A DNA stretch of 64,000 nucleotides, from contig NZ_JABRVQ010000001.1 in NCBI RefSeq assembly GCF_013248965.1, positions 62,001 through 126,000 of the forward strand. Reading direction: 5' to 3'. The notes below the pieces were generated by a model. The model did no database searches, was not told the origin of the DNA, and saw only the letters and a program-made list of their open reading frames with translations. The translations under genes were made by a program, and so were the position numbers. Below are positions 1 through 64,000 of this stretch, piece after piece. Numbering within the stretch: the first letter of the stretch is position 1; every line of letters starts with the position of its first letter. Source of the stretch: Psychrobacter okhotskensis (GTDB lineage: Bacteria > Pseudomonadota > Gammaproteobacteria > Pseudomonadales > Moraxellaceae).

Positions 1-777
1 ATGTGACAGTAGCCATTTGAGTGCGCGTGTAAATAATAACAACCCCGTTGCCATACCCGCCATAACAGTAAGGATGATAGTAAAGTTATGGGTATGCACC
101 GCTTCTAATACCGTATCATAAGCGCCCATTAGCAGTAAGATAAACGACCCTGAGATGCCCGGTAAGATCATCGCACAGATGGCAATGGCTCCGGCAAAAA
201 ACAGATAGGGTAAGCTTGGGGTGGTGGTCAATAAAGGCAAACTACTGATAATGACCGCTGCCGCAATCCCGATGACAAACAGCACCGCCCGTCCCATGTT
301 CCAGCGCTTAATCTCACTCAATAAAATAAAGACAGTGGCGACGACCAGTCCAAAAAAGAACGACCAAATCAGTAGCGGCTCATTGTCTAGTAGATGCTTA
401 ATAATGCCAGCCAAGGTCACAAAGCTGGTCGCAATGCCAAGTAGCAGACACAATAAGAACGTGGCATCAACTTGGCGCCAAACGGCAAGCAACCCTTTAA
501 TACCACCGTCTTGTCGAAATACTCGCCACAGACTGGGACCGATACTGCCGAGCGCATTGATCAAACGCTCATAAATACCGGCAATCAGCGCGATGGTACC
601 ACCAGAAACACCAGGTACGATATCAGCCGCGCCCATCGCCATGCCTTTGAAATACACGCCCAGTAGCTGTTTTGGATTGTCGGTAGCGGTAGCAGGGTTG
701 ATGCTGTTATCCAAAGATTGTGGCAATGGTTGTGGCGCTGACGGCGCATTTGGCCGTGGTGATGGTGATGCCGTCAT
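1..777 (-). CDS. DUF368 family membrane protein (polyprenyl-phosphate transporter type), 3' end outside window
   Basis: Reading the minus strand from the ATG at 777 gives an open frame of 259 codons that runs off the window edge without a stop, so the C-terminus is missing. After a Pro/Ser-rich N-terminus of about 35 residues comes GAADIVPGVSGGT followed by IALIAGIYERLI, the hallmark opening of DUF368 proteins, and the rest is hydrophobic membrane segments. Members of this family (PopT) have been shown to recycle the C55 polyprenyl-phosphate carrier across the inner membrane for cell-wall and glycan synthesis. The family call is secure; the substrate is inferred from the family. It is transcribed away from serB, with about 260 bases between the two genes. 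Short plus-strand frames over this stretch are shadows. Confidence 0.88.
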   Translation of the reverse strand, partial: MTASPSPRPNAPSAPQPLPQSLDNSINPATATDNPKQLLGVYFKGMAMGAADIVPGVSGGTIALIAGIYERLINALGSIGPSLWRVFRQDGGIKGLLAVWRQVDATFLLCLLLGIATSFVTLAGIIKHLLDNEPLLIWSFFFGLVVATVFILLSEIKRWNMGRAVLFVIGIAAAVIISSLPLLTTTPSLPYLFFAGAIAICAMILPGISGSFILLLMGAYDTVLEAVHTHNFTIILTVMAGMATGLLLFTRALKWLLSH

Positions 778-870
778 GGACTATCCTTTATGATTAAAAA
801 ATAATAAATCTAAAAACCAGCGAAACATATAGTCGATACTAAGTAAAATAGAGACACGACATTATAAAAT

Positions 871-945
871 GCGTGACTGATACAAATTTTTTTGGCTTGC
901 TGTGCCTACGCAGACAGAGGCGACAAAAAATTTATCTCAGTCACG
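871..945. repeat. Long imperfect inverted repeat between DUF368 and serB genes
   Basis: The arms at 871-894 and 924-945 both begin, reading inward, with GCGTGACTGA and continue into an AAATTTTTT tract; they pair with only one or two offsets. The loop at 895-923 has its own short pairing (CTGTGC against GCAGACAG). A T-run follows on the plus strand at 952-958, but no plus-strand gene ends here, so a terminator role is not obvious. The layout fits a palindromic dispersed repeat unit or a small non-autonomous element. Only one copy is visible in this window. Confidence 0.5.
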
Positions 946-1037
946 CTGGCTCTTTTTTATATTGAACTGACCATACAAACCAGATTAATGATAAAGCATT
1001 AACCTAATTTGTATGAACATGTCTAAGTATTTAGCGT

Positions 1038-2228
1038 CTACACAGTAGGGGCAAGCGCTGGATAACCAAGCGCATAGAGTGTGCCTTCCAGCCCAGTGAC
1101 ATTGATTGCGGCATCGGCGCGTGCTTGTACAATAGGCTTGGCATGATACGCAACACCCAGGTCAGCAATAGCCATCATTGGCAAATCATTAGCACCGTCA
1201 CCGATACAGACCACTTGCGACATGTCGATACCCAAGCGCTCGGCAGTATGCTCAACGATAGCTGCTTTTTTGGCACCATTGACGATGGGCAGCTGTACAT
1301 GACCGGTGACTTCACCTTCGTCGATGTCTAAGGCATTGGCGTGAACCTCATCAATGCCTAATTGCTCAGCGATATAGCGCGCAAAGTAGGTAAAGCCGCC
1401 GGAGACCAATACCGTATGATAGCCCAATGCTTTGAGCGCCTTGATCGTTGTGCGAGCACCCATTGATAGTGTCAAACGGCTGCAGATATCATCCAGTACA
1501 TCGGTTGAGATACCTTTTAATAACGCCACTCGCTGGGCAAAAGACTCATCAAAATCCATCTCACCGCGCATTGCCGCTTCCGTGATAGCTTCGACTTCCT
1601 CACCGATGCCCGCTGTTTTGGCCAGCTCGACGATGACTTCTTGCTCAATTAAGGTTGAATCCATATCAAAACAGGCAAGTTTGTGAGTACGTAGCATATG
1701 ACCGACTGATAAAATATGACAATCGACGACGTTTAAGTCATCTACACTGCCAGCGCTACGCGTATTGTTATAGGCTTCGGTCAAGTCATGACGCAGACGC
1801 GTGGTTAGCTGATCGTCGATGATATGAGCTGCTGCGGTCTTTTTACCAGGATGCATGAGCGTGTCAGTCACTGGTACCAATAAATAGCGGAAGACTTGTG
1901 ATTGCGTAAAAGGCAGGCGCTGCGCGTCTGCTGCTGTCGATTCTGTATCAGAAACCATGATGTCGACGAAGCTGGCATCGGTATCTTCAGCGACGGTCAC
2001 CAAATGCCAGCTTGGCTGCTCATCGACCCATGACTGTATATACTGATGGATATCAAGCGTTGTGACTTGCATCGGCAACACTACAATGAGGGCAAAAACC
2101 GGTAGTGATTGCAGCGCGTCGAAATCTTGCAAGTTAGTACCGTCGGGTAGTAGTGAAGCGATAGAGTCGACGGCTTGTTGCCATGCTTTGCTGTCTTTTG
2201 GTAACGAATAGGAGGTATTTTTTGGCAT
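1038..2228 (-). CDS. serB: Phosphoserine phosphatase SerB
   Basis: This enzyme hydrolyses O-phosphoserine to L-serine, the last step of serine synthesis, in the cytoplasm. The HAD phosphatase core starts near residue 183: FDMDST carries the nucleophile D188 and acid/base D190, VSGGFTYFA at about 275 supplies motif II, a lysine near 320 fits motif III, and GDGANDLPM with D344 is motif IV. Residues 1-175 form the long regulatory N-terminus expected of the ACT-like long SerB type, consistent with 396 residues. It stands alone on its strand, divergent from the Smp-like gene at 2756, the same pairing as serB-smp in E. coli. All motif residues are present. Confidence 0.97.
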   Translation of the reverse strand: MPKNTSYSLPKDSKAWQQAVDSIASLLPDGTNLQDFDALQSLPVFALIVVLPMQVTTLDIHQYIQSWVDEQPSWHLVTVAEDTDASFVDIMVSDTESTAADAQRLPFTQSQVFRYLLVPVTDTLMHPGKKTAAAHIIDDQLTTRLRHDLTEAYNNTRSAGSVDDLNVVDCHILSVGHMLRTHKLACFDMDSTLIEQEVIVELAKTAGIGEEVEAITEAAMRGEMDFDESFAQRVALLKGISTDVLDDICSRLTLSMGARTTIKALKALGYHTVLVSGGFTYFARYIAEQLGIDEVHANALDIDEGEVTGHVQLPIVNGAKKAAIVEHTAERLGIDMSQVVCIGDGANDLPMMAIADLGVAYHAKPIVQARADAAINVTGLEGTLYALGYPALAPTV

Positions 2229-2442
2229 GGCTCAATTGTCCCTTGTATGCTCATATAAGATTGGGAATAATAACAGCTTTACTCGGCAGCGCCTATAGAT
2301 GAGGCGCAAAGTCTCAGCGTTGTATCAAAACGACTCTGAGGGGTAAAAAAGCCGTTAGAATAAATTCAAACGATTATGACAAATTTATAAAACGGCTAAC
2401 GCCATCAGGCTTACTATGGTGATATAGTAGCGTTATTGCCTT

Positions 2443-2502
2443 GATAATGACTTTATATTTAAGATAATGACTTTATATTTAAGATGATGACTTTATATTT
2501 AA
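2443..2502. repeat. Three head-to-tail 20-bp repeats in the serB / smp-like divergent region
   Basis: Units start at 2443, 2463 and 2483. The first two are identical (GATAATGACTTTATATTTAA) and the third differs at one base. They lie in the 527-base divergent intergenic region (2229-2755) that must hold the promoters of both flanking genes. The rest of that region is AT-rich and shows no other structure that I recognise. Confidence 0.85.
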
Positions 2503-2755
2503 AAGGCGATGCTGAGCAATTTTATCTTAAGCTGTGCTATTTTTTAGACCTCGTTAAGTTTAAGGCTGTGGTGCCTTTTAGATGGTAAGGCTTTTTAGAT
2601 TGTGGAGCTTTTTAGAACATATTACGTCTTATAATGTAGTGCTTAATGTCATCATCTTTATAAATATAAACATCGCAGAATTTTTTAAAATTAGCCAAAA
2701 AATGAGCCATCGCCTTGTTTTTTAATTTCTTTTATCCAAAAAAGTTTACTATATC

Positions 2756-4282
2756 ATGACGTATTTAGCGCCGCGGCAAGGGTTGTTTGCCATTATTCTT
2801 CTGGTTAGTTTTTGTTTGCAAACTCTATTATTGGTCATCAGTACCGATCAACAGCTGAGCGAGAGTCGGGCGCAAAAGGGCGAACAGATGGTCGCCCAAC
2901 TGATTGATGAGGCGCGCTTGTCTTTGGAAAACAAAGACCGTGTCAGCTTGAGCGTCATTGCCAATCGCTATACCAGCGAGCAAGACGTGACTCGCATACT
3001 GATCAAAGACAATAACGACGATATATTAGTGCCGGTCGGCAATGCGCCGATGCAGCAAGGCAATACGATCAGTCAAATCGCGACTAAAGGCGATGCGGTG
3101 ATTGGCAGTGTGTCATTGACGTTGAAGGATATTAGCAAAGGCGAGATCATCACCATGCAGTGGCCGTTTGTAATCGGTACTATGCTGCTGCATTTATTAT
3201 TGTGGCTCATCTATGGCTATATTGCCCGTCCGACCAAAGAGCAGATTAATGCCCTGAGCCGTGATATCGAAGATTTGCACCGTGAGCAATATCGGCAGAT
3301 TGATCAGCGTGGTCATTACCGCGAGAATGCTCGTGGCTATGCGGATGATGGAAAAGGCAAGCGCTCAGACGATTTTGAGACAGCGGATAAAGATCTTAAC
3401 CTTACTGATAGCCAAGCGAATGCCAGTGGTGAGACAAACGATACAACCACGCGTACTCGCAAAATTGATGTTCACAATGAAGTCAATGCCTACTTAAGAG
3501 CGCAGCAGAATCAAGAGGCGACTGCTGTTAACTCTGATCATGCATCTGAAAATCACACAGATTATCAGGTAACCAACGCGACGCACTATGAGGAGCTTGA
3601 TACTGATAACGGCGCTCACAAAACTACTCGTAGTGCCTCCCAGCTATCTACTAATAAGCTATCTAACGCCAAGCTATCTGCCACCCGCGCATTTGACACG
3701 GTCAGCGTCCAAATCGTCTTTCATGACGAATTTAATATGCTTGAGCGCCTAGCGCCTTCTCAGCGCTTGCCTTATCTGGCGCTATGTACGCAGCTTCTAA
3801 ATCAAGCAATGACCGAGCTACTCAAACAGCCACTGCTGATGGGTGTGAGTGCGATGAATGAACCGCGCTTTGATGAAAGCGGTGCTTGTGCGCTGCTCAA
3901 AGCAGATAATAGCCACGCCAAAGTTGCGCTAGCAGGTGTAATGTTGGGTAAGCTCTATTTAATGCTTAATAAAATCATCCACGACAAGCATATTGAGCTA
4001 TCACGCTTTGCTTTGCCAGCCAAAGCTGGGGTGAGCGATGATGCCCAAGCCGATGCCATGAGCCAATTGCTACAAAGCGTGGGCAAAAAAGAGCAGATGC
4101 TGATATTGCTCCCCAATGCTGGCCTTAAGCAAATCAGCAACCATGTCCAAGTACACAGCATCATGCGCCCAACGACTGTCTATGAGCGTGAGTGCGCGAT
4201 ATTTGATGGTGGCAATGACGCCATGATTCAGCGCTTAGCCGATGTCCGTAATGCCGTATTGATGATTGAAGACGACGAGTGA
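2756..4282 (+). CDS. Smp/YtjB/AhpA-like inner-membrane protein with extended C-terminus
   Basis: Residues 8-30 form a first membrane helix, 31-134 a periplasmic sensor-like domain, and 137-156 a second helix, which is the architecture of the Smp (YtjB/AhpA) family. The gene is divergent from serB exactly as smp is in E. coli, which supports the call; no direct motif proves it. Family members are usually about 200 residues, whereas this protein has 508. After the second helix comes a charged segment to about 185, then a polar low-complexity linker (about 185-320) rich in N, D, T and S. A folded-looking cytoplasmic domain of unknown type fills 320-508. Its function is unknown in the family beyond an envelope association. 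Confidence 0.6.
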   Translation: MTYLAPRQGLFAIILLVSFCLQTLLLVISTDQQLSESRAQKGEQMVAQLIDEARLSLENKDRVSLSVIANRYTSEQDVTRILIKDNNDDILVPVGNAPMQQGNTISQIATKGDAVIGSVSLTLKDISKGEIITMQWPFVIGTMLLHLLLWLIYGYIARPTKEQINALSRDIEDLHREQYRQIDQRGHYRENARGYADDGKGKRSDDFETADKDLNLTDSQANASGETNDTTTRTRKIDVHNEVNAYLRAQQNQEATAVNSDHASENHTDYQVTNATHYEELDTDNGAHKTTRSASQLSTNKLSNAKLSATRAFDTVSVQIVFHDEFNMLERLAPSQRLPYLALCTQLLNQAMTELLKQPLLMGVSAMNEPRFDESGACALLKADNSHAKVALAGVMLGKLYLMLNKIIHDKHIELSRFALPAKAGVSDDAQADAMSQLLQSVGKKEQMLILLPNAGLKQISNHVQVHSIMRPTTVYERECAIFDGGNDAMIQRLADVRNAVLMIEDDE

Positions 4283-4489
4283 TGATGACAAGTATGGTAT
4301 TTCGTTGCCTTTAACGCAGCTACTTTCTCTACAATTGCCTACGCGATAGCTGGTCAGATTCACTTTGTATTTGCGACTAAATAGCGCATAGTGATAAAAA
4401 GGATTGACAACGCTCAGTAGAGACTTTATAAGGCATATATATATTCATGTATTTTTAATACACTTGCCGAAAAATGATAGGAGTTTGTC

Positions 4490-4726
4490 ATGAGTGACGC
4501 TGATATTGACGACGATTTTGATGATGATTTTGTCGACGATGACGACGCAAAGATGGTAGAAGAGGCTGAGACCAGTGTGCGTACGCGCCTAAGCAGTCTC
4601 GAGAAGCGTCGACTAATCGATAATTTGCTAGAAGAAAAGCGTTTGGCAAAAGAGTTAAAAGACGACCTTGATGATCTAGATAACTTCGATGAAGATGGCG
4701 ATGATTGGGATGATGACGACCTCTAG
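4490..4726 (+). CDS. Small highly acidic protein, PA3496-like
   Basis: The protein has 78 residues, and both ends are dominated by Asp (residues 4-20 and 58-78). The middle contains RRLIDNLLEEKRLAKEL, resembling the short basic/acidic helix of the PA3496 family of putative envelope-integrity proteins. The start has a good context: TAGGAGTTTGTC precedes the ATG. There are no membrane segments and no cysteines. It is monocistronic, with about 210 bases to the upstream gene. The family assignment rests on the central helix only and is tentative; that it is a real gene is supported by the Shine-Dalgarno sequence and strong composition bias. Confidence 0.6.
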   Translation: MSDADIDDDFDDDFVDDDDAKMVEEAETSVRTRLSSLEKRRLIDNLLEEKRLAKELKDDLDDLDNFDEDGDDWDDDDL

Positions 4727-4987
4727 GCTTTAGACTTAAGTTAAGCGCTAGAGGCGTCAGCCAAACAGCCGTTATAACCTTGGTTATACGAAGTAGATCA
4801 TACAAATTGGGTCACGCAAACTAGGTTATGTAAATTAGGTCGCGCAAAAGAAGCTCAATAAACTAAGCCAACGCCTTAGCAGATTATCGCGACTTAATTG
4901 TGCTAAGCTGACTGTCTACATATTAGTGGTTAACGCTTGATTTTCGTTTTTACCGACTGCGACATTATCTACTTTATCTAATAGACT

Positions 4988-5094
4988 TATAGTCTGTTCG
5001 ATATAATCTGGATACCAGGAGAGCGAGTGAAGTACTACAAATAGTAGACTAAGCGAGCTTGATACCGTATCTGACTTATAGAGGACTGACTATG
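4988..5094. repeat. Dispersed ~107-bp element, copy A (TATAGTC...GACTATG ends)
   Basis: The element begins TATAGTC at 4988 and ends GACTATG at 5094, so the ends are near-perfect inverted repeats. Inside are an inverted motif TACTACAAATAGTA and the block ACTAAGCGAGC. Copy C near 36291-36397 is clearly homologous along its length, and copy B at 7032-7138 has the same length and spacing but a diverged centre. It occupies part of the 511-base gap 4727-5237. Upstream of it, 4801-4846 holds about three degenerate 15-bp repeats around AAATTAGGTCGCGC. The 60-codon open frame at 5059-5241 overlaps the element and is not credible as a gene. Confidence 0.75.
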
Positions 5095-5237
5095 CTTTAT
5101 AAAGGTTGTTTGGTTCTAAGTATGCTCGCCAAGCAACTGCTATCCTCTTTTTATTTACCATCTTTTATTTACCACCTTACATTTAATCGATCGTTTGTGG
5201 CGACTGACGCAATCTATCTTTCAAGGACCATCACACC

Positions 5238-5795
5238 ATGAATAACCAATTAAGTTTCGACGAATTATTAGACTATTTGGACAATCAAGAGAGCCAATTC
5301 GTGCTTGATAGTGTCGCAACCCATGGTTTTTTGACGGCGACTGTCATTGGGCGTCCGTTGCCTAACTGGCTTGAGGCGCTTTTTGAAGGTCATGTGAGCG
5401 AAATTCCAGAAAACGTTATTGATGGTATCCAGCGCTGGCGCGACTCTATCATGGCTGAGCTAAAGAACGAGACGCCTATTGAATTGCCTTTTGGTGAAGA
5501 TGCGGGCAACGAAGAAGTGGCTGTTGATTTTTCTGAAGAGTCCGATATCGTTGCTTGGTCAATTGGTTTTGTCGATGCCATGTATGGTGATGAAGCCAGC
5601 GACTGGTTTGAAAACGAAGAAACGGCAGAAGACGTGGCTGTATTAACCTTGCCAATGATTGTGCTCAGCGGTATCGATGATGAAGATCCAGAGCTGGCCG
5701 AAATGCGTGTGGATCAAGATAAAATGGCACAGATGGCCAACAGTATCGAAGGCAATCTGACTGAGCTATTTTTATTGTTCCATACAAATGATTAG
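5238..5795 (+). CDS. UPF0149 (YecA/YgfB) family protein
   Basis: This 185-residue soluble acidic protein opens with FDELLDYLD and HGFLTATVIGRPLP, the typical first helices of UPF0149 proteins, and has the second-half signature WSIGFVDAM followed by DWF. YgfB-type members have been tied to regulation in gammaproteobacteria, but no general biochemical role is settled. It lacks the C-terminal SEC-type zinc motif seen in some YecA proteins, so it is the short form. The start ATG at 5238 follows AAGGACCATCACACC. There is no operon partner within 150 bases. Confidence 0.88.
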   Translation: MNNQLSFDELLDYLDNQESQFVLDSVATHGFLTATVIGRPLPNWLEALFEGHVSEIPENVIDGIQRWRDSIMAELKNETPIELPFGEDAGNEEVAVDFSEESDIVAWSIGFVDAMYGDEASDWFENEETAEDVAVLTLPMIVLSGIDDEDPELAEMRVDQDKMAQMANSIEGNLTELFLLFHTND

Positions 5796-5952
5796 TTTGT
5801 TAGAGACAGCATTTATTATTAACACTATTTATTTCTATTAATATTGGGTTTTGTTCGCAGCCATGCGCGCTAACATTGCCCTTAATCAACGTCGATGAAC
5901 GCTGAATGTTACTCGCTAAATTATTTTTATAAGTCACCGATAAGGTCGTACT

Positions 5953-6396
5953 ATGACTGTGCAACTCTCCAATCTTGAGCACTTGCCCAACTATCAGATC
6001 ACTGAGCGCTTGGACGTGGTTTACGGCAGTACCGTGCGCTCAAAGCATGTCGGTAAGGACTTGTTCGCCAGTCTAAAAAACATCGTTGGTGGCGAGCTGA
6101 CTGCCTATACTGAGCTACTAGAAGAGTCGCGCCAAGAGGCGATAGATCGCATGATTGTAAAGGCCGAAGCACTCGGTGCTGATGCCGTCGTTGGTCTGCG
6201 ATTTTCGACCTCTAGCATCGCGCAAGGCGCTTCTGAGCTATTTGTCTATGGTACTGCGGTCAAAGCAGTGCCGGTACAACAGCAGCCTGCCTCAGCGCAA
6301 CCACCACATTCTCCCTCTAGTCACGACCCATCTATTCAGAATTCACAACCGCCAGCCCCAGCGGATGATTTGCCACGTTTCAATCCTTTTGGTTAG
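5953..6396 (+). CDS. UPF0145 (YbjQ) family protein, soluble copy
   Basis: The core of about 105 residues matches the UPF0145/YbjQ fold: TERLDVVYGSTVRSKHVGKD, then ARxEAxDRM-like helix residues (SRQEAIDRMIVKA), then GADAVVGLRF and ELFVYGTAV. The family is often labelled heavy-metal-binding by similarity, but no metal-ligand cluster is visible here. The tail (about 107-147) is rich in Pro, Gln and Ser and probably disordered. It lies 49 bases before a second UPF0145 gene on the same strand, so the two are probably co-transcribed and derived from duplication. The start at 5953 is the first in-frame ATG; there is no strong Shine-Dalgarno sequence. Confidence 0.85.
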   Translation: MTVQLSNLEHLPNYQITERLDVVYGSTVRSKHVGKDLFASLKNIVGGELTAYTELLEESRQEAIDRMIVKAEALGADAVVGLRFSTSSIAQGASELFVYGTAVKAVPVQQQPASAQPPHSPSSHDPSIQNSQPPAPADDLPRFNPFG

Positions 6397-6445
6397 TTAA
6401 TTAAGTTTTAAAACACTAAAGCTTTTTTATGATAAGAGACGTGCC

Positions 6446-6934
6446 ATGAATAACTCTATGAACCAGTTCCTCATTAACTACGCGCCGCTTATCATATTAT
6501 TCGTGGTAGGGTGGTTCTTTGGCTCGCGTCATGAGCGTCAGCATTTGGCGCAGCTGATGGTTTCAGAGCAAGCCGTGGGTCATATTGTGGTCTCAAGCGA
6601 GCGCTTTTATCGCCCCAAGCTGGTAGCCAATAGTGACAGTGAGCTGGTGCTTGGCAGCGTGGTGATTGCGCAAGATTACTTTAAGATGATTATCGCTCGG
6701 GTGCTGAGTTTGTTTGGCAAAAATCTAACCACTTATGAGACGCTGTTAGACCGTGCACGACGTGAGGCTATCGTCCGTATGCGCTCGCAGGCACAAGCCA
6801 AAGGCTACAATCATATCTATGGTTTGCGTCTGGAAGTCACTAATATCAATCAATTGGGCAGCATGGTTGAAGCCATTGCCTATGGTACGGCAGTTCTTAG
6901 CACTGAGATTGCTACCAAAACGTCCCCAAAATAA
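6446..6934 (+). CDS. UPF0145 (YbjQ) family protein, membrane-anchored copy
   Basis: This protein shares the fold of its neighbour but carries an N-terminal membrane helix (about residues 7-24, LINYAPLIILFVVGWFFGS). The UPF0145 core then covers about 50-155: VSSERFYRPK, the helix DRARREAIVRMRSQA, then GLRLEV and AIAYGTAV. The paired helix residues and final AxGTAV strand align with the upstream gene, which supports a tandem duplication followed by divergence in location. The start at 6446 follows a weak GAGACGTGCC. The function is unknown; the pair might oligomerise at the inner membrane, which is inference only. Confidence 0.8.
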   Translation: MNNSMNQFLINYAPLIILFVVGWFFGSRHERQHLAQLMVSEQAVGHIVVSSERFYRPKLVANSDSELVLGSVVIAQDYFKMIIARVLSLFGKNLTTYETLLDRARREAIVRMRSQAQAKGYNHIYGLRLEVTNINQLGSMVEAIAYGTAVLSTEIATKTSPK

Positions 6935-7031
6935 GCGCTCATAGCACTATCAATATTTAGCCATCATTATTTAGCTATAACTACTTCACGCCAAATTATC
7001 GACCGCCAATTCATTTAAAAGCCAAATCCTT

Positions 7032-7138
7032 TATAGTCGATACAATTTAAAAATAGTACAAGGCAACCGAGTGTAGATGTATATTTAATACTTCAAACGA
7101 GGTTAACGCAGTAATACTTTTATAGTGGAATGACTATA
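7032..7138. repeat. Dispersed ~107-bp element, copy B (TATAGTC...GACTATA ends)
   Basis: It has perfect 7-bp inverted ends, TATAGTC at 7032-7038 and GACTATA at 7132-7138, and exactly the same length as copy A. Shared blocks in the same order are TACAAGG, GAGTGTAGATGTA and AAACGAGGTTAACGC, corresponding to the GTACTAC and TAAGCGAGC blocks in copies A and C. The centre is diverged, so this may be a second subfamily. It lies in the 538-base gap 6935-7472, whose remaining part holds the leader of the next gene. Confidence 0.65.
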
Positions 7139-7398
7139 GAAGCTGACGGTACACACTCTCATTTAATCTTATTAAACCCGCTTTTATTGTTGTTCAATAG
7201 ACCCTATTCTGCATTTGACTGATGAGTCGTTGAATAAAGCAGATAAACCTAACTTTCGCCCTATATACTCCCTTTATTGATTCTTAATAATTATCAATGA
7301 TTAATCACAGTATCTATAAAGTATTTTATAAAAATCTATATCAGAAATGGTATAAAAAAATGGGTGATGTCCGTTATTCATAAGGGTCGGTAACGATG

Positions 7399-7466
7399 AA
7401 CCCGTATTAGCAAGGAGCGCTAATCTGGCATCATTTAATCATTATAAACTGACCTAGTATTAGGTC
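7399..7466 (+). promoter_or_regulatory. Two hairpins in the leader of the BASS-family gene
   Basis: ATTAGC at about 7407 pairs with GCTAAT across a loop that contains AAGGAGC. GACCTA (7451-7456) pairs with TAGGTC (7461-7466) across four bases and ends seven bases before the start codon. Neither is followed by a T-run, so these are not terminators. They could affect ribosome access, since the start codon itself lacks a good Shine-Dalgarno sequence. Pairing is seen in the sequence; a regulatory role is inference. Confidence 0.35.
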
Positions 7467-7472
7467 TTCTAC

Positions 7473-8408
7473 ATGGATGTAGTTATGGAAAATCTTGAAA
7501 TAGTCACTTTAGTAAACTCAGTCGTGATTCCTCTTTGCCTATTTTTGATCATGATGGGTATGGGTATGACCCTCATTACCAACGATTTTAAACGTGTTTT
7601 AAAATACCCAAAAGCGGTCAGCATTGGCTTGCTCAATCAGCTTATTTTGTTGCCTATTATAGGTTTTGCACTGGCAAATATCATGCCGCTGCGACCTGAA
7701 TATGCGGTAGGGGTCATGTTACTCGTGCTCTGTCCGGGTGGCACCACTTCCAACTTATTTACCTTCCTCGCCAAAGGCGATGTAGCGTTATCCGTCACTA
7801 TGACTGCGATTGCTAGTATCATCACGGTATTTAGTATTCCTATTGTTCTAAGCTTTTCATTGATTCACTTTATGGGTGCTGGAAGCGAGTTTCAACTGCC
7901 AATTATAAAGACAATGATTTCTTTATTCGTCATCACCATTTTGCCTATTAGTATTGGTATGCTGATCAAACGCTTTGCGCCAAGGGTTGCCGATAGCTCA
8001 CAAGTATTGGTCTCTCGTTTTGGCGTGACGTTTTTGACATTTTTAGTGGTGTTTTTGAGTTATGTACAAAGAGATATCATCGTTGAGGCGCTTATCGCTA
8101 CTGGCCCCGTATCGTTGCTACTAAACCTATCAACCATGGCGCTTGGTTACTACAGTAGTAAATGGTTGGGCTTGAACCTAGCACAACGAACGTCTATCAC
8201 TATGGAAGTCGGCTTGCAAAATAGTACCTTATCTATATTTATGGCGCTCACGCTCTTGTCTAACTACGATATGTCGATGACCCCAGCTATTTATACCTTA
8301 GTTATGTTCTTGACCGCTGGCATATTGGTGAGAGTATTTAGCTCGAAGTTCAATAAGTTGAAGAAAAAAGAAGTAGAACAAGGGGTTTTGGCCGCCCGTA
8401 TGCTCTAA
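7473..8408 (+). CDS. Bile acid:sodium symporter (BASS) family transporter
   Basis: This is a 311-residue all-helical membrane protein with 9-10 hydrophobic segments. The signature LVLCPGGTTSNLFTFLAKGDVALSV near residues 87-112 is the Na+-binding, substrate-gating region of BASS proteins, and MEVGLQNSTLS near 247-257 matches the second discontinuous helix. Family members move bile acids, pantoate or other organic anions with sodium; the substrate here cannot be told. The length matches the short bacterial members. An ATG at 7485 is an alternative start that would remove four residues. The gene is isolated, with a long leader (see the hairpin entry). Confidence 0.9.
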   Translation: MDVVMENLEIVTLVNSVVIPLCLFLIMMGMGMTLITNDFKRVLKYPKAVSIGLLNQLILLPIIGFALANIMPLRPEYAVGVMLLVLCPGGTTSNLFTFLAKGDVALSVTMTAIASIITVFSIPIVLSFSLIHFMGAGSEFQLPIIKTMISLFVITILPISIGMLIKRFAPRVADSSQVLVSRFGVTFLTFLVVFLSYVQRDIIVEALIATGPVSLLLNLSTMALGYYSSKWLGLNLAQRTSITMEVGLQNSTLSIFMALTLLSNYDMSMTPAIYTLVMFLTAGILVRVFSSKFNKLKKKEVEQGVLAARML

Positions 8409-8554
8409 AGGTATCATCAGTGTTGAGCACTTATTGCTTATAAAATATAATTACTGATAAAATATTGCCAGCGCACACTCTTAAATAATGAGTTTGCGTT
8501 GGCATTTGCTTGTATGAGTCAGAGGCTTTACGAGTCGATAGGCATTTGATTACC

Positions 8555-9712
8555 CTAGCGCCGTCGTCTATTCGTTCTCGCTATTTGATGGTCTGCATTT
8601 TGTTGCTTAACTCTTTCGATTTCAAATAAGAAGGTACGGTTTTTGAGTACCGCGACAAACACCACACCGCCGACCGTATTTCCCAATGTCACTATCACTA
8701 AAAATATTAAGTAACGCCAAAAGCTGACCGTATTGCCATACAGTAGGGCAGAAAACACCTCAATATTACCCACGATACTATGATGTAAACCTAAAAAACC
8801 AATACTACCCGTGATTAATGACACCAGCACGATACGGCTAATGGTATCGCGTGCCGAGGTCACCAGCCAAGCGGCGACCCCCATCATCCAACCTGCCAGC
8901 ACAGCACTACCAAATATCACCCACCATTCAAATCCCAAGACATGCTCGGAATAGGCGTCGATATCGCTCGCACTAAATAGCTGCATATGTAAACCCAACC
9001 CGATCATTAACGCTGCAAATAAGCAGCCACCAACGACGTTACCCGCGATCACAATGCCCCACAGCCGCATGAGTTTGTTTAATGGTTCGATGCCATTTAG
9101 TACAGGAAGACTCAACAGAGACGTTTGCTCGGTAAACAATAGCGATTGCCCAATGACGACAATGATAAAGCCAATCGGGTAAAGTAGGGAAGCGAGGACA
9201 ATGGCATAATGACTGGGTAGCACGCCACTCAACAGCGCAAAAGCCGATAAAATCATAAAAAAGCTAATGCCAATCTCCAGCCCAGCGGTAAAGGCACTGG
9301 TAAATAACGAGCCAAGCGAGCGTTCAAAGGTTTCTTTGGCATCCATTACTTGCTCAACCAAGATACTGGCATAGCTTTTAGGTTCGCTTAAGTTGTCATC
9401 GCTGGCCACTTCTTTGATAGATTGTTTGTCTTCATCGCTCATGCCTTCTGAAAAGTCTTCGTCTTTTAGGGTTTTGCCCTCTGACGCACTTTCATCTTGG
9501 TTTTCATCTTCAGAGTCATCTTGGCTTTCATTTTTGGAATCATTTTGGTCTTCATCCTGAGCGACGTACTGATGGGTTTCATTGCTCACTGCTACTGCAT
9601 TGTTCTTGTCATCGGTATTGGCATTATTATCGTCACTGCTCTTTGCTGCGTGACGGTGAGTGGTGACGCTGGATTCATTATTTTCATGAGAATGATCTTT
9701 GTTATTAGGCAT
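8555..9712 (-). CDS. Formate/nitrite transporter (FNT) family protein with acidic N-terminal extension
   Basis: The C-terminal ~270 residues form the six-helix FNT channel fold, opening with SLGSLFTSAFTAGLEIGISF and including an NVVGGCLF re-entrant loop and a second GNTVGGVVF loop. This arrangement is close to the YfdC branch. About 115 residues before it are extremely rich in Asp, Glu, Asn and Ser and must be disordered cytoplasmic sequence. The open frame extends to 9796, but the first 28 residues there are unlike the rest; the start at 9712 (MPNNKDHSHE) fits better, though neither start has a clear Shine-Dalgarno sequence. YfdC-type members are poorly characterised and anion transport is inferred. 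Confidence 0.85.
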   Translation of the reverse strand: MPNNKDHSHENNESSVTTHRHAAKSSDDNNANTDDKNNAVAVSNETHQYVAQDEDQNDSKNESQDDSEDENQDESASEGKTLKDEDFSEGMSDEDKQSIKEVASDDNLSEPKSYASILVEQVMDAKETFERSLGSLFTSAFTAGLEIGISFFMILSAFALLSGVLPSHYAIVLASLLYPIGFIIVVIGQSLLFTEQTSLLSLPVLNGIEPLNKLMRLWGIVIAGNVVGGCLFAALMIGLGLHMQLFSASDIDAYSEHVLGFEWWVIFGSAVLAGWMMGVAAWLVTSARDTISRIVLVSLITGSIGFLGLHHSIVGNIEVFSALLYGNTVSFWRYLIFLVIVTLGNTVGGVVFVAVLKNRTFLFEIERVKQQNADHQIARTNRRRR

Positions 9713-9973
9713 GCTAGTAAACTTATATAAGAGAAGCGGTGAGTAAAAGATATAAAAGTGCGAGTCAAACCGACATCGACTTATAGCCATTGCCATGCTG
9801 TAATGGCGCTATGCCGTGCTGCTGTATTACTAAAGACAGCTTATTTTAATAAGTTACAGTAAGCCAATAACGACTGCAAGCAGCGAAAAAGCATTCGATG
9901 CTAACAAAATTTGCCCATATAAGATAAAATCATCCTACTAACTTTTTTGTTTGCTCGGATGACTTATTATTAT

Positions 9974-10011
9974 CCAACGTTAGCGCTAGGTCTGAACCTA
10001 GCTTGCGTTGG
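9974..10011 (+). promoter_or_regulatory. Strong hairpin in the valS leader
   Basis: CCAACG (9974-9979) pairs with CGTTGG (10006-10011), and GCTAGGT (9985-9991) pairs with ACCTAGC (9996-10002) around the loop CTGA, leaving a small asymmetric internal loop. It ends 75 bases before the valS start and no T-run follows. It is the only clear structure in the 374-base gap 9713-10086. It could be a leader structure acting on valS or simply an mRNA 5' stabiliser; the function is inference. Confidence 0.5.
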
Positions 10012-10086
10012 TTAATTGTATGAATTCGACGATAACCATACCTTTGCTTATTATTTAATCCATTTACATTTTAGTCTGAGAGCCTT

Positions 10087-13032
10087 ATGAGTAACCCTGA
10101 TAGCAAAAATAATTTAACCCAATCGATTCAAGCTGCCTTAAGCCAATTAGAAAACGCCTACAATCCAAGCGATGTCGAAGCAGGCATGTATCAAGGCTGG
10201 GAAGACAGTGGTTATTTTAAGCCAAGCTTTGATAAAGATGAATCGTTTTCTATTGCTTTGCCACCGCCAAACGTCACCGGCTCGCTACATATGGGACACG
10301 GTTTCAATAACGCCATTATGGACGCATTGACGCGTTATCACCGTATGGATGGTGACAATACCTTGTGGCAACCGGGTACCGATCATGCAGGTATCGCGAC
10401 CCAAATGGTCGTCGAGCGTCGTCTAGAAGCGCAAGGTATTAAGCGCCGCGATATGACGCGAGAAGACTTCATCGATAAGGTGTGGGAATGGAAAGAAGAG
10501 TCGGGTGACAATATCACCCGTCAAATTCGTCGGCTTGGTAGCTCGGTCGATTGGTCGCGTGAGCGCTTTACCATGGATGATGGTTTATCCAATGCGGTCA
10601 AAGAAGTGTTCGTGCGTCTGTTCGATGAAGGACTTATTTATCGCGGTAAGCGTTTGGTCAATTGGGATCCGAAGTTCCAAACTGCACTATCGGATTTAGA
10701 AGTCGAAAACCATGATGAAAAAGGCAGCTTGTGGCATTTCCGCTATCATTTCACGGATGCAGACCTAACGACCCAAGATGGCAAAAACTATCTGGTCGTC
10801 GCCACCACACGTCCTGAGACTTTACTCGGTGATACCGCTGTCGCAGTCAATCCTAGCGATGAACGTTATGCGCATTTGGTTGGTAAAACGATTACCTTAC
10901 CAATTACGGGTCGCGTCGTGCCTATCGTCGCTGATGATTATGTCGAAAAAGACTTTGGTACGGGTTGCGTAAAAATCACCCCAGCTCATGATTTTAATGA
11001 TTATGACCTCGGTCGTCGTCATAGCTTGCCATTGATTAATATCCTTGATGAGCGCGCTAATATCTTAGCTGACATGGAGGTCTACGCTGACTTGCAAGTG
11101 CGTGAGCCAGAGCTAGAGACCACGCCTAGCGAGTATGCAGGACTTGAGCGTTTTGCCGCACGTAAGTTCCTTGTGGCGCAAGCAGGCGAGCAGGGCTGGC
11201 TAGAAGATATCGAAGACTACGCACTAAAAGCTCCGCGTGCTGAGCGTGGCGGTACGATCGTTGAGCCGTGGTTGACCGATCAGTGGTATGTCGCTGTTAA
11301 AGAGCTGGCCAAGCCTGCGATTGACGCGGTAGAAGACGGCAGCATCGAGTTCGTCCCTGCGCAGTACAAAAACATGTATATGTCGTGGATGACCGATCTG
11401 CAAGATTGGTGTATCAGCCGTCAGTTGTGGTGGGGACATCGTATCCCTGCATGGTATGACGATGCGACGGGTGAAATCTATGTCGCCCGTGACGAAGCCG
11501 AAGTACGTAGCAAGTACAGTCTCAGCGATGATATCGTATTGCGCCAAGATAATGATGTGCTCGATACGTGGTTCAGCTCTGGTCTATGGACGTTCAGTAC
11601 GCTTGACTGGGCAGACGTCAACGCCGATCCACGCGTGATGGACACCTTTCACCCGACCAGCGTGTTGGTGACAGGTTTTGATATTATCTTCTTTTGGGTA
11701 GCCCGCATGATCATGATGACCATGCACTTCGTGAAAAACGAAGATGGCACGCCGCAAGTACCGTTTAAGACCGTTTATGTGCATGGTCTGGTACGTGATG
11801 GCAATGGTCAAAAAATGTCAAAATCAAAAGGCAACGTCTTAGATCCGATTGACCTTATCGATGGTATTGAGCTAGAAGCACTGGTAGAAAAACGCACCAG
11901 CAATATGATGAATCCAAAAGACGCGGCCAAAATCGAAAAGCAAACGCGTAAAGAGTTCCCAGAAGGAATCCCAGCCTATGGTACGGATGCACTGCGCTTT
12001 ACCTTTACCTCGCTTGCCAGTACGGGTCGCGATATCAACTTTGATCTAAAGCGTGTCGAGGGCTATCGTAACTTCTGTAATAAAATCTGGAACGCCAGCC
12101 GTTTTGTACTGATGAACTGTGTTGATGGTGACAGCAACGCCAAGCCTATCGACCAAACGGCGAATCCTGATGTATGGGAATTGCCAGAAAAATGGATCAT
12201 GAGTCGTCTGAACTCTAGTATCAAAGACATTCATCAGCATTTCGCTCAGTATCGTCTCGATATGGTCAGCCAAGATATCTATGAGTTCATCTGGAATGAG
12301 TACTGTGATTGGTACGTTGAGCTTGCCAAAGCCAGCCTAAATGATGATTCGGTATCGGATACGCGTAAAGCGCAAATCCGCTATGTACTACTGCACGTAC
12401 TAGAGACTGTGCTACGCTTCACCCATCCAATCATGCCGTATCTGACTGAGCAAATCTGGCAGACGGTTGCACCGCTATTGGGTCGTAAAAATACCGACAG
12501 CATTGTCGTTGCTGACTATCCACAAACCGATAATGCAAAAATCAGTGAGCAAACTGAGGCAGATATGGCGTGGCTTCAAGAGCTTATTGCGAGCGTGCGT
12601 AACATTCGTGGTGAGATGAAACTGGGTAATGCGGTACGTCTGCCAGTATTACTACAAAATATCTCTAGCGATGAAGATGCGCGCCTATCACGTATCAAAA
12701 ATCAGTTCAAAGCGCTTGCCAAAGTTGACAGCTTAACTATCCTCAAAGACGGCGATGAGGTTCCGCTATCCTCATCAAGTATGGTCGGTCAGCTGCGCGT
12801 CCTTGTCCCGATGAAAGGTCTGATTGATCCAACGGCTGAGCTGGCACGTTTGGGTAAGTCATATGATAAGCTGAAAGGTCAAGCAGAAGGTATCTCGCGT
12901 AAGCTAGGTAATGAAGGCTTTGTCAGTAAAGCGCCTGCGGAAGTGGTCTATGTTGAAAAGGCGAAATTGGCTGAGCTAGAAGGGCAGTTGACGGCGATGA
13001 CGGCGCAGATGGAGCAGTTGAAAGCGTTGTAA
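10087..13032 (+). CDS. valS: Valyl-tRNA synthetase ValS
   Basis: This enzyme charges tRNA-Val with valine in the cytoplasm. The class I signature [15 protein letters not shown] lies near residue 58 and [12 protein letters not shown] near 577; between them is the CP1 editing domain ([13 protein letters not shown] near 240). The anticodon-binding domain follows, and the C-terminal 65 residues form the coiled-coil arm, ending [12 protein letters not shown]. At 981 residues the protein is slightly longer than the E. coli enzyme. The start at 10087 is supported by GAGAGCCTT just upstream. A second, divergent copy of the last ~115 bases of this gene is found at 14431-14544, beyond two accessory genes. 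Confidence 0.99.
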
Positions 13033-13067
13033 GAAAATTGACTATAACCAGTATGAAGGCCTAGATA

Positions 13068-13280
13068 ATGTGGGATGAATTTGTCAATAGAGGTAGCATT
13101 TTTGCCAATATATGGCATGGCTTTAAAGTCATACTGGTTTTTTGCCTGCTATTCTTAATCATGTGGAAATTTGCAGGTATGGCAACAGCGATAGGAACTA
13201 TCGCTGTTGCTATTATTATGACCACTCTTATTACTTTTGCTTATAAAAAATTATATGAAGAGCTTGATGATTTTGAGTAG
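13068..13280 (+). CDS. Small two-helix membrane protein, unknown
   Basis: The protein has 70 residues and two predicted membrane helices (about 19-36 and 38-57), with a short acidic C-terminus (YEELDDFE). I do not recognise a family. It starts 35 bases after the valS stop, so it could be translated from the valS transcript or from its own promoter. It lies inside the segment bounded by the two valS tails and is more AT-rich than valS, as is the larger membrane protein downstream, which suggests that the two arrived together. The Shine-Dalgarno sequence is weak, so the call as a gene is moderate. Confidence 0.6.
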   Translation: MWDEFVNRGSIFANIWHGFKVILVFCLLFLIMWKFAGMATAIGTIAVAIIMTTLITFAYKKLYEELDDFE

Positions 13281-13412
13281 CTTTTGTAGGTTAAGTTAGC
13301 TCAAGCGTAACCCACCAATCTACTCTTATAAACTTAAATATGTCAGTTACTATATATCCTTCCATCTAAATTCTAACTTAATCTATTCATAACACCTCAT
13401 CAAATTTGGAAA

Positions 13413-14411
13413 ATGCTTATGGATAGTATCTATTTCAAGCTAGTCATTATCGTTCTGCTGCTGGCTATCCCTAGCTATTTTTTATATCGAAGCAAGGCAA
13501 AAGATGCTCCGAAGTATAGACAGTTAAAAACCTATGCCAATATCGCTTACGATAGAGAAGAGTATTACGAGAGCAGCTTTAAAAGTGCTGCATTATATCT
13601 ATTTACTGTAGGCAGTCATGAAGCTTCAGTAAAAAGCAGACATTCTTATGATAATAGCTACGAGCAATATAGTTTTATTTTTAATAAAGTCACTGAGTTA
13701 CAAGAAAGAATTAACTTGAGTATTTCCAAGTTAGAGCAGAATATTGCTCTTATCATCAGAGAGTTAAAAGCAAGTAGCCGCTTAGTCAACAATACAACCA
13801 CGATAAAAATAGCGATAGAAGAAGTCAAAAATACCGAAAAAATAGACAGACAGGTTCATATGATTGAGGGTCTTGGCTTTACCAAAGTCGCTAGGCTAAA
13901 AACATGGTTTCCGTCATTCTCAATATTCATCGGTATCATGGCAGTGCTACTAGCGATCATGGTCATTTGGTTCTTGCTGTTAGCTTTGGGTGGTAGCGGT
14001 ACAACTCTGATAAGCTACTTACTGGTTTTGGCTATCATGATCATACCGACAGTCGCATTTTCGGCATTTAAGTCTCGCTCCAACATTAAGAAATTTAATC
14101 AGCAAAATGATGTATTAATAGAAAAAAGAAAATCTATCTTAGATAATTTGGAAAAATTAGAGAATACCATCATCCTACTCAATACGAGCAATCGCGAGTT
14201 AGAGTCATATTGCAATGAGATAGCTATTGTCAATAAAGAGGTCACTGGCGTGCTCTATCAAGATAGTGCGTATATCAAGGCAGCGAGGAAGTCGAAGGCT
14301 TTGTTTAAAAAGAATGATTATAGTAAAGAGGAAATCGATTTATCCGATAAGATAAATACGGTGGTTGATGGTTTGAGGAGAGAGATAGCGTTTAGTCAGT
14401 TGTTGGGTTAG
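13413..14411 (+). CDS. Membrane protein with coiled coils, unknown
   Basis: This 332-residue protein has an N-terminal membrane helix (about 7-23), a soluble region with heptad-like Leu/Ile spacing (about 85-125), two adjacent membrane helices (about 168-192 and 198-216) and a second coiled-coil stretch (about 230-275). No catalytic motif is visible and I do not recognise the family. ATG 13419 is an alternative start with slightly better spacing to GGA. Codon use and base composition are AT-rich compared with valS. It lies with the 70-residue protein between the valS stop and the duplicated valS tail, so both belong to one inserted block. Any envelope or defence role is inference from location only. 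Confidence 0.75.
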   Translation: MLMDSIYFKLVIIVLLLAIPSYFLYRSKAKDAPKYRQLKTYANIAYDREEYYESSFKSAALYLFTVGSHEASVKSRHSYDNSYEQYSFIFNKVTELQERINLSISKLEQNIALIIRELKASSRLVNNTTTIKIAIEEVKNTEKIDRQVHMIEGLGFTKVARLKTWFPSFSIFIGIMAVLLAIMVIWFLLLALGGSGTTLISYLLVLAIMIIPTVAFSAFKSRSNIKKFNQQNDVLIEKRKSILDNLEKLENTIILLNTSNRELESYCNEIAIVNKEVTGVLYQDSAYIKAARKSKALFKKNDYSKEEIDLSDKINTVVDGLRREIAFSQLLG

Positions 14412-14430
14412 CATGTAAGTTGTTTTGAGA

Positions 14431-14544
14431 TTTGTCGATAAAACGCTAGCTGAAATTGTTGATGCTGAAAAGGCAAAACTGGCTGAGCTAGAAGGGCAGT
14501 TGATGGCTATGACAGCGCAGATGGAAGAGTTAGAGGCGTTGTAG
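14431..14544 (+). pseudogene. Duplicated, diverged 3' end of valS
   Basis: Translated in frame, this stretch ends [12 protein letters not shown], then MAMTAQMEELEAL and a stop; the true valS ends [12 protein letters not shown], then [13 protein letters not shown]. Many of the differences are at third codon positions (GCG/GCA, TTG/CTG, GCG/GCT, ACG/ACA, GAG/GAA), the pattern of selected coding divergence rather than neutral decay. This tail therefore was part of a functional valS in some lineage until recently. There is no start codon or upstream part, so it is a remnant. Homology begins near 14431 (TTTGTCGATAAAACG against TTTGTCAGTAAAGCG) and stops at the stop codon. Confidence 0.9.
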
Positions 14545-14720
14545 AGTTACTTTTCATATCAAATAGTTGCGTGTGGATATTTATTAAAGAATTAATGTTC
14601 GACAAGAAGAACGTTAAATGTTAATTTAAAGCAGGTTTTTGGTAAAAATAGCCATAAACCCTTATTGAATTATACTTATTGTTAGTAAAGTTAAACTGCT
14701 TTATATGTGGAAATACAATT

Positions 14721-16049
14721 ATGTTAGTCGAATTTTCAGTCGAAAACTTCAAGTCGATCAAAGAAGTGCAAGTATTATCTATGGTTAAAGCCATAGGTAA
14801 TAAAATGCCTGATAACTATTTCGATTCTCGAGCTCTGTCAGTTCCAGAGCTATTGAAAACAGCTGTGATTTATGGAGCGAATGCTTCAGGTAAATCGAAT
14901 ATTCTGAAAGCTATGTTCCAAATGAAAAGTATTCTCAAAAATTCATTTAATAAGGAGTTAGATGAAAATATTCCTATTACTCCTTTTTTATTTAGTCCCC
15001 TATCAAAGTTAGAGCCAACAACATTCAATATTTCTTTCGTTATGAATCTACCTGACGAAGAGGAATATAAACCAACATTAGTTGAATATGGTTTTTCGGC
15101 AGATAGAAAGCAGGTTTATGAAGAATGGTTAAGTGTTTATCCTAAAGGTCGTGAGCAGGGGTGGTTTCATCGTTTATATGACAATGAAAGTAAAGAGTAT
15201 ACTTGGAGTGAGTCATCTTTTTTCAAAGGTCAAAAAAATACTTGGAAAAACAATACACGCTCTGATCAATTATTTTTATCTACTGCTGTGCACCTGAATA
15301 GTAAGCAACTCAAACCTATTTATGATGTACTTATGGACAACATTATAATTATTAGTGAAGATAGGATTGGCGATAAGCTTACTAAGGAATTCTGTAAAAA
15401 TGACGAAAGAGATAAAAAGTTAATACTATCTTTGATGCAAAGTTCTGATATTGATGTTGATGATATTGTTTTTGAAAAAACTAAAATAAACTCTATAAAG
15501 TTTCCTAAAGATATGCCATTAGAAATTCAAAAGGAGCTTTCGAAACGTATTCATGAAGAGCATGTAGATGAAGTTTTTTTCATCCACACTGATGAAGAAG
15601 GTAATGATGTGAAGATTATACTTCATGATGAGTCTGACGGTACTCAAAAAATGTTTGAGTTTTCTTCATTGATCTTTTCCTCACTAAGGAATGGTGGATT
15701 GCTTATAATTGATGAGTTTAATAAAAGCTTACATCCTGATTTAGTAAGATTTTTAGTTAAGCTGTTCAATTCTGAACAAAATTCAGGTAATGGACAATTG
15801 ATTTTCACAACGCATGAAACCTCAATACTACGCCGAGATCTTTTGCGTCGAGACCAAATCTGGTTTTGTGAAAAGGGAAAAGAAAAATCTACTAATTTAT
15901 TCTCTCTTAGTAAATTCACTTCTCGTGATGATGGTAGAGAAGATATTGAGGAATATTATCTACATGGCCGCTACGGTGCTAAACCGATCATTAGTGACCT
16001 CATTTTTCATGATTCCAAACAAAAAATATTAGAAGAAGTGGATAAGTAA
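14721..16049 (+). CDS. RloA-like AAA/SMC-type ATPase (candidate phage-defence component)
   Basis: This is a 442-residue ABC/SMC-type ATPase of the AAA_15/AAA_21 kind. MLVEFSVENFKSIKE opens the fold, Walker A is GANASGKS at residues 52-59, and a Walker B/D-loop region reads LLIIDEFNKSLHPDL near 328-342, followed by the switch histidine in FTTHET. The open frame extends upstream to a TTG at 14679, but the family start motif and a GGAAA upstream favour ATG 14721. The stop overlaps the start of the RloB gene, so the two are translationally coupled. Such ATPase plus Toprim-like pairs include AbiL and PARIS; RloA/RloB were first named as genes linked to restriction loci. The role in defence is inferred. 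Confidence 0.88.
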   Translation: MLVEFSVENFKSIKEVQVLSMVKAIGNKMPDNYFDSRALSVPELLKTAVIYGANASGKSNILKAMFQMKSILKNSFNKELDENIPITPFLFSPLSKLEPTTFNISFVMNLPDEEEYKPTLVEYGFSADRKQVYEEWLSVYPKGREQGWFHRLYDNESKEYTWSESSFFKGQKNTWKNNTRSDQLFLSTAVHLNSKQLKPIYDVLMDNIIIISEDRIGDKLTKEFCKNDERDKKLILSLMQSSDIDVDDIVFEKTKINSIKFPKDMPLEIQKELSKRIHEEHVDEVFFIHTDEEGNDVKIILHDESDGTQKMFEFSSLIFSSLRNGGLLIIDEFNKSLHPDLVRFLVKLFNSEQNSGNGQLIFTTHETSILRRDLLRRDQIWFCEKGKEKSTNLFSLSKFTSRDDGREDIEEYYLHGRYGAKPIISDLIFHDSKQKILEEVDK

Positions 16050-16741
16050 TGAGTAAAAAAAATACAGGTCGACCTTTTACTCGACAACAAAACGAGGTCG
16101 AAAGACATGATAGAGTGTTGATAGTTTGTGAAGATAGTAAGTCAAGCCCAAACTATTTTGAAGAGTTAGTTAAGTATGAAAGACTATCCTCTGTTGATGT
16201 TAAGATCACTGGAGACTGTGGATCAGACCCTATATCTGTAGTCAACAAAGCAATTGAATTGTACGAGGAGAGTATAAATGATAATAACTTAGCCTCTACA
16301 TTTGATATGGTTTATTGTGTGATTGATAGAGATGGCCATCAAAATTTTGAACAGGCCATAGACAAGCTCAATAGTCATAGTAGAAATGGTAAACCGTTCC
16401 ATATGGTTCGCTCATACCCTTGTTTTGAATTTTGGTATTTATGCCATTTTATTTTTACAAGAACAAGTATTGGTAATACAGGAACTAAAAGTTCCGCTGA
16501 TAAATGCATTCAACTTTTAAACAAAGAGTGGGGATCCATTTCTAGGAAAAAGTATGACAAGAGTCAAACAGGAATTTATAGACTACTTTATAGCAAATTA
16601 AAGGTAGCAATGGGAAATGCTAAGGGTACTCTTAAAGCAGCAATAGATACTAACGAAATGAATCCATCTACTGAGGTTCATGAACTTGTTCAATATCTGA
16701 TAGATATCAGAAGTACATCAAACACCAAACTTAACAGATAA
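16049..16741 (+). CDS. rloB: RloB family Toprim-like protein (candidate effector nuclease)
   Basis: The 230-residue protein shows the RloB pattern: VLIVCEDSKSSPNYFEEL with the acidic residue E28, then VIDRDGH with D93 and D95 forming the Toprim-type DxD, then YPCFEFWYLCHF, a family hallmark. These residues would bind metal for nuclease activity, as in the related AriB (DUF4435) effector of PARIS. In the usual family sequence CEG is common where this protein has CED. It overlaps the ATPase gene by one base (TAATG). A terminator hairpin follows at 16794. The base composition is low GC compared with valS, consistent with acquisition. The effector role is inference. Confidence 0.85.
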   Translation: MSKKNTGRPFTRQQNEVERHDRVLIVCEDSKSSPNYFEELVKYERLSSVDVKITGDCGSDPISVVNKAIELYEESINDNNLASTFDMVYCVIDRDGHQNFEQAIDKLNSHSRNGKPFHMVRSYPCFEFWYLCHFIFTRTSIGNTGTKSSADKCIQLLNKEWGSISRKKYDKSQTGIYRLLYSKLKVAMGNAKGTLKAAIDTNEMNPSTEVHELVQYLIDIRSTSNTKLNR

Positions 16742-16793
16742 AAATAGCTTTTTCTTAATGTTTGATCTAAAAATATAAATATATTTGTAAAGA

Positions 16794-16826
16794 GCCGCTC
16801 AAAGCCTAAATGGTGAGCGGTTTTTT
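16794..16826 (+). terminator. Rho-independent terminator after rloB
   Basis: CCGCTCA pairs with TGAGCGG across a 12-base loop, followed by TTTTTT. It closes the rloA-rloB unit and separates it from the TerD-VWA gene. Confidence 0.8.
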
Positions 16827-16884
16827 AATGTCAGTAATTAGTCTATTATCTTTAAAGGAATAACAAGCTAACGTAAGGAACATC

Positions 16885-18180
16885 ATGAACCATCTCACCG
16901 TCGGACAACGCGCGCCTTTAAGCAACCTTGCTATTGACGATACTGCATCAATCACGCTTAAGTTCACTCGCCAAAGCCCAATAGAGATGGACATCAGCTG
17001 CTTTGCTTTAGACGCAGCGGGCAAACTGATCAATGATGATTACATGGTGTTTTATAATCAGCCAACCTCACCGTGCGGGCAAATCAAGCTCACTCATTAT
17101 GAGTCACAGCTAACGGCAAATAAAGGCATCCAAGCCGAGTTTGAGGTTAACTTATCCAAACTGGCTGCGAATATAGACAGCTTGTTTTTTGTGTTGTCAG
17201 CTGACACGCCGCTGAATCAAATTCAATCATTAGAGATTGGCATTTTGCAGCAGTCGCAAAAAGCGCAGGCAGCGTATCAAGCAGCAGACTTTGCTCAGCA
17301 GCAAGCCAGTATGCTGATGCAGCTGTATCGTAAGGGCGGCGTTTGGCGAGTATCTAACGTCGCGCAAGGCTTTAATGGTGGACTTGCCGCCATCGTGCAG
17401 CATTTCGGTGGTGACGTAGAAGAGAGTAGCCCACAGGTACTCGAGCCGACCGCCACGCCAGTGCAAGCAAAACCGTCGTTAGAGAAGGTCATGCTAGATA
17501 AAGCACCAAAACTGGTCAATCTAGCCAAAAAAGCCACCATATCACTTGAGAAACGCCAGTTGCAGCAATTGACCGCAAAGGTAGCACTGGTGTTAGATGC
17601 ATCAGGCTCAATGAACAGACAGTACAAAAAAGGCCGAGTGCAAGAGGTAGTCAATCGCATATTGCCATTGGCAGTGAACTTTGATGACGACCAAGCACTA
17701 GACTGCTGGGCGTTTGCCCGAGATCCGCAGTATTTGGGCGAGATTGGACTGAGCAACTATGACGGTTTTATTAACAACGCTCATGGCGGCTGGCGCAAAT
17801 GGGAGCTGGGCGCACGTACTAATAATGAGGCAGGGGTGATGAAAGCGGTTACTGATTTTTATCAGAATGATGGACTCAACGTTCCCGTTTATATTTTATT
17901 CATCAGTGATGGCGGGGTGCGAGATACGCGTGGCATTACTAAAATCATGACTGAAGCGGCGAAGCTTCCTATATTCTGGCAATTCGTTGGTTTGGGTGGT
18001 CGCAGTTACGGCATATTAAAAGACTTAGATGATATGACTGGACGACTGCTTGATAATTGCAGCTTTTTTGAATTAGACGATTTGGATGATGTTAGCGAAG
18101 AAGCTTTATATGAAAATATGCTAGAAGAGTTTCCAAGCTGGCTCAAAGAAGCTCGTAAGATTGGATTGATAGCAAAGTAA
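16885..18180 (+). CDS. TerD-like domain fused to von Willebrand A domain (TerF-like)
   Basis: Residues 1-178 resemble TerD/stress proteins, ending with the family motif YRKGGVWRVSNVAQGFNGGL. A linker with Pro and Thr (180-200) leads to a VWA domain at about 230-420. The metal site (MIDAS) DASGS is at 238-242 in LVLDASGSMNRQ, and a further conserved FISDGGVRD appears near 340. TerD domains bind calcium, and TerD-VWA (TerF-type) proteins belong to tellurite/stress systems linked to phage and colicin resistance. No other ter gene is adjacent, so this is an orphan member. The start follows ACGTAAGGAACATC, a good Shine-Dalgarno sequence. It directly follows the RloAB unit. Confidence 0.88.
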   Translation: MNHLTVGQRAPLSNLAIDDTASITLKFTRQSPIEMDISCFALDAAGKLINDDYMVFYNQPTSPCGQIKLTHYESQLTANKGIQAEFEVNLSKLAANIDSLFFVLSADTPLNQIQSLEIGILQQSQKAQAAYQAADFAQQQASMLMQLYRKGGVWRVSNVAQGFNGGLAAIVQHFGGDVEESSPQVLEPTATPVQAKPSLEKVMLDKAPKLVNLAKKATISLEKRQLQQLTAKVALVLDASGSMNRQYKKGRVQEVVNRILPLAVNFDDDQALDCWAFARDPQYLGEIGLSNYDGFINNAHGGWRKWELGARTNNEAGVMKAVTDFYQNDGLNVPVYILFISDGGVRDTRGITKIMTEAAKLPIFWQFVGLGGRSYGILKDLDDMTGRLLDNCSFFELDDLDDVSEEALYENMLEEFPSWLKEARKIGLIAK

Positions 18181-18196
18181 GTAGATGTTAATAGCA

Positions 18197-19327
18197 TCAA
18201 TTCTTTTTGCGTTGTTTATTTTGCAGCGGATATACTAGCTGCGCCACAAAGCCCTCTGGTATTTTTGTATTGGCTGTCGTACCGTATTTTTTGGGTAAAT
18301 GGTCTGGCAGATGAGCGGTTTTAAATATCACATCATAAATGGGTAAAAAGGCGGCAAAGTTTTTGTCCCACGCTTCTTTTTCTGAGGAATGATGCCAATG
18401 ATGAAACTCTGGCGTTGCCAGCAGCCAGCGAAAATACGGAAAACGGAAACGTACATTGGCATGAATAAAAATGGCATGAAAAGAGATAAACACCAAATAA
18501 GCATAAGTTGCCGCTGGAGAGAAGCCCATAAACAATAAGGGAATATAACCGACAAAACGATTCACAATCAGCTCAAACACATGCACCCGACTTGCCGCCA
18601 GCCAGTCCATATGATGCGAAGAATGATGTACCGCATGTATGCGCCATAGCGACGGGACTTTGTGCATAGTGCGATGAATCCAGTAACTAAAAAAGTCCAC
18701 TATGATCAAAATCTCTATAAATTGCAGCACTAAAGGCTGACCACTGACCAGCTGATGCCATGAGGGATTGAGCCATTGGTTAAATAAAATCTGCGCTGGA
18801 ATGATGGTAAAAAAACTCAATAACTGAATACCTAAATGGCTAAACATGAAGTATTTAATGTCCGTTACCCAGCCAGATCGCAATAGCTTTTGTTCTTTAT
18901 ATTTGGCATAAAACCGCTCCATAGGTATAAACACTAATGCGGAAATCACTAGAGTCAAAACAAAATAATCCAAGCCTGCATATAGACTACGCTCATAGTA
19001 ATTGGGCTCGATCTGTCCTGACGCGAGCAGCGCTGCCAAGGCATTGAGTAACATACCCGCCATGCCCCAGCGCTTAGACGGATTGCGTAGTAGACTAATA
19101 ACACCCGACACAAAGCCAATAACTACACTGGCAAACAATAGGCCTCGTAAAATATTGGCATCATATAAGGGTCTAAAATCTGGTGTGGTAAGCAGATTGG
19201 GGAATAAAAAACACAGAGCGCCAAGCGTGGCAAGTATGCCCAAAGACACCGCAATAAAGGCAGACACTTGCCCTGAGCCTTTTTTTATTTCACGGTCTTC
19301 AAAGTGCTTTCGGAGTAGTTTGCTCAT
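18197..19327 (-). CDS. Sterol desaturase / fatty acid hydroxylase superfamily membrane protein
   Basis: This 376-residue membrane protein has the three histidine boxes of the di-iron hydroxylase superfamily: HRTMH near 218, HAVHHSSHH near 231, and HHWHHS near 313. They lie between hydrophobic segments as in C-5 sterol desaturase-like proteins. Membrane helices also occupy the N-terminal 130 residues. The substrate in bacteria is usually a lipid or fatty acid; it cannot be told here. The gene converges on the TerD-VWA gene with only 16 bases between the two stops. The start at 19327 is the first ATG of the family-like sequence. Confidence 0.9.
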   Translation of the reverse strand: MSKLLRKHFEDREIKKGSGQVSAFIAVSLGILATLGALCFLFPNLLTTPDFRPLYDANILRGLLFASVVIGFVSGVISLLRNPSKRWGMAGMLLNALAALLASGQIEPNYYERSLYAGLDYFVLTLVISALVFIPMERFYAKYKEQKLLRSGWVTDIKYFMFSHLGIQLLSFFTIIPAQILFNQWLNPSWHQLVSGQPLVLQFIEILIIVDFFSYWIHRTMHKVPSLWRIHAVHHSSHHMDWLAASRVHVFELIVNRFVGYIPLLFMGFSPAATYAYLVFISFHAIFIHANVRFRFPYFRWLLATPEFHHWHHSSEKEAWDKNFAAFLPIYDVIFKTAHLPDHLPKKYGTTANTKIPEGFVAQLVYPLQNKQRKKN

Positions 19328-19542
19328 AAGTTCAATTCGTTAAGGCAATTTGAGTTTAATTTAGCATTGTTTAGCGCAAATGAGTATATTATTTACTCGA
19401 CATAGTTGGACAAATACTGTTTATTCGCATAATGTAAGCTAGCTATAGTCAAACCATTACGATGCCACAGCGATGCTAACGAAAGTCCTGCTGCTAATCA
19501 TAATTTTATGCTTCTTAAAACCCTACTGCTGGATAGCGATTT

Positions 19543-21354
19543 ATGACTGATTTGACAACCTACTCTATAGGCAGTCGTGCAACCGTTTTGGCCTCTTTAC
19601 CCTTGAGTATTTTACTGGCATTAGCTATCAATGGCTGTTCTTCAGAATCTGTTGATGATAACAGGGACTCGGTAGATACCAATAATACGAGTAGCCACCA
19701 GCCCAAAGCAAATAAAAGCTCTGCTAACTCTGCTTTAGAGCAAATTACAGCGCTGCCCTTTACTAAAAAGACGTCACAAAACGGTCAACAAAGGCCGTTA
19801 TCAGCATTTCCAGTTAAGACCAATAATAAACAGCTTCAAGAGCTGCTATCGCGGGATTATATGAAGCGGGCAGGATTTTATCAGCTCCCTGATAAGGATG
19901 ATATGCAAGTCTTTGTCATATTTCATGCTTATGAAAGTGAGTCCCTTGAGCTTGAAGATACCTCTGGCTTAACCATTGATCAACTTGAAGACCAATACAG
20001 CTATCTTGTGACTATTAAAAAAACGCGTACGCCAAATGCTAATGATACGGTTCATATATTTGAGCTGGCTGAAAACGACTTTGTAATAGCAAAAGACTAT
20101 CAACAGATCATTAACACTTATTATGATTTTAACCGCCAACCCATTCATTATCAGTTAACTGATGATGGTTCAGTGCGAGCAGACCGAAGCATCACCAATG
20201 TCACTACACTACCCTTTAGTAGTTATGATGTAGATGACGCCGTGCAGCTCGATACCAATCTAGTCACTAGCGAGTTTACAATGGATGATCAAGTGCATGC
20301 CAAGCAAGTGACTAATAAGCTTAAGCCTGTGCTGGGTGGCTCCTCTGACCGAGGGTTTTTTAAACTGCCCAGCATTGGTGATATTGAAGTATTTTTGGCA
20401 TACGGGTTATTCGAGGATAGCGGTGCGGACTATATTACTGACGATAATCCTGAAGGTATGTTTGTTGATCCCGAATATTATCTCATTACTGTCAAAGACG
20501 ACAATATTGCTATTACCCATTTAGGTAGCACGTTCACTATTGAAGAGGATTACCAAGAAATATCAGTAGTTGATAAGTATTTCCAAATCACGGTCACAGG
20601 AAAGATTGTCCCTGTTGATGAACGTCCTAAACCAACCCCACCAAAGGCTAGGATCACCCAAGCAAACTATAAGCATTTTTTTCCCAGTCCTTTATTTGCC
20701 AGTTTTCATTTCGATGTCAATAATGATGGCAAGCGCGACTTACTAGTGGCTAAAAATAACTCTAATGGCGATAGCCAGCAAGATGATGAGTTATACGTTT
20801 ATTTAGCAAAAGGTAAATATTATGAGTTAGATTTGTCTTCGATTACCTTTGCTGATGCACCTTCTACCCTTTTTTCTACCATTACTCCTAGACATAATAA
20901 TAAGGGATTTATTGTAAGTACATACTGGGCAAATAGTGAAAAAGACTATATCAAAGAGTATCTATTTGAACAGGTTGGTACTGAATGGTGGGTGACCCAT
21001 GGCGTTTTAAAAAGCACCGTAGATACGGGGGAGGCATATTATTGTCAAAGTAGAACGCAATATAATGCCACGACGGATTTTGCTCGATTTGATTTAGATA
21101 AAGAAGTCGACGATGACTACAAATTGCAAAATTGTCCCATACCGCCTACCCGCTATAAGGTAGTCAGTGATAAAGCAGAAATTTTGAATGAAAATTTTAT
21201 GCCCAATAAACCAGCAAGCTATTTTATAAAAGGCGACATCATCCAACAACCCAATATTTTTTATGGACAAAATCAGGATTGGGTTAAAGTAAGCTATAAA
21301 GGTGGCTCAAAGTCAGGGTGGGTGCGTAAGCGTGATTTGATGGGTATGAAATAG
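19543..21354 (+). CDS. Large lipoprotein with duplicated domain and C-terminal SH3b-like domain
   Basis: An N-terminal hydrophobic segment ends in the lipobox INGC, with the lipidated cysteine at about residue 32. Two related blocks follow (about 60-215 and 216-360): each has LPF near its start, then GFYQLPDKDDMQVFV or GFFKLPSIGDIEVFL, then a Y-containing strand and a DYQxI/S segment. Residues 375-400 contain DVNNDGKRDLLVAK, like an EF-hand/FG-GAP calcium loop. The last 65 residues (VSDKAEILNE ... GWVRKRDL) read as a bacterial SH3 domain that binds cell wall or peptide. I do not recognise the whole architecture. It is likely anchored in the outer or inner membrane and faces the periplasm. Confidence 0.8.
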   Translation: MTDLTTYSIGSRATVLASLPLSILLALAINGCSSESVDDNRDSVDTNNTSSHQPKANKSSANSALEQITALPFTKKTSQNGQQRPLSAFPVKTNNKQLQELLSRDYMKRAGFYQLPDKDDMQVFVIFHAYESESLELEDTSGLTIDQLEDQYSYLVTIKKTRTPNANDTVHIFELAENDFVIAKDYQQIINTYYDFNRQPIHYQLTDDGSVRADRSITNVTTLPFSSYDVDDAVQLDTNLVTSEFTMDDQVHAKQVTNKLKPVLGGSSDRGFFKLPSIGDIEVFLAYGLFEDSGADYITDDNPEGMFVDPEYYLITVKDDNIAITHLGSTFTIEEDYQEISVVDKYFQITVTGKIVPVDERPKPTPPKARITQANYKHFFPSPLFASFHFDVNNDGKRDLLVAKNNSNGDSQQDDELYVYLAKGKYYELDLSSITFADAPSTLFSTITPRHNNKGFIVSTYWANSEKDYIKEYLFEQVGTEWWVTHGVLKSTVDTGEAYYCQSRTQYNATTDFARFDLDKEVDDDYKLQNCPIPPTRYKVVSDKAEILNENFMPNKPASYFIKGDIIQQPNIFYGQNQDWVKVSYKGGSKSGWVRKRDLMGMK

Positions 21355-21480
21355 GATCTTTTTACCCTTAGCGCATAAAACAAAAGCACCTAAAACAAAA
21401 ACAGCTAAAATGAAGTTTTTAGCTTGCCTGTTATACTATGAAATGCAGAAGGGAAGACTCATAGTCAAAGGAGAGACGCC

Positions 21481-21867
21481 ATGCACACCACTAAAATGCT
21501 TACCTTAAGCCTCTTGATAGCAAGTCTAATGGCTTGCGTCTCGCAGCCTACCAATGAAGACACCTTAACAGATGCCGATCTTATTCAAGCAGCCAAGCAA
21601 AAAGAATCAGCACCAACCGAAGGCGCGCAGCAGTGGGTGATTGGCTATCATCATGGTACCGCAGTCGTCAAATCCTTCCAGTGCGCAGACCTCTGTCCGC
21701 AGAATACTTTGCGAGTGATATATTATGATGTGCCTGATGTAGAGAGCTGCGCTCGCATTGGCGGTGTCAGTAAACAGATTTTAGTTCCGATAGCGATTAC
21801 TGTCGCCCCAAGACCATTTTGTTTTCCTAAGGCGATTGCGGACAACTGGGAAGGCTATCTTAAATAA
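21481..21867 (+). CDS. Small lipoprotein, unknown
   Basis: The 128-residue product has a short basic start, a hydrophobic core and the lipobox LMAC with the lipidated Cys19. The mature part has four further cysteines (in CADLC, ESC and FCF contexts), which could form two disulfides in the periplasm. I do not recognise a family. A strong Shine-Dalgarno sequence (AAAGGAGAGACGCC) precedes the ATG. The gene follows the large lipoprotein on the same strand by about 126 bases but probably has its own promoter. Confidence 0.75.
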   Translation: MHTTKMLTLSLLIASLMACVSQPTNEDTLTDADLIQAAKQKESAPTEGAQQWVIGYHHGTAVVKSFQCADLCPQNTLRVIYYDVPDVESCARIGGVSKQILVPIAITVAPRPFCFPKAIADNWEGYLK

Positions 21868-22178
21868 GCCGATATTGAGTAAGATGCCATCGAATAAAGC
21901 TCAAATTTAGCAGTTAGCTTTTTATACTAATAATTAAGAGTATCAGACAAACGATTAACCAAACACCGTATTCTGTTTGCCAGTGATTGTCGTTGCTACA
22001 GTCAAGTTTTTCTTTAGACATTTTGTTACAAATCAAAGCGATAAGGCTGATAATATAAACCTAAGCGCATTAATTCATGTGGACGTTTGCACTATACAAA
22101 CACAACGTTTTATGTCGGACTTTAGTAGTACAGCCGCTGTTTTTAAATCATATTTTCATAGATTTAGGGATAATTACT
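21868..22178. other. Intergenic stretch, no structure recognised
   Basis: In 311 bases between the lipoprotein and the next membrane protein I see no hairpin with a T-run, no repeat and no credible open frame. The frames at 21977 and 22077 lack ribosome sites; the second simply extends the following gene upstream. Confidence 0.5.
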
Positions 22179-22664
22179 ATGATAAATATATATGTAGTCT
22201 TTTGGGTCGCCCTGACGTTTTTTACTTTCCTTTTGACCGTCAGTAATATCAGAGGTCATAACTCAATCATTACTAGAGGTGCTCTGCCCAGAGCGCTCAG
22301 TAGCGAAAGGCTCGATATTGAGAGCAGCTTTTATAGAGCCGATGCCACATTGCACGACATGATATTCTTTCATGCCTCTGCATCAGGCGTGGCCATCGTG
22401 CTATTGGTACTAATTATCAAAGGTGAGGTTTTATTCCCCGGCACCGTGGTGTTTTTTGGCGTCCTGTCCTCCGTGGCAATATTTGCTATTAGTATGGTGC
22501 TACTATTATTAGCGTTCTATTTTTATACCATCTCGATTTTGAAGCTTGGCGATACCCTCACTAAAACGCAGATCGATGGCAAGCCGCTCAAGACCATGTA
22601 CGCAATTATGGGCGTCTTTGGCTATTTTCTAGTATTTTCAGTACTGGCATTGATATTAGTTTAG
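22179..22664 (+). CDS. Small integral membrane protein, unknown
   Basis: ATG 22179 gives 161 residues and is preceded by TAGGGATAATTACT; the longer open frame from 22077 adds 34 residues without a ribosome site and is not used. Helices lie at about 3-20, 67-86, 90-118 and 139-160. A loop with GALPRALSSERLDIE between the first two helices is charged and cytoplasmic by the positive-inside rule. I do not recognise a family. A strong terminator follows at 22691, so this is a single-gene transcript. Confidence 0.7.
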   Translation: MINIYVVFWVALTFFTFLLTVSNIRGHNSIITRGALPRALSSERLDIESSFYRADATLHDMIFFHASASGVAIVLLVLIIKGEVLFPGTVVFFGVLSSVAIFAISMVLLLLAFYFYTISILKLGDTLTKTQIDGKPLKTMYAIMGVFGYFLVFSVLALILV

Positions 22665-22690
22665 AACTTATTTGTCAAAAAATCCTTATA

Positions 22691-22728
22691 AGAAAACCGC
22701 TCACAGTATCGATTGTGAGCGGTTTTCT
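22691..22728. terminator. Terminator (both directions)
   Basis: AGAAAACCGCTCACA pairs perfectly with TGTGAGCGGTTTTCT across an 8-base loop. It ends the membrane-protein gene at 22664. The remaining part of the gap to 23013 shows nothing I can name. Confidence 0.85.
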
Positions 22729-23013
22729 TATTAATACAGTGTATCTCATAATATTCTGGCTATTATTCAGCATATAAGGGAGCAAGCACCCCTTTATAAG
22801 TAAAACGTTCGTTCACAGACATTTTAAACAGCTGTCCTGTAAATGGCGTAGACTTTACCCAAACACTAACCAATTATACTTATCGATAGCAAAAGCATCG
22901 TAAAAATAGCCTTGTGCAGATTTATAAGATATTGCATGCTTATCCACCTATATGGGTAGTTATCTGATAGCTGCTTGACCTCTATTGCCACTATCGCCAA
23001 GTGATACCTTTTT

Positions 23014-23436
23014 ATGAGCGACAACAAAAAAGCGTTTTATTATCGACCAAAGACCAATCAATCCAACAGCCCTACAGTGCGCTGGACGTTTGTAACGCTT
23101 GGCTGGATATTTTTTATTTTGGGCATTATTGGCGTGTTATTGCCCGTAATGCCGACCGCGCCTTTTATACTACTGGCGGCGGGTTGCTGGGCACGTAGCT
23201 CGCGGCGCTTTCATTTTTGGCTGATCAATCATAAATATTTTGGGAAGTTCGTCCGTGATTGGGAAGATCGCCATGCCGTACCGCTGTATGCCAAGTGTCT
23301 GGCGACAATTATGATGGCGTTATCGACAGCAATGTTATTTTATCGTTTACCCAGCGACATGATGTGGGTTGCATGGCTGGTAGCCACGGTGTGTAGTGGG
23401 GTTGCGGTCTATTTGTTCCGTTTGCCAAACGCCTAA
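23014..23436 (+). CDS. YbaN / DUF454 family membrane protein
   Basis: This 140-residue protein carries the YbaN signature: LGWIFFILGIIGVLLPVMPTAPF followed by LLAAGCWARSSRRFHFWL and a later conserved DWEDRHAVP. Three to four membrane helices are predicted. The family is an inner-membrane protein of unknown function that is often a single gene. The start at 23014 (ATGAGCGACAAC) follows a weak ribosome site; the earlier ATG at 23001 is in another frame. It is followed at once by the cold-shock promoter region. Confidence 0.9.
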   Translation: MSDNKKAFYYRPKTNQSNSPTVRWTFVTLGWIFFILGIIGVLLPVMPTAPFILLAAGCWARSSRRFHFWLINHKYFGKFVRDWEDRHAVPLYAKCLATIMMALSTAMLFYRLPSDMMWVAWLVATVCSGVAVYLFRLPNA

Positions 23437-23504
23437 AAAGCCATAAAATTAAGGCTAAAAATAGAAAAAAACGACCTTTAGTTACACGAAATGTCAGATA
23501 AGGC

Positions 23505-23533
23505 TTGCGCTACTAGAATGTACCCCTTATAAT
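23505..23533 (+). promoter_or_regulatory. Sigma-70 promoter of the cold-shock gene
   Basis: TTGCGC at 23505-23510 and a perfect TATAAT at 23528-23533 are separated by 17 bases. Transcription would start near 23540, leaving a leader of about 140 bases before the ATG at 23682. A long leader of this size is typical for cold-induced csp messages, whose structure controls translation with temperature. Confidence 0.75.
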
Positions 23534-23681
23534 ACGCCCAAGCTTAAGAGCAGTTCTGCACCAAATCATTACCTCGTAGTATTAGTTATAATCCTTCGTT
23601 TTAATATTTATCGTTCAGTAGCTATTTGCAAGCGTTACCGGTCACTAGGCCATTAATAAATTAAAAAGTAGGATTATCAAT

Positions 23682-23891
23682 ATGTCAGATACTCAAAAAG
23701 GTACAGTTAAGTGGTTCAACGAAGCTAAAGGCTTTGGTTTTATCGCTCCAGAAACTGGCGCAGACGTTTTTGCTCATTACAGCGAAATCACTGGTTCAGG
23801 TTTTAAAACTTTGGCTGAAGGCCAAGAAGTTGAGTTCACTGTAACTCAAGGTCAAAAAGGCCCACAAGCCCATAACATCGTTGCTATCTAA
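23682..23891 (+). CDS. Cold-shock protein, CspA family
   Basis: The 69-residue protein is a single cold-shock domain. RNP1-type KGFGFIAPE and RNP2-type VFAHYS are both present, preceded by [13 protein letters not shown]. It binds single-stranded nucleic acid and acts as an RNA chaperone. The second motif reads VFAHYSEI where many relatives have VFVHFSAI, a common variant in Moraxellaceae-type paralogues. The ATG at 23682 follows TAGGATTATCAAT. It has its own promoter and a strong terminator, so it is monocistronic. Confidence 0.97.
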
Positions 23892-23921
23892 TTTGTCTTT
23901 ATAGACAACTAGAGCAAGATG

Positions 23922-23954
23922 AAAAAAAAGCGAACCTTCGGGTTCGTTTTTTTT
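23922..23954 (+). terminator. Rho-independent terminator of the cold-shock gene
   Basis: CGAACC-TTCG-GGTTCG, a very stable UUCG tetraloop hairpin, is followed by eight T and preceded by eight A, so it can act in both directions. Confidence 0.95.
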
Positions 23955-24031
23955 CGTCTATTGTTTATGTTTATCGCCTATGACTTATGATAAATGCTTT
24001 GATAATAAGACATTAAGCAAGGTTTTAGAGT

Positions 24032-24071
24032 AAAAATGCCTACGATTGTGATGATAGTCGTAGGCATTTTT
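24032..24071. terminator. Terminator of the YeiH-type gene
   Basis: AAAAATGCCTACGA pairs with TCGTAGGCATTTTT across a loop of about 10 bases. It lies 28 bases beyond the stop of the minus-strand gene, so it is its most likely terminator. Confidence 0.8.
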
Positions 24072-24098
24072 GGTTTTGGTGTTTAGTCAGTAACTGTT

Positions 24099-25181
24099 TT
24101 AGAGTGAAGCAATCCCTATATTAATAAGTCCGCCGCCAAGAATAAGCCAAGCAAACATAATGGCACCCAAGATAAGAGGTTTTACGCCAGCTTGCTTGAT
24201 AGCGCCTAGATGGGTGGTGAGTCCCAATGCAAACATAGCCATGGTCAGCAAGACGTCATCTAGCATAACCATACTACGCTCAAAATTCTGAGTCATTGGC
24301 ACCCACGTGTGCAATACCACAATAAGAATAAAAATAAAGGCGAACCAAGGTATTTTGACCTGTTTGGCACGCATAAGTAGGGTTTGTTTTTCAGAATTTT
24401 TGCCCGCCCCTTTGGTTAAGGCAAAAGATAGTACCAGTAAGAATGGCGCAAGCATCATCACCCGAATCATTTTGGAAACCACCGCAGTATTACCAACGTC
24501 AGTACTGATCGCATTACCGGCTACCACGACTTGTGCCACCTCATGAATGGTTGAGCCGGTATAGATACCGTATTGTTGGGCACTCAGCCAAGGTTGTAAC
24601 CAGCCAAGATGATAGAGGAAAGGGTAGAGCAGCATGGCAATCGTGCCAAAGACTACCACCGTCGCGATAGCAATCGTTACTTTATGGGCTTCAGCTTTGA
24701 CAACTGGTTCAGCTGCAATCACCGCCGCGGCTCCGCAGATACTAGCACCTGAGCCAATCAATAAAGTGGTTTGCTGATCGATCTTTAACCATTTTGTACC
24801 CAGCCAATAAGTGAGCAAAAATGTCGATGTTAGCACCAAGGCATCAGTCATCACCGCTGGCATACCGACACTGGCCACTTGGGTCATCGTCAACTTAAAG
24901 CCATAAAACATAATAGCGAGGCGTAGAATTTGCCCTTTGGCAAAGCATACTCCCGCATTCAAGCGCTCAGCTAAATGAGGATAAATGGTATTGCCCAATA
25001 GCATACCAAGCAAAATGGCCAATGTTAAGGAAGACAAACCAACGATGCGTCCGTTCGACCACGTCGCCAGACTCGTATTTAACCATAGACAAAATACACT
25101 ACCGCTCAGCACGACAAACAACCCTGCCAAATGTCGGTTGTTTGGAACATAATGATTCACTGATTGGGCAAAAGCGTGCAT
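24099..25181 (-). CDS. YeiH / UPF0324 family putative sulfate exporter
   Basis: This 360-residue protein has about ten membrane helices. The motifs ILLGMLLGNT, FYGFKLTMTQVASVG, GSGASICGAAAVIA and STIHEVAQVVVAG are diagnostic of the UPF0324/YeiH family, annotated as sulfate exporters and found in taurine and cysteine metabolism contexts. Transport direction and substrate are inferred from the family. It is divergent from a LysR-type regulator, as yeiH is from yeiE in enterobacteria, which argues that the regulator controls it. The 187-base divergent region would hold the operator. Confidence 0.92.
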   Translation of the reverse strand: MHAFAQSVNHYVPNNRHLAGLFVVLSGSVFCLWLNTSLATWSNGRIVGLSSLTLAILLGMLLGNTIYPHLAERLNAGVCFAKGQILRLAIMFYGFKLTMTQVASVGMPAVMTDALVLTSTFLLTYWLGTKWLKIDQQTTLLIGSGASICGAAAVIAAEPVVKAEAHKVTIAIATVVVFGTIAMLLYPFLYHLGWLQPWLSAQQYGIYTGSTIHEVAQVVVAGNAISTDVGNTAVVSKMIRVMMLAPFLLVLSFALTKGAGKNSEKQTLLMRAKQVKIPWFAFIFILIVVLHTWVPMTQNFERSMVMLDDVLLTMAMFALGLTTHLGAIKQAGVKPLILGAIMFAWLILGGGLINIGIASL

Positions 25182-25368
25182 AGCGTACGCATCCTATTAT
25201 TGATAATCAAAATAAGCATAAGCTTATGAGTAGACAGTATAAGCCAAGCTGAATTATAATAAAAACAGATTAATAAGATACAAGCTATCGAAAAAATAGG
25301 TTAATAAGTGGTTTTTAATATTAAGTGATTTTTTAAATTTATAGTTTGTATAGGATGTTAGAAAAATT

Positions 25369-26298
25369 ATGAAAAAGTCCATGCAGACGCTACCGAAAAT
25401 TACCCTCAAGCAATTGGCGGTATTTGTTAGTATTTATCAGACAGGTAGCACCAGCCGTGCCAGTGAAGAGATGCATCTATCACAGTCTGCGGTGAGTAGC
25501 GCGTTGACTGAGCTCGAGTCAAGGTTGCAAATGCCCTTGTTTGAACGGGTCGGGCGCAGGCTTAACCAACATCCCAACGCCCATCCCGTGTATGTACAAG
25601 CGCAAGCGATCTTGGGGCAATCATTAACGCTAGAGCATTATCATAAATATCAAGCAGGACAGATTCATATTGGTGCGAGTACCACCATCGGCAACTATGT
25701 ATTGCCGCCGCTACTTGCCAAGTTATATGAGGTGCTACCGGATGCCAATGTCGATGTCTACATTGCTAATACGCAAGAGGTGGTCAGCGAGGTTGAGCAA
25801 TTAAACATCGATATTGCTGTGGTCGAAGGCATGCCGCGTCCGACTGATATAAAAGTCATCGAGCAGCGAGAGTGGCGCACCGATACCTTGATGGTATTTG
25901 CTAAACACCATAGCAAATGGTTGGCAGGATTGGTCAACTATGACAAGAACGAGCATTGTTATTTGTTGACGATCGAGCAATTGGCACAGCTACCTTTATT
26001 GGTAAGGGAGGCAGGTTCGGGGACACGGCAGATTATCGATGAGCAGTTACTAAAGCACTTACCCGATCCAAAAGTGGTCATGGCTATTCAACAGTCAGAG
26101 GCCATCAAGCGTATGGTTAGTGCCGATATTGGGCTTGGCTGTCTGTCACAACACGTTATCGAGGCAGAGCTAGCAGCAGGGAAGTTGGTACAAGTAAAAA
26201 TAGCCGGTATCGATTTGTCACGCACATGGTGGCTAGTTTGGCACAAAGCCCGCCATCAAAGCCCGATTTGGCAGACCTTTATTGATATTATTGAATAG
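25369..26298 (+). CDS. LysR-type transcriptional regulator (probable YeiH regulator)
   Basis: The 309-residue protein has the LysR winged-helix DNA-binding domain at 10-70 (LKQLAVFVSIYQTGSTSRASEEMHLS is split by the recognition helix QSAVSSALTELES). A type 2 periplasmic-binding effector domain follows at about 95-305, with GASTTIGNYVLPPLL at its start and VREAGSGTRQIID as the effector-pocket motif. The overall pattern is that of the CysB/YeiE-like group. The divergent arrangement with the YeiH-type exporter suggests direct control of that gene and autoregulation. A poorly formed terminator lies at 26334-26373 after the stop. Confidence 0.9.
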   Translation: MKKSMQTLPKITLKQLAVFVSIYQTGSTSRASEEMHLSQSAVSSALTELESRLQMPLFERVGRRLNQHPNAHPVYVQAQAILGQSLTLEHYHKYQAGQIHIGASTTIGNYVLPPLLAKLYEVLPDANVDVYIANTQEVVSEVEQLNIDIAVVEGMPRPTDIKVIEQREWRTDTLMVFAKHHSKWLAGLVNYDKNEHCYLLTIEQLAQLPLLVREAGSGTRQIIDEQLLKHLPDPKVVMAIQQSEAIKRMVSADIGLGCLSQHVIEAELAAGKLVQVKIAGIDLSRTWWLVWHKARHQSPIWQTFIDIIE

Positions 26299-26333
26299 GA
26301 TAATAAGTAAGTTAGGGCTAAAATGAATGAGCT

Positions 26334-26373
26334 AAAAAAAGCGCCCCGTAGATTGCTCACCGATGCGCTTTTT
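26334..26373. terminator. Probable bidirectional terminator
   Basis: AAAAAAAGCGC and GCGCTTTTT flank a 20-base loop between two convergent genes. The stem is short, so efficiency is uncertain. Confidence 0.5.
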
Positions 26374-26418
26374 ATCAACTTATACAAACCATTTATCAAA
26401 ACGATATTTGGGTTCAGG

Positions 26419-26886
26419 TTAGCTGCGTTTTGATACGGGCTTGTCGAGTCTAACGACTAAACTGTCACAGGGGACGTTTGGCAAAATATTATCTGCTGTG
26501 GCACCGCTGAGCCATGCGACGATACCATGACGCTCATGGCGACCGATGACCAAGAGATCAACGTCATGCTTATGGCAATAGTTGACGATACCTTCGCTAC
26601 TAGAGATGGCGGTGGTTACCTCGGCATTAACTGCAGTTAAGCTATTGCGCTCTAAGAATTGTGCCAATTTGGCTCGTGCCTCTTGGCAGCGCTCATCGTC
26701 AATCTGGTCATATAAGCTTGATGCGGGCACCAACTCATAACCAAAACCGACCATGGTGTCTTTGACAATGTGCAGTACAGATAGCTTAGAACCGGGGCGG
26801 TTATCGACGATCTGTTTGGCTTTTTGTGCCACTGTGTCGGCATCAGATAACAAGTCGGTGACCAGTAAAATATGTTGGTAACTCAT
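26419..26886 (-). CDS. Universal stress protein, UspA family
   Basis: This 155-residue protein has the Usp fold: the opening strand HILLVTDLLSDADTVAQKA, a middle HIVKDT, and the C-terminal LLVIGRHERHG motif followed by GATADNILPNVPCDSLVV. It is a cytoplasmic single-domain member, likely dimeric. The G-2x-G-9x-G(S/T) nucleotide-binding loop is only partly kept, since GRHERHG is followed by SGATADN. A strong Shine-Dalgarno sequence (GAGGAGCACCTC) precedes the start. It stands alone. Confidence 0.93.
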   Translation of the reverse strand: MSYQHILLVTDLLSDADTVAQKAKQIVDNRPGSKLSVLHIVKDTMVGFGYELVPASSLYDQIDDERCQEARAKLAQFLERNSLTAVNAEVTTAISSSEGIVNYCHKHDVDLLVIGRHERHGIVAWLSGATADNILPNVPCDSLVVRLDKPVSKRS

Positions 26887-27184
26887 GAGGTGCTCCTCGT
26901 AGCAAGTAGTCTTAACTATAGCACTACTGATGGCTGCTGTTAAGTAATGTCGGCGTACTTTTAAACGGTTGCGGTGTCGTGCTTCCTAGTTGTAGTATCA
27001 GCACTGTTCTTTCTGCTGTCACTGTCTTGACTTCTCAATCTGCCAACCCCATCTATTAGCGCTAGACCAATTGTTTTCATGACTAGCGTTTGTCACTATA
27101 AAAACCAATACATCACACCTTTTGACCATTCTATTTACCCTGAATTGCAGGGCGCTATTTACCTAATAAGCTATAAGGACAACT

Positions 27185-30100
27185 ATGACTGACACGCCAT
27201 TTACTGTAGATTTAACGCTACATCCAGCGTTTGAGCTGATTGAGCATCGCCACATTGAGGCGCTATCGATGGATGTGCTGATCAGTCAGCATGTTAAGAC
27301 TGGGGCCATGCATTACCATTTGGCACACCCGAGTGATGAAAATGCCTTTTTGGTCGGCTTTCGTACTCAGCCAATGGATTCAAAAGGTGAGGCGCATATT
27401 CTAGAGCACGTGGCTTTATGTGGCTCTGAGAAATTCCCTGTACGTGACCCATTTTTTTCGATGATTAAACGCTCATTAAACACTTTTATGAATGCGATGA
27501 CTGCTGCCGATTGGACAGCCTATCCGTATGCCACGCAAAATAAAAACGACTACTTTAACTTACTTGCCGTTTATCTTGATGCGTCATTTTTCCCTAATAT
27601 TCATCCGCTTGATTTTGCCCAAGAAGGTATTCGTGTTGAATTAGATGAAAATGATAAGCCGCAGTTTAAAGGTATCGTTTTTAATGAGATGAAAGGCGCG
27701 ATGAGCGGCGAGATTGACCAGTTATATCATACGGTCGCCCATCATTTGTTCCCAACGACAACCTATCATTATAATTCGGGCGGCGATCCTGCTGATATTC
27801 CTGACTTGACCCATCATGAGCTGGTTGAATTTCATCAAAGCCATTATCACCCATCAAACAGCGTGATTATGAGCTTTGGTAATATTCCGGTCGCTGAGAC
27901 GCAGGCGAAAATCCATGAAGATGCCTTGATTCAATTTGAAGCCGGCAAAAAACACGTCTCGCGTCCTGAAAAACGCTTGTCTGCACCGATTAGCGCGGTT
28001 GATACTTATACTGCTGATGAAGCCGGTCCTGACCAAACCCATCACGTGGTGGCGTGGTTATTACCATCAATTACTGATCCAAAGCAGCGTTTGGCGTTAC
28101 GTCTATTAGAAGGGGTATTGGTTGAGCATGCTGGTTCGCCATTGCGTGCGTATTTGGACAGCCATCCACTTGGTAAAGCGCCAAGTCCGCTATTGGGACT
28201 CGACGACAGTCATTATGAAATGGTCTTTTATACCGGTCTGCGCGGTTCAAACCCTGAGCATGCTGAGGCGGTAGAGCAGGGTATTATTGATTTGCTTAAA
28301 GAGGTCGCGAGCAAGCCGATTGATGATGAAACCATTGAAACTATCTTGCACCAAATTGAGATAGATCAGCGCCATATCGGCGGTGATAGCATGCCGTATG
28401 GTTTGAATCTTATGTTAGAAGGCTTTAGTACGGCGATTCATGATGGCAACCCTATCGATGTCTGGGAAGTTGATGAGCATTTGCAGTGGCTACGTGAGCA
28501 AGTAAAAGATGCACAGTGGTTACCGAATTTAATTAAGCAGCACTTGTTAGATAATCAACATCGTGTCCGCGTCACTTTGACACCTGACAGCGAAAAAACT
28601 GCCCGTTTGGCAGCAGCCGAGCAAACCCGTCTTGATACGATTGCGATGGATTTGACCGCTGATGATAAAGCTATCTTAAAACAGCAAGCGCTTGATTTGG
28701 CAGCGCGCCAAGCAGCGCCTGATGATTTAAGCTTGTTGCCAAAGGTTGGTTTAGAAGATGTGCCAACGGATATCAGCTTTAAGCAAGGCACGCAAAAACA
28801 AGTGAATTTAAGCGGGCAAGAGAGCACCTTATTTGAATATGAAGCGGGTACCAATGGCTTGTATTATTATCAAGTGATTGTGCCGTTGACCGATGCGATT
28901 GGTAATCAGGATACCAGCGTGCTACCGGTTAATGAAGTGATTAATCATCCATTGTTGCCTATTTACTTAAGCTTATTATCTGAGCTCGGTACCGATTCGC
29001 TAAGCGCTCATGAAATGCAAGCTAAGCAAGCGGCGCATTCATCAGGGGTGACGGCGCGTATCAGTCAGCGTACCAATATCGATGACAGCCAAGCGATTAG
29101 CAGCTACTTTGTTGTGGCAACGCGTGCGCTCAATCGTAAACCTGAAGCGATTGATTTGCTCAAAGAAGTCATGGAGCATAGCGTCTTTAGTGAGCATGAT
29201 CGTATCAAAGAAATCTTGCAGCAGCGTCAAGCAGGTTGGCAATCAAACCTTGCCGGTTCAGGGCATTCGTATGCGATGCAAACTGCCAGTCGCGGCATGA
29301 GTCGCCAAGCGCAGTTAGAGTATGTGCGCAGCGGTCTGCCAGCACTAAACGCGCTAAAAGACTTCTTAGCCCATGCCAGTACTGATGATGCACAGTGGGA
29401 TAAATTGGCAACCAGTTTGATGGATTTACATCAACGTTTAATCAGTTTACCTAAGCACGCCGTTATTATCTGTGAAGCCGAGCAAACCGAACGCTTAAGT
29501 AACTTAATCGTTGATAGCTGGAAAGACAGCCAAGCGCCAAAGATTGCGGAAAAAATCACAAACTCTGATGCGGGTATTGAAGACAATATCCCAAGCGAGT
29601 TTGCCGAGTTGCAACTTGATGCGGCGTTAAATGGCGAGACAGACGCGGTCAAAGCACTAGAAAGTGGTGTGGCGCTCGATGTTGAAGATTTGGCGTGGCT
29701 AGTTCCGACCAACGTCTATCATAATGCTAGCGCATATACCGTGCCAGCAGCCGACCATCCTGATACCGCTGCCTTGATGGTATTAGCGCCTTATCTGCGT
29801 AATGGTTACTTGCATAGTGCCATCCGTGAGCGCGGCGGTGCTTATGGTGGCGGTGCAGGCTACGATGCCAATGCTTGCGCCTTTAAGTTCTTTAGCTACC
29901 GTGATCCGCAGTGTGCTGAGACCTTTGCGCATTTTGATGCCAGTATCGAATGGTTATTAAATGAGCCGCAAACCGATGAGCAGTTGGAAGAAGCCATCTT
30001 AGGCATTATTTCAGGTATGGATAAACCAGGCTCTCCAGCAGGCGAAGCTATCAAAGCTTGTTTTGCTGATTTGCATAATCGCGGTGCAGACTGGCAACGT

Positions 30101-30262
30101 AAAATGCGTGCAGCCATATTGGCCGTGACAGTTGCTGACATACAACGTGTGGCTAAGCAATACCTGCAAGGGCAAAAGCATGTCCGTGCGGTACTAGCAC
30201 CTTATGATAAAGAAGAGCAAGTGAAAGCGCTTGGCTTTAAAGTGTGTAAAATTAAAAGCTAG
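27185..30262 (+). CDS. M16C family zinc metallopeptidase (presequence protease / insulinase-like)
   Basis: This 1025-residue protein consists of four M16 repeats in two halves. The zinc site is the inverted motif HILEH (H71, E74, H75), with the third ligand E168 in FNEMKGAMS, matching the PreP/Cym1 branch. The C-terminal half has the R/Y pair region SAIRERGGAYGGGAGYD near 878-895, which binds substrate. No signal peptide is present, so it acts in the cytoplasm, degrading small peptides. The start ATG 27185 follows TAAGGACAACT. It is monocistronic with a strong terminator at 30310. Confidence 0.95.
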   Translation: MTDTPFTVDLTLHPAFELIEHRHIEALSMDVLISQHVKTGAMHYHLAHPSDENAFLVGFRTQPMDSKGEAHILEHVALCGSEKFPVRDPFFSMIKRSLNTFMNAMTAADWTAYPYATQNKNDYFNLLAVYLDASFFPNIHPLDFAQEGIRVELDENDKPQFKGIVFNEMKGAMSGEIDQLYHTVAHHLFPTTTYHYNSGGDPADIPDLTHHELVEFHQSHYHPSNSVIMSFGNIPVAETQAKIHEDALIQFEAGKKHVSRPEKRLSAPISAVDTYTADEAGPDQTHHVVAWLLPSITDPKQRLALRLLEGVLVEHAGSPLRAYLDSHPLGKAPSPLLGLDDSHYEMVFYTGLRGSNPEHAEAVEQGIIDLLKEVASKPIDDETIETILHQIEIDQRHIGGDSMPYGLNLMLEGFSTAIHDGNPIDVWEVDEHLQWLREQVKDAQWLPNLIKQHLLDNQHRVRVTLTPDSEKTARLAAAEQTRLDTIAMDLTADDKAILKQQALDLAARQAAPDDLSLLPKVGLEDVPTDISFKQGTQKQVNLSGQESTLFEYEAGTNGLYYYQVIVPLTDAIGNQDTSVLPVNEVINHPLLPIYLSLLSELGTDSLSAHEMQAKQAAHSSGVTARISQRTNIDDSQAISSYFVVATRALNRKPEAIDLLKEVMEHSVFSEHDRIKEILQQRQAGWQSNLAGSGHSYAMQTASRGMSRQAQLEYVRSGLPALNALKDFLAHASTDDAQWDKLATSLMDLHQRLISLPKHAVIICEAEQTERLSNLIVDSWKDSQAPKIAEKITNSDAGIEDNIPSEFAELQLDAALNGETDAVKALESGVALDVEDLAWLVPTNVYHNASAYTVPAADHPDTAALMVLAPYLRNGYLHSAIRERGGAYGGGAGYDANACAFKFFSYRDPQCAETFAHFDASIEWLLNEPQTDEQLEEAILGIISGMDKPGSPAGEAIKACFADLHNRGADWQRKMRAAILAVTVADIQRVAKQYLQGQKHVRAVLAPYDKEEQVKALGFKVCKIKS

Positions 30263-30309
30263 TTTTTGACTTATCGTGAAATCAGTCATAGCAAATTATT
30301 GACTGTATA

Positions 30310-30354
30310 AAAAAACCGCCGCCTTCAATATTTATATTGAAAGCGGCGGTTTTT
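30310..30354. terminator. Strong bidirectional terminator between peptidase and NUDIX genes
   Basis: AAAACCGCCGC and GCGGCGGTTTTT arms with an inner TTCAATA/TATTGAA extension form a long hairpin between convergent genes. Confidence 0.92.
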
Positions 30355-30383
30355 ATTGCCGGTAAGTATTTTTAAGAGCTGTA

Positions 30384-30947
30384 TTAATAACGCTTAATGG
30401 CTTGGTCTTTGCCAATCAACTCTTGATGAATGGGAAAGTTCTCATGGTTATCGTATTGCTGACGGTCGGCAAAATAGCTTTTTAAAGTGCGGCGCACGGC
30501 TTCAAAGGCAAGCTTATCCCACGGAATATCTTCTTCGGCGAACAAAGCGCAGTCCAGACTTTCAGAGCCAATACCGTAAGCACCGTCTTTTAACTCGGTG
30601 ATATAGATGCTATAGATTTGCCCGATATCAGGAATATCATATAAACAATATAAGTGCGGATTGGTGACCACCGCTTCTGCCTCTTCAAAGCTCTCACGCG
30701 CAGCACCTTCCGCCATTGTTTCACCATTTTCCATAAAGCCTGCGGGCAGCGTCCATAGACCATACTGCGGCTCAATTGCGCGGCGGCATAGCAGCACACG
30801 TTGCTTATGCACGACCAATGAGCCACAGATGACTTTTGGGTTTTCGTAGTGAATGTAGCCGCAATTCGGGCAGACCAAACGCGGTATATTATCAGTGGCC
30901 GGTATTTTTCGTTCAGCCTCGTGGCCACATTGTAGACAATAGCGCAT
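30384..30947 (-). CDS. NUDIX hydrolase with N-terminal zinc ribbon
   Basis: The 187-residue protein begins with a zinc ribbon, CxxC at residues 4-7 (CLQC) and CPNC at about 26-29. The NUDIX box GFMENGETMAEGAARESFEEA spans about 71-91 with the catalytic RExxEE core; the usual final glycine is Ala. The ribbon plus NUDIX layout is like the NudC/NADH-pyrophosphatase-related group but shorter, and many such proteins act on ADP-ribose or other nucleoside diphosphates. The substrate is unknown. It converges with the M16 gene, and its upstream region (30948-31466) holds a half copy of the 173-bp element. Confidence 0.92.
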   Translation of the reverse strand: MRYCLQCGHEAERKIPATDNIPRLVCPNCGYIHYENPKVICGSLVVHKQRVLLCRRAIEPQYGLWTLPAGFMENGETMAEGAARESFEEAEAVVTNPHLYCLYDIPDIGQIYSIYITELKDGAYGIGSESLDCALFAEEDIPWDKLAFEAVRRTLKSYFADRQQYDNHENFPIHQELIGKDQAIKRY

Positions 30948-31295
30948 ATAAACTGCCTTGTTATTATGATGAGAAAGGATGGGGGTGTAATGTAATTGCT
31001 AGCATTCAGTTCGTTTGTATCGATATCATGGTGGATTGATTATACTCAAGGTTAAGCGTCATTCCACAAGAGTGCTATAAATAATCGTTATTACCTTAAG
31101 ATAGCACACATTTTCGTGGCACAGAATGATGATAACAGTAACGCATCATTTCACTTGTAGTGACATTGCATAATTCTATTAACCAAACGGCCTCAAGCAA
31201 TTCTGATGATACAAATAAGCAGTCACATAAATAGCATGCAGTTGACAGGCGATTGCGCTAATCTAGATTCAGAGATTATTTTAGGTTTTTAGTTA

Positions 31296-31369
31296 GGGCG
31301 TGTCCTCAATTCAAGCGATTGTACCTAAATGGGCTAAAAATGGCTAAATTTTGCTAAACATCGTCAAAT
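31296..31369 (+). mobile_element. Half copy (left end) of the 173-bp MITE-like element
   Basis: Positions 31296-31369 match the left half of the complete element at 41669-41841 with few substitutions, starting GGGCGTGTCCTCAATTCAAG and ending at CATCGTCAAAT. The right half and its inverted end are absent, so this copy is truncated. The rest of the 519-base gap shows no other feature that I recognise. Confidence 0.8.
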
Positions 31370-31466
31370 ATAGTCAGTGAGAAGTAATATCGATATCAGC
31401 AGTACCGTAGCGATTTTAGGATATGGTGACAAGGCTTTATACCGATAAAAATACAAGGCAATTATA

Positions 31467-32219
31467 ATGGCAACCCCCAAGCAGTCTGCACCTTTTAGTG
31501 AATTGTCAGTCGCTGTACCCACTTTTATTCGTCATCCGACGCTGAGACAGTTGGCAGAACGGGTGCAGCATGAAACCTTAAACGCGGTGACCAGTCCAGC
31601 GATGTACAACTCTCAAAATACCTCGCGCAGTGCTCGTATCTTAGACAGCCTGTATCAGACACCGATAGCTGATGCCTCAGTCTTGGTTGCTATCACTCAT
31701 GAGCGTCATCCTAAGCTGCTCTTGACGCGCCGTGCAGCTCATATGAACAGTCACGCTGGCGAAGTATCCTGTGCTGGTGGCAAGTATGAAATAGGCGATG
31801 GCAATAACGTCATCACCGCGCTGCGTGAAGCTTGCGAGGAGACGGCGCTACCACCAAACAAAGTCCAGCTGCTCGGTCAACTGCCTATCCAAACTTCCAA
31901 AAGTGGTATGAGTGTTCGTCCTATTGTGGCGCTCATTGCGCCGGGTCTGGTATTGGTGCCTGAAATGGGCGAGATATCGCGCATTTTTTGGGCAGATTTT
32001 GAAGCGCTGCTCACACAGCCGACAGTAGAGTATGCGATAGAGTATACGATGCAAGAGGAGACTGCGACCATCCTTACGCCCAGCTGGCAAGTGGATGGTG
32101 AGACGGTTTGGGGGTTGACAGGACGCGTCATCGCCAGTTTGTTAGAAACGGGGTTTGATCGACAATTGGAATGGTACTACCGTATCCAAAATGAACAAGC
32201 GCAAAACGTAAGGCAGTAA
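31467..32219 (+). CDS. NUDIX CoA pyrophosphatase family (NudL/YeaB-like)
   Basis: The protein has 250 residues. The region LLTRRAAHMNSHAGEVSCAGG followed by ALREACEETAL carries the CoA-pyrophosphatase signature: the extra SHAGE-xx-(F/C)xGG motif just before the REACEE NUDIX core. Such enzymes cleave coenzyme A to phosphopantetheine and ADP, tuning CoA pools. In this copy the usual FPGG is CAGG (Phe-Pro replaced by Cys-Ala), which is mildly unusual. Residues 1-60 form an N-terminal extension. Note that coaBC, another CoA gene, is in the window but far away and not linked. Confidence 0.88.
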   Translation: MATPKQSAPFSELSVAVPTFIRHPTLRQLAERVQHETLNAVTSPAMYNSQNTSRSARILDSLYQTPIADASVLVAITHERHPKLLLTRRAAHMNSHAGEVSCAGGKYEIGDGNNVITALREACEETALPPNKVQLLGQLPIQTSKSGMSVRPIVALIAPGLVLVPEMGEISRIFWADFEALLTQPTVEYAIEYTMQEETATILTPSWQVDGETVWGLTGRVIASLLETGFDRQLEWYYRIQNEQAQNVRQ

Positions 32220-32329
32220 GAATGAGCGGCTGATAACTTCTCACCCAAAACCATGAGTAAACCTATCCGTTATAGATTGATTATAATGAGTGTCGAGGCG
32301 ATTGATAATGCTTTCACCTATTCTAATGA

Positions 32330-33688
32330 CTACTTATAATAGTCATCGTTTTTCTTAAGCCACCAATTCATATTGTCTTGGCGTTTGGCACGGAAGGCTT
32401 CTAACTTATGCGCTACGGCTTGATTGTGCTGTCTGGCAGTGTCAAGAGCAAAGAGAATCGGCACCGAAGATAAGACGCCAAAGCGTATCTTTGATTTGGG
32501 CAAATCTAAGCCATCACCGATATCATCGCCGACTAGAGTGCGAGTCACGCTGGCATTGACCATCTCGACGAAGCGCCCGCGACGATTGTCTTCACCCATC
32601 AGCTGACGAGGCAAATCGTGCAAGGCTTTTGCTAGTGGTTGTCCCATCTTAAAGTCAAGCTGTTGAATGGATAAATAGGTATATAACCACTCCCAGCACG
32701 CTGCTTCATCTGTTGGCAAGCGCTCTAAATCCACCCCCATCCAGTAACTCGCAAGATTCCATAAATGTAAAATACCTTCCGCCTCCTCGGGACTGATGCG
32801 TGCGCCCAGTAGTCGTAGGCCGCGCATTATCAACAACGAAAACTGCAAATGGGTGGCGATCATATCGGTCTGGTTGATGGGCAGACCCCAATAAATCGTA
32901 TTCCAGCTGCCATCGGGGTTATGATGCTGATCGGCACTCGGTATGACGCCCTTAGCAGCATTGCCTTTACCTTTTAATAAATTCTGCCGTACCAATGTAT
33001 GAATTTGCCGCACCTGAATAGATTGCCGCCAGCCTTCAGAGCCAATCGCTAGTACTTGGTCGATAGGCTTGCGGCCGTTAGCTATGTGCGCAGTGACTTG
33101 TGGATGTTCAGAGACGGCTAAGATATAAGCATAGGTACGCATCAAACGCGGCAGCGCATCGTGCATCAAAGCGCCGGTCTGAATGAGTGGCAAGGAGAGG
33201 GCAGGGATGCTATAGCCTGCCATCAGCGCGACGTTGCGTAATAGCCAAATCAGCATCAATGGATAACGGCGATAGGCGACTGCCCCAATGTGCGCAAGCT
33301 TGGGATCGAACCAAGCAGGATGGCCACTGAATTGCTCAGTTAAGGCGTTAAACGCAGGGTTATCTATCAGATTGGTATCAAATTTTGCACTGCGATCATT
33401 AATAATGAATTGCTGTAAAGGTTTGGCAAAACGAATGCCATCAGCGGCTAAAGTATCTGCCAACGGATCGCCAATATCGTAGCCTGCCACTATCTCGTCT
33501 AATAAATCTTGCGAGATTACAAAGTCCTTTGGTAATAAATAACGCTTGATGCGCTTTAAAACCTGTAAGTCGCTATGATCGTCGATAGCAGTAGTACGAC
33601 CATGGCGCTGATAAGAAGATGCCGACTGACGATGGGTGTCTGAATTCAAACCATTGTACTTTTTGTCCATATTTGTTTCTACACCCAT
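32330..33688 (-). CDS. Oxygenase MpaB-like (DUF2236) family protein
   Basis: This 452-residue protein has the DUF2236/MpaB fold: FDPKLAHIGAVAYRRYPLML, LPRLMRTYAYILAV, a central conserved QTDMIATHLQFSLLIMRG, and EEAEGILHLWNLASYWMG near 300-320. The family covers heme or metal-dependent oxygenases, including mycophenolate and latex-clearing types, whose bacterial members mostly have unknown substrates. The first 40 residues are charged and probably not part of the fold. Two starts are possible (33688 and the ATG six codons later, MDKKYN); neither has a clear advantage. It lies just downstream of nhaA on the same strand, 54 bases away. Confidence 0.85.
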   Translation of the reverse strand: MGVETNMDKKYNGLNSDTHRQSASSYQRHGRTTAIDDHSDLQVLKRIKRYLLPKDFVISQDLLDEIVAGYDIGDPLADTLAADGIRFAKPLQQFIINDRSAKFDTNLIDNPAFNALTEQFSGHPAWFDPKLAHIGAVAYRRYPLMLIWLLRNVALMAGYSIPALSLPLIQTGALMHDALPRLMRTYAYILAVSEHPQVTAHIANGRKPIDQVLAIGSEGWRQSIQVRQIHTLVRQNLLKGKGNAAKGVIPSADQHHNPDGSWNTIYWGLPINQTDMIATHLQFSLLIMRGLRLLGARISPEEAEGILHLWNLASYWMGVDLERLPTDEAACWEWLYTYLSIQQLDFKMGQPLAKALHDLPRQLMGEDNRRGRFVEMVNASVTRTLVGDDIGDGLDLPKSKIRFGVLSSVPILFALDTARQHNQAVAHKLEAFRAKRQDNMNWWLKKNDDYYK

Positions 33689-33742
33689 CCTCTATCGCTT
33701 GCGTCTGTTACTTATCGATTCCCTTATTGCCCGTCAATCGTA

Positions 33743-34942
33743 TTAATGACGGGTCAAATCTACCGAAGTGCTGTTGATGTCTTCTTTTAGCGTTGCTTTG
33801 AGCATCATGTAACCGGCGATACCAGAAACAATTGACCCCATGATAATACCTAAGCGATCGTCAAATAATGGTGTCGCGCCGCCAAAGGCCAGACCACCGA
33901 TAAACAAACTCATGGTAAAGCCAACGCCGCAAAGCAACGAAGCACCATAAATTTGCTTATAATTCATGCCCTTTGGCATGGTTGAGATACCGAGCTTGAA
34001 GATCAACCAGCACATCGCCATGATACCCAATTGCTTACCAATAAATAGACCGGCGGCAATCCCCAGCGGTACAGAGTGAAACAGCTCTGCAAACCCTGCG
34101 CCTTTGAGCGAGATGCCTGAGTTGGCAAAGGCAAATAGTGGCAAGATACCAAAAGCCACGGTGTTGTGTAGGTCGTGCTCAAGCTCTTCTAGCGGCGAGT
34201 GCTCAGGGTCAGTGCGATCAAACATAGGAATAAATAACGCCAACACCACGCCCGCTAATGTCGCATGGATACCCGACTTGAGGACGGCTATCCACATGAT
34301 GACGCCGATGAGTAGGTAGGGGGTGATACTGGTCACGTTGCGCCGGTTTAGCAAATACAAAAATGGCAAGCATAGCCCTGCAAAGGCCAATGACTCAAGG
34401 GATAGTTCGCTGGTATAAAACAAGGCAATGATCAAAATCGCGCCGATATCATCAAAAATAGCAATCGATACCAAAAATACTTTTAATGAGTTTGGGACGC
34501 GATTGCCCAAAAGACTTAAGATGCCGAGGGCAAAAGCGATATCTGTGGCGGCAGGAATGGCCCAACCTTTCCAAAACTCAGGCTCATTATAGTTAAAAAG
34601 CAAGTAGACAATAGCAGGCATAATCATGCCGCCCAATGCCGCGCCAGCTGGTAAGATAATTTGTTTGACGTTCGAGAGCTCGCCGATGAGTACTTCACGC
34701 TTGAGCTCAAGACCGACTAAGAAAAAGAACACTGCCATCAGACCATCGTTGATCCAATGATGGGCGTCTTTTGCAATCTCAAAGCTGCCGATTTGAATGG
34801 CAACGGGCGCGTGGATAAAAGACTCATACCAAGTGCTTAGAGGGGAGTTGGCAATGATCATTGCCGCGATAGCTGCCAGCGCTAAGACAATGCCGCCTGC
34901 TGCCTCAAATTCAAAAAATGCCTTAATCCTTCGTATTGCCAT
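33743..34942 (-). CDS. nhaA: Na+/H+ antiporter NhaA
   Basis: This antiporter exchanges internal Na+ for external H+ at the inner membrane. The protein has 12 membrane helices, and the two essential aspartates appear in [19 protein letters not shown] and the following [35 protein letters not shown] is the classic N-terminal helix IV region. The open frame extends to 34966, but ATG 34942 has GAGGATAAT before it and gives the standard N-terminus MAIRRIKAF, so it is used. The 399-residue length fits the family. The upstream region is long (499 bases). Confidence 0.97.
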
Positions 34943-35266
34943 ATTATCCTCATTTCCTAAATACAAATTACTAAAAACGAATTGCCAAACAATTCAATAA
35001 CCTCAAATATCGATGCGGCCGCTTAGCGCGCCATACAAACAGACAGCAACAGTTTCTCATACTCTGATTCATATAGACAACAAAATACGTCAACCCAAAG
35101 TCATAAGCACGTCTTGCTATATCCACAATAGCGATATTATAACGATGATAACACTGGTAAATATAGTGATAAGTCGTTACTGACTATCCAGCGCGCGTCA
35201 CTATCTTTAGCCTATCTAGATGACTATCGATTGAATCGAGGGCAGGCCTTAGACAAATCTAGCAGA

Positions 35267-35302
35267 CTTTTTTACGTTTTTGGCTTTTTTTTACGTTTTT
35301 AT
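35267..35302. repeat. Tandem T-rich repeat
   Basis: Two copies of TTTTTTACGTTTTT are separated by a short spacer with GGC. It lies in the 499-base gap 34943-35441 between nhaA and the TauE gene. Other parts of that gap, apart from the hairpin at 35391, hold nothing I recognise. Confidence 0.6.
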
Positions 35303-35390
35303 CTTTATAATGAGCGTCACTCTACAGTGCCACTTATGGGTATAAATGTGTCAGCAGGTCAGTGTATCCGCTGATAGATAACGGTACAGG

Positions 35391-35417
35391 CAGCCTCAAT
35401 ATCGAGGCTGATTTTTC
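35391..35417 (+). promoter_or_regulatory. Terminator-like hairpin just upstream of the TauE/SafE gene
   Basis: CAGCCTC (35391-35397) pairs with GAGGCTG (35404-35410) around ATATC-type loop bases, followed by ATTTTTCTT. It ends 25 bases before the start at 35442. As no gene ends upstream on the plus strand, it may attenuate transcription of the following gene; this is inference. Confidence 0.5.
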
Positions 35418-35441
35418 TTATCAATTTTGCAGGTCAGCGTC

Positions 35442-36197
35442 ATGGACTTATCCCTCTCTATCGAGATTATTTTAATGCTGGCGGCGGTTGCGGCGCTGGC
35501 AGGTTTTATCGATGCTATCGCAGGTGGCGGTGGCTTATTGACTATCCCAGCCATGCTACTGGCGAATATTCCGCCAGTGCTCACGCTAGGTACCAATAAG
35601 CTACAAGCGGCTTCAGGCGCATTGGCTGCGTCCATCACCATGATTAGAAAAGGGGTCGTCAAGCCTCAACGTATCAAAGTCGCCATTATTGCGGCTTTTA
35701 TCGGTTCGGTTATTGGGACTATCGCCGTACAGATGTCACCGCCTGACTTGCTCGAAAAGCTCATTCCTTTCTTAATTGCCGCGATCGGTATCTATACCTT
35801 GTTTGCACCTAGGCTTGGCGAAGTAGAAGCGGCACCGCGCATCTCAGAAGGCAAATGGCAAAAAGTCGTTGCACCCTTAATTGGTTTTTACGATGGTTAT
35901 ATCGGTCCGGGTACGGGGATGTTTTTTGCTTTAGGAAATGTGGCGCTGCGTGGTCGTCAAATTATTGAAGCAACGGGCGCGGCAAAGGTGCTAAATTTAT
36001 CTACCAATATTGGCTCGCTTATTTTCTTTATCTTGGGCGGCAATGTCTTGTGGAAAGTAGGGCTGGCAATGATGGTTGGGCAGACGATTGGCGCTTATTT
36101 TGGCTCGCATATGGTCGTTAAAGGCGGCAGTAAGCTGATTCGTCCAATGATTGTGTTGGTCTGCTTAGCCATGGTAACCAAATACGTACTTGGCTAG
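35442..36197 (+). CDS. TauE/SafE family sulfite/organosulfonate exporter
   Basis: The 251-residue membrane protein has the two internal TauE/SafE repeats: GFIDAIAGGGGLLTIPAMLL near 25-45 with LGTNKLQAASGALAA, and GFYDGYIGPGTGMFF near 150-165. About eight membrane helices are predicted. The family exports sulfite, sulfoacetate or related anions. The open frame begins at an upstream TTG, but ATG 35442 is preferred. It is the first of two TauE/SafE members in this window; the second, at 44247, is not closely similar. Its leader contains a terminator-like hairpin. Confidence 0.9.
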   Translation: MDLSLSIEIILMLAAVAALAGFIDAIAGGGGLLTIPAMLLANIPPVLTLGTNKLQAASGALAASITMIRKGVVKPQRIKVAIIAAFIGSVIGTIAVQMSPPDLLEKLIPFLIAAIGIYTLFAPRLGEVEAAPRISEGKWQKVVAPLIGFYDGYIGPGTGMFFALGNVALRGRQIIEATGAAKVLNLSTNIGSLIFFILGGNVLWKVGLAMMVGQTIGAYFGSHMVVKGGSKLIRPMIVLVCLAMVTKYVLG

Positions 36198-36230
36198 TTT
36201 CCTTGATGTAAACATGCTTTAGACTATACC

Positions 36231-36266
36231 AAAAAAAACCTCAGCCAATTTGACTGAGGTTTTTTA
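36231..36266. terminator. Terminator after the TauE/SafE gene
   Basis: AAACCTCAG pairs with CTGAGGTTT across a 9-base loop and is followed by a T-run; A-rich on the other side, so it can also stop minus-strand transcripts. Confidence 0.85.
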
Positions 36267-36290
36267 TTTGAATAAGCATTCAAATTTTAT

Positions 36291-36397
36291 AGAGTCGGTT
36301 CAATCTGATGTAGATACAAGGAAGGTGGGTGAAAGTACTACAAGTAGTAGACTAAGCGAGCCTGACACCGTATCCAATTGTTATGAGATTGACTATG
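36291..36397. repeat. Dispersed ~107-bp element, copy C
   Basis: It shares with copy A the blocks GTACTACAA-TAGTAGACTAAG, CGAGC, ACCGTATC and the end GACTATG. The left end reads TATAGAGTC, one or two bases different from TATAGTC. It lies directly downstream of the terminator of the TauE gene and before the symporter stop. Confidence 0.75.
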
Positions 36398-36408
36398 GTT
36401 AATTATGG

Positions 36409-37782
36409 TTAGCGACGATCGACGTCATCGTATTCACTACCCATAATGCCATCGCTAAAGACATTTGAGAACTCGCGCTCGTTGTCTTCATCGATATGAC
36501 CATCAAACACGTCTTTGGCACCCGCATCAGGATCGTTATAAATTGCAACGTCCATTTTGTTTTCTGACTTTGCTACAATAGCGGTCACTGCTGCATCACC
36601 GCCGACGTTCACTGCGGTACGAAGCATATCAAGAATACGATCCACGCCTAAGATAAGACCAATACCTTCGATAGGTAAGCCCACCTGAGCAAATACCATG
36701 GACAGCATAATCAAGCCAACACCCGGTACGCCAGCCGTACCGATCGAGGCCAATACTGACATTAAGATAACTGTCAGATATTCGGTCACACCCAAATCAA
36801 TACCATAAATATTGGCAATGAAAATGGTCGCCGTTCCTTGCATGATAGCCGTACCATCCATGTTGATGGTAGCGCCAAAAGGAACGGTAAACGACGCGAC
36901 AGAGTTATTAACCCCCATACGCTTGGTCACAGTACGTAAGGTAATCGGAATCGTCGCATTCGAGCTTGAGGTACTAAACGCAAAAATCTGAACTTCGCGC
37001 ATTTTTGCCAAAAAGGTTTTGACCGATAAGCCTGAAAATAACTTGAGGACAATCATCATGGTAATAAAGAAATGGAAAGCCAGTGAGCCAACCAATACCG
37101 CAACGTAACCAAGCAATGACCAAATTAAGTCTAAGCCGAGCTCAGCCATGGCTTTGGTCAATAGCGCAAAGACACCATATGGTGCAAGATTCATAATGAT
37201 AGTCACCATCTTCAAGATGACTTCGTTGATCAATTCTAAACTTTTTACCAACCCTTTAGCAGGCTTACCAACCATTAAGATACTAATACCGATTAGGACG
37301 GCAAAAAAGATGATGGATAGCATATCGCCATTTGCCATCGCACTGATGGGGTTAGATGGGATAATATTGGAGAATACATCAAGCAGAGGTGGCGCAGAGG
37401 CTGCTTCAAATTCTGCTGCGGTCTCGACATTCATGCCTTTACCAATGCCAAATACGATACCCAGCCCAATGGCTGTCGCAATGGCTAATGCTGTCGTCAT
37501 CATATAGATCATAAAGGTTTTGGTACCAATACGACCCAGCAAACGGATGTCACCAATCCCGCAAACTCCGCAAATCAGTGAGATTAACACCAAAGGTACA
37601 ACCAACATTTTGAGCGAGTTCACGAACAGTTTACCGATAATGGCAAGGAAGCCATTGGTAATGTACGTATTAACAAAACTGCCTTCAGCGTTTAGCCCTG
37701 AATAGTTTATAAATAAACCCAGTACGATACCGAGTATCATGGCAACAATAATCTTGCCCGTTAGTCCCATATTTTTCCACAT
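36409..37782 (-). CDS. Dicarboxylate/amino acid:cation symporter (DAACS family)
   Basis: The 457-residue membrane protein has the Glt/DctA fold. IFAFSTSSSNATIPITL forms the HP1 serine-rich loop, VPFGATINMDGTAIMQG contains the NMDGT cation-binding motif, and GIGTAGVPGVGLI-like sequence follows as HP2. Eight helices and two re-entrant loops are expected. Substrate is a dicarboxylate or acidic amino acid with Na+ or H+; the sequence alone does not decide. The C-terminal 45 residues are strongly acidic (DEDNEREF, DDVDRR). A good Shine-Dalgarno sequence (AGAGGTT) precedes the start. Confidence 0.95.
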   Translation of the reverse strand: MWKNMGLTGKIIVAMILGIVLGLFINYSGLNAEGSFVNTYITNGFLAIIGKLFVNSLKMLVVPLVLISLICGVCGIGDIRLLGRIGTKTFMIYMMTTALAIATAIGLGIVFGIGKGMNVETAAEFEAASAPPLLDVFSNIIPSNPISAMANGDMLSIIFFAVLIGISILMVGKPAKGLVKSLELINEVILKMVTIIMNLAPYGVFALLTKAMAELGLDLIWSLLGYVAVLVGSLAFHFFITMMIVLKLFSGLSVKTFLAKMREVQIFAFSTSSSNATIPITLRTVTKRMGVNNSVASFTVPFGATINMDGTAIMQGTATIFIANIYGIDLGVTEYLTVILMSVLASIGTAGVPGVGLIMLSMVFAQVGLPIEGIGLILGVDRILDMLRTAVNVGGDAAVTAIVAKSENKMDVAIYNDPDAGAKDVFDGHIDEDNEREFSNVFSDGIMGSEYDDVDRR

Positions 37783-38076
37783 AACCTCTATCCTTTTATA
37801 TGCAACGCTCAGTAGTCAGTACGGCAATAAATCAATACATTTATGATTGTTGTCTCAACGCCTGATATTGTTACGTCTATATTAATTTGTTACTTGGTGT
37901 CAGACTTTTTGACAATATAAAATAATTGTTAAGGGTACTGCAAGATTTTTTTATGATTTAAATAACGTGACATTAGCGATTTTTTCCGTTCCATTTATTC
38001 TTTTGTGCTCAAAAAGACGCAAAGTTAAGAAGATTTGTATGGATTTTTATGAATATAATTGGCCATTATTTGAGGT

Positions 38077-38118
38077 AAAAAAAGCGAGACCGTCTGAAGT
38101 AGACAGTCTCGCTTTTTT
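38077..38118. terminator. Strong terminator downstream of fadE
   Basis: AAAAAAAGCGAGAC and GTCTCGCTTTTTT arms with inner GTCT/AGAC pairing form a long hairpin. It lies 220 bases past the fadE stop, so fadE may have a long 3' untranslated region containing the 16-bp repeats. The 66-codon plus-strand open frame over it is not credible. Confidence 0.85.
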
Positions 38119-38280
38119 AAGTGATATGGTTGATTTAAATAGCAATTTAACGTTCAAGGTTAAGTGAGATTAGTAGGTATAAGCCATACTGATTATAAAT
38201 AGTTGCTTGTCAGTATTTTTAAGTGACGTTTAGCGCCCATTAGTTTCTTTGGGCCTTAGTTTTTTTCAACCTTAGTCTTT

Positions 38281-38328
38281 TTAAACATAAGCCCCTTTAA
38301 ACATAAGCCCCTTTAAACATAAGCCTCT
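38281..38328. repeat. Three head-to-tail 16-bp repeats after fadE
   Basis: Units TTAAACATAAGCCCCT at 38281 and 38297 are identical, and the third at 38313 has one change. They lie between the fadE stop and its terminator in the 557-base gap 37783-38339. Confidence 0.88.
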
Positions 38329-38339
38329 TTGATTACCAT

Positions 38340-41246
38340 TTAAGCTTTATCGTTTTCATCACGACGGAGACCATCTTGCCATTTACTGTCCTTGGCTTCC
38401 TCGGCTCTTTCGGCTATTGTCTCGGTCGAGGTTAAGTCTGAATGATTAGGCAAATCAGAGTCTGCTTTATCAAGGCTATGATTGTAGCTCATACGCTGAT
38501 TCAGAGTCGACTCGGCGTCACGATAACGAGGATCTAGCGCTTCTGCCTCTGGATTAGACTCATCAAAATCCGCTTGCCCGCGTATTTCTTCGACAGTATT
38601 TTGCTCATCTACCATTTTTACATCGCCATCACTTTCATAGCCGTGATCAGGATTGGCATCGCCCGTTTGCTCTTGAGTATCCGCCGCTGCAACCGTATTA
38701 TTGGTCGCTGTGCCATTTCTTGCTTGGGCATCATTTTTTAGTTGCGCATAATCAGTCAGCTTGTGCACAGCATTTTCTAAGCTATGAGGGTTTTCACGCT
38801 CTTGTGCTACCTCAAGATGCTCATCGAACACATCTGTCAATAATGAATCGAAGCGTAGACCATTATATCTAATCAGTTGCTCCGCTTCTTCTTCAGTGAT
38901 ATCACCGCTTTGACTAGCATTGACCACATGATCTTCGAACGTCAAGCCTTCGAAGCTGTCTTTATGCTCCGCTTTTTTGAACTTCTGCCACAATGGTTCG
39001 ACTTCAAGTAGCGTCTGATAAGCGTGCTCCATACGACCGCTGACATCATCAGGTAAGGTATTATAATAGACCATGGTTTTGAGGTAATCACGGAACGGGT
39101 TGGCTTCATGATCATCCATAAAGACATCACCCAGTTTGGTTTTTAACTCATCGCTCGCTGGGGTAAAGATACGACCACTTGGGAATGTCACAAAGCTCAC
39201 AACACCAGCCGCCATACGATTCGGGAAGTTGGCAAAGAAAGAAACAAAGGCTTCTTGAATGGTATAGAGGCTATTCTGTAGCGCGACCTCGGCATGTAAA
39301 CGTTCGGCTTCTGATTTGCTGCCATGCTCATAAAACTGCAAGATAGCCGTCGCAATGAATAAATGACCATGAATATCTGCCAAACGGCCAGAGAGCATCT
39401 CTTTGCGCTTCAAGTCACCTGCCAATAATCCTAATGCCATATCTGCTGTTAAGGCAAAGCTGGCACTTAAGCGGTTGATATGTTTGTAATAAGGGCGAGT
39501 AAAGTCATCGACAAAGCTTGGCGCATCGTTGCTACCACCGACATAACCTGCGATAAAGGCTTTTGCCCCGCGATTAAAGGTATAGCCTAAATGTTTAAAG
39601 AACAACGTATCAAATTCTTTGAGCGCCGATTCTTTGTCTTCGCTCTGTAGAAGTTGTAATTCGTCAAATAGATACGGGTGACAACGCATAGCCCCTTGAC
39701 CAAATATCATCAATGAACGCGTCAATATGTTCGCGCCTTCTACGGTAATAGATACCGGAATGGACTGATAAGGAATGGCCAAAAAGTTACGTGGACCCAT
39801 CTGCACAGCACGCCCACCAACGACATCCATACCATCGTTGACCACACTACGCATGGTTTCTGTCGCATAGTATTTTGCCATCGCAGTCATTACTGATGGC
39901 GTACCACCTTGGTTAAGACCACAGGTAACTAAGTGGCGAAAGGCTTCTAGCATATAAGTATTACTGGCCATACGACTGGTAGCGTCTTGCACGCCTTCAA
40001 ATTTACCGACTGAGATTTTGAACTGTTCACGAACCTTGGCAAACGCGCCAACAGACAGATAAGTCATCTCACTGGCTGAGGTAGATAACGCTGGTAAGGA
40101 GATACCGCGGCCCACACCCAAACATTCCATCAGCATGCGCCAACCGCGTCCAGCATTTTCAACGCCACCGATGATGTAATCCAATGGGATAAAGACGTCT
40201 GTACCGTCGACAGTACCATTCATAAATGGCGAGCCGATGGGGTTGTGACGAGGTCCTGTGATGACCCCTTCGTGGCTGGCAGGAACCAACGCACAAGTAA
40301 TGCCATAATCGGTCTTATTGGGGTCGCCCAGCAGACCTTCAGGATCGTGCATTTTGAAGGCCAAGCCAACCACGGTAGCGATAGGGGCCAAGGTAATCCA
40401 ACGCTTAGAAAAATTCATACGCAGACCGAGCATTTGCTCGCCTTCGTGAGTTCCGTAGCACACCACACCAGTATCAGGGATCGCGCCAGCATCAGAACCT
40501 GCTTCGGGGCCAGTCAGACCAAAACAAGGCACTTCTTCGCCTTTGGCTAAACCGGGTAACCAACGCTGTTTTTGCGCGTCCGTACCATAATGCATTAGCA
40601 GCTCACCAGGGCCGAGCGAGTTCGGGACCATACAGGTCACAGCAGCGGTCGGCGAACGTGAGGCGATTTTACTCATCACCCGACTTTGTGCATAAGAGGT
40701 AAATTCAAGACCTCCGTACTCTTTCGGAATGATTAATCCTAAGAAACCGTTTTCTTTAATGAATTTCCATGCTTTAGGAGACAGCTCTTTATCATCATGA
40801 TGGATTTTCCATTCATCAATCATGGCGCACAGCGTCTCTACCTCATTATCGATAAAGCTTTGTTCTTCTGCAGAGAGCTGTGGATAGGGATAATTGGCAA
40901 AGGTATCCCAGTTCGGTGCACCCATAAACAGCTCTTTTTCCCACCAGCTAGTACCAGCATCTAGGGCTTCACGTTCCGTATCACTCATGCTAGGCATGGC
41001 ACCCGCAAGTGCCTTGTAAACAGGCTTGGTCAGCAGTGACTGACGCAGAGGCGCGACAAGCAGCACCAGACACAATAGCAATATCGGTATGCCCAAAATG
41101 AGCGACCATGGACTGATAATAGCGGTCACGACCACAGCAATAATGGCGACTATACTACCAGTGACGCGCGATAAAGACAGCAAAAATATGGCCAAAACCG
41201 TGGCTAACTGTATGATTACTGCCAAAATAAATAAGCCAACTGCCAT
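38340..41246 (-). CDS. fadE: Acyl-CoA dehydrogenase FadE
   Basis: This enzyme performs the first, FAD-dependent oxidation of beta-oxidation, using electron transfer from acyl-CoA. Residues 1-70 are hydrophobic membrane anchors, 100-500 hold the acyl-CoA dehydrogenase domains (EYGGLEFTSYAQSRV, CFGLTGPEAGSDAG, SITVEGANILTRSLMIFGQGA), and the FadE-type C-terminal domain runs to about 800. E. coli FadE has 814 residues, and this one has 968. The extra ~160 are polar and acidic with TAT/NNT-rich segments, likely disordered. The start is well supported by CAAGGAGACAGTC. No other fad gene is adjacent. Confidence 0.95.
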   Translation of the reverse strand: MAVGLFILAVIIQLATVLAIFLLSLSRVTGSIVAIIAVVVTAIISPWSLILGIPILLLCLVLLVAPLRQSLLTKPVYKALAGAMPSMSDTEREALDAGTSWWEKELFMGAPNWDTFANYPYPQLSAEEQSFIDNEVETLCAMIDEWKIHHDDKELSPKAWKFIKENGFLGLIIPKEYGGLEFTSYAQSRVMSKIASRSPTAAVTCMVPNSLGPGELLMHYGTDAQKQRWLPGLAKGEEVPCFGLTGPEAGSDAGAIPDTGVVCYGTHEGEQMLGLRMNFSKRWITLAPIATVVGLAFKMHDPEGLLGDPNKTDYGITCALVPASHEGVITGPRHNPIGSPFMNGTVDGTDVFIPLDYIIGGVENAGRGWRMLMECLGVGRGISLPALSTSASEMTYLSVGAFAKVREQFKISVGKFEGVQDATSRMASNTYMLEAFRHLVTCGLNQGGTPSVMTAMAKYYATETMRSVVNDGMDVVGGRAVQMGPRNFLAIPYQSIPVSITVEGANILTRSLMIFGQGAMRCHPYLFDELQLLQSEDKESALKEFDTLFFKHLGYTFNRGAKAFIAGYVGGSNDAPSFVDDFTRPYYKHINRLSASFALTADMALGLLAGDLKRKEMLSGRLADIHGHLFIATAILQFYEHGSKSEAERLHAEVALQNSLYTIQEAFVSFFANFPNRMAAGVVSFVTFPSGRIFTPASDELKTKLGDVFMDDHEANPFRDYLKTMVYYNTLPDDVSGRMEHAYQTLLEVEPLWQKFKKAEHKDSFEGLTFEDHVVNASQSGDITEEEAEQLIRYNGLRFDSLLTDVFDEHLEVAQERENPHSLENAVHKLTDYAQLKNDAQARNGTATNNTVAAADTQEQTGDANPDHGYESDGDVKMVDEQNTVEEIRGQADFDESNPEAEALDPRYRDAESTLNQRMSYNHSLDKADSDLPNHSDLTSTETIAERAEEAKDSKWQDGLRRDENDKA

Positions 41247-41668
41247 GACTGTCTCCTTGGTAAAACCTAACTGGAAAATGGGGTAAAACTCAGAAAAAAA
41301 TTATATTGAGAAAGCATCTTATTTAAGATCAGGGGTTTAAATCAATTAACGGGAAATCAAAACCCTTTTAAAACAAACAATGTCATTAATTATATAACCA
41401 TGCTATTAAAAACTAAAAACCTATTGGTAAACAAACTTATAAACGTCTATCACAACATCATTTCGACTCAAAGCACTGTTCTTGAGTCAAAAAAAAGTAG
41501 GATAAAACAAGCATTGCTGACCATTAGAAATATACGTTTGATGCTCTACAAAAACTAATGAATCAAAATATAAATAACTGAGCGAAAGTTAGCTACCAAT
41601 ATGAAATAGTTAATGATAACTATCAATAGCGAAAATGCTATTCTGTGTCGATAATATGTATCAACTAC

Positions 41669-41841
41669 TAGGGCGTGTCCTCAATTCAAGCGATTGTATC
41701 TACATGGGCTAAAAATGGCTAAATTTTGCCAAACATCGTCAAATTGCTGATTAATATCCCGATATTATTTGCGCTATTTTCCTCGTTTGAGGGCAATTTA
41801 TCTCATTTTTATGACCATTTTTAAAATGAGGACACGCCCTA
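41669..41841 (+). mobile_element. Complete 173-bp MITE-like element
   Basis: It has perfect 13-bp inverted ends, GGGCGTGTCCTCA at 41671-41683 and TGAGGACACGCCC at 41827-41839, flanked by TA on each side (41669-41670 and 41840-41841). The flanks fit a TA target duplication. There is no open frame, so it is non-autonomous and would need a transposase from elsewhere. Its left half is also found at 31296-31369. The rest of the 762-base gap 41247-42008 shows nothing I recognise. Confidence 0.88.
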
Positions 41842-42008
41842 GATATATCGTCAATAAACCAGCGCTATAAATGGTTTAACACAACTGGAGCTCCATTCTC
41901 AAAGCATTACGGTGTTAATCTCGCTTGAATGATGGCGTATAAATCTTTACTCGCCTTTTTTGTACCTGAATTATCTTGAACCGACTATAGAACTAATTAT
42001 ATTTTCGA

Positions 42009-42692
42009 CTAACCGAACGGCGCTAAGCAGCTTTCGGCATAAGATAATGTTTCATTACGTCCAACGATGATGTGGTCTACCAAGGATAAATCTATCAAAT
42101 CACAGGCTTTTTTTAGCTCGTAGGTCAATAGGTTATCTGCCGTTGAAGGAGTCGCATCAGTATGCGGATGATTGTGCGCGACGATTAATTGACCAGCGGC
42201 GTGACTCAACGCGTGACGGAGTACGTGCTTGATACAGACCGAGCACGACGAGATGCCACCAGTAAACAGTATTTCAAAGTTTAGCAGATTTAGCGCATTG
42301 TCTAAGCAAAGGACGGCAAAGACTTCACGATGCTCACCGCGCAATTGGGTGCTGATATAGTCCTTGACGACTTGTGAGCGCCCAAGCGCTTGCCCTGTCT
42401 TTAGCTTACTGTCTAAATAACGCGTACCCATCTCAAGCGACGCCAGTATCTGTGCGTACTTGGCAGGACCGATACCATGACAAGCAAGCACGGTCTGTGC
42501 CGGCGCTGCCAATAGCTCGGCAAGACTACCGAACTCATCGATCAAATGACGCGCCAGCTCGATTGCCGACTGCGACTGGGTGCCAGTGCGTAAGAATATC
42601 GCTAATATTTCAGCATCCGTTAAGTGAGCGGCGCCAAATTTCAGCAGTTTTTCTCGAGGTCGATCATCTTCATGCCAGTCTTTAATCGCCAT
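42009..42692 (-). CDS. radC: RadC / JAB-domain DNA repair-related protein
   Basis: The 227-residue protein starts with a helix-hairpin-helix region (about 1-100: REKLLKFGAAHLTDAEILAIFLRTG, GIGPAKYAQILAS) and ends with a JAMM/MPN domain. The metal motif is HNHPHTDATPSTAD near 175-188, with the expected H-x-H-x7-S-x2-D spacing. The name RadC is historical; the role in repair is doubtful and in other species RadC-like proteins accompany mobile elements. ATG 42692 follows AAGGAGTGACA. It is divergent from coaBC with 128 bases between, the standard radC-coaBC (dfp) neighbourhood of gammaproteobacteria. Confidence 0.95.
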   Translation of the reverse strand: MAIKDWHEDDRPREKLLKFGAAHLTDAEILAIFLRTGTQSQSAIELARHLIDEFGSLAELLAAPAQTVLACHGIGPAKYAQILASLEMGTRYLDSKLKTGQALGRSQVVKDYISTQLRGEHREVFAVLCLDNALNLLNFEILFTGGISSCSVCIKHVLRHALSHAAGQLIVAHNHPHTDATPSTADNLLTYELKKACDLIDLSLVDHIIVGRNETLSYAESCLAPFG

Positions 42693-42820
42693 TGTCACTC
42701 CTTAATGGGGGATGAATGCTAGATATATGATATAAATGCGGAAAACCTTACCCAACTTATCTCATAATTGTTACTATAAGCGCAATTTTATCTTTCAACT
42801 TTTTTATTGATGCCACGCTT

Positions 42821-44206
42821 ATGTCCAATATTGTGCTCGCTATCACTGGCGGTATCGCCGCTTATAAATCCGCTATCTTTGCCCGTCTGCTCATCAAGGC
42901 AGGCTTTGATGTGCGTGTCATTATGACCACAGGCGCACAGGCCTTTATCACACCGCTGACGCTGCAGGCTTTGACAGGTAATGAGGTGCATACCTCTTTG
43001 CTGGATGAGCAAGCCGAGGCGGGGATGGGTCATATTGAATTGGCCAAATGGGCGGACTTAATCGTCATTGCGCCAGCGTCTGCCAATACACTGGCGCGTC
43101 TGGCAATGGGCATGGCAGATGATCTGTTGACGACCGTGTGCCTAGCAACGACGGCACCAGTCATTATTGCTCCAGCGATGAACCAGCAAATGTGGGCGCA
43201 TCCAGCGGTGAATCTGAACGTCCAAACCTTAAGTGATATGAATTACCAAATTATACAGCCCGCCAGTGGTGAACAAGCCTGCGGTGATGTGGGGGCAGGG
43301 CGATTGCCTGAACCTGAGCAGCTATTGGCAGAAGTATTATTATTTAATGCCATGCAAACCACGCCGCAATTATTGGCAGGTAAAAGAGTGGTGATTACTG
43401 CTGGACCAACTGTCGAAGCGATTGATCCGGTACGCTATTTGTCCAATCACTCTACCGGTAAAATGGGTTTTGCTTTAGCGCGTGCTTGCGTGGCCGCTGG
43501 TGCAGACGTGGTTTTGATTGCGGGTGGTAAAGTAGCACTGCCCACACCGCTTAATGTCACCCGTATTGATGTGTTGTCCGCGCAAGAGATGCTGATTGTC
43601 GCACAGCAATGTGTGGAAGGTACGCATAGTGCGCTACAGTATATCTCTAAAGATGAGCATGAGCATTCACACGAACACTCACACGAAGATCATCATGCTC
43701 ATCACCACGGTGACTGTGATTGCGGCGATGAGCACGATGTTGATGCTATGGTTACCAATGATAGCGTGAGAGTCGCAGATGTCTTTATTTCGACGGCGGC
43801 GGTCGCTGATTATCGTACTGAAGAGGCTGCCCCGCAAAAGATTAAAAAAACCCAAGGTGCCATGACGCTGAGCTTGGTCAAAAATCCTGATATTTTAGCA
43901 ACCATTTCGCTTGCCCATCCAGAGCTGTTTGTCGTCGGCTTTGCGGCAGAAACGCAAGATGTCGAGCGCTATGCTCGCGGTAAACTGATATCTAAAGATC
44001 TAGATTTGATTGCTTGTAATGACGTGTCGCGTGCAGATATTGGTTTTGCCAGTGATGACAATGCGATGCAAGTGTTTTTCTCTGAGCGCTATAAGAATGA
44101 AGCAGTAACGCTAGAGAAAGCAAGCAAAGATAAAATAGCTGAGCAGTTGGCCAGTATTATTGGTAAAGCTATCTGGCAGCGTCACAATGCACAAGACACG
44201 CCCTAG
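42821..44206 (+). CDS. coaBC: Bifunctional CoaBC (phosphopantothenoylcysteine synthetase/decarboxylase) with His-rich insert
   Basis: The protein makes 4'-phosphopantetheine in two steps of CoA synthesis. The N-terminal CoaC flavoprotein (1-180) has H71 in GHIELAKWADL, PAMNQQMW near 118 and the catalytic Cys154 in ACGDVGAGR. The CoaB part starts KRVVITAGPTVEAIDPVRYLSN. Inserted between about 278 and 307 is a stretch with 11 His plus Asp, Glu and two Cys (DEHEHSHEHSHED and HHAHHHGDCDC), which is absent in standard CoaBC. The stop codon sits in GACACGCCCTAG, identical to 12 bases of the 173-bp MITE right end. ATG start as given. Confidence 0.95.
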   Translation: MSNIVLAITGGIAAYKSAIFARLLIKAGFDVRVIMTTGAQAFITPLTLQALTGNEVHTSLLDEQAEAGMGHIELAKWADLIVIAPASANTLARLAMGMADDLLTTVCLATTAPVIIAPAMNQQMWAHPAVNLNVQTLSDMNYQIIQPASGEQACGDVGAGRLPEPEQLLAEVLLFNAMQTTPQLLAGKRVVITAGPTVEAIDPVRYLSNHSTGKMGFALARACVAAGADVVLIAGGKVALPTPLNVTRIDVLSAQEMLIVAQQCVEGTHSALQYISKDEHEHSHEHSHEDHHAHHHGDCDCGDEHDVDAMVTNDSVRVADVFISTAAVADYRTEEAAPQKIKKTQGAMTLSLVKNPDILATISLAHPELFVVGFAAETQDVERYARGKLISKDLDLIACNDVSRADIGFASDDNAMQVFFSERYKNEAVTLEKASKDKIAEQLASIIGKAIWQRHNAQDTP

Positions 44207-44246
44207 TTATGCTTTCGCTAATGTCGCTATTAGACACTAAATACTG

Positions 44247-45035
44247 ATGGCAAATATGATAGATAGCGATAGCACCCAGACGTTATTGCTGATTGTGATT
44301 TTTGCGCTGGCATCATTGCTGCACGGGATTAGCGGTCTGGGTGTGACCTTGGTGACCACCACTGCGCTTGCCAGCATCTATCCGTTGCCACACGCCATTG
44401 TATTGGTGATATTCCCGTCATTATTGCTTAATGCAATGACTTGGCTGGCGGGTGGTGGTCGCACTATTTGGCAAAACTTTATCTATTACGGCAGGCGTTA
44501 TTGGCTGCTCGCTTTAACTAGCCTGCTCGGTAGTATTTTGGGCGCGAAGCTCTTGCTATGGGTCGATAGCGCTTATATTTTATTGGTATTGGCGGCTGTC
44601 ATTGGCTTTTATGTGATCAGTGCGCTACTCGGTAAGCAAATTCGGCTACCTGCTACCAAGCCTGTGCTGATTATCGTTGGACTGAGTGCTGGTATCATTG
44701 GCGGCGCGACCAATGCAATGTCGACCATATTGATGATGTATTTACTGTCTGCCAGCGATGATAAAAACACCGTCGCCAAAGTCGGCAACATGTGCTATTT
44801 CTTAGGAAAAATCGCCCAAATCATTGTATTGCGTGAGCCTATCATGGCGCTGAGTAGTGGTGAATGGCAGCTGATTACTTTGCTGAGTGTTTTATCTATT
44901 GTCGCCCTTTTAGTTGGTATCCGCTTACGTCGTTATTTACCACAAGCACGTTTTCGTCAGCTTATTTTATTAATTTTGACCGTACTTGGGCTGCGCGTGG
45001 GTTGGCAAGGAGTTACGGCATTTTTATCAATCTAA
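44247..45035 (+). CDS. TauE/SafE family anion exporter
   Basis: The 262-residue protein has eight hydrophobic segments and the family feature HGISGLGVTLVTTTAL near the N-terminus, with a second-repeat counterpart AGIIGGATNAMSTILMMYLL near 150. It is a distant paralogue of the member at 35442; the glycine-rich motifs differ. The substrate is unknown (sulfite or organosulfonate by family). It follows coaBC by 40 bases and could share its transcript. An earlier annotation-like open frame at 44864 is a shadow. Confidence 0.85.
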   Translation: MANMIDSDSTQTLLLIVIFALASLLHGISGLGVTLVTTTALASIYPLPHAIVLVIFPSLLLNAMTWLAGGGRTIWQNFIYYGRRYWLLALTSLLGSILGAKLLLWVDSAYILLVLAAVIGFYVISALLGKQIRLPATKPVLIIVGLSAGIIGGATNAMSTILMMYLLSASDDKNTVAKVGNMCYFLGKIAQIIVLREPIMALSSGEWQLITLLSVLSIVALLVGIRLRRYLPQARFRQLILLILTVLGLRVGWQGVTAFLSI

Positions 45036-45117
45036 GCAGTTTGCGGTGTTAGTTAAGTTTTAGATTTTAGGTCAAAGGTATGCTTGGCATGTCGTCACTC
45101 ATATTTGCGCTGGTGAT

Positions 45118-45324
45118 TTAACGATTAAAAAAATTCAGTAAGATGGTAGCGACGATGCTAATCACTATCATGGTAACGACCGGAAAATACACGCGTGTAT
45201 TGCCTGATTTGTATTTAATATCTCCTGGCATGTTGCCTATCCACGAAAACGCACTGGGAAACACCAGCCAAATGATTCCGATAACAATGAACACAGTGCC
45301 TATACCAATCAATATTTTTGCCAA
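45118..45324 (-). CDS. DUF2905 family small membrane protein
   Basis: This 68-residue protein has two membrane helices with the DUF2905 signature between them, SWIGNMPGDIKYKSGNTRVYFP. The family is unknown in function and widely spread in bacteria, often a single gene. It is complete in length. It lies 70 bases downstream of the HDAC-like gene on the same strand, so co-transcription is possible. Confidence 0.93.
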   Translation of the reverse strand: MAKILIGIGTVFIVIGIIWLVFPSAFSWIGNMPGDIKYKSGNTRVYFPVVTMIVISIVATILLNFFNR

Positions 45325-45394
45325 ATAAAACCTCGCTAACTTTCTGACGTTTTTTCATTTTGTCTTAAGCATCGATATGCGACAAAGTCACTAT

Positions 45395-46309
45395 TTAAAC
45401 CGCCTTACCAAAATAAAGCTGCTGCGCCACTCGAAAAGTATTACAGTGCGCTTCAACCACATCTTCAATATCTTCTGAATAGCCACCACCCATGACGATG
45501 GCAACGGGGATGTTGGCGGCTTTTGCTTGGCGTAACACATATTCATCACGCGCCTTACAACCTTCTATCGTCAGTCCAAGTTTTCCCAACTTATCGGTCG
45601 CCAGTACATCGACAGCAGACTGATAAAAGATCATATCTGGTGCAACGTCGCTAATTAAGCGCGGTAGCGTGTCCTCTAATATCTGTAAATACTCAGCATC
45701 ACCAGTATCGTTGGCAAGTTCAATATCTAGGTCAGATAGTTCTTTGCGAAATGGATAGTTCTTGGCGCCATGCATACTAAACACAAAAACCCGTGGCTCA
45801 TTTGCCATAATACTAGCATTGCCATTGCCCTGATGGACGTCTAAATCGACCACCAAAATCTTTTGCGCCTGTCCACGATTTAATAATAAATTACTCGCGA
45901 TACAAACATCATTAAACACGCAAAAGCCCTCGCCATGATCAGCAAACGCATGGTGCGTACCACCGGCAACATTCATCGCGACGCCATATTTTTGCGCATA
46001 AAGCGCACATTCATAAGTTGCATAGGCAATATGACGACCACGATCGACTAACGCTTCGGTCATCTCAAAGCCAATAGGGCGTGCTTCCTTACGCGGCAAG
46101 GTTTGGGTCTTAAGTTTATACCAATAGTCTGCCGTATGAGTGGTCAAAATCTCCTCTTCGCTCAAGCGCGCAGGCGCAAAGAAACTATCGGTACTGATAG
46201 TGCCTTCAGCCAATAAGCGCTCAGGAATCATCGTATATTTTTGCATGGGAAAACGACGCTTGTCAGGTACGGAATAACGAAAGACGTCGGAGTAAGCAAT
46301 TTTTAGCAT
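45395..46309 (-). CDS. Histone deacetylase family (class II-like) amidohydrolase
   Basis: The 304-residue protein has the arginase/deacetylase fold. HHAFADHGEGFCVFNDV is the active-site region with the tandem His and the Phe-Asn motif, and VVDLDVHQGNGN provides the zinc ligands Asp and His. A third ligand is likely the Asp near SAVDVLATDKLGKLGL. VMGGGYS near the end includes the conserved tail motif. Bacterial members hydrolyse acetyl groups from polyamines or other acylated amines. The substrate is unknown. The start ATG is supported by the family-like N-terminus LKIAYSDVFRYSVP. Confidence 0.94.
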   Translation of the reverse strand: MLKIAYSDVFRYSVPDKRRFPMQKYTMIPERLLAEGTISTDSFFAPARLSEEEILTTHTADYWYKLKTQTLPRKEARPIGFEMTEALVDRGRHIAYATYECALYAQKYGVAMNVAGGTHHAFADHGEGFCVFNDVCIASNLLLNRGQAQKILVVDLDVHQGNGNASIMANEPRVFVFSMHGAKNYPFRKELSDLDIELANDTGDAEYLQILEDTLPRLISDVAPDMIFYQSAVDVLATDKLGKLGLTIEGCKARDEYVLRQAKAANIPVAIVMGGGYSEDIEDVVEAHCNTFRVAQQLYFGKAV

Positions 46310-46423
46310 AATGTTTAAGTGTGTCGGTATTTAAGAGGTGATAAGGTGTTTTTAGAAGGTTTTTTATTAAGCGTGATAAAGGGGTAGAAAATAGACGAAT
46401 GACTGATTTATATTTTGCTAAAC

Positions 46424-46517
46424 TCTTTAAGTTAAAAGGCTTTTTTAAGTTAATAGACTTTCTAAATTAAAGGGCTTTTGTAAGTTAAGAGATTTTCTTA
46501 AATAAACTATTTTTTAA
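46424..46517. repeat. Degenerate ~19-bp tandem repeats (about five units)
   Basis: Units of the form TTTAAGTTAAAAGGCTTTT repeat with 3-6 changes each, between the HDAC-like gene and the YbjN-like gene. The last unit abuts the YbjN-like stop codon region. Confidence 0.6.
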
Positions 46518-46528
46518 CTTAAGCATCT

Positions 46529-47350
46529 TTATTGGACAAACTGAGTCGGCAAAAAGAAGGTGCGTGAGTCGGATTGTTGACGCAGCTCTGTTAATAACGT
46601 TTGCATATCTTCAGCGGGATATTGGTTATTGAGTAAATCACTAAACAGCTCATTCGCTACCGTGGTCATGGCAATGACACTTTGTAGTAAATGCTCGATG
46701 ATTTCGTCATTAATACCAATAGTTTCGACATCGATGGCATGCTTGTAGCGTATCTCGCCATCGTTGATATCCATTTCTAGATTGCCAATCAGCATGTCAT
46801 AATTGATTTGAGTAATCAGTAACATCGCTGCACTTTGATGACTCTCTGGTATCAAAAATGGCAAAATTCCATAGACCGCTAGCAGCTTGTTTTTCTCTTG
46901 CACCCGAAATAGGTAGCCACAGTTCAGTTGTTTATGCCGCATTCTTAAGGATAAGTGATGCAATTGCTGACTGTCACTGCTTCTGGGTCGATAATAGGTA
47001 TATTGCCACTGATTATTACTAAAGTACTGTTTTAGACAGTCGACGATGGACGTTTCATTGGTTTCTTGCTGCGATGCTTGCAAATTCGCTTGAGCTTGCG
47101 AGCGCTCGCTATCATGATTATTATCACGGTGACTGGTCAAACTGCCAGTAGAGTCAGCCGTATTTGCCTCATCGCTATTACGAGTATTGGCGCTCGAGAT
47201 TCCTGCCTGCATCATATCAAGATCAATATCATCGTCAGCCGCTGCTGCCTGTGTTGGCATTTTTGCGCCATGGATAATAGACTGCGGTGCTGAAGCATTC
47301 AGTAGCCGTTTGAGTTTTTGCCACAAGCTGAGTTTATTACGTTGACTCAT
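46529..47350 (-). CDS. YbjN domain-containing protein
   Basis: The 273-residue protein has a variable, low-complexity N-terminus (1-105, rich in Ser, Asn, Asp and Gln). A YbjN domain of about 150 residues follows, starting IVDCLKQYFSNNQWQYTYYRP and containing FLIPESHQSAAMLLITQINYDMLIGNLEMD followed by DGEIRYKHAIDVE. YbjN-type proteins are predicted chaperone/regulatory domains, with a type III secretion chaperone-like fold. The function is unknown here. The next gene upstream on the same strand is 63 bases away, so they may form an operon. Confidence 0.82.
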   Translation of the reverse strand: MSQRNKLSLWQKLKRLLNASAPQSIIHGAKMPTQAAAADDDIDLDMMQAGISSANTRNSDEANTADSTGSLTSHRDNNHDSERSQAQANLQASQQETNETSIVDCLKQYFSNNQWQYTYYRPRSSDSQQLHHLSLRMRHKQLNCGYLFRVQEKNKLLAVYGILPFLIPESHQSAAMLLITQINYDMLIGNLEMDINDGEIRYKHAIDVETIGINDEIIEHLLQSVIAMTTVANELFSDLLNNQYPAEDMQTLLTELRQQSDSRTFFLPTQFVQ

Positions 47351-47413
47351 AGGTATTGTGTTGACATATAAATGGATGATATTGAAAAATGGCCGATAAG
47401 CAAAAACAGTCAG

Positions 47414-48466
47414 TTAGTTATTATTAAACACCAAACCCTCTTTGATAGTGGGCTGCGCATAAAATGCTTGCAACATCTCACCTATATGCGCTGCCAACCA
47501 CGGACTTTCAAGCGCATCGTATACGATGGGCAGTAGGGCACTACTAAATTGCGTCATGGCTTGCTCATCTATATATAAACTCGCGGCCACCGTTGCCATG
47601 CTATCGCCATGATGGTTGGCATACCACGTATCGATACTGGCTGACACGAGGCTGTGCAGATAAGGCGACATACGCAGACGGTTGTAGCTCTGTTGAATAC
47701 TGGCTTCAATATGATCGATACTACTATTGCCAGGCTCATCAGTTAAATAATTTTGCAGTTGGCTAATGGGCTGATCTTTGATTCTTGCCCAACCGCTTAC
47801 TAGCAACCGAGCGACTTCGTCATTTGATAAGTGCTCTTGGGCATTGGCTTCTGCACGACGTGCTAAGTCTTTAATATTACGGTGCAAATACGTTTGCAGT
47901 TTTTCATCAAGGTTTCTATTGGTCGCCTTTTCAAAAGAGCTGCGCCCAAATTTCATCAGTTTACCAGCAGCGCCTGCTTTATCCAGCGTGGTTTCCATAA
48001 AGTCGTTGATCGCGTGATAGAGCGTTTGCGTCAGCAAATCTGCAAAAGTCTCGTTGCCGACTAGCGTATGAATCAAAACATTACGCTGCTGCTCATGGCT
48101 ACCCACATAATCGGCTAAGGTCTGCACTTGAGTGTCATCTACCAGCTCAGACAACGGCACATTGTCATTGACCGGATGATAAATAATCGTATGCAAGATA
48201 TCGCGAATATCTTTACGTATCACATCCGTCATCGGTTGGTTCAGGAGCCAGTCGTTGATCAGATGTTGCAAATCATCGGCGCTGACATATTTATTCAATG
48301 GCTGGGCAGCAAACCACTGCCAAGCCTCAATGCTTAGCGGTTCTGCTTGCGTGCGTAACCATTGCTGCATAAACGCAACTTGCGCGTCGACTAAGCTGTC
48401 TATTGTTAGCGCTGGCGTATCTAAGTTTTGGCTATCTTTTGAAGTCTGCATAGGTTTTGAGGTCAT
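47414..48466 (-). CDS. Conserved-looking helical protein, unknown
   Basis: From ATG 48466 this is a 350-residue soluble protein, mostly alpha-helical with amphipathic segments and no cysteine-rich or catalytic motif visible. A positively charged segment AAGKLMKFGRSSFEKATN near 175-190 is the only distinctive stretch. I do not recognise a family. The open frame goes up to 48508, and neither start has a clear Shine-Dalgarno sequence; 48466 avoids a probable promoter element (CAGTATAAC) that lies between the two. It is divergent from ccmA (118 bases between) and probably co-transcribed with the YbjN-like gene. Confidence 0.6.
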   Translation of the reverse strand: MTSKPMQTSKDSQNLDTPALTIDSLVDAQVAFMQQWLRTQAEPLSIEAWQWFAAQPLNKYVSADDLQHLINDWLLNQPMTDVIRKDIRDILHTIIYHPVNDNVPLSELVDDTQVQTLADYVGSHEQQRNVLIHTLVGNETFADLLTQTLYHAINDFMETTLDKAGAAGKLMKFGRSSFEKATNRNLDEKLQTYLHRNIKDLARRAEANAQEHLSNDEVARLLVSGWARIKDQPISQLQNYLTDEPGNSSIDHIEASIQQSYNRLRMSPYLHSLVSASIDTWYANHHGDSMATVAASLYIDEQAMTQFSSALLPIVYDALESPWLAAHIGEMLQAFYAQPTIKEGLVFNNN

Positions 48467-48584
48467 AGTTATCGACAATTTGTTATACTGTGTGGTTGGG
48501 GTAAGCATAAAGTATTATGCCACGAACATGATATTTGTTGGTGATGAATATTGACTGCTGCTTGATAAATAATAAGAGGTTTGA

Positions 48585-49214
48585 ATGACAGCTCTGAATA
48601 TCGCCTTACTTACGCTTGATGAGCTGACCGTTCAGCGCGGTGAAGTCCCTCTATGTGAAGGCGTTGCGCTCGATTTACCTGCGGGCAGTATTTGTCACTT
48701 GATTGGTGCTAATGGCACAGGCAAAACGACGCTACTGATGCAGCTGGCTGGATTATTACCAGTGTTGGAAGGTCAAGTTTACTATCAAGGAACAGCCAGT
48801 TTACCGGTTCAGCCTTTATATGTGTCGCATCAGTTGGGCATACATCCAAATCTGACGGTCACGCAAAATCTGACTTTTTTGCTGAATTTATACGGCATTA
48901 GCCCAAGTGTTGCTGATATTGATGACGCTTTAGCTTGGGTTGGACTGCAAGGCTTTGAGACGATTAGCTCAAGCCATTTATCTGCTGGACAAACCCGCCG
49001 TATCACCCTTGCACGGCTTTACTTGTTGACCCCTGAGGTGACACCGTTATGGCTACTTGATGAGCCTTTTACTGCTCTTGATGTCGATATGGTGGCGCGG
49101 ATGGAAGACAGATTACGCGAATTTTCTAATGCTGGCGGTGGTATATTGATGACCAGTCATCAGGCTGTCGGCGTCGCCAATCAAGTGCTCGATTTGTCCG
49201 ACTATATGGTTTGA
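48585..49214 (+). CDS. ccmA: Heme exporter ATP-binding protein CcmA
   Basis: CcmA powers the CcmABCD complex that transfers heme onto CcmE for cytochrome c maturation. The 209-residue ABC ATPase has Walker A GANGTGKTT at about 38-46, the signature LSAGQTRR with the CcmA-type form, Walker B LWLLDEPFTALD and the H-loop in MTSHQA. The short length is usual for CcmA. The start at 48585 follows AAGAGGTTTGA. It is the first gene of ccmABCDE; ccmB starts 64 bases after. Confidence 0.97.
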   Translation: MTALNIALLTLDELTVQRGEVPLCEGVALDLPAGSICHLIGANGTGKTTLLMQLAGLLPVLEGQVYYQGTASLPVQPLYVSHQLGIHPNLTVTQNLTFLLNLYGISPSVADIDDALAWVGLQGFETISSSHLSAGQTRRITLARLYLLTPEVTPLWLLDEPFTALDVDMVARMEDRLREFSNAGGGILMTSHQAVGVANQVLDLSDYMV

Positions 49215-49278
49215 ATGTTGTTAGCATAAGTGTGATAAGTAGTATAAGTGTGCCAGTCATCCGTGGAAGAGCGAATAA

Positions 49279-50016
49279 ATGATAGAAATAGACGAGCCAG
49301 TAGACAAGGTTAATACAAGCTCAAACGTTAGTGCATCGGCTGCACGCGCTATCAGCTTTAGGCAGTTATGGCGGCGCGAGTGGCACGTGAAGCAGCAAGG
49401 AGCGGTACAATGGTTGTACCCTTTGGTACTGTTTTTAGTGATTATCACCTTGTTTCCGCTAGCCGTTGGTAGCGAACCTGCGCTGTTACAGCGTCTTGGG
49501 GTCTCAGCGGTGTGGATTGCTGCTCTATTGTCACTAGTAATGGGTGTTGATGGCTTATTTAAGCCCGCTCTTGATAATGGCACACTGGCGCAATTGGTTG
49601 TTGCCAAAGCGTCGCTGCCGTTATGGGTGCTCATCCGCCTAGTCATCCATTGGATTTTTAGTAGTGGCATTGTGGCAGCGCTTAGTTTACTTGCCGTGCC
49701 TTTGTTTCAGCTTAGCTGGTTTGAGGCGTGGATATTGATGGCGTCTATTTTGACCGGCAGTCCGATGCTCTTGATGCTGTCAGCAGTGGCAAGTAGTTTG
49801 ACGCTGTCATTGAAGAATGGTGCAGTGCTAGTGCCTTTGATCGCCTTACCAATGCAATTGCCGGTGTTGATTTTTGCCACAGGAGCAGTGGATTTATTTG
49901 CCACTGGTCTTAATGGCTTACCGATACTGGCATTATTATTGGCAGGTAGTATTATTTCAGTGTTGGTGATGCCATGGGTGATTGCGATGACCTTAAAAAT
50001 GTCATGGCTCAATTAA
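49279..50016 (+). CDS. ccmB: Heme exporter permease CcmB
   Basis: CcmB is the membrane partner of CcmA. Its 245 residues have six hydrophobic helices, with WLYPLVLFLVIITLFPLAVG near the start and SLKNGAVLVPLIALPMQLPVLIF in the second half; the latter motif is characteristic of CcmB. An N-terminal polar extension of about 25 residues is longer than in E. coli CcmB (220 residues). The start ATG 49279 has a weak ribosome site. It is followed by ccmC after 219 bases rather than by overlap, a looser spacing than in most ccm operons. Confidence 0.95.
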   Translation: MIEIDEPVDKVNTSSNVSASAARAISFRQLWRREWHVKQQGAVQWLYPLVLFLVIITLFPLAVGSEPALLQRLGVSAVWIAALLSLVMGVDGLFKPALDNGTLAQLVVAKASLPLWVLIRLVIHWIFSSGIVAALSLLAVPLFQLSWFEAWILMASILTGSPMLLMLSAVASSLTLSLKNGAVLVPLIALPMQLPVLIFATGAVDLFATGLNGLPILALLLAGSIISVLVMPWVIAMTLKMSWLN

Positions 50017-50093
50017 ACAGTAGACTTTCTGTACTATCAACACCCAGTCGTTTAAACCCAATGTATTAACAGCATGTTGAAAACTGGCAACTT

Positions 50094-50102
50094 TGCTATA
50101 AT
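50094..50102 (+). promoter_or_regulatory. Extended -10 promoter candidate for ccmC
   Basis: TGCTATAAT at 50094-50102 is a perfect extended -10 element (TGN plus TATAAT). A TTGAAA occurs 14 bases before the -10, too close for a standard -35. It would place a start in the gap between ccmB and ccmC, so ccmCDE may be transcribed separately from ccmAB. Confidence 0.45.
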
Positions 50103-50235
50103 AGCCAGCTAACTAAGTAAACAAATCACTCGTAGATTCTATCCAGTGTTTAACGCCGGCAGGTTGACAGGTAGTCGCGCCCATGATGCGCTATATCGGT
50201 TACAACCAATACGCTGTGCCAATAGGTTTATTCCC

Positions 50236-51024
50236 ATGCCCAACCTGAATAACATCTCATCTCCTAGCCTGTGGCAGCGCATCTGGCAGGGCTTTTTGAC
50301 CACTGTGGGTACCAAGCAGTTTTTTCGCATTTTTTCGCCTTGGGTCAAGTGGCTGGCAATATTAGCCACTATTTGTCTTGTGATCGGTAGCGTCTGGGGC
50401 CTCGCTTTTGCGCCGCCTGATTACCTACAAGGTAATAGCTATCGCATTATCTTTATTCACGTACCCGCTGCCAGCATTGCCATTTCTATCTATTTTGCCT
50501 TAGCAGTGCTCGGGGTCATTTTTTTGGTTTGGAAAATTAAGACTGCCAGTCTTGTGGCGCAGGCGCTTGCTCCGCTAGGATTTTTGCTCTGTGTGATTAG
50601 CTTGATTACGGGTTCTATTTGGGCAAAACCGACGTGGGGCACTTACTGGGTTTGGGATGCGCGTTTGACCTCTATGCTCATTTTGGCATTTTTGTATGCG
50701 GGCGTCATGGCCCTGTTTGCCGCGTTTGAGCATACTGCCAATCGTGGTAAAGCTGCCGCTATTTTGTCTATTGTTGGCGCAGTAAACTTGCCTATTATTA
50801 AGTATTCGGTACAGTGGTGGAACACCTTGCATCAAGGCTCGACCTTTACTCTAACCGCCGCGCCCAAAATGTCTGCAGATATGTGGATGCCATTATTACT
50901 AATGATTGTCGGTAGTTATTTATTGGTCGCGACGTTAGCGATTTATCGTACCAATACGCTTATCTTGTATCGTGATCAAGGTAAAGCGTGGGTCAAAGAG
51001 TATCTTCGCGGGCAAGCCAAATGA
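50236..51024 (+). CDS. ccmC: Heme exporter/handling protein CcmC
   Basis: This 262-residue inner-membrane protein binds heme and loads it onto CcmE. It has six membrane helices and the tryptophan-rich WWD motif WGTYWVWDARLTSML near 131-145. Conserved histidines flanking it are in FIHVPAAS near 78 and WNTLHQGS near 195. The open frame continues upstream to 50146, but those 30 residues are unlike the family and ATG 50236 (MPNLNN, after AATAGGTTTATTCCC) is preferred. It is about 15 residues longer than E. coli CcmC. Confidence 0.95.
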   Translation: MPNLNNISSPSLWQRIWQGFLTTVGTKQFFRIFSPWVKWLAILATICLVIGSVWGLAFAPPDYLQGNSYRIIFIHVPAASIAISIYFALAVLGVIFLVWKIKTASLVAQALAPLGFLLCVISLITGSIWAKPTWGTYWVWDARLTSMLILAFLYAGVMALFAAFEHTANRGKAAAILSIVGAVNLPIIKYSVQWWNTLHQGSTFTLTAAPKMSADMWMPLLLMIVGSYLLVATLAIYRTNTLILYRDQGKAWVKEYLRGQAK

Positions 51025-51068
51025 CGGCAACGACTGTCGCCAAAACAACTAACGGCTAGGAACCTATT

Positions 51069-51290
51069 ATGCAGCCTTACTTTTATAGCGTATCTGAGTT
51101 CATCGCCATGGGTAAGCATGGTGTGTTTGTCTGGTCGTGCTGGGCAATTACGGTTGGCGTGATGCTGGCTTTTATTATATATAGTCGCAGGCAACGACAA
51201 GCGCTTATCAAACAACTGACCATTCAGCAGGCTCGACAAGCTCAACGTACTGCTAAAACCGCCAATCCTGCAACCAAGCAGCCGATGTAA
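51069..51290 (+). CDS. ccmD: Heme exporter protein CcmD
   Basis: This small 73-residue protein has one membrane helix (about 17-39) followed by a basic cytoplasmic tail (RQRQALIKQLTIQQARQAQR). It opens with YFYSVSEFIAMGKHGVFVWSCW, matching CcmD's N-terminal region. CcmD stabilises the CcmABC complex and aids release of heme-CcmE. The spacing to ccmC is 44 bases. A 254-base gap separates it from ccmE, so a separate promoter there is possible. Confidence 0.9.
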   Translation: MQPYFYSVSEFIAMGKHGVFVWSCWAITVGVMLAFIIYSRRQRQALIKQLTIQQARQAQRTAKTANPATKQPM

Positions 51291-51544
51291 AAATTATTTT
51301 AATATCATAACTTTAGCTAATAAAATTATACGCTTTAAATTGTAAGTATATGGCTGTATTGACGATTATAGGGCTTATTGATTTATCCGAAAAATGCTAC
51401 CATATAGCTATTAGAAGAGTACGATTAGAAAGACAGTTTTAAACAGTTTTTCTAATGGTAGTTTCTCTAATATTTTCTGTTTTATAGATTTATATGGCGT
51501 TATCTATACATTGTAAAACAGCGACTCATCAATGAGGTAGTGGT

Positions 51545-52045
51545 ATGAACGCAGTTCGTCGCAAAAAACTGATGTGGGTTATGTTCACGCTTGCAGGGGC
51601 GGCAGTGGCGGTAGTATTGGTCATTTATGCTATTGGTCAACAAACCGATTACTATTTTGATGCTACGGCGATTGCACAAGGTGAAGCGCCACAAGACAAG
51701 CGTATTCGTGCAGGCGGAATGGTCGTCGCTGGTAGTGTACAGCGTGCGCCAGATAATCCCTTAAATGTGGAGTTCGCGATTACGGATTTTGAATCAACGG
51801 TTCCGGTCACTTATCAAGGTATTTTGCCGGATTTGTTTGCTGAAAACTCAGGCGTCGTTGCCACTGGTAAAATGCAGGGTGAGACCTTTGTCGCTGGTGA
51901 GGTGTTGGCCAAGCATGATGAAAACTACATGCCACCAGAAGTTGCCAAATCAATGAAAGAAAATAATCGGAGCGTCGCAGTGCCTTCTTCTGAGCAATAT
52001 AACCCTGCTGAGCCGATACATGAAACCAAAACGCTTCAACAATAG
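51545..52045 (+). CDS. ccmE: Cytochrome c maturation heme chaperone CcmE
   Basis: CcmE carries heme covalently in the periplasm. The 166-residue protein has an N-terminal membrane anchor (about 9-29) and an OB-fold; the heme-binding motif is [13 protein letters not shown], with His124 and Tyr128. The C-terminal 25 residues are polar and variable. The start at 51545 follows TGAGGTAGTGGT. ccmF, ccmG and ccmH do not follow; the next gene is an aldo/keto reductase on the other strand, so the ccm set is split in this genome. Confidence 0.97.
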
Positions 52046-52062
52046 TGGTTGCAAATACCAAT

Positions 52063-52097
52063 AAAAAAACCACCGATTTGCTCGGTGGCTTTTTTTG
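52063..52097. terminator. Terminator after ccmE
   Basis: CCACCGA pairs with TCGGTGG across a 5-base loop, between A- and T-runs, at the convergence of ccmE and the aldo/keto reductase. Confidence 0.9.
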
Positions 52098-52143
52098 TTT
52101 AGTAAATTATTAATTGATTAAGTATATAACGATTTTACGTCAA

Positions 52144-52992
52144 TCAATCGTCCCACTCAGGTGAATAATCAGGATGTTCGATTTTACGTCCATCACTACT
52201 GGCAAGTTTGCCAATTTTCTCTAGTTCCTCTGCACTCAAATGCACCTTCATTGCATCCAAGTTACCTTGTAAGTGGTCAGGATTAGACGTCTTTGGAATA
52301 GCAACGCGGTGCTTGTCTGACAGAATCCAAGCCAACGATACTTGTGCAGGCGTGATGTTATGCTTATCAGCGATTTCTTTGATAACCTCATTATCGAACA
52401 CATCACCGCGTGCAAGTGGCGAATAAGCTTCAAGTAGAATATGGTGATTGTTCAAAAAAGTTTGCAAGGTTTTTTGCTTAATAAAGGGATGAAACTCAAC
52501 CTGATTGACCACAATCGGCACATCTGCATATTTCTTGGCTTCAATGATATTGGCAATATTAAAATTAGAAACCCCGATATGGCGCGTCAAACCTTGCTTT
52601 TGCAACTCGCATAGTGCTGGGATTGTCTCAGATAGTGGTACGCGGTCGTCAGGCCAATGCAAGAGTAGCAGATCCACATAATCGGTATCTAAATTCTCTA
52701 ATGAGCGTTTTGCTGCTGCCATGAGTTTTTCTGGCTCAAACTTCATATCATCAGGGAAAATCTTTGTGGTCAAAAAGAATTTATCACGAGCGACGCCCGA
52801 TTGCTTAATACCTTGACCAACCTCGAATTCATTACCGTAAGCTTGGGCGGTATCGATATGTTCGTAGCCCATCTTAAGACCTTGGCTAACGACATCGATA
52901 CAGTCTTGCCCCGTTGACTGCCAAGTGCCCAGTCCTAATACTGGAATGTTGGCTTGTCCTGCGGTACGAATATTATACTTTTTAGCATGCAT
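52144..52992 (-). CDS. Aldo/keto reductase
   Basis: The 282-residue (beta/alpha)8 NADPH-dependent oxidoreductase has the full catalytic tetrad D47, Y52, K77 and H112, seen in HIDTAQAYGNE, LTTKIF and LLLLHWP. Later motifs GVSNFN and PKTSNPDHL bind substrate and cofactor. It resembles AKR5-type 2,5-diketo-gluconate/methylglyoxal reductases. The open frame extends to 53055, but ATG 52992 (MHAKKYN) with AAGGATAATAAT before it is used. It stands alone. Confidence 0.95.
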   Translation of the reverse strand: MHAKKYNIRTAGQANIPVLGLGTWQSTGQDCIDVVSQGLKMGYEHIDTAQAYGNEFEVGQGIKQSGVARDKFFLTTKIFPDDMKFEPEKLMAAAKRSLENLDTDYVDLLLLHWPDDRVPLSETIPALCELQKQGLTRHIGVSNFNIANIIEAKKYADVPIVVNQVEFHPFIKQKTLQTFLNNHHILLEAYSPLARGDVFDNEVIKEIADKHNITPAQVSLAWILSDKHRVAIPKTSNPDHLQGNLDAMKVHLSAEELEKIGKLASSDGRKIEHPDYSPEWDD

Positions 52993-53276
52993 ATTATTAT
53001 CCTTGTTATTTTTTGACTTATTAATGGCTCTTATAGTTATTAATAGAGCAGTCAATCAGAAATGCTATATTCACGATTTCTATTAAGTATCAGTCTCTAT
53101 TAGATTTATCCACTATAGAAAGAAATTGCGCTAAGTGAAAGAGCCCGTGACGCTTTCCTACAAAGGGCAAACAGGCTGTAACGTCATTTTAGAGATGGTT
53201 AGGTTTTTATGGACGGAATTATTAATAAAGGAAGGTTACCTAATCTTCTGAACACTTCATTCAACTAGGAGAGGAT

Positions 53277-54506
53277 GTGGCTATTTTTTCAGAAATCACT
53301 CATTCAAAAGACGGTCTGGCAAAAACCAATAGCACCGGACAAAATCCTCTTTCTTGGTTTATCTTTGGTCTCATGGCCAGTGTTACTTTTATCGGTATTC
53401 TCTCAGAGCTGATGCCTTCCGGTATTTTGCCGCAAATGACAGCAGGTCTTGGTATCGAACAGACCCAAGTCGGATTCTTGGTCGGTATCTATGCGCTCGC
53501 ATCAGCGATTTTTGCCATTCCACTCATCAGTATGACGCTGTGGGTCAATCGAAAGATTCTCCTTATGGCTTTATTGACAGGTTTTGCTGTCTCTAATATC
53601 GTCGTCGGCCTCACTTCTTCTTATTCTCTCATCGTGGTCATGCGTATTTTGGGTGGTATCTGCGCCGGTATTATGTGGCCAATGATTGCAGCCTACGGTA
53701 CTGCATTGGTGCCCGAGAATATGCAGGGTAAGGCGATTACTATTATTATGGCGGGTAACACCTTTGGCGTGAGTCTTGGGTTACCGATTATGACTTTTAT
53801 TGGTACGCAAGTAGGGTGGCGCACATCGTTTATCGTGCTTGGCGTGCTTGGCGGAGTCATTGCGCTGTTAGCGATGAAGTTTTTGCCGTCGGTAAAGGGT
53901 GAAAAGCTGACGCAAAGCAATTCGCCAATAGCGGTGCTAAAAATACCTGGGGTCTGGATAGTCTTAGCCCTGACTTTCTTGGCAGTCGTTGCCCATTACA
54001 GCACCTACACCTATATTACGCTACTGGTCGAAACCATAGAGTTTGTCGGTGGTATCAGCTTAGCCCTGCTGATTTTTGGCATTGGTTCTGTCATCTCAGT
54101 CATACTATCTGCCAAGATTATTGATACGCATCTGCGCGGTTTGATCGTTAGTATGCTGGCTTGTGGTGCTATGACGATGCTGCTGTTTGTCTTCTTTGGC
54201 GGGACTAATGGGTTTGCGCATTTTGCCTTTTTACTGTGGGGCTTAGCATTCGGACCTTTGGTCACGATGTTTCAAACAGCCGTTAGCCATCAGGTCACCG
54301 AGGCAAAAGCTATCGCCACGTCAGTACAATCTAGTGTGTTTAACTTTTCAATTATGATTGCGACATGGTTGGCTGGTTTGATTTTGGTGCACCTGCCAGA
54401 GACAGGTGTTTTCGGCATTGTATATCTGTCTATTCTTTGTTTTGTTCCGGCCATTATTATTACGGTAATCTCTAAAAAAACCTTAGATACGCCTACTTTC
54501 CACTGA
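53277..54506 (+). CDS. MFS family efflux transporter
   Basis: The 409-residue protein has 12 predicted membrane helices and the DHA1-like opening FIGILSELMPSGILPQMTAGLG, followed by GFLVGIYALASAIFAIPL (motif A area) and RILGGICAGIMWPMIAAYG. It is the AraJ/YdhP-type sugar or drug efflux branch by these motifs; the substrate is unknown. The start is a GTG at 53277 behind the very good Shine-Dalgarno sequence CTAGGAGAGGAT; the ATG two bases earlier is in another frame. A strong terminator follows. It is not linked to its neighbours. Confidence 0.92.
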   Translation: MAIFSEITHSKDGLAKTNSTGQNPLSWFIFGLMASVTFIGILSELMPSGILPQMTAGLGIEQTQVGFLVGIYALASAIFAIPLISMTLWVNRKILLMALLTGFAVSNIVVGLTSSYSLIVVMRILGGICAGIMWPMIAAYGTALVPENMQGKAITIIMAGNTFGVSLGLPIMTFIGTQVGWRTSFIVLGVLGGVIALLAMKFLPSVKGEKLTQSNSPIAVLKIPGVWIVLALTFLAVVAHYSTYTYITLLVETIEFVGGISLALLIFGIGSVISVILSAKIIDTHLRGLIVSMLACGAMTMLLFVFFGGTNGFAHFAFLLWGLAFGPLVTMFQTAVSHQVTEAKAIATSVQSSVFNFSIMIATWLAGLILVHLPETGVFGIVYLSILCFVPAIIITVISKKTLDTPTFH

Positions 54507-54524
54507 CTATAGAATGCAGACCAT

Positions 54525-54560
54525 AAAAAATGCCCATTACTTATAAGTAATGGGCATCTT
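54525..54560 (+). terminator. Terminator of the MFS gene
   Basis: GATGCCCATTACTTA-type arms: TGCCCATTACTT pairs with AAGTAATGGGCA around a 2-4 base loop, with A-run before and T-rich bases after. Confidence 0.88.
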
Positions 54561-54633
54561 TGTATTTATATTTCGGCTTGTTAGCGCTATTCGTTGATAT
54601 GAATGAATACTCTTTAAATATCTAAAAATTTAA

Positions 54634-54696
54634 TGACTAAGTTATCAACTATTAGTCTATCAATTACTAAGCTATCAATTACTAAGCTATCAACTA
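54634..54696. repeat. Four 15-bp tandem repeats at the metQ 3' end
   Basis: Units of the form TACTAAGCTATCAAT occur four times with small changes, and the last one contains the metQ stop codon (minus strand). The array may have been extended into the end of the gene. Confidence 0.75.
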
Positions 54697-55659
54697 TTGA
54701 GCAGCTGCTTCGGTAGTAGGTGCTGTCGTGGTAGCGACGGCCTTATCGGTAGCCGCATTTTCACCCCAAATTTTTGGGTACTTGTAACCTGGGAAGCTAT
54801 CATGCGCATACTTTTTAAAGGCTTCTGAGTTATAAGCAGCCGTCACGTCTTCGACCCATTTTTTGCCTACATCTGCAGATTTAACCGCTGACCAGTTGAC
54901 ATAAGCAAAGCTTGGCTCTTGGAACAGCGCTTCGGTCAGTTTAATACCAGAATCAGTGGCATAGTTACCATTAATCACTGCAAAGTCGACTTCATCGCGG
55001 GCACGGGGTAACTGCGCCGCTTCCAATTCGATAATGTCGATATTATATTTACTATTATCGGCGATATCTTTCTTCGAAGCGGTTAGCGGATCGATATTAT
55101 CTTTAAGCGTAATCCAACCGAGATCATCCATCATCACCAATGCACGAGCAAAGTTACTCGGGTCATTCGGTGCGGAGACACTCATTCCTTTATATACTTC
55201 CTTTAGATCGGTTTTTTTGCCTGAATAAATACCTAATGGTGCTGTTGGTACTTGAAAGACTTCGACTATATCAAGATTTTTTTCAGTTTTAAAGGTATCC
55301 AAATAAGGCTTATGCTGAAAGATATTGATATCTAAGTCACCATCAGCTAGCGCTATATTAGGACGGACATAGTCGGTAAATGTAATGAGCTCGACTTCAT
55401 AGCCTTGCGCTTCTAATGAGCCTTTGACTTGATTACGAACCATATCGGCAAAGTCGCCCTCAGTGGTGCCAATAATAATCTTGCTATGATCAGGATCGAT
55501 ATCATTAGCAGCTGTGCCAGAAGCCGTGCCTTCAGTGATAGGGGCTTCTTTCGTTGCTTCTGGTGCTGACGAATTATTACAGCCTACTAAGACTAAACCT
55601 GATACCCCAACGGTTGCTAACGCAAGCGCTAATTGGCGGCTGATATCTGTTAATTTCAT
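54694..55659 (-). CDS. metQ: Methionine ABC transporter substrate-binding lipoprotein MetQ
   Basis: The 321-residue lipoprotein binds D/L-methionine in the periplasm. A lipobox LVGC is near residue 27, followed by a disordered linker to about 58. The NlpA/MetQ fold begins IIIGTTEGDFADMV, continues VELITFTDYVRPNIALADGDLDINIFQHKPYLD and ends before an Ala/Thr-rich tail of about 20 residues. ATG 55659 with AAGGAAAACTT is used; the open frame extends to 55707. It is the third gene of metNIQ, with 95 bases to metI. Confidence 0.93.
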   Translation of the reverse strand: MKLTDISRQLALALATVGVSGLVLVGCNNSSAPEATKEAPITEGTASGTAANDIDPDHSKIIIGTTEGDFADMVRNQVKGSLEAQGYEVELITFTDYVRPNIALADGDLDINIFQHKPYLDTFKTEKNLDIVEVFQVPTAPLGIYSGKKTDLKEVYKGMSVSAPNDPSNFARALVMMDDLGWITLKDNIDPLTASKKDIADNSKYNIDIIELEAAQLPRARDEVDFAVINGNYATDSGIKLTEALFQEPSFAYVNWSAVKSADVGKKWVEDVTAAYNSEAFKKYAHDSFPGYKYPKIWGENAATDKAVATTTAPTTEAAAQ

Positions 55660-55754
55660 AAGTTTTCCTTGATAGTAAACAATGGTAGTAATGAATAGCA
55701 GTGACATAGTCGATAATTGATAATTGATAATCGATAAGTAGCTAGGTATGAGAG

Positions 55755-56444
55755 CTAGCGCTTGTCTAAGCGGGCAGCAAGTAAATTACCCAAGGCTTGA
55801 ATAGCAATAACCATAATAGATAAAGCGATAACAATGAAAATAATGACTTCGTTGCGAGAGCGATAATAACCATAGCGAATGGCTAAATCACCAAGACCAC
55901 CACCACCAATCATACCGGCCGCTGCTGAAAAAGATAGTAAACTAATAGCCAATATCGTTACGGACAATACCAAACCAGAACGCGATTCATTCAAGAGGAC
56001 TTTAATAATCGTCAAGGGACGAGCACCCATAGATTCAGTTGCTTCAATAATGCCCTGCGGTACTTCGCGTAGATTCTGTTCTACCAAGCGCGCAAAATAA
56101 AATGAGCCTGCAATGGCCAATACTAACGAAGCAGCAATCGGTCCAATTCCAGTACCAACAATCGCCTTGGTCAGGGGAGTCATGGCGATCATCAGAATGA
56201 CAAAAGGGAAAGCGCGTATAAAGTTGGTCGTGCCCCCTAATAACGCATACAGTGGTCTATTGCTTAAGAACTGCTTATCACTAGAAAGAAAAAGAAAAAT
56301 GCCAAAAAAACCGCCGATAATAATGGCAGCAGTGGTAGAAATACCTAACATAATAAAAGTATCTATGGTAGCTTGCCAAACTTCTGCACGCATATCCCAA
56401 AGGCTTGCAAAAGCAGTCTCTAGAGTCAGGGGAGTTGTTGCCAT
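55755..56444 (-). CDS. metI: Methionine ABC transporter permease MetI
   Basis: This 229-residue inner-membrane protein has five to six helices and the ABC permease coupling loop MGARPLTIIKVLLNESRSGL near 152-171 (EAA-type). GAMIGGGGLGDLAIRYGYYR-like sequence follows (AAAGMIGGGGLGDLAIRYG), a MetI hallmark. It sits 53 bases after metN. The residues AFPFVILMIAMTPLTKAIVGT near 95 match the family's substrate-path region. The start is as given. Confidence 0.95.
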   Translation of the reverse strand: MATTPLTLETAFASLWDMRAEVWQATIDTFIMLGISTTAAIIIGGFFGIFLFLSSDKQFLSNRPLYALLGGTTNFIRAFPFVILMIAMTPLTKAIVGTGIGPIAASLVLAIAGSFYFARLVEQNLREVPQGIIEATESMGARPLTIIKVLLNESRSGLVLSVTILAISLLSFSAAAGMIGGGGLGDLAIRYGYYRSRNEVIIFIVIALSIMVIAIQALGNLLAARLDKR

Positions 56445-56497
56445 TATTGTTCCTTTACACTAACCATTATGGTTTCTTAATACTAATAAATAGTGCC

Positions 56498-57268
56498 TTA
56501 GTCTTCGTAAACTAAACCTTTACCAATAGCGGTAACCGCTTGAATAGAACCGTCCGTAATATCTGCCACTTCGAGCAATTGCCCTTGGTGTAATAATGCT
56601 GCACGGTGGCATAGCCTGCGGATAACGCTCATCTCATGAGTCACGATGACAATAGTGACGCCGAGTTGCTCATTAATATCACGTAGACAAGTCAGCAGAC
56701 TTCGCGTCGTCGCTGGATCAAGGGCGCTGGTCGGCTCATCAGCCAATAATACTTTGGGGCTGGGCGCAATCGCGCGGGCGATACCAACACGCTGTTTTTG
56801 TCCGCCCGACAGCTGCGCCGGATAGTGACCAGCGCGATCGGTTAAGTCTACAATCTCAAGACAATCCATCACTCGCTTGTGAATATCGCGACGCGGATAG
56901 CCAGAAACCATCAAGTTAAATGCGACGTTATCAAAGACGGTGCGATTGGACATGAGGTTAAATTGCTGAAAAATCATACCAATGTTGTGACGAGCGATAC
57001 GCAAATCACTAGCGGACAAGGTGGTCAAATCCGTCCCATCTATCACCACTTGACCTGAATCTGGGCGTTCGAGCAAATTAATTAAGCGCAAAAGGGTCGA
57101 TTTCCCAGCACCTGAATAACCCATCAAACCAAAAATCTCACCTTGTTGAACAGACAACGAGGTCGGTTCGACAGCGGTAAACCAATGCGGCTTGCCGTCT
57201 TTGTCTTTGATTGATCGGTCGCTTAAAAAACTTTTGGTCACATCGTTTAAGACAATCATGTCACTCAT
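56498..57268 (-). CDS. metN: Methionine ABC transporter ATPase MetN
   Basis: The 256-residue ATPase powers methionine uptake with MetI and MetQ. Walker A is GYSGAGKSTLLR, signature LSGGQKQRVGIAR, Walker B VLLADEPTSALD, and the H-loop is IVTHEMSV. The open frame begins at 57421, but the first 51 residues there are hydrophobic and unlike MetN; ATG 57268 (MSDMIVLNDV) gives the usual start, with no obvious Shine-Dalgarno sequence. It is shorter than E. coli MetN (343 residues) because it lacks the C-terminal NIL/ACT regulatory domain, so transinhibition by methionine is probably absent. Confidence 0.93.
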   Translation of the reverse strand: MSDMIVLNDVTKSFLSDRSIKDKDGKPHWFTAVEPTSLSVQQGEIFGLMGYSGAGKSTLLRLINLLERPDSGQVVIDGTDLTTLSASDLRIARHNIGMIFQQFNLMSNRTVFDNVAFNLMVSGYPRRDIHKRVMDCLEIVDLTDRAGHYPAQLSGGQKQRVGIARAIAPSPKVLLADEPTSALDPATTRSLLTCLRDINEQLGVTIVIVTHEMSVIRRLCHRAALLHQGQLLEVADITDGSIQAVTAIGKGLVYED

Positions 57269-57539
57269 GGAGGGCTCAAAATTCAATAGGTTTATGATGG
57301 TTATAGGAAAATTAGACTGCAGTGTACCTATGGCAGCGCAAAATCGGATATTTGCTAGCATTAACAATGGTAATAAGGGGCAGTAATATAGCATATTATG
57401 CAATGTTTTGGATATGCACATCCGTGACTTGCTTATGACTAATGGCTATTAGCTCTAAGAAATCTGAAAAATGTAAATGGCGGGGTGCAAAGGGCGTGAT
57501 TACTCAGAAGGATGACGATAAAAGAGGTACAGCTATATC

Positions 57540-59759
57540 TTAATTATTATTGTCGTGGTAGTTGTAATGAGGATCTTGCTTTACGGGTATAACGACCAAA
57601 AATCTGGTGTGGCCATTAATAGTATCGGTCACGATACGCCCTTGGTGAGCAGTAGCGATTTGTGAGACCAAGGATAATCCCAAACCTGAGCCTTTGTTCT
57701 TTTGCTGCAAGCGCACGAATGGACTGAATACTTCCTCGCGTTTGTCTTTAGGAATGCCTTCGCCTTCATCAATAACCGCCAGCACGGCGTATTTTGGTAA
57801 CGGACGTATGGGTTCGGCTTTAGACTTTTTGATATGTTTGGTAAATAGATTCTCTTTACGCGCGGCAATCGGCGCGTCACTCTCATTTTGGGTGTTGGCT
57901 TTAACGTCGTCTTTGCTAGCAGTTTTATCCGTCGCGAGTTTATCAGTTTTTCGAGATTGACCATTGCTAGTTAGCAACGCATCGTTGGCTTTACGAGCTC
58001 CTTCGCTATTAACGGTCATTTCATTATCGTTATGAGTTTCCGCAGATTTTTGGACGTCTTCTTCGTTATCCGGCACGGCTCTCCAAATAACCTTTTTAAT
58101 TTTTTCAGTCAAATCTGTGGTAAAGCTTTGGTAGTTGGGGATTAGTGATGCTTCAGGATTAATAGCAGTGGTATCGTCAGTGAGTATAGGATTTTTAGCA
58201 GTATTTTCTTTCACTTTTGCATCTTTACTAGCGTCTGTTGCTGAGGGGCTAGTTTCTAACCCCTTTATATCAGCGTTGCCCATAACATCAGTGCTTTCAG
58301 CAATGATATCAGTGACATCCGCATTTGAAGCGTCAGCTGCAGCATCGTTACTATCGAGCGCAAGGTTTTCACCATTTCGATAAATAGGCGGCGCCGGTAA
58401 TATCACAACCATCTCTGCTTTTTCTTTCTCAGTATTGGTTATATGAGAGTCGTCAGAAACCTCGCCTGGTTGTGTTGATGTTTGCAGCGCTAAGTTATCG
58501 GACTCGTTTGATTCGTAATAATGCTCAAAATCCGAACGGTTATAATCAGCAAAGCTACTAGAAACCAACGTTTGCAGTAAATAATCTGGAACGGTATCGG
58601 CTTCGTCAATAGTCTGAACGCCATAAATTAGCACGGTAACGGGTGGTTTACCATGTAACATAGCATTGGTCAAAAGGTTGCGAATAAGATGGGTCAACAT
58701 CGGTGCCTGACCATCGATGACGATATGCTCACCAATCAAAGTGGCTTCAGGGTAATGTTGGCGTTCTTGATTCACTAAGTCATATAAGTCCAAATGCTCG
58801 ACTTGCTGCATGACATGACCGGCATCTAAGCGACTGACCAATAAGATACTTTCAACCAAGTCATTAAGCCCTGATAAATCACGGTTGATCGCTTGCGCGC
58901 GTTTGTCAAATTTCGCTTTGGTATCCATTGGCATCGCATCCGCCAGCATATCCATCATCTCGATTTGTAGACGGATACGGGTAATCGGCGTACGCAGCTC
59001 GTGAGAGGCATGCGCCAATAGCAGATTGTTGGCATTAATAAGATGCTCGATTTTTTGCGCCGCTTGGTTAAATCCGCGTGCTAACGAGGCAATTTCATCA
59101 TTGCCGCGTGCATTGACCCGTACCGTAAAGTCACCGTCCCCCAGTTGGGTCATCTGTTGGCTCATCTGATTGATACGCCAAGTCATGGTGCGAGCAATTA
59201 GCCATAGAACGCCTGCCATAATCAAGAGCAGCAGTAGGGTGCCAGTAAACAAATTTAAGGCAGCGGAAAGTACGGGCTTTTTGGGCGGCAAGCGCGATTC
59301 GTACAGCAAGGTATAACCAGTGCTGCTATAGACTTGAGCTTGCTTGGTAGGGGAGGTGTCTGCAAAAGAAGGAAAAACTTGTGAAAACAAAGAAGGCGTG
59401 GGTGGCAGAACTAACGGCAAGTCACTGTTGTCAGTCTGCATGAGCAACCGACCTTCATTATCGTATAAGCCCATCTTTGCTTGTAAAGATTCATCAAAAA
59501 TATCAAAGCTTTTTTTGACCACCGCCAGCATAAAGCGTGACTGTAAACGGTTGTCCTTACTAATGGCGATATTTAGCTCATGTAAGAAGGGATCGATTTG
59601 ACCTAAAATTTGGGTAGCCAATACTTCTGAGCGGATACCCGCATCTTTGTCATGTACGAGCTGTGTCAATAGCACCATGGCGACCGCAAATAAGATAAGT
59701 GCCAACATGACGCTAGCAAATAACTTAGCAAATACGGAACGAAAACCCAATTGCTGCAT
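57540..59759 (-). CDS. Sensor histidine kinase with ~275-residue insertion in the ATPase domain
   Basis: The protein has 739 residues. Helices at 10-32 and 164-190 flank a periplasmic domain of about 130 residues. HAMP is at 191-243, and the phosphoacceptor His253 lies in AHASHELRTPITR. The N box is near 358-368 (HLIRNLLTNAMLHG), the D box DEGEG at 664-668 and the G2 motif GSGLGLSL at 690-697. Between N and D boxes, about 380-655 is a low-complexity stretch of D, S, T, N, E and K absent from normal kinases. Conserved catalytic parts on both sides are intact. Its partner regulator gene is directly upstream (174 bases). Confidence 0.93.
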   Translation of the reverse strand: MQQLGFRSVFAKLFASVMLALILFAVAMVLLTQLVHDKDAGIRSEVLATQILGQIDPFLHELNIAISKDNRLQSRFMLAVVKKSFDIFDESLQAKMGLYDNEGRLLMQTDNSDLPLVLPPTPSLFSQVFPSFADTSPTKQAQVYSSTGYTLLYESRLPPKKPVLSAALNLFTGTLLLLLIMAGVLWLIARTMTWRINQMSQQMTQLGDGDFTVRVNARGNDEIASLARGFNQAAQKIEHLINANNLLLAHASHELRTPITRIRLQIEMMDMLADAMPMDTKAKFDKRAQAINRDLSGLNDLVESILLVSRLDAGHVMQQVEHLDLYDLVNQERQHYPEATLIGEHIVIDGQAPMLTHLIRNLLTNAMLHGKPPVTVLIYGVQTIDEADTVPDYLLQTLVSSSFADYNRSDFEHYYESNESDNLALQTSTQPGEVSDDSHITNTEKEKAEMVVILPAPPIYRNGENLALDSNDAAADASNADVTDIIAESTDVMGNADIKGLETSPSATDASKDAKVKENTAKNPILTDDTTAINPEASLIPNYQSFTTDLTEKIKKVIWRAVPDNEEDVQKSAETHNDNEMTVNSEGARKANDALLTSNGQSRKTDKLATDKTASKDDVKANTQNESDAPIAARKENLFTKHIKKSKAEPIRPLPKYAVLAVIDEGEGIPKDKREEVFSPFVRLQQKNKGSGLGLSLVSQIATAHQGRIVTDTINGHTRFLVVIPVKQDPHYNYHDNNN

Positions 59760-59933
59760 TAAATCATCTCTATTATCAGAGGCTCATATCGATTCATATC
59801 TTGCCATTTATAGTATTTAATAAATATTTGTGTGGTTTAATAAAAACAATGGCGACTGGTTTGCCACGATAAGTGTCTCAATAAATCAAATCAGCCGCCA
59901 TCATCAACTATCTAGGAATTTAGCTATTTAGGA

Positions 59934-60656
59934 CTATACCTGATCGGTCGCGAACTGATAACCGACGCCACGTACGGTAATAATACGCTTTGGCTGACGT
60001 GGATTGTCTTCAATCAGCGCACGCAAACGCGAGATATGAACATCAATCGCGCGATCAATATTGTCCGAGCTGTCATCATTCGGCATAGCCTGCCATAACT
60101 GCTCACGATTCAATACTTTACCAGAATGGGTGGCAAAGTAGTGCAATAATTGAAACTGATGCGTCGTCAAACGCACAGGTTGCTCATCAATAGTCACTTC
60201 ATGGCTATCAGGGAACACGCTGAGACGACCAAAAGTCAAGCTGTCCGATTGGCTATCTGCTTGGTTTGGCTGCTCGTGACGACGAATGACCGCGCGTATA
60301 CGGGCCAAGAGCTCACGTGGCTCGAAGGGTTTTGCGATGTAGTCATCAGCACCCATTTCTAGACCCAATACACGATCGGTAGTGTCGCCTTTGGCCGTTA
60401 GCATGATAATCGGCACTTTGTTGGTCATATTATTTTTGTTGCCACGTATCTTTTGACAAACTTGCATACCATCCATATCAGGTAGCATTAAATCAAGCAC
60501 GACTAAGTCAATATCGCGCTCTTTGGTATCTAATAACTCCAGACCCTCTTGACCAAGTCCTGCATGATGGACGTCATAATAATTCATGGTCAGATAATCA
60601 CTAATTAACTCTGCTAGATCTGGATCATCTTCAATTAACAAAATCTGCTTACTCAT
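59934..60656 (-). CDS. OmpR-family response regulator
   Basis: The 240-residue regulator has a receiver domain (1-122) with acidic pocket DD at 10-11, phospho-accepting D55 in VVLDLMLPD, T/S switch in MLTAKG and K109 in IAKPF. A winged-helix DNA-binding domain follows (145-237) with RAIDVHISRLRALIED and the wing ITVRGVGYQF. It is the RstA-like type. It lies just upstream of the histidine kinase gene on the same strand and is its partner. The start follows AGAGGACAAGCC. Confidence 0.96.
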   Translation of the reverse strand: MSKQILLIEDDPDLAELISDYLTMNYYDVHHAGLGQEGLELLDTKERDIDLVVLDLMLPDMDGMQVCQKIRGNKNNMTNKVPIIMLTAKGDTTDRVLGLEMGADDYIAKPFEPRELLARIRAVIRRHEQPNQADSQSDSLTFGRLSVFPDSHEVTIDEQPVRLTTHQFQLLHYFATHSGKVLNREQLWQAMPNDDSSDNIDRAIDVHISRLRALIEDNPRQPKRIITVRGVGYQFATDQV

Positions 60657-60962
60657 GGCTTGTCCTCTAGTTGTTGTTATGGTTTGTCAAGAAATCGCTT
60701 TTTATTAAAATTCTAGCGCGCCTCGATATTTACGTTAATTTAAATTCAGGTTATTTTAAAGGTAAGTTGTCATAAATTGATAGGGTTCTGAACCATAAGA
60801 CAGTCACCGTTAAGATAGGGTTAAGAAAATATGATTAAGGCCTCAGCCAATATAGGACAGGGTAATAATACTATAGTGCCTAATTCAGCTATGACTAAAC
60901 AAGACACGCTTTGTTAATGTTTCTACACAATGTAACTGTCTTTTTCTCTTCTTTCTCATTTC
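60657..60962. other. Intergenic stretch before the response regulator, no clear feature
   Basis: These 306 bases separate the response regulator start from the stop of the adaptor gene. They are AT-rich and must hold the promoter of the regulator-kinase pair, but I cannot point to one with confidence; no terminator-like hairpin was seen either. Confidence 0.4.
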
Positions 60963-62168
60963 TTAGGAAACCACCACCTTTTTGCCTTTAGATTCAATGG
61001 TTAAGTCAGCAAGGCAAATTAAACTGTCATTGCTAATGCCAGCTATTAAGTACTGTTTGGTACTTGGATCGTACTCGACGACCTCGACTGGCTGACGAGT
61101 TAAACGCTGATCTTGCTTAATAATCCATACATTGGCGCTCAAGGGTCTTAGTGGCTTATACGGTGGTCGCTGCAATTCTGTTAAGTCAACATCATGCAAC
61201 GCGCGCTCGGGGACAATCGTACCGACGTCGATTTGACCATAATTCACTCGCCCCGTCACCTGCATATTAGGCTGTAGTTTTTCACGGCTGATTTCATTAT
61301 TGACGACATTTACATGAACCAGAAGCTGTTTGGGCTGAACCGTTGCTGTCAATTTGCTGACCTGCCCAGTGAACTTATCCGACATGCCTTTAGCACTAAA
61401 ATTCACTGTCTGACCGACCGAAAGCTGAGGCTCAGCTTGAATAGGGACAGTGGCCATAAAGTGTAATTCAGTCTCATCACTGAGTAGCAGTAGCGGTTGA
61501 CGCGCGGCTAGCCCTTGTCCAGCTTTAGCATACAGCTTTTCGACGCGACCTGAAAAACTGGCACGTACAGTGGTTAATTGATAGGGCTGTTTGAGGTTAG
61601 CAGAGGTGTCATTACTGGTTGTTACCGTGCTTTTATCAACGCTAGGCTGACTGCTCTCTACATTTGCATCGTTTTCTGGTGGCGTTTTTTGGGCAGTGTT
61701 TTCTGTATTATTGTTTTTCGTAGGCTCATTTAAGGTTGCGAACTCTGCATCTGCGGCTGCGGCAACTGAGGTAGCCGCTGACTCTAGCGGTTTACTTGCT
61801 GTGCCCTGACGCTGAACGATTAGCAGAGGTGTGCCTTTTTCTACCCATTGGCCTTTTTCTACCAAGACTTGCTGCACAGTAAGTGCGTTCGCAGCGATGA
61901 ATTGAGTTTTTTTGATCGGTTCAATCACGCCTTGCAGTCCCATGCTTGGCTGATAGCGTGAGGGCTTTATACTCAGAATATGGTCAGGCGTCATAGTAAC
62001 GCTATCATCGTCAATAATAATGGGGGTTTCTACTGTTTCGCTATTTTCAGCCGTCACCGGTTCATCAGTAGGGGGCGAGGGCTGACAGCCTGCCAGCAGT
62101 AACAAAGCGCTGCATAAATACGCACTATTTCTTAAACCTCTATTTTTTCGACCTCTCAAAACTCTCAT
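60963..62168 (-). CDS. Periplasmic adaptor (membrane-fusion) lipoprotein, RND/HlyD type
   Basis: The lipobox LLAGC lies at about residue 24-28 of the 401-residue protein. The barrel-sandwich (lipoyl-like) parts frame a central insertion: QTVLV-type VQQVLVEKGQWVEKGTPLLIV near 95-115, then a long Asp/Asn/Thr-rich linker (about 125-205), then VRASFSGRVEKLYAKAGQGLAARQPLLLLSD. A beta-barrel follows (HFMATVPIQAEPQLSVGQTVNF). Starts further upstream to 62303 are possible, but a promoter sits at 62196-62223 so 62168 is preferred. No pump gene is adjacent. Confidence 0.85.
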   Translation of the reverse strand: MRVLRGRKNRGLRNSAYLCSALLLLAGCQPSPPTDEPVTAENSETVETPIIIDDDSVTMTPDHILSIKPSRYQPSMGLQGVIEPIKKTQFIAANALTVQQVLVEKGQWVEKGTPLLIVQRQGTASKPLESAATSVAAAADAEFATLNEPTKNNNTENTAQKTPPENDANVESSQPSVDKSTVTTSNDTSANLKQPYQLTTVRASFSGRVEKLYAKAGQGLAARQPLLLLSDETELHFMATVPIQAEPQLSVGQTVNFSAKGMSDKFTGQVSKLTATVQPKQLLVHVNVVNNEISREKLQPNMQVTGRVNYGQIDVGTIVPERALHDVDLTELQRPPYKPLRPLSANVWIIKQDQRLTRQPVEVVEYDPSTKQYLIAGISNDSLICLADLTIESKGKKVVVS

Positions 62169-62195
62169 ACCAAGCACTCTCGTAAACGTCATTTT

Positions 62196-62223
62196 ATTAT
62201 ATAGTGAATTGAGGTAAGGGCAA
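62196..62223 (-). promoter_or_regulatory. Sigma-70-like promoter of the adaptor gene
   Basis: On the minus strand TTGCCC (62218-62223) and TATAAT (62196-62201) are 16 bases apart. Transcription would start near 62189, which places ATG 62168 in a short leader and excludes longer starts. The 718-base divergent region 62169-62886 shows no other structure that I recognise. Confidence 0.6.
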
Positions 62224-62886
62224 ATAACAGTATTATATTTATGCAACATGCCCAGACGGTAGATGGCAAAAGTAACCTGAGACAAATTAGGGAGCATAAT
62301 CAAAAGACTCTCACTAACTCAATGATTAATTTGAACATAAATTCACTAAATGACTGGAAAACAACCAGTAACTGTGCTAAAACGAACATATAAAAATATA
62401 ATGATACATATTTGTCACAAATGAAGATTATTCGGTAAGGTAAGTATTGTTTTTACTCAACCTTAAACCCTTTTGACCCTTTGTGTACATTTCAACAGAT
62501 ATCGAGCCAGTTAAATTTATGATGCTGACAAGGTTTAGGCTTGCCAGTTTTGAGCAAGTCTAAAAATTTCTATAAGCAAAGTGAGTCAGCAGATAGGCTG
62601 CTTTATAAAGACAAGCATCTGGCAGTTTTTTAAAAAATAAAAGCCAAAAATAGCGCTTAATACACGAAGATAATTGTCGCTAAAGTGCGTATAGTAACCG
62701 ATGGTAACGCCATGCTTGATAGGCGAATACTGATAGAGAACATGTTAGCGATCGTGACAGCGTAAAATACAAACTTAACCGTTCATCTCAATCCAAGAAT
62801 AAACCATTTTATAAATTGAAATAACTGTTAAAATTTTGCACTGGCAGATAGTGCTACGAATAATAGCCGTTTATAGGACAATGATA

Positions 62887-63264
62887 ATGGAAAATAATTT
62901 TGAAGGTTTGAAAGTCATGGTTATCGATGACTCTAAAACCATTCGCCGTACTGCAGAGACTTTATTACAAAAAGCGGGCTGCGAAGTAGTGACCGCTATT
63001 GATGGTTTTGATGCTTTAGCCAAGATTGTTGATAACAATCCCGATATCATTTTTGTTGATATCATGATGCCACGTTTGGATGGTTATCAGACATGTGCAT
63101 TGATAAAGAATAACCCTGACTATGCCAGTAAGCCTGTGATTATGCTGTCGTCTAAAGATGGTTTGTTTGATAAAGCGCGTGGACGTATCGTAGGTTCGGA
63201 TGAATACTTGACTAAGCCATTTAGTAAAGATGAGCTGTTTGAGGCAATCAACCAATATCGCTAA
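62887..63264 (+). CDS. pilG: Twitching-motility response regulator PilG
   Basis: This stand-alone receiver domain (125 residues) has phospho-acceptor D58 in IIFVDIMMPRLDG, the DD pair VIDDSKTIRR at 13-14, and K in LTKPFS. The motif RTAETLLQKAGCEVVTAIDGFDALAKI matches PilG specifically. PilG is an output regulator of the Pil-Chp chemosensory system, acting on pilus extension and cAMP signalling. An open frame begins at 62836; ATG 62887 with TAGGACAATGATA is preferred. pilH follows after 363 bases, unusually far. Confidence 0.95.
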   Translation: MENNFEGLKVMVIDDSKTIRRTAETLLQKAGCEVVTAIDGFDALAKIVDNNPDIIFVDIMMPRLDGYQTCALIKNNPDYASKPVIMLSSKDGLFDKARGRIVGSDEYLTKPFSKDELFEAINQYR

Positions 63265-63500
63265 TACATAACGGCCTATATAATTGATAGCTAGGCAGTT
63301 AATTAGACAGTTATATTGGCATGATTAATGCATATAGCGGTACGGCTAAGGCAAGTAGCTGAGAGGACTGTTATTAAGAAAGTGAACTGTTGCTGACGTG
63401 ATTATTGAATACTTTATAAATGAAGTGTTGACGTTAAATAACCACGTTATAAACAGCCCAGTGATCATGATGGTTATCAATCAGTGTTTGTCATTTCATA

Positions 63501-63536
63501 GGTACCACCGTAAAAATAGGTATCATCGTAAAAATA
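63501..63536. repeat. Two 18-bp tandem repeats between pilG and pilH
   Basis: GGTACCACCGTAAAAATA at 63501 and GGTATCATCGTAAAAATA at 63519 differ at two bases. A third related fragment, GGATATCATCGAAAATA, lies just before pilH near 63600. A short palindrome ATATCCG-AA-CGGATAT is at 63589-63604. Apart from these the 363-base gap shows nothing I recognise. Confidence 0.7.
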
Positions 63537-63627
63537 GTGTTGCCAACAAGGCATTAGGCATTATTTTTAATAGATTTGTCTCAACAATATATCCGAACGG
63601 ATATCATCGAAAATAAAGGAAATTTCC

Positions 63628-63990
63628 ATGGCTACTGTTTTAGTCATTGACGACTCGCCATCTGAGATGGCGAAATTTCGCGACATGCTTGCAAAAAACA
63701 ACTATCAAGTCCTTGAAGCGACAAATGGTGAGCAAGGTTGTCAAATGGCAGCCGATCATTTACCAGATGTCATCTTGATGGATGTGGTTATGCCTGAAAT
63801 GAATGGTTTTCAGGCCACCCGTAAGATAACACGTGGCAAAACAACGTCGCATATTCCGGTCATCATGATCAGCACCAAAAATCAAGAAACGGATCGTGTT
63901 TGGGGTAAGCGTCAAGGCGCTAAAGAATATATCACCAAGCCAGTTGACGAAAATGGTCTGGTCAATGTCATTCGCAAAGTAATGGGGTAA
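63628..63990 (+). CDS. pilH: Twitching-motility response regulator PilH
   Basis: This 120-residue receiver has the acidic pair in VIDDSPSEMAKFRDML, D52 in VILMDVVMPEMNG, and the K in ITKPVDENGLV. The sequence RVWGKRQGAKEYITKP is typical of PilH. PilH acts with PilG downstream of the ChpA kinase, mainly for pilus retraction. The start has AAAGGAAATTTCC upstream. The expected next genes pilI, pilJ and chpA would lie beyond the right end. Confidence 0.95.
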   Translation: MATVLVIDDSPSEMAKFRDMLAKNNYQVLEATNGEQGCQMAADHLPDVILMDVVMPEMNGFQATRKITRGKTTSHIPVIMISTKNQETDRVWGKRQGAKEYITKPVDENGLVNVIRKVMG

Positions 63991-64000
63991 CTTGTGGCTT

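Follow-up and report, generated by a model that had tools for sequence, protein, structure and literature searches.

Psychrobacter genomes carry diverse cargo, including defence-like and membrane-protein genes, between valS and its right-hand flank and, as judged from genome sequences, in about one quarter of them the valS-adjacent cargo is closed by a partial copy of the 3' end of valS. Such a spare valS end probably lets ordinary recombination slot a block of genes in without an integrase. It is likely, in our estimation, that the locus is an integrase-free cassette site, where insertion with a long target duplication of variable length would be followed by spread through homologous recombination, with the valS end and TerF as arms. 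Variable blocks, defence genes included, often swap at fixed spots without an integrase, and their means of movement can rarely be made out. At valS the joins are marked by pieces of the core gene itself, and past exchanges become readable base by base.

Layout of the valS-TerF interval

In the window, i.e. the whole stretch of 64,000 nucleotides from Psychrobacter okhotskensis that was analyzed, the site presented the following features:

10087..13032, + strand: valS, intact (981-aa ORF), the left-hand core gene of the site
12919..13032, + strand: valS 3' end, the first tail (direct repeat)
13068..13280, + strand: 70-aa ORF from the ORF list, likely membrane protein, cargo
13419..14411, + strand: 330-aa ORF, helical, likely membrane protein, cargo (homologue search)
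14431..14544, + strand: partial copy of the valS 3' end, the second tail, without an own-lineage start codon and partly decayed
14545..14720, + strand: spacer after the second tail, with nothing similar among the other 100 regions
14721..16049, + strand: AbiLi-like ATPase (PADLOC AbiLi E 2e-90; Pfam AAA_21 E 3.6e-36)
16049..16741, + strand: AbiLii / RloB-like protein (PADLOC AbiLii E 4.7e-23; Pfam RloB E 1.1e-35)
16813..16884, + strand: conserved pre-TerF stretch with matches in 26 other regions, right edge of the accessory block (its start at 16813 is approximate)
16885..18180, + strand: TerF-like gene (TerD + vWA by Pfam), the right-hand core gene where present

The accessory block comprised positions 13033-16812, since the AbiLi/AbiLii pair stands between the second tail and the TerF leader (~16813); the second tail was located inside the block and not at its end. 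An earlier note on this DNA had placed two unknown membrane-protein genes exactly between the two tails; both ORFs were indeed there, but accessory DNA continued past the second tail with the AbiLi/AbiLii genes. These two ORFs were adjacent (14721-16741) and constituted a complete-looking pair of putative phage-defence genes, defence-like by profile match. Relatives of AbiLi were present in 17 of the 104 other genus genomes searched, at identities of at most 42% and never beside valS.

The larger cargo ORF between the tails (13413-14411) extended over 332 aa from its first start; homologues begin with MDS or MDN, so its start is probably the ATG at 13419, two codons later, giving 330 aa. Nine of the 105 Psychrobacter genomes carried this gene, always <1 kb behind valS and with differing genes ahead. 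The tail following it was clear in the window, weak in G030 and G072 and unrecognisable in the other six, and in G098 the gene was followed by one of the valS flank types. The predicted structure of the protein was of low confidence (pLDDT 46), and no solved structure matched it. The 70-aa ORF was not found at this place in any other compared genome, one weak match appearing elsewhere in G026 (E 8.1e-4). A scan for terminator-like sites found none between valS and this ORF, the scan as a whole giving no more sites than expected by chance; to judge from this and from the short gap, the valS promoter may also drive the cargo adjacent to the gene. A coding role for the tail copy itself is unlikely.

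Frequency of extra valS tails

The C-terminus of valS was found in 101 of 105 Psychrobacter genomes. For 100 genomes the regions analyzed comprised valS with as much as 12 kb of downstream sequence, and the window served for its own genome. Extra tails were sought between the valS stop and TerF, or within 9 kb in regions lacking TerF, the queries being all 100 readable valS tails (the valS stop of G087 was unreadable). At E ≤ 1e-4, plus-strand matches appeared in 27 regions and minus-strand matches in 0. With G048 dropped from the count, its match being its own frame-broken valS end, an extra valS tail was present downstream, always on the same strand, in 26 of the 100 genomes with a readable valS end (21 of the 84 with at least 2600 nt downstream). 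Weak matches in G030 and G072 (E > 1e-4) and in G042 (weak, minus strand) were also dropped, G055 and G070 being among the weakest kept. No extra tail at E ≤ 1e-4 occurred in 74 of the 100 genomes, 16 of the 100 having <2600 nt downstream. Genomes with a single tail therefore exist, as the earlier note had anticipated, and most relatives lack the order with both tails, so the objection that most of them might share it fails.

Chance similarity was rejected by the strand bias and by the 0 extra matches that shuffled tails and two internal valS segments gave in the same regions. A general habit of gene ends was likewise rejected, as the C-termini of two control genes, found in 104 and 105 of 105 genomes and taken to encode an M16-type peptidase and CoaBC, respectively, had no second copy downstream; the second hits that did occur came from a single gene matched in pieces, from a break between contigs, or from one remote location. 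An assembly artefact is unlikely, tails being present in the one- or two-contig genomes G089, G002, G010, and G013. The valS frame was interrupted in L124 (G075), L128 (G050), and L193 (G048), with completeness of 84-86%, perhaps through sequencing errors.

Outside the genus, a valS end from Acinetobacter was used as query against 328 genomes of the family, of which 319 gave a match. Five of the 155 genomes in group g15, which holds Acinetobacter, displayed more than one match, the extra one being ~0.56-0.77 kb downstream of the valS match and on the same strand. As cargo, three of these genomes carried a methyltransferase-like gene, one a toxin-antitoxin-like pair, and one a 200-aa ORF. All listed matching genomes outside g15 and Psychrobacter showed a single match, with a query that is less sensitive there. 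Among 80 named loci, a same-strand downstream tail was present in five, corresponding to four Psychrobacter and L017 (A. nosocomialis GNU001), which has the same coordinates as G205, one of the five g15 genomes. In L017, a decayed valS tail copy was observed ~0.67-0.87 kb behind valS, after a methyltransferase-like gene on the opposite strand.

Sequence and constraint of the tail copies

The last ~115 bases of valS recur at 14431-14544, in frame and with their own stop (TAG), which confirmed the observation in the earlier note over 114 compared positions. A repeat search delimited the pair as 12919-13031 / 14431-14543 (113 nt ungapped, 81% identity), and the own genome contained two matches only, valS itself and the copy (E 4.5e-25), without a third. 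Over the 114 ungapped positions 22 differences were counted, divided into 7, 4, and 11 at first, second, and third codon positions, respectively, so the statement that the two differ largely at third positions was only half true. For the whole set, functional valS tails and their nearest relatives differed by codon position in proportions of 148:65:568, vs. 111:72:186 for extra tails and their nearest functional tail (30 stretches in 28 genomes, weak ones included), and both distributions were different (chi-square p 1.4e-13). Read in this way, the copies are of coding ancestry but, pooled, under relaxed constraint, and their partial decay speaks against the copy having been kept as coding sequence.

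All 25 copies and 24 of 25 in-gene tails (24 genomes; G042, G048, G030, G072, G055, and G081 left out) were closer to the eight nearest genomes of the host than to the rest. In the window, the near-minus-far value was 0.059 for the in-gene tail, which looks native, and 0.023 for the copy, which looks so more weakly; the neighbour analysis gave no age order for these two tails. The suggestion that the copy descends from a functional valS of another lineage held as to coding ancestry, but an origin in another lineage did not emerge from this comparison, in which the window copy looks weakly native. G100 was the exception: its in-gene tail looks foreign and its copy native. A displaced native tail left behind by a new in-gene one, as had been proposed for the window, is the pattern of G100 and is not shown by the window.

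Cargo and flanks of the site

The cargo behind valS differed among genomes, in agreement with the earlier view of the valS 3' end as an insertion hotspot with variable cargo. TerF was the right neighbour in 47 of 101 regions, the others ending in other genes or contig ends. In tail-bearing genomes the cargo adjacent to valS often belonged to few families, namely 11 (a 108-aa membrane-like protein), 19 (Na+/H+ antiporter), 20 (NYN-domain protein), and 13 (the 330-aa protein of the window), or was a stem-loop spacer. The smallest gene-bearing cassettes measured ~340 bp and held the family 11 gene alone, and some tails were preceded by ~130-180 bp with only a stem-loop. Genes behind the tails were diverse. 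Twenty proteins were hand-picked from 204 ORF clusters (valS-adjacent, behind a tail, and from tail-less genomes); 14 of the 20 passed the Pfam cut-off, including AAA_15, GmrSD, TIR, SIR2-STAND, kinase, and RelA/SpoT-like, and five of 10 proteins matched in PADLOC at E ≤ 1e-10.

The position of families 10, 22, and 36 varied, some genomes having them after a tail and others immediately after valS. The same inner cassette preceded different outer genes in different genomes, and G026 stacked two cassettes in a row, each with its own tail. Of the flanks found behind extra tails, 14/26 clustered with flanks that directly follow valS elsewhere and 12/26, the window's included, matched no valS flank; for the window, the compared regions yielded neither a matching empty site nor a donor or a shared flank. 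Family 11 had no tail right behind it in five of 11 genomes. Tails are not needed for turnover, since the 74 of 100 genomes without an extra tail also vary in cargo.

Tail edges and search for integrases

Extra tails were ~58-190 nt long and most of them reached the valS stop. The left edge differed between cargo families and was mostly constant within each of them, to about a dozen bases (all six tails of family 11, all three of family 20, and four of the five of family 19, the fifth having another edge). With several left edges within valS, a fixed crossover core was absent. The recombinase search covered Phage_integrase in 14 tail-bearing genomes, with the listing read by eye; in 14/14 no such domain was found on the valS contig or, when it was on the same contig, within 200 kb of valS.

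Site-specific elements habitually insert at the 3' ends of core genes and restore the reading frame. Frame-restoring insertion at valS fits this habit, and the foreign-looking in-gene tail of G100 beside a native-looking copy would also suit integrative elements that attached at the 3' end of valS, each supplying a new tail, and later lost their integrases. A further point in favour is the listing of valS among the plasticity sites of Photorhabdus and Xenorhabdus (PMC3091717). Nevertheless, site-specific integration, one of the routes put forward in the earlier note, was unsupported, because tail copies start at several places in valS and no Phage_integrase was near it in any of the 14 genomes; cassettes down to ~340 bp with one 108-aa gene also argue against it, and we regard this explanation as improbable.

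The edges also bear on whether the second tail arose by local tandem duplication of the valS end, with cargo inserted later. The resemblance of both tails to those of the host's relatives would be compatible with such an origin. Against it, no bare adjacent tails occurred among the 26 tail-bearing genomes or in the 100 as a whole (the G048 match being its own broken valS end), the smallest spacing between tails was ~130-180 bp with a stem-loop, and the left edge goes with the cargo family, which makes a tandem duplication very hard to believe.

Exchange between species

In some pairs of species the cargo was 97-99.7% identical while valS was 81-93% identical, and in the clearest pairs the shared stretch began at a valS end and reached the second tail or TerF. 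An ORF family within the interval was shared in each of 375 pairs; the 53 with ORFs at least 88% identical were compared with valS, the 322 below this value being set aside. Cargo ORFs were more alike than valS in 48 of these 53 pairs and less alike in five, the pairs being non-independent and a few families possibly flank genes.

Tract edges were read for seven pairs. Between the valS stop and the TerF start, G050/G009 presented 0-2 mismatches per 60, vs. 2-15 upstream and 4-20 downstream. G100/G052 were nearly identical from ~130 nt behind the tail to the TerF start, with valS bodies 80.8% identical. In G029/G091, 0-3 mismatches per 60 extended from the valS stop into the second tail; in G091/G075 the values were the same, over a tract that opens with the last 60 nt of valS and stops where the second tail starts. 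Past these tracts the genes of both pairs were unrelated. G068/G015 was similar to these with blurred edges (cargo 97.1%), the tract of G084/G049 spanned roughly the whole interval, and G053/G075 had no sharp edges. From these edges, the tail and TerF have probably both been crossover places, which favours the homologous exchange with a donor that had been suggested as the other route.

The same tracts could be explained if only the flanking genes matter, with valS and TerF recombining as in minimal mobile elements and the tails remaining as passive scars. The tracts of G050/G009 and G084/G049, which cover approximately the whole interval, and that of G100/G052, ending at TerF, would agree with this, as would the 74/100 genomes without an extra tail and the decay of the tails. 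However, the stretch shared by G029/G091, by G091/G075, and by G068/G015 stops within or at the second tail and is followed by unrelated genes, and one inner cassette stands ahead of different outer genes; passive scars thus seem to us rather unlikely as the whole explanation.

DNA uptake is a possible route for these exchanges. The ComEC family was found in 103 of 105 genomes; as controls such as E. coli carry it too, its presence does not prove competence.

Proposed mechanism and known systems

In the cassette-site mechanism that we favour, a founding insertion would join cargo to a point inside the valS tail and leave a target duplication, whose length would be set by where the join fell. 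We infer this founding step from the variable tail edges, none having been seen among the genomes compared. Homology-facilitated illegitimate recombination during DNA uptake would be a candidate founding route. A cassette bracketed by valS ends could then be placed behind any valS by homologous recombination, whatever is downstream; cassettes could stack, and whole valS-TerF intervals would also be exchanged with TerF as the right arm. Under this scheme, the window would hold an inner cassette (70-aa ORF, 330-aa ORF, and tail) between valS and the AbiL pair.

A more tentative extension, to which we give somewhat less than an even chance, is that the extra tail acts as a self-carried homology arm that turns a gene into a portable, stackable cassette, with the valS end as a universal docking site in Psychrobacter and Acinetobacter. 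If true, this would be a recombinase-free counterpart of the integron array.

Insertion with long target duplication is ascribed to Nobusato et al. (2000) (PMC3031569, PMC4978471); as described in PMC3031569, the genes sit between long direct target copies of variable length, with no stated recombinase. The valS cargo similarly lies between two long direct copies, of variable length (~58-190 nt). That process is known there for restriction-modification genes, whereas the cargo of the window consists of membrane-like ORFs and the AbiL pair; the site would therefore work like long target duplication without being the restriction-modification form described. It also differs from the published accounts, as far as these passages go, in that the valS end is reused by varied cargo across two genera, and in the stacking of this cargo and its passage from one species to another.

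In the minimal mobile element of Neisseria, credited to Saunders and Snyder (2002) and Snyder et al. (2007), whole-gene cassettes are exchanged between two conserved genes via homologous recombination (PMC3082526). Varied cassettes between valS and TerF (TerF in 47/101 regions only) are comparable to that description, and so is the apparent recombination in the flanks, whose edges in G050/G009 fall at the valS end and at TerF and are less sharp in other pairs. In contrast, the valS interval holds a partial copy of a flank gene as a putative extra arm, and the Neisseria description in that source is without one. Homology-facilitated illegitimate recombination, homologous at one end and illegitimate at the other (PMC3240628), would give variable tail edges such as those observed, although as presented there it is a process and not an element.

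In Photorhabdus and Xenorhabdus, valS is listed as the site of a plasticity region in all four compared genomes (PMC3091717). The likeness to the present site is the region of plasticity at valS; the bacteria belong to another order, and tail copies go unmentioned in the passages of that paper on valS. Plasticity at valS is thus already known in print, and the open-licence literature, surveyed mostly by title, weakly suggests that tail copies at valS are unpublished.

Other sequence elements behind valS

A stretch of ~105 nt with stem-loop-like parts was present in 21 of 101 regions (e.g., L180, L172, and L176), mostly right behind valS, where it constitutes one of the flank types that directly follow this gene; in G030 and G098 it was located also or instead after the 330-aa gene. 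In L185 (G066), TerF seemed to have been deleted except for its 3' end, which was found ~330-480 nt behind valS and after a small membrane-protein gene, representing another gene-end remnant at the valS site.
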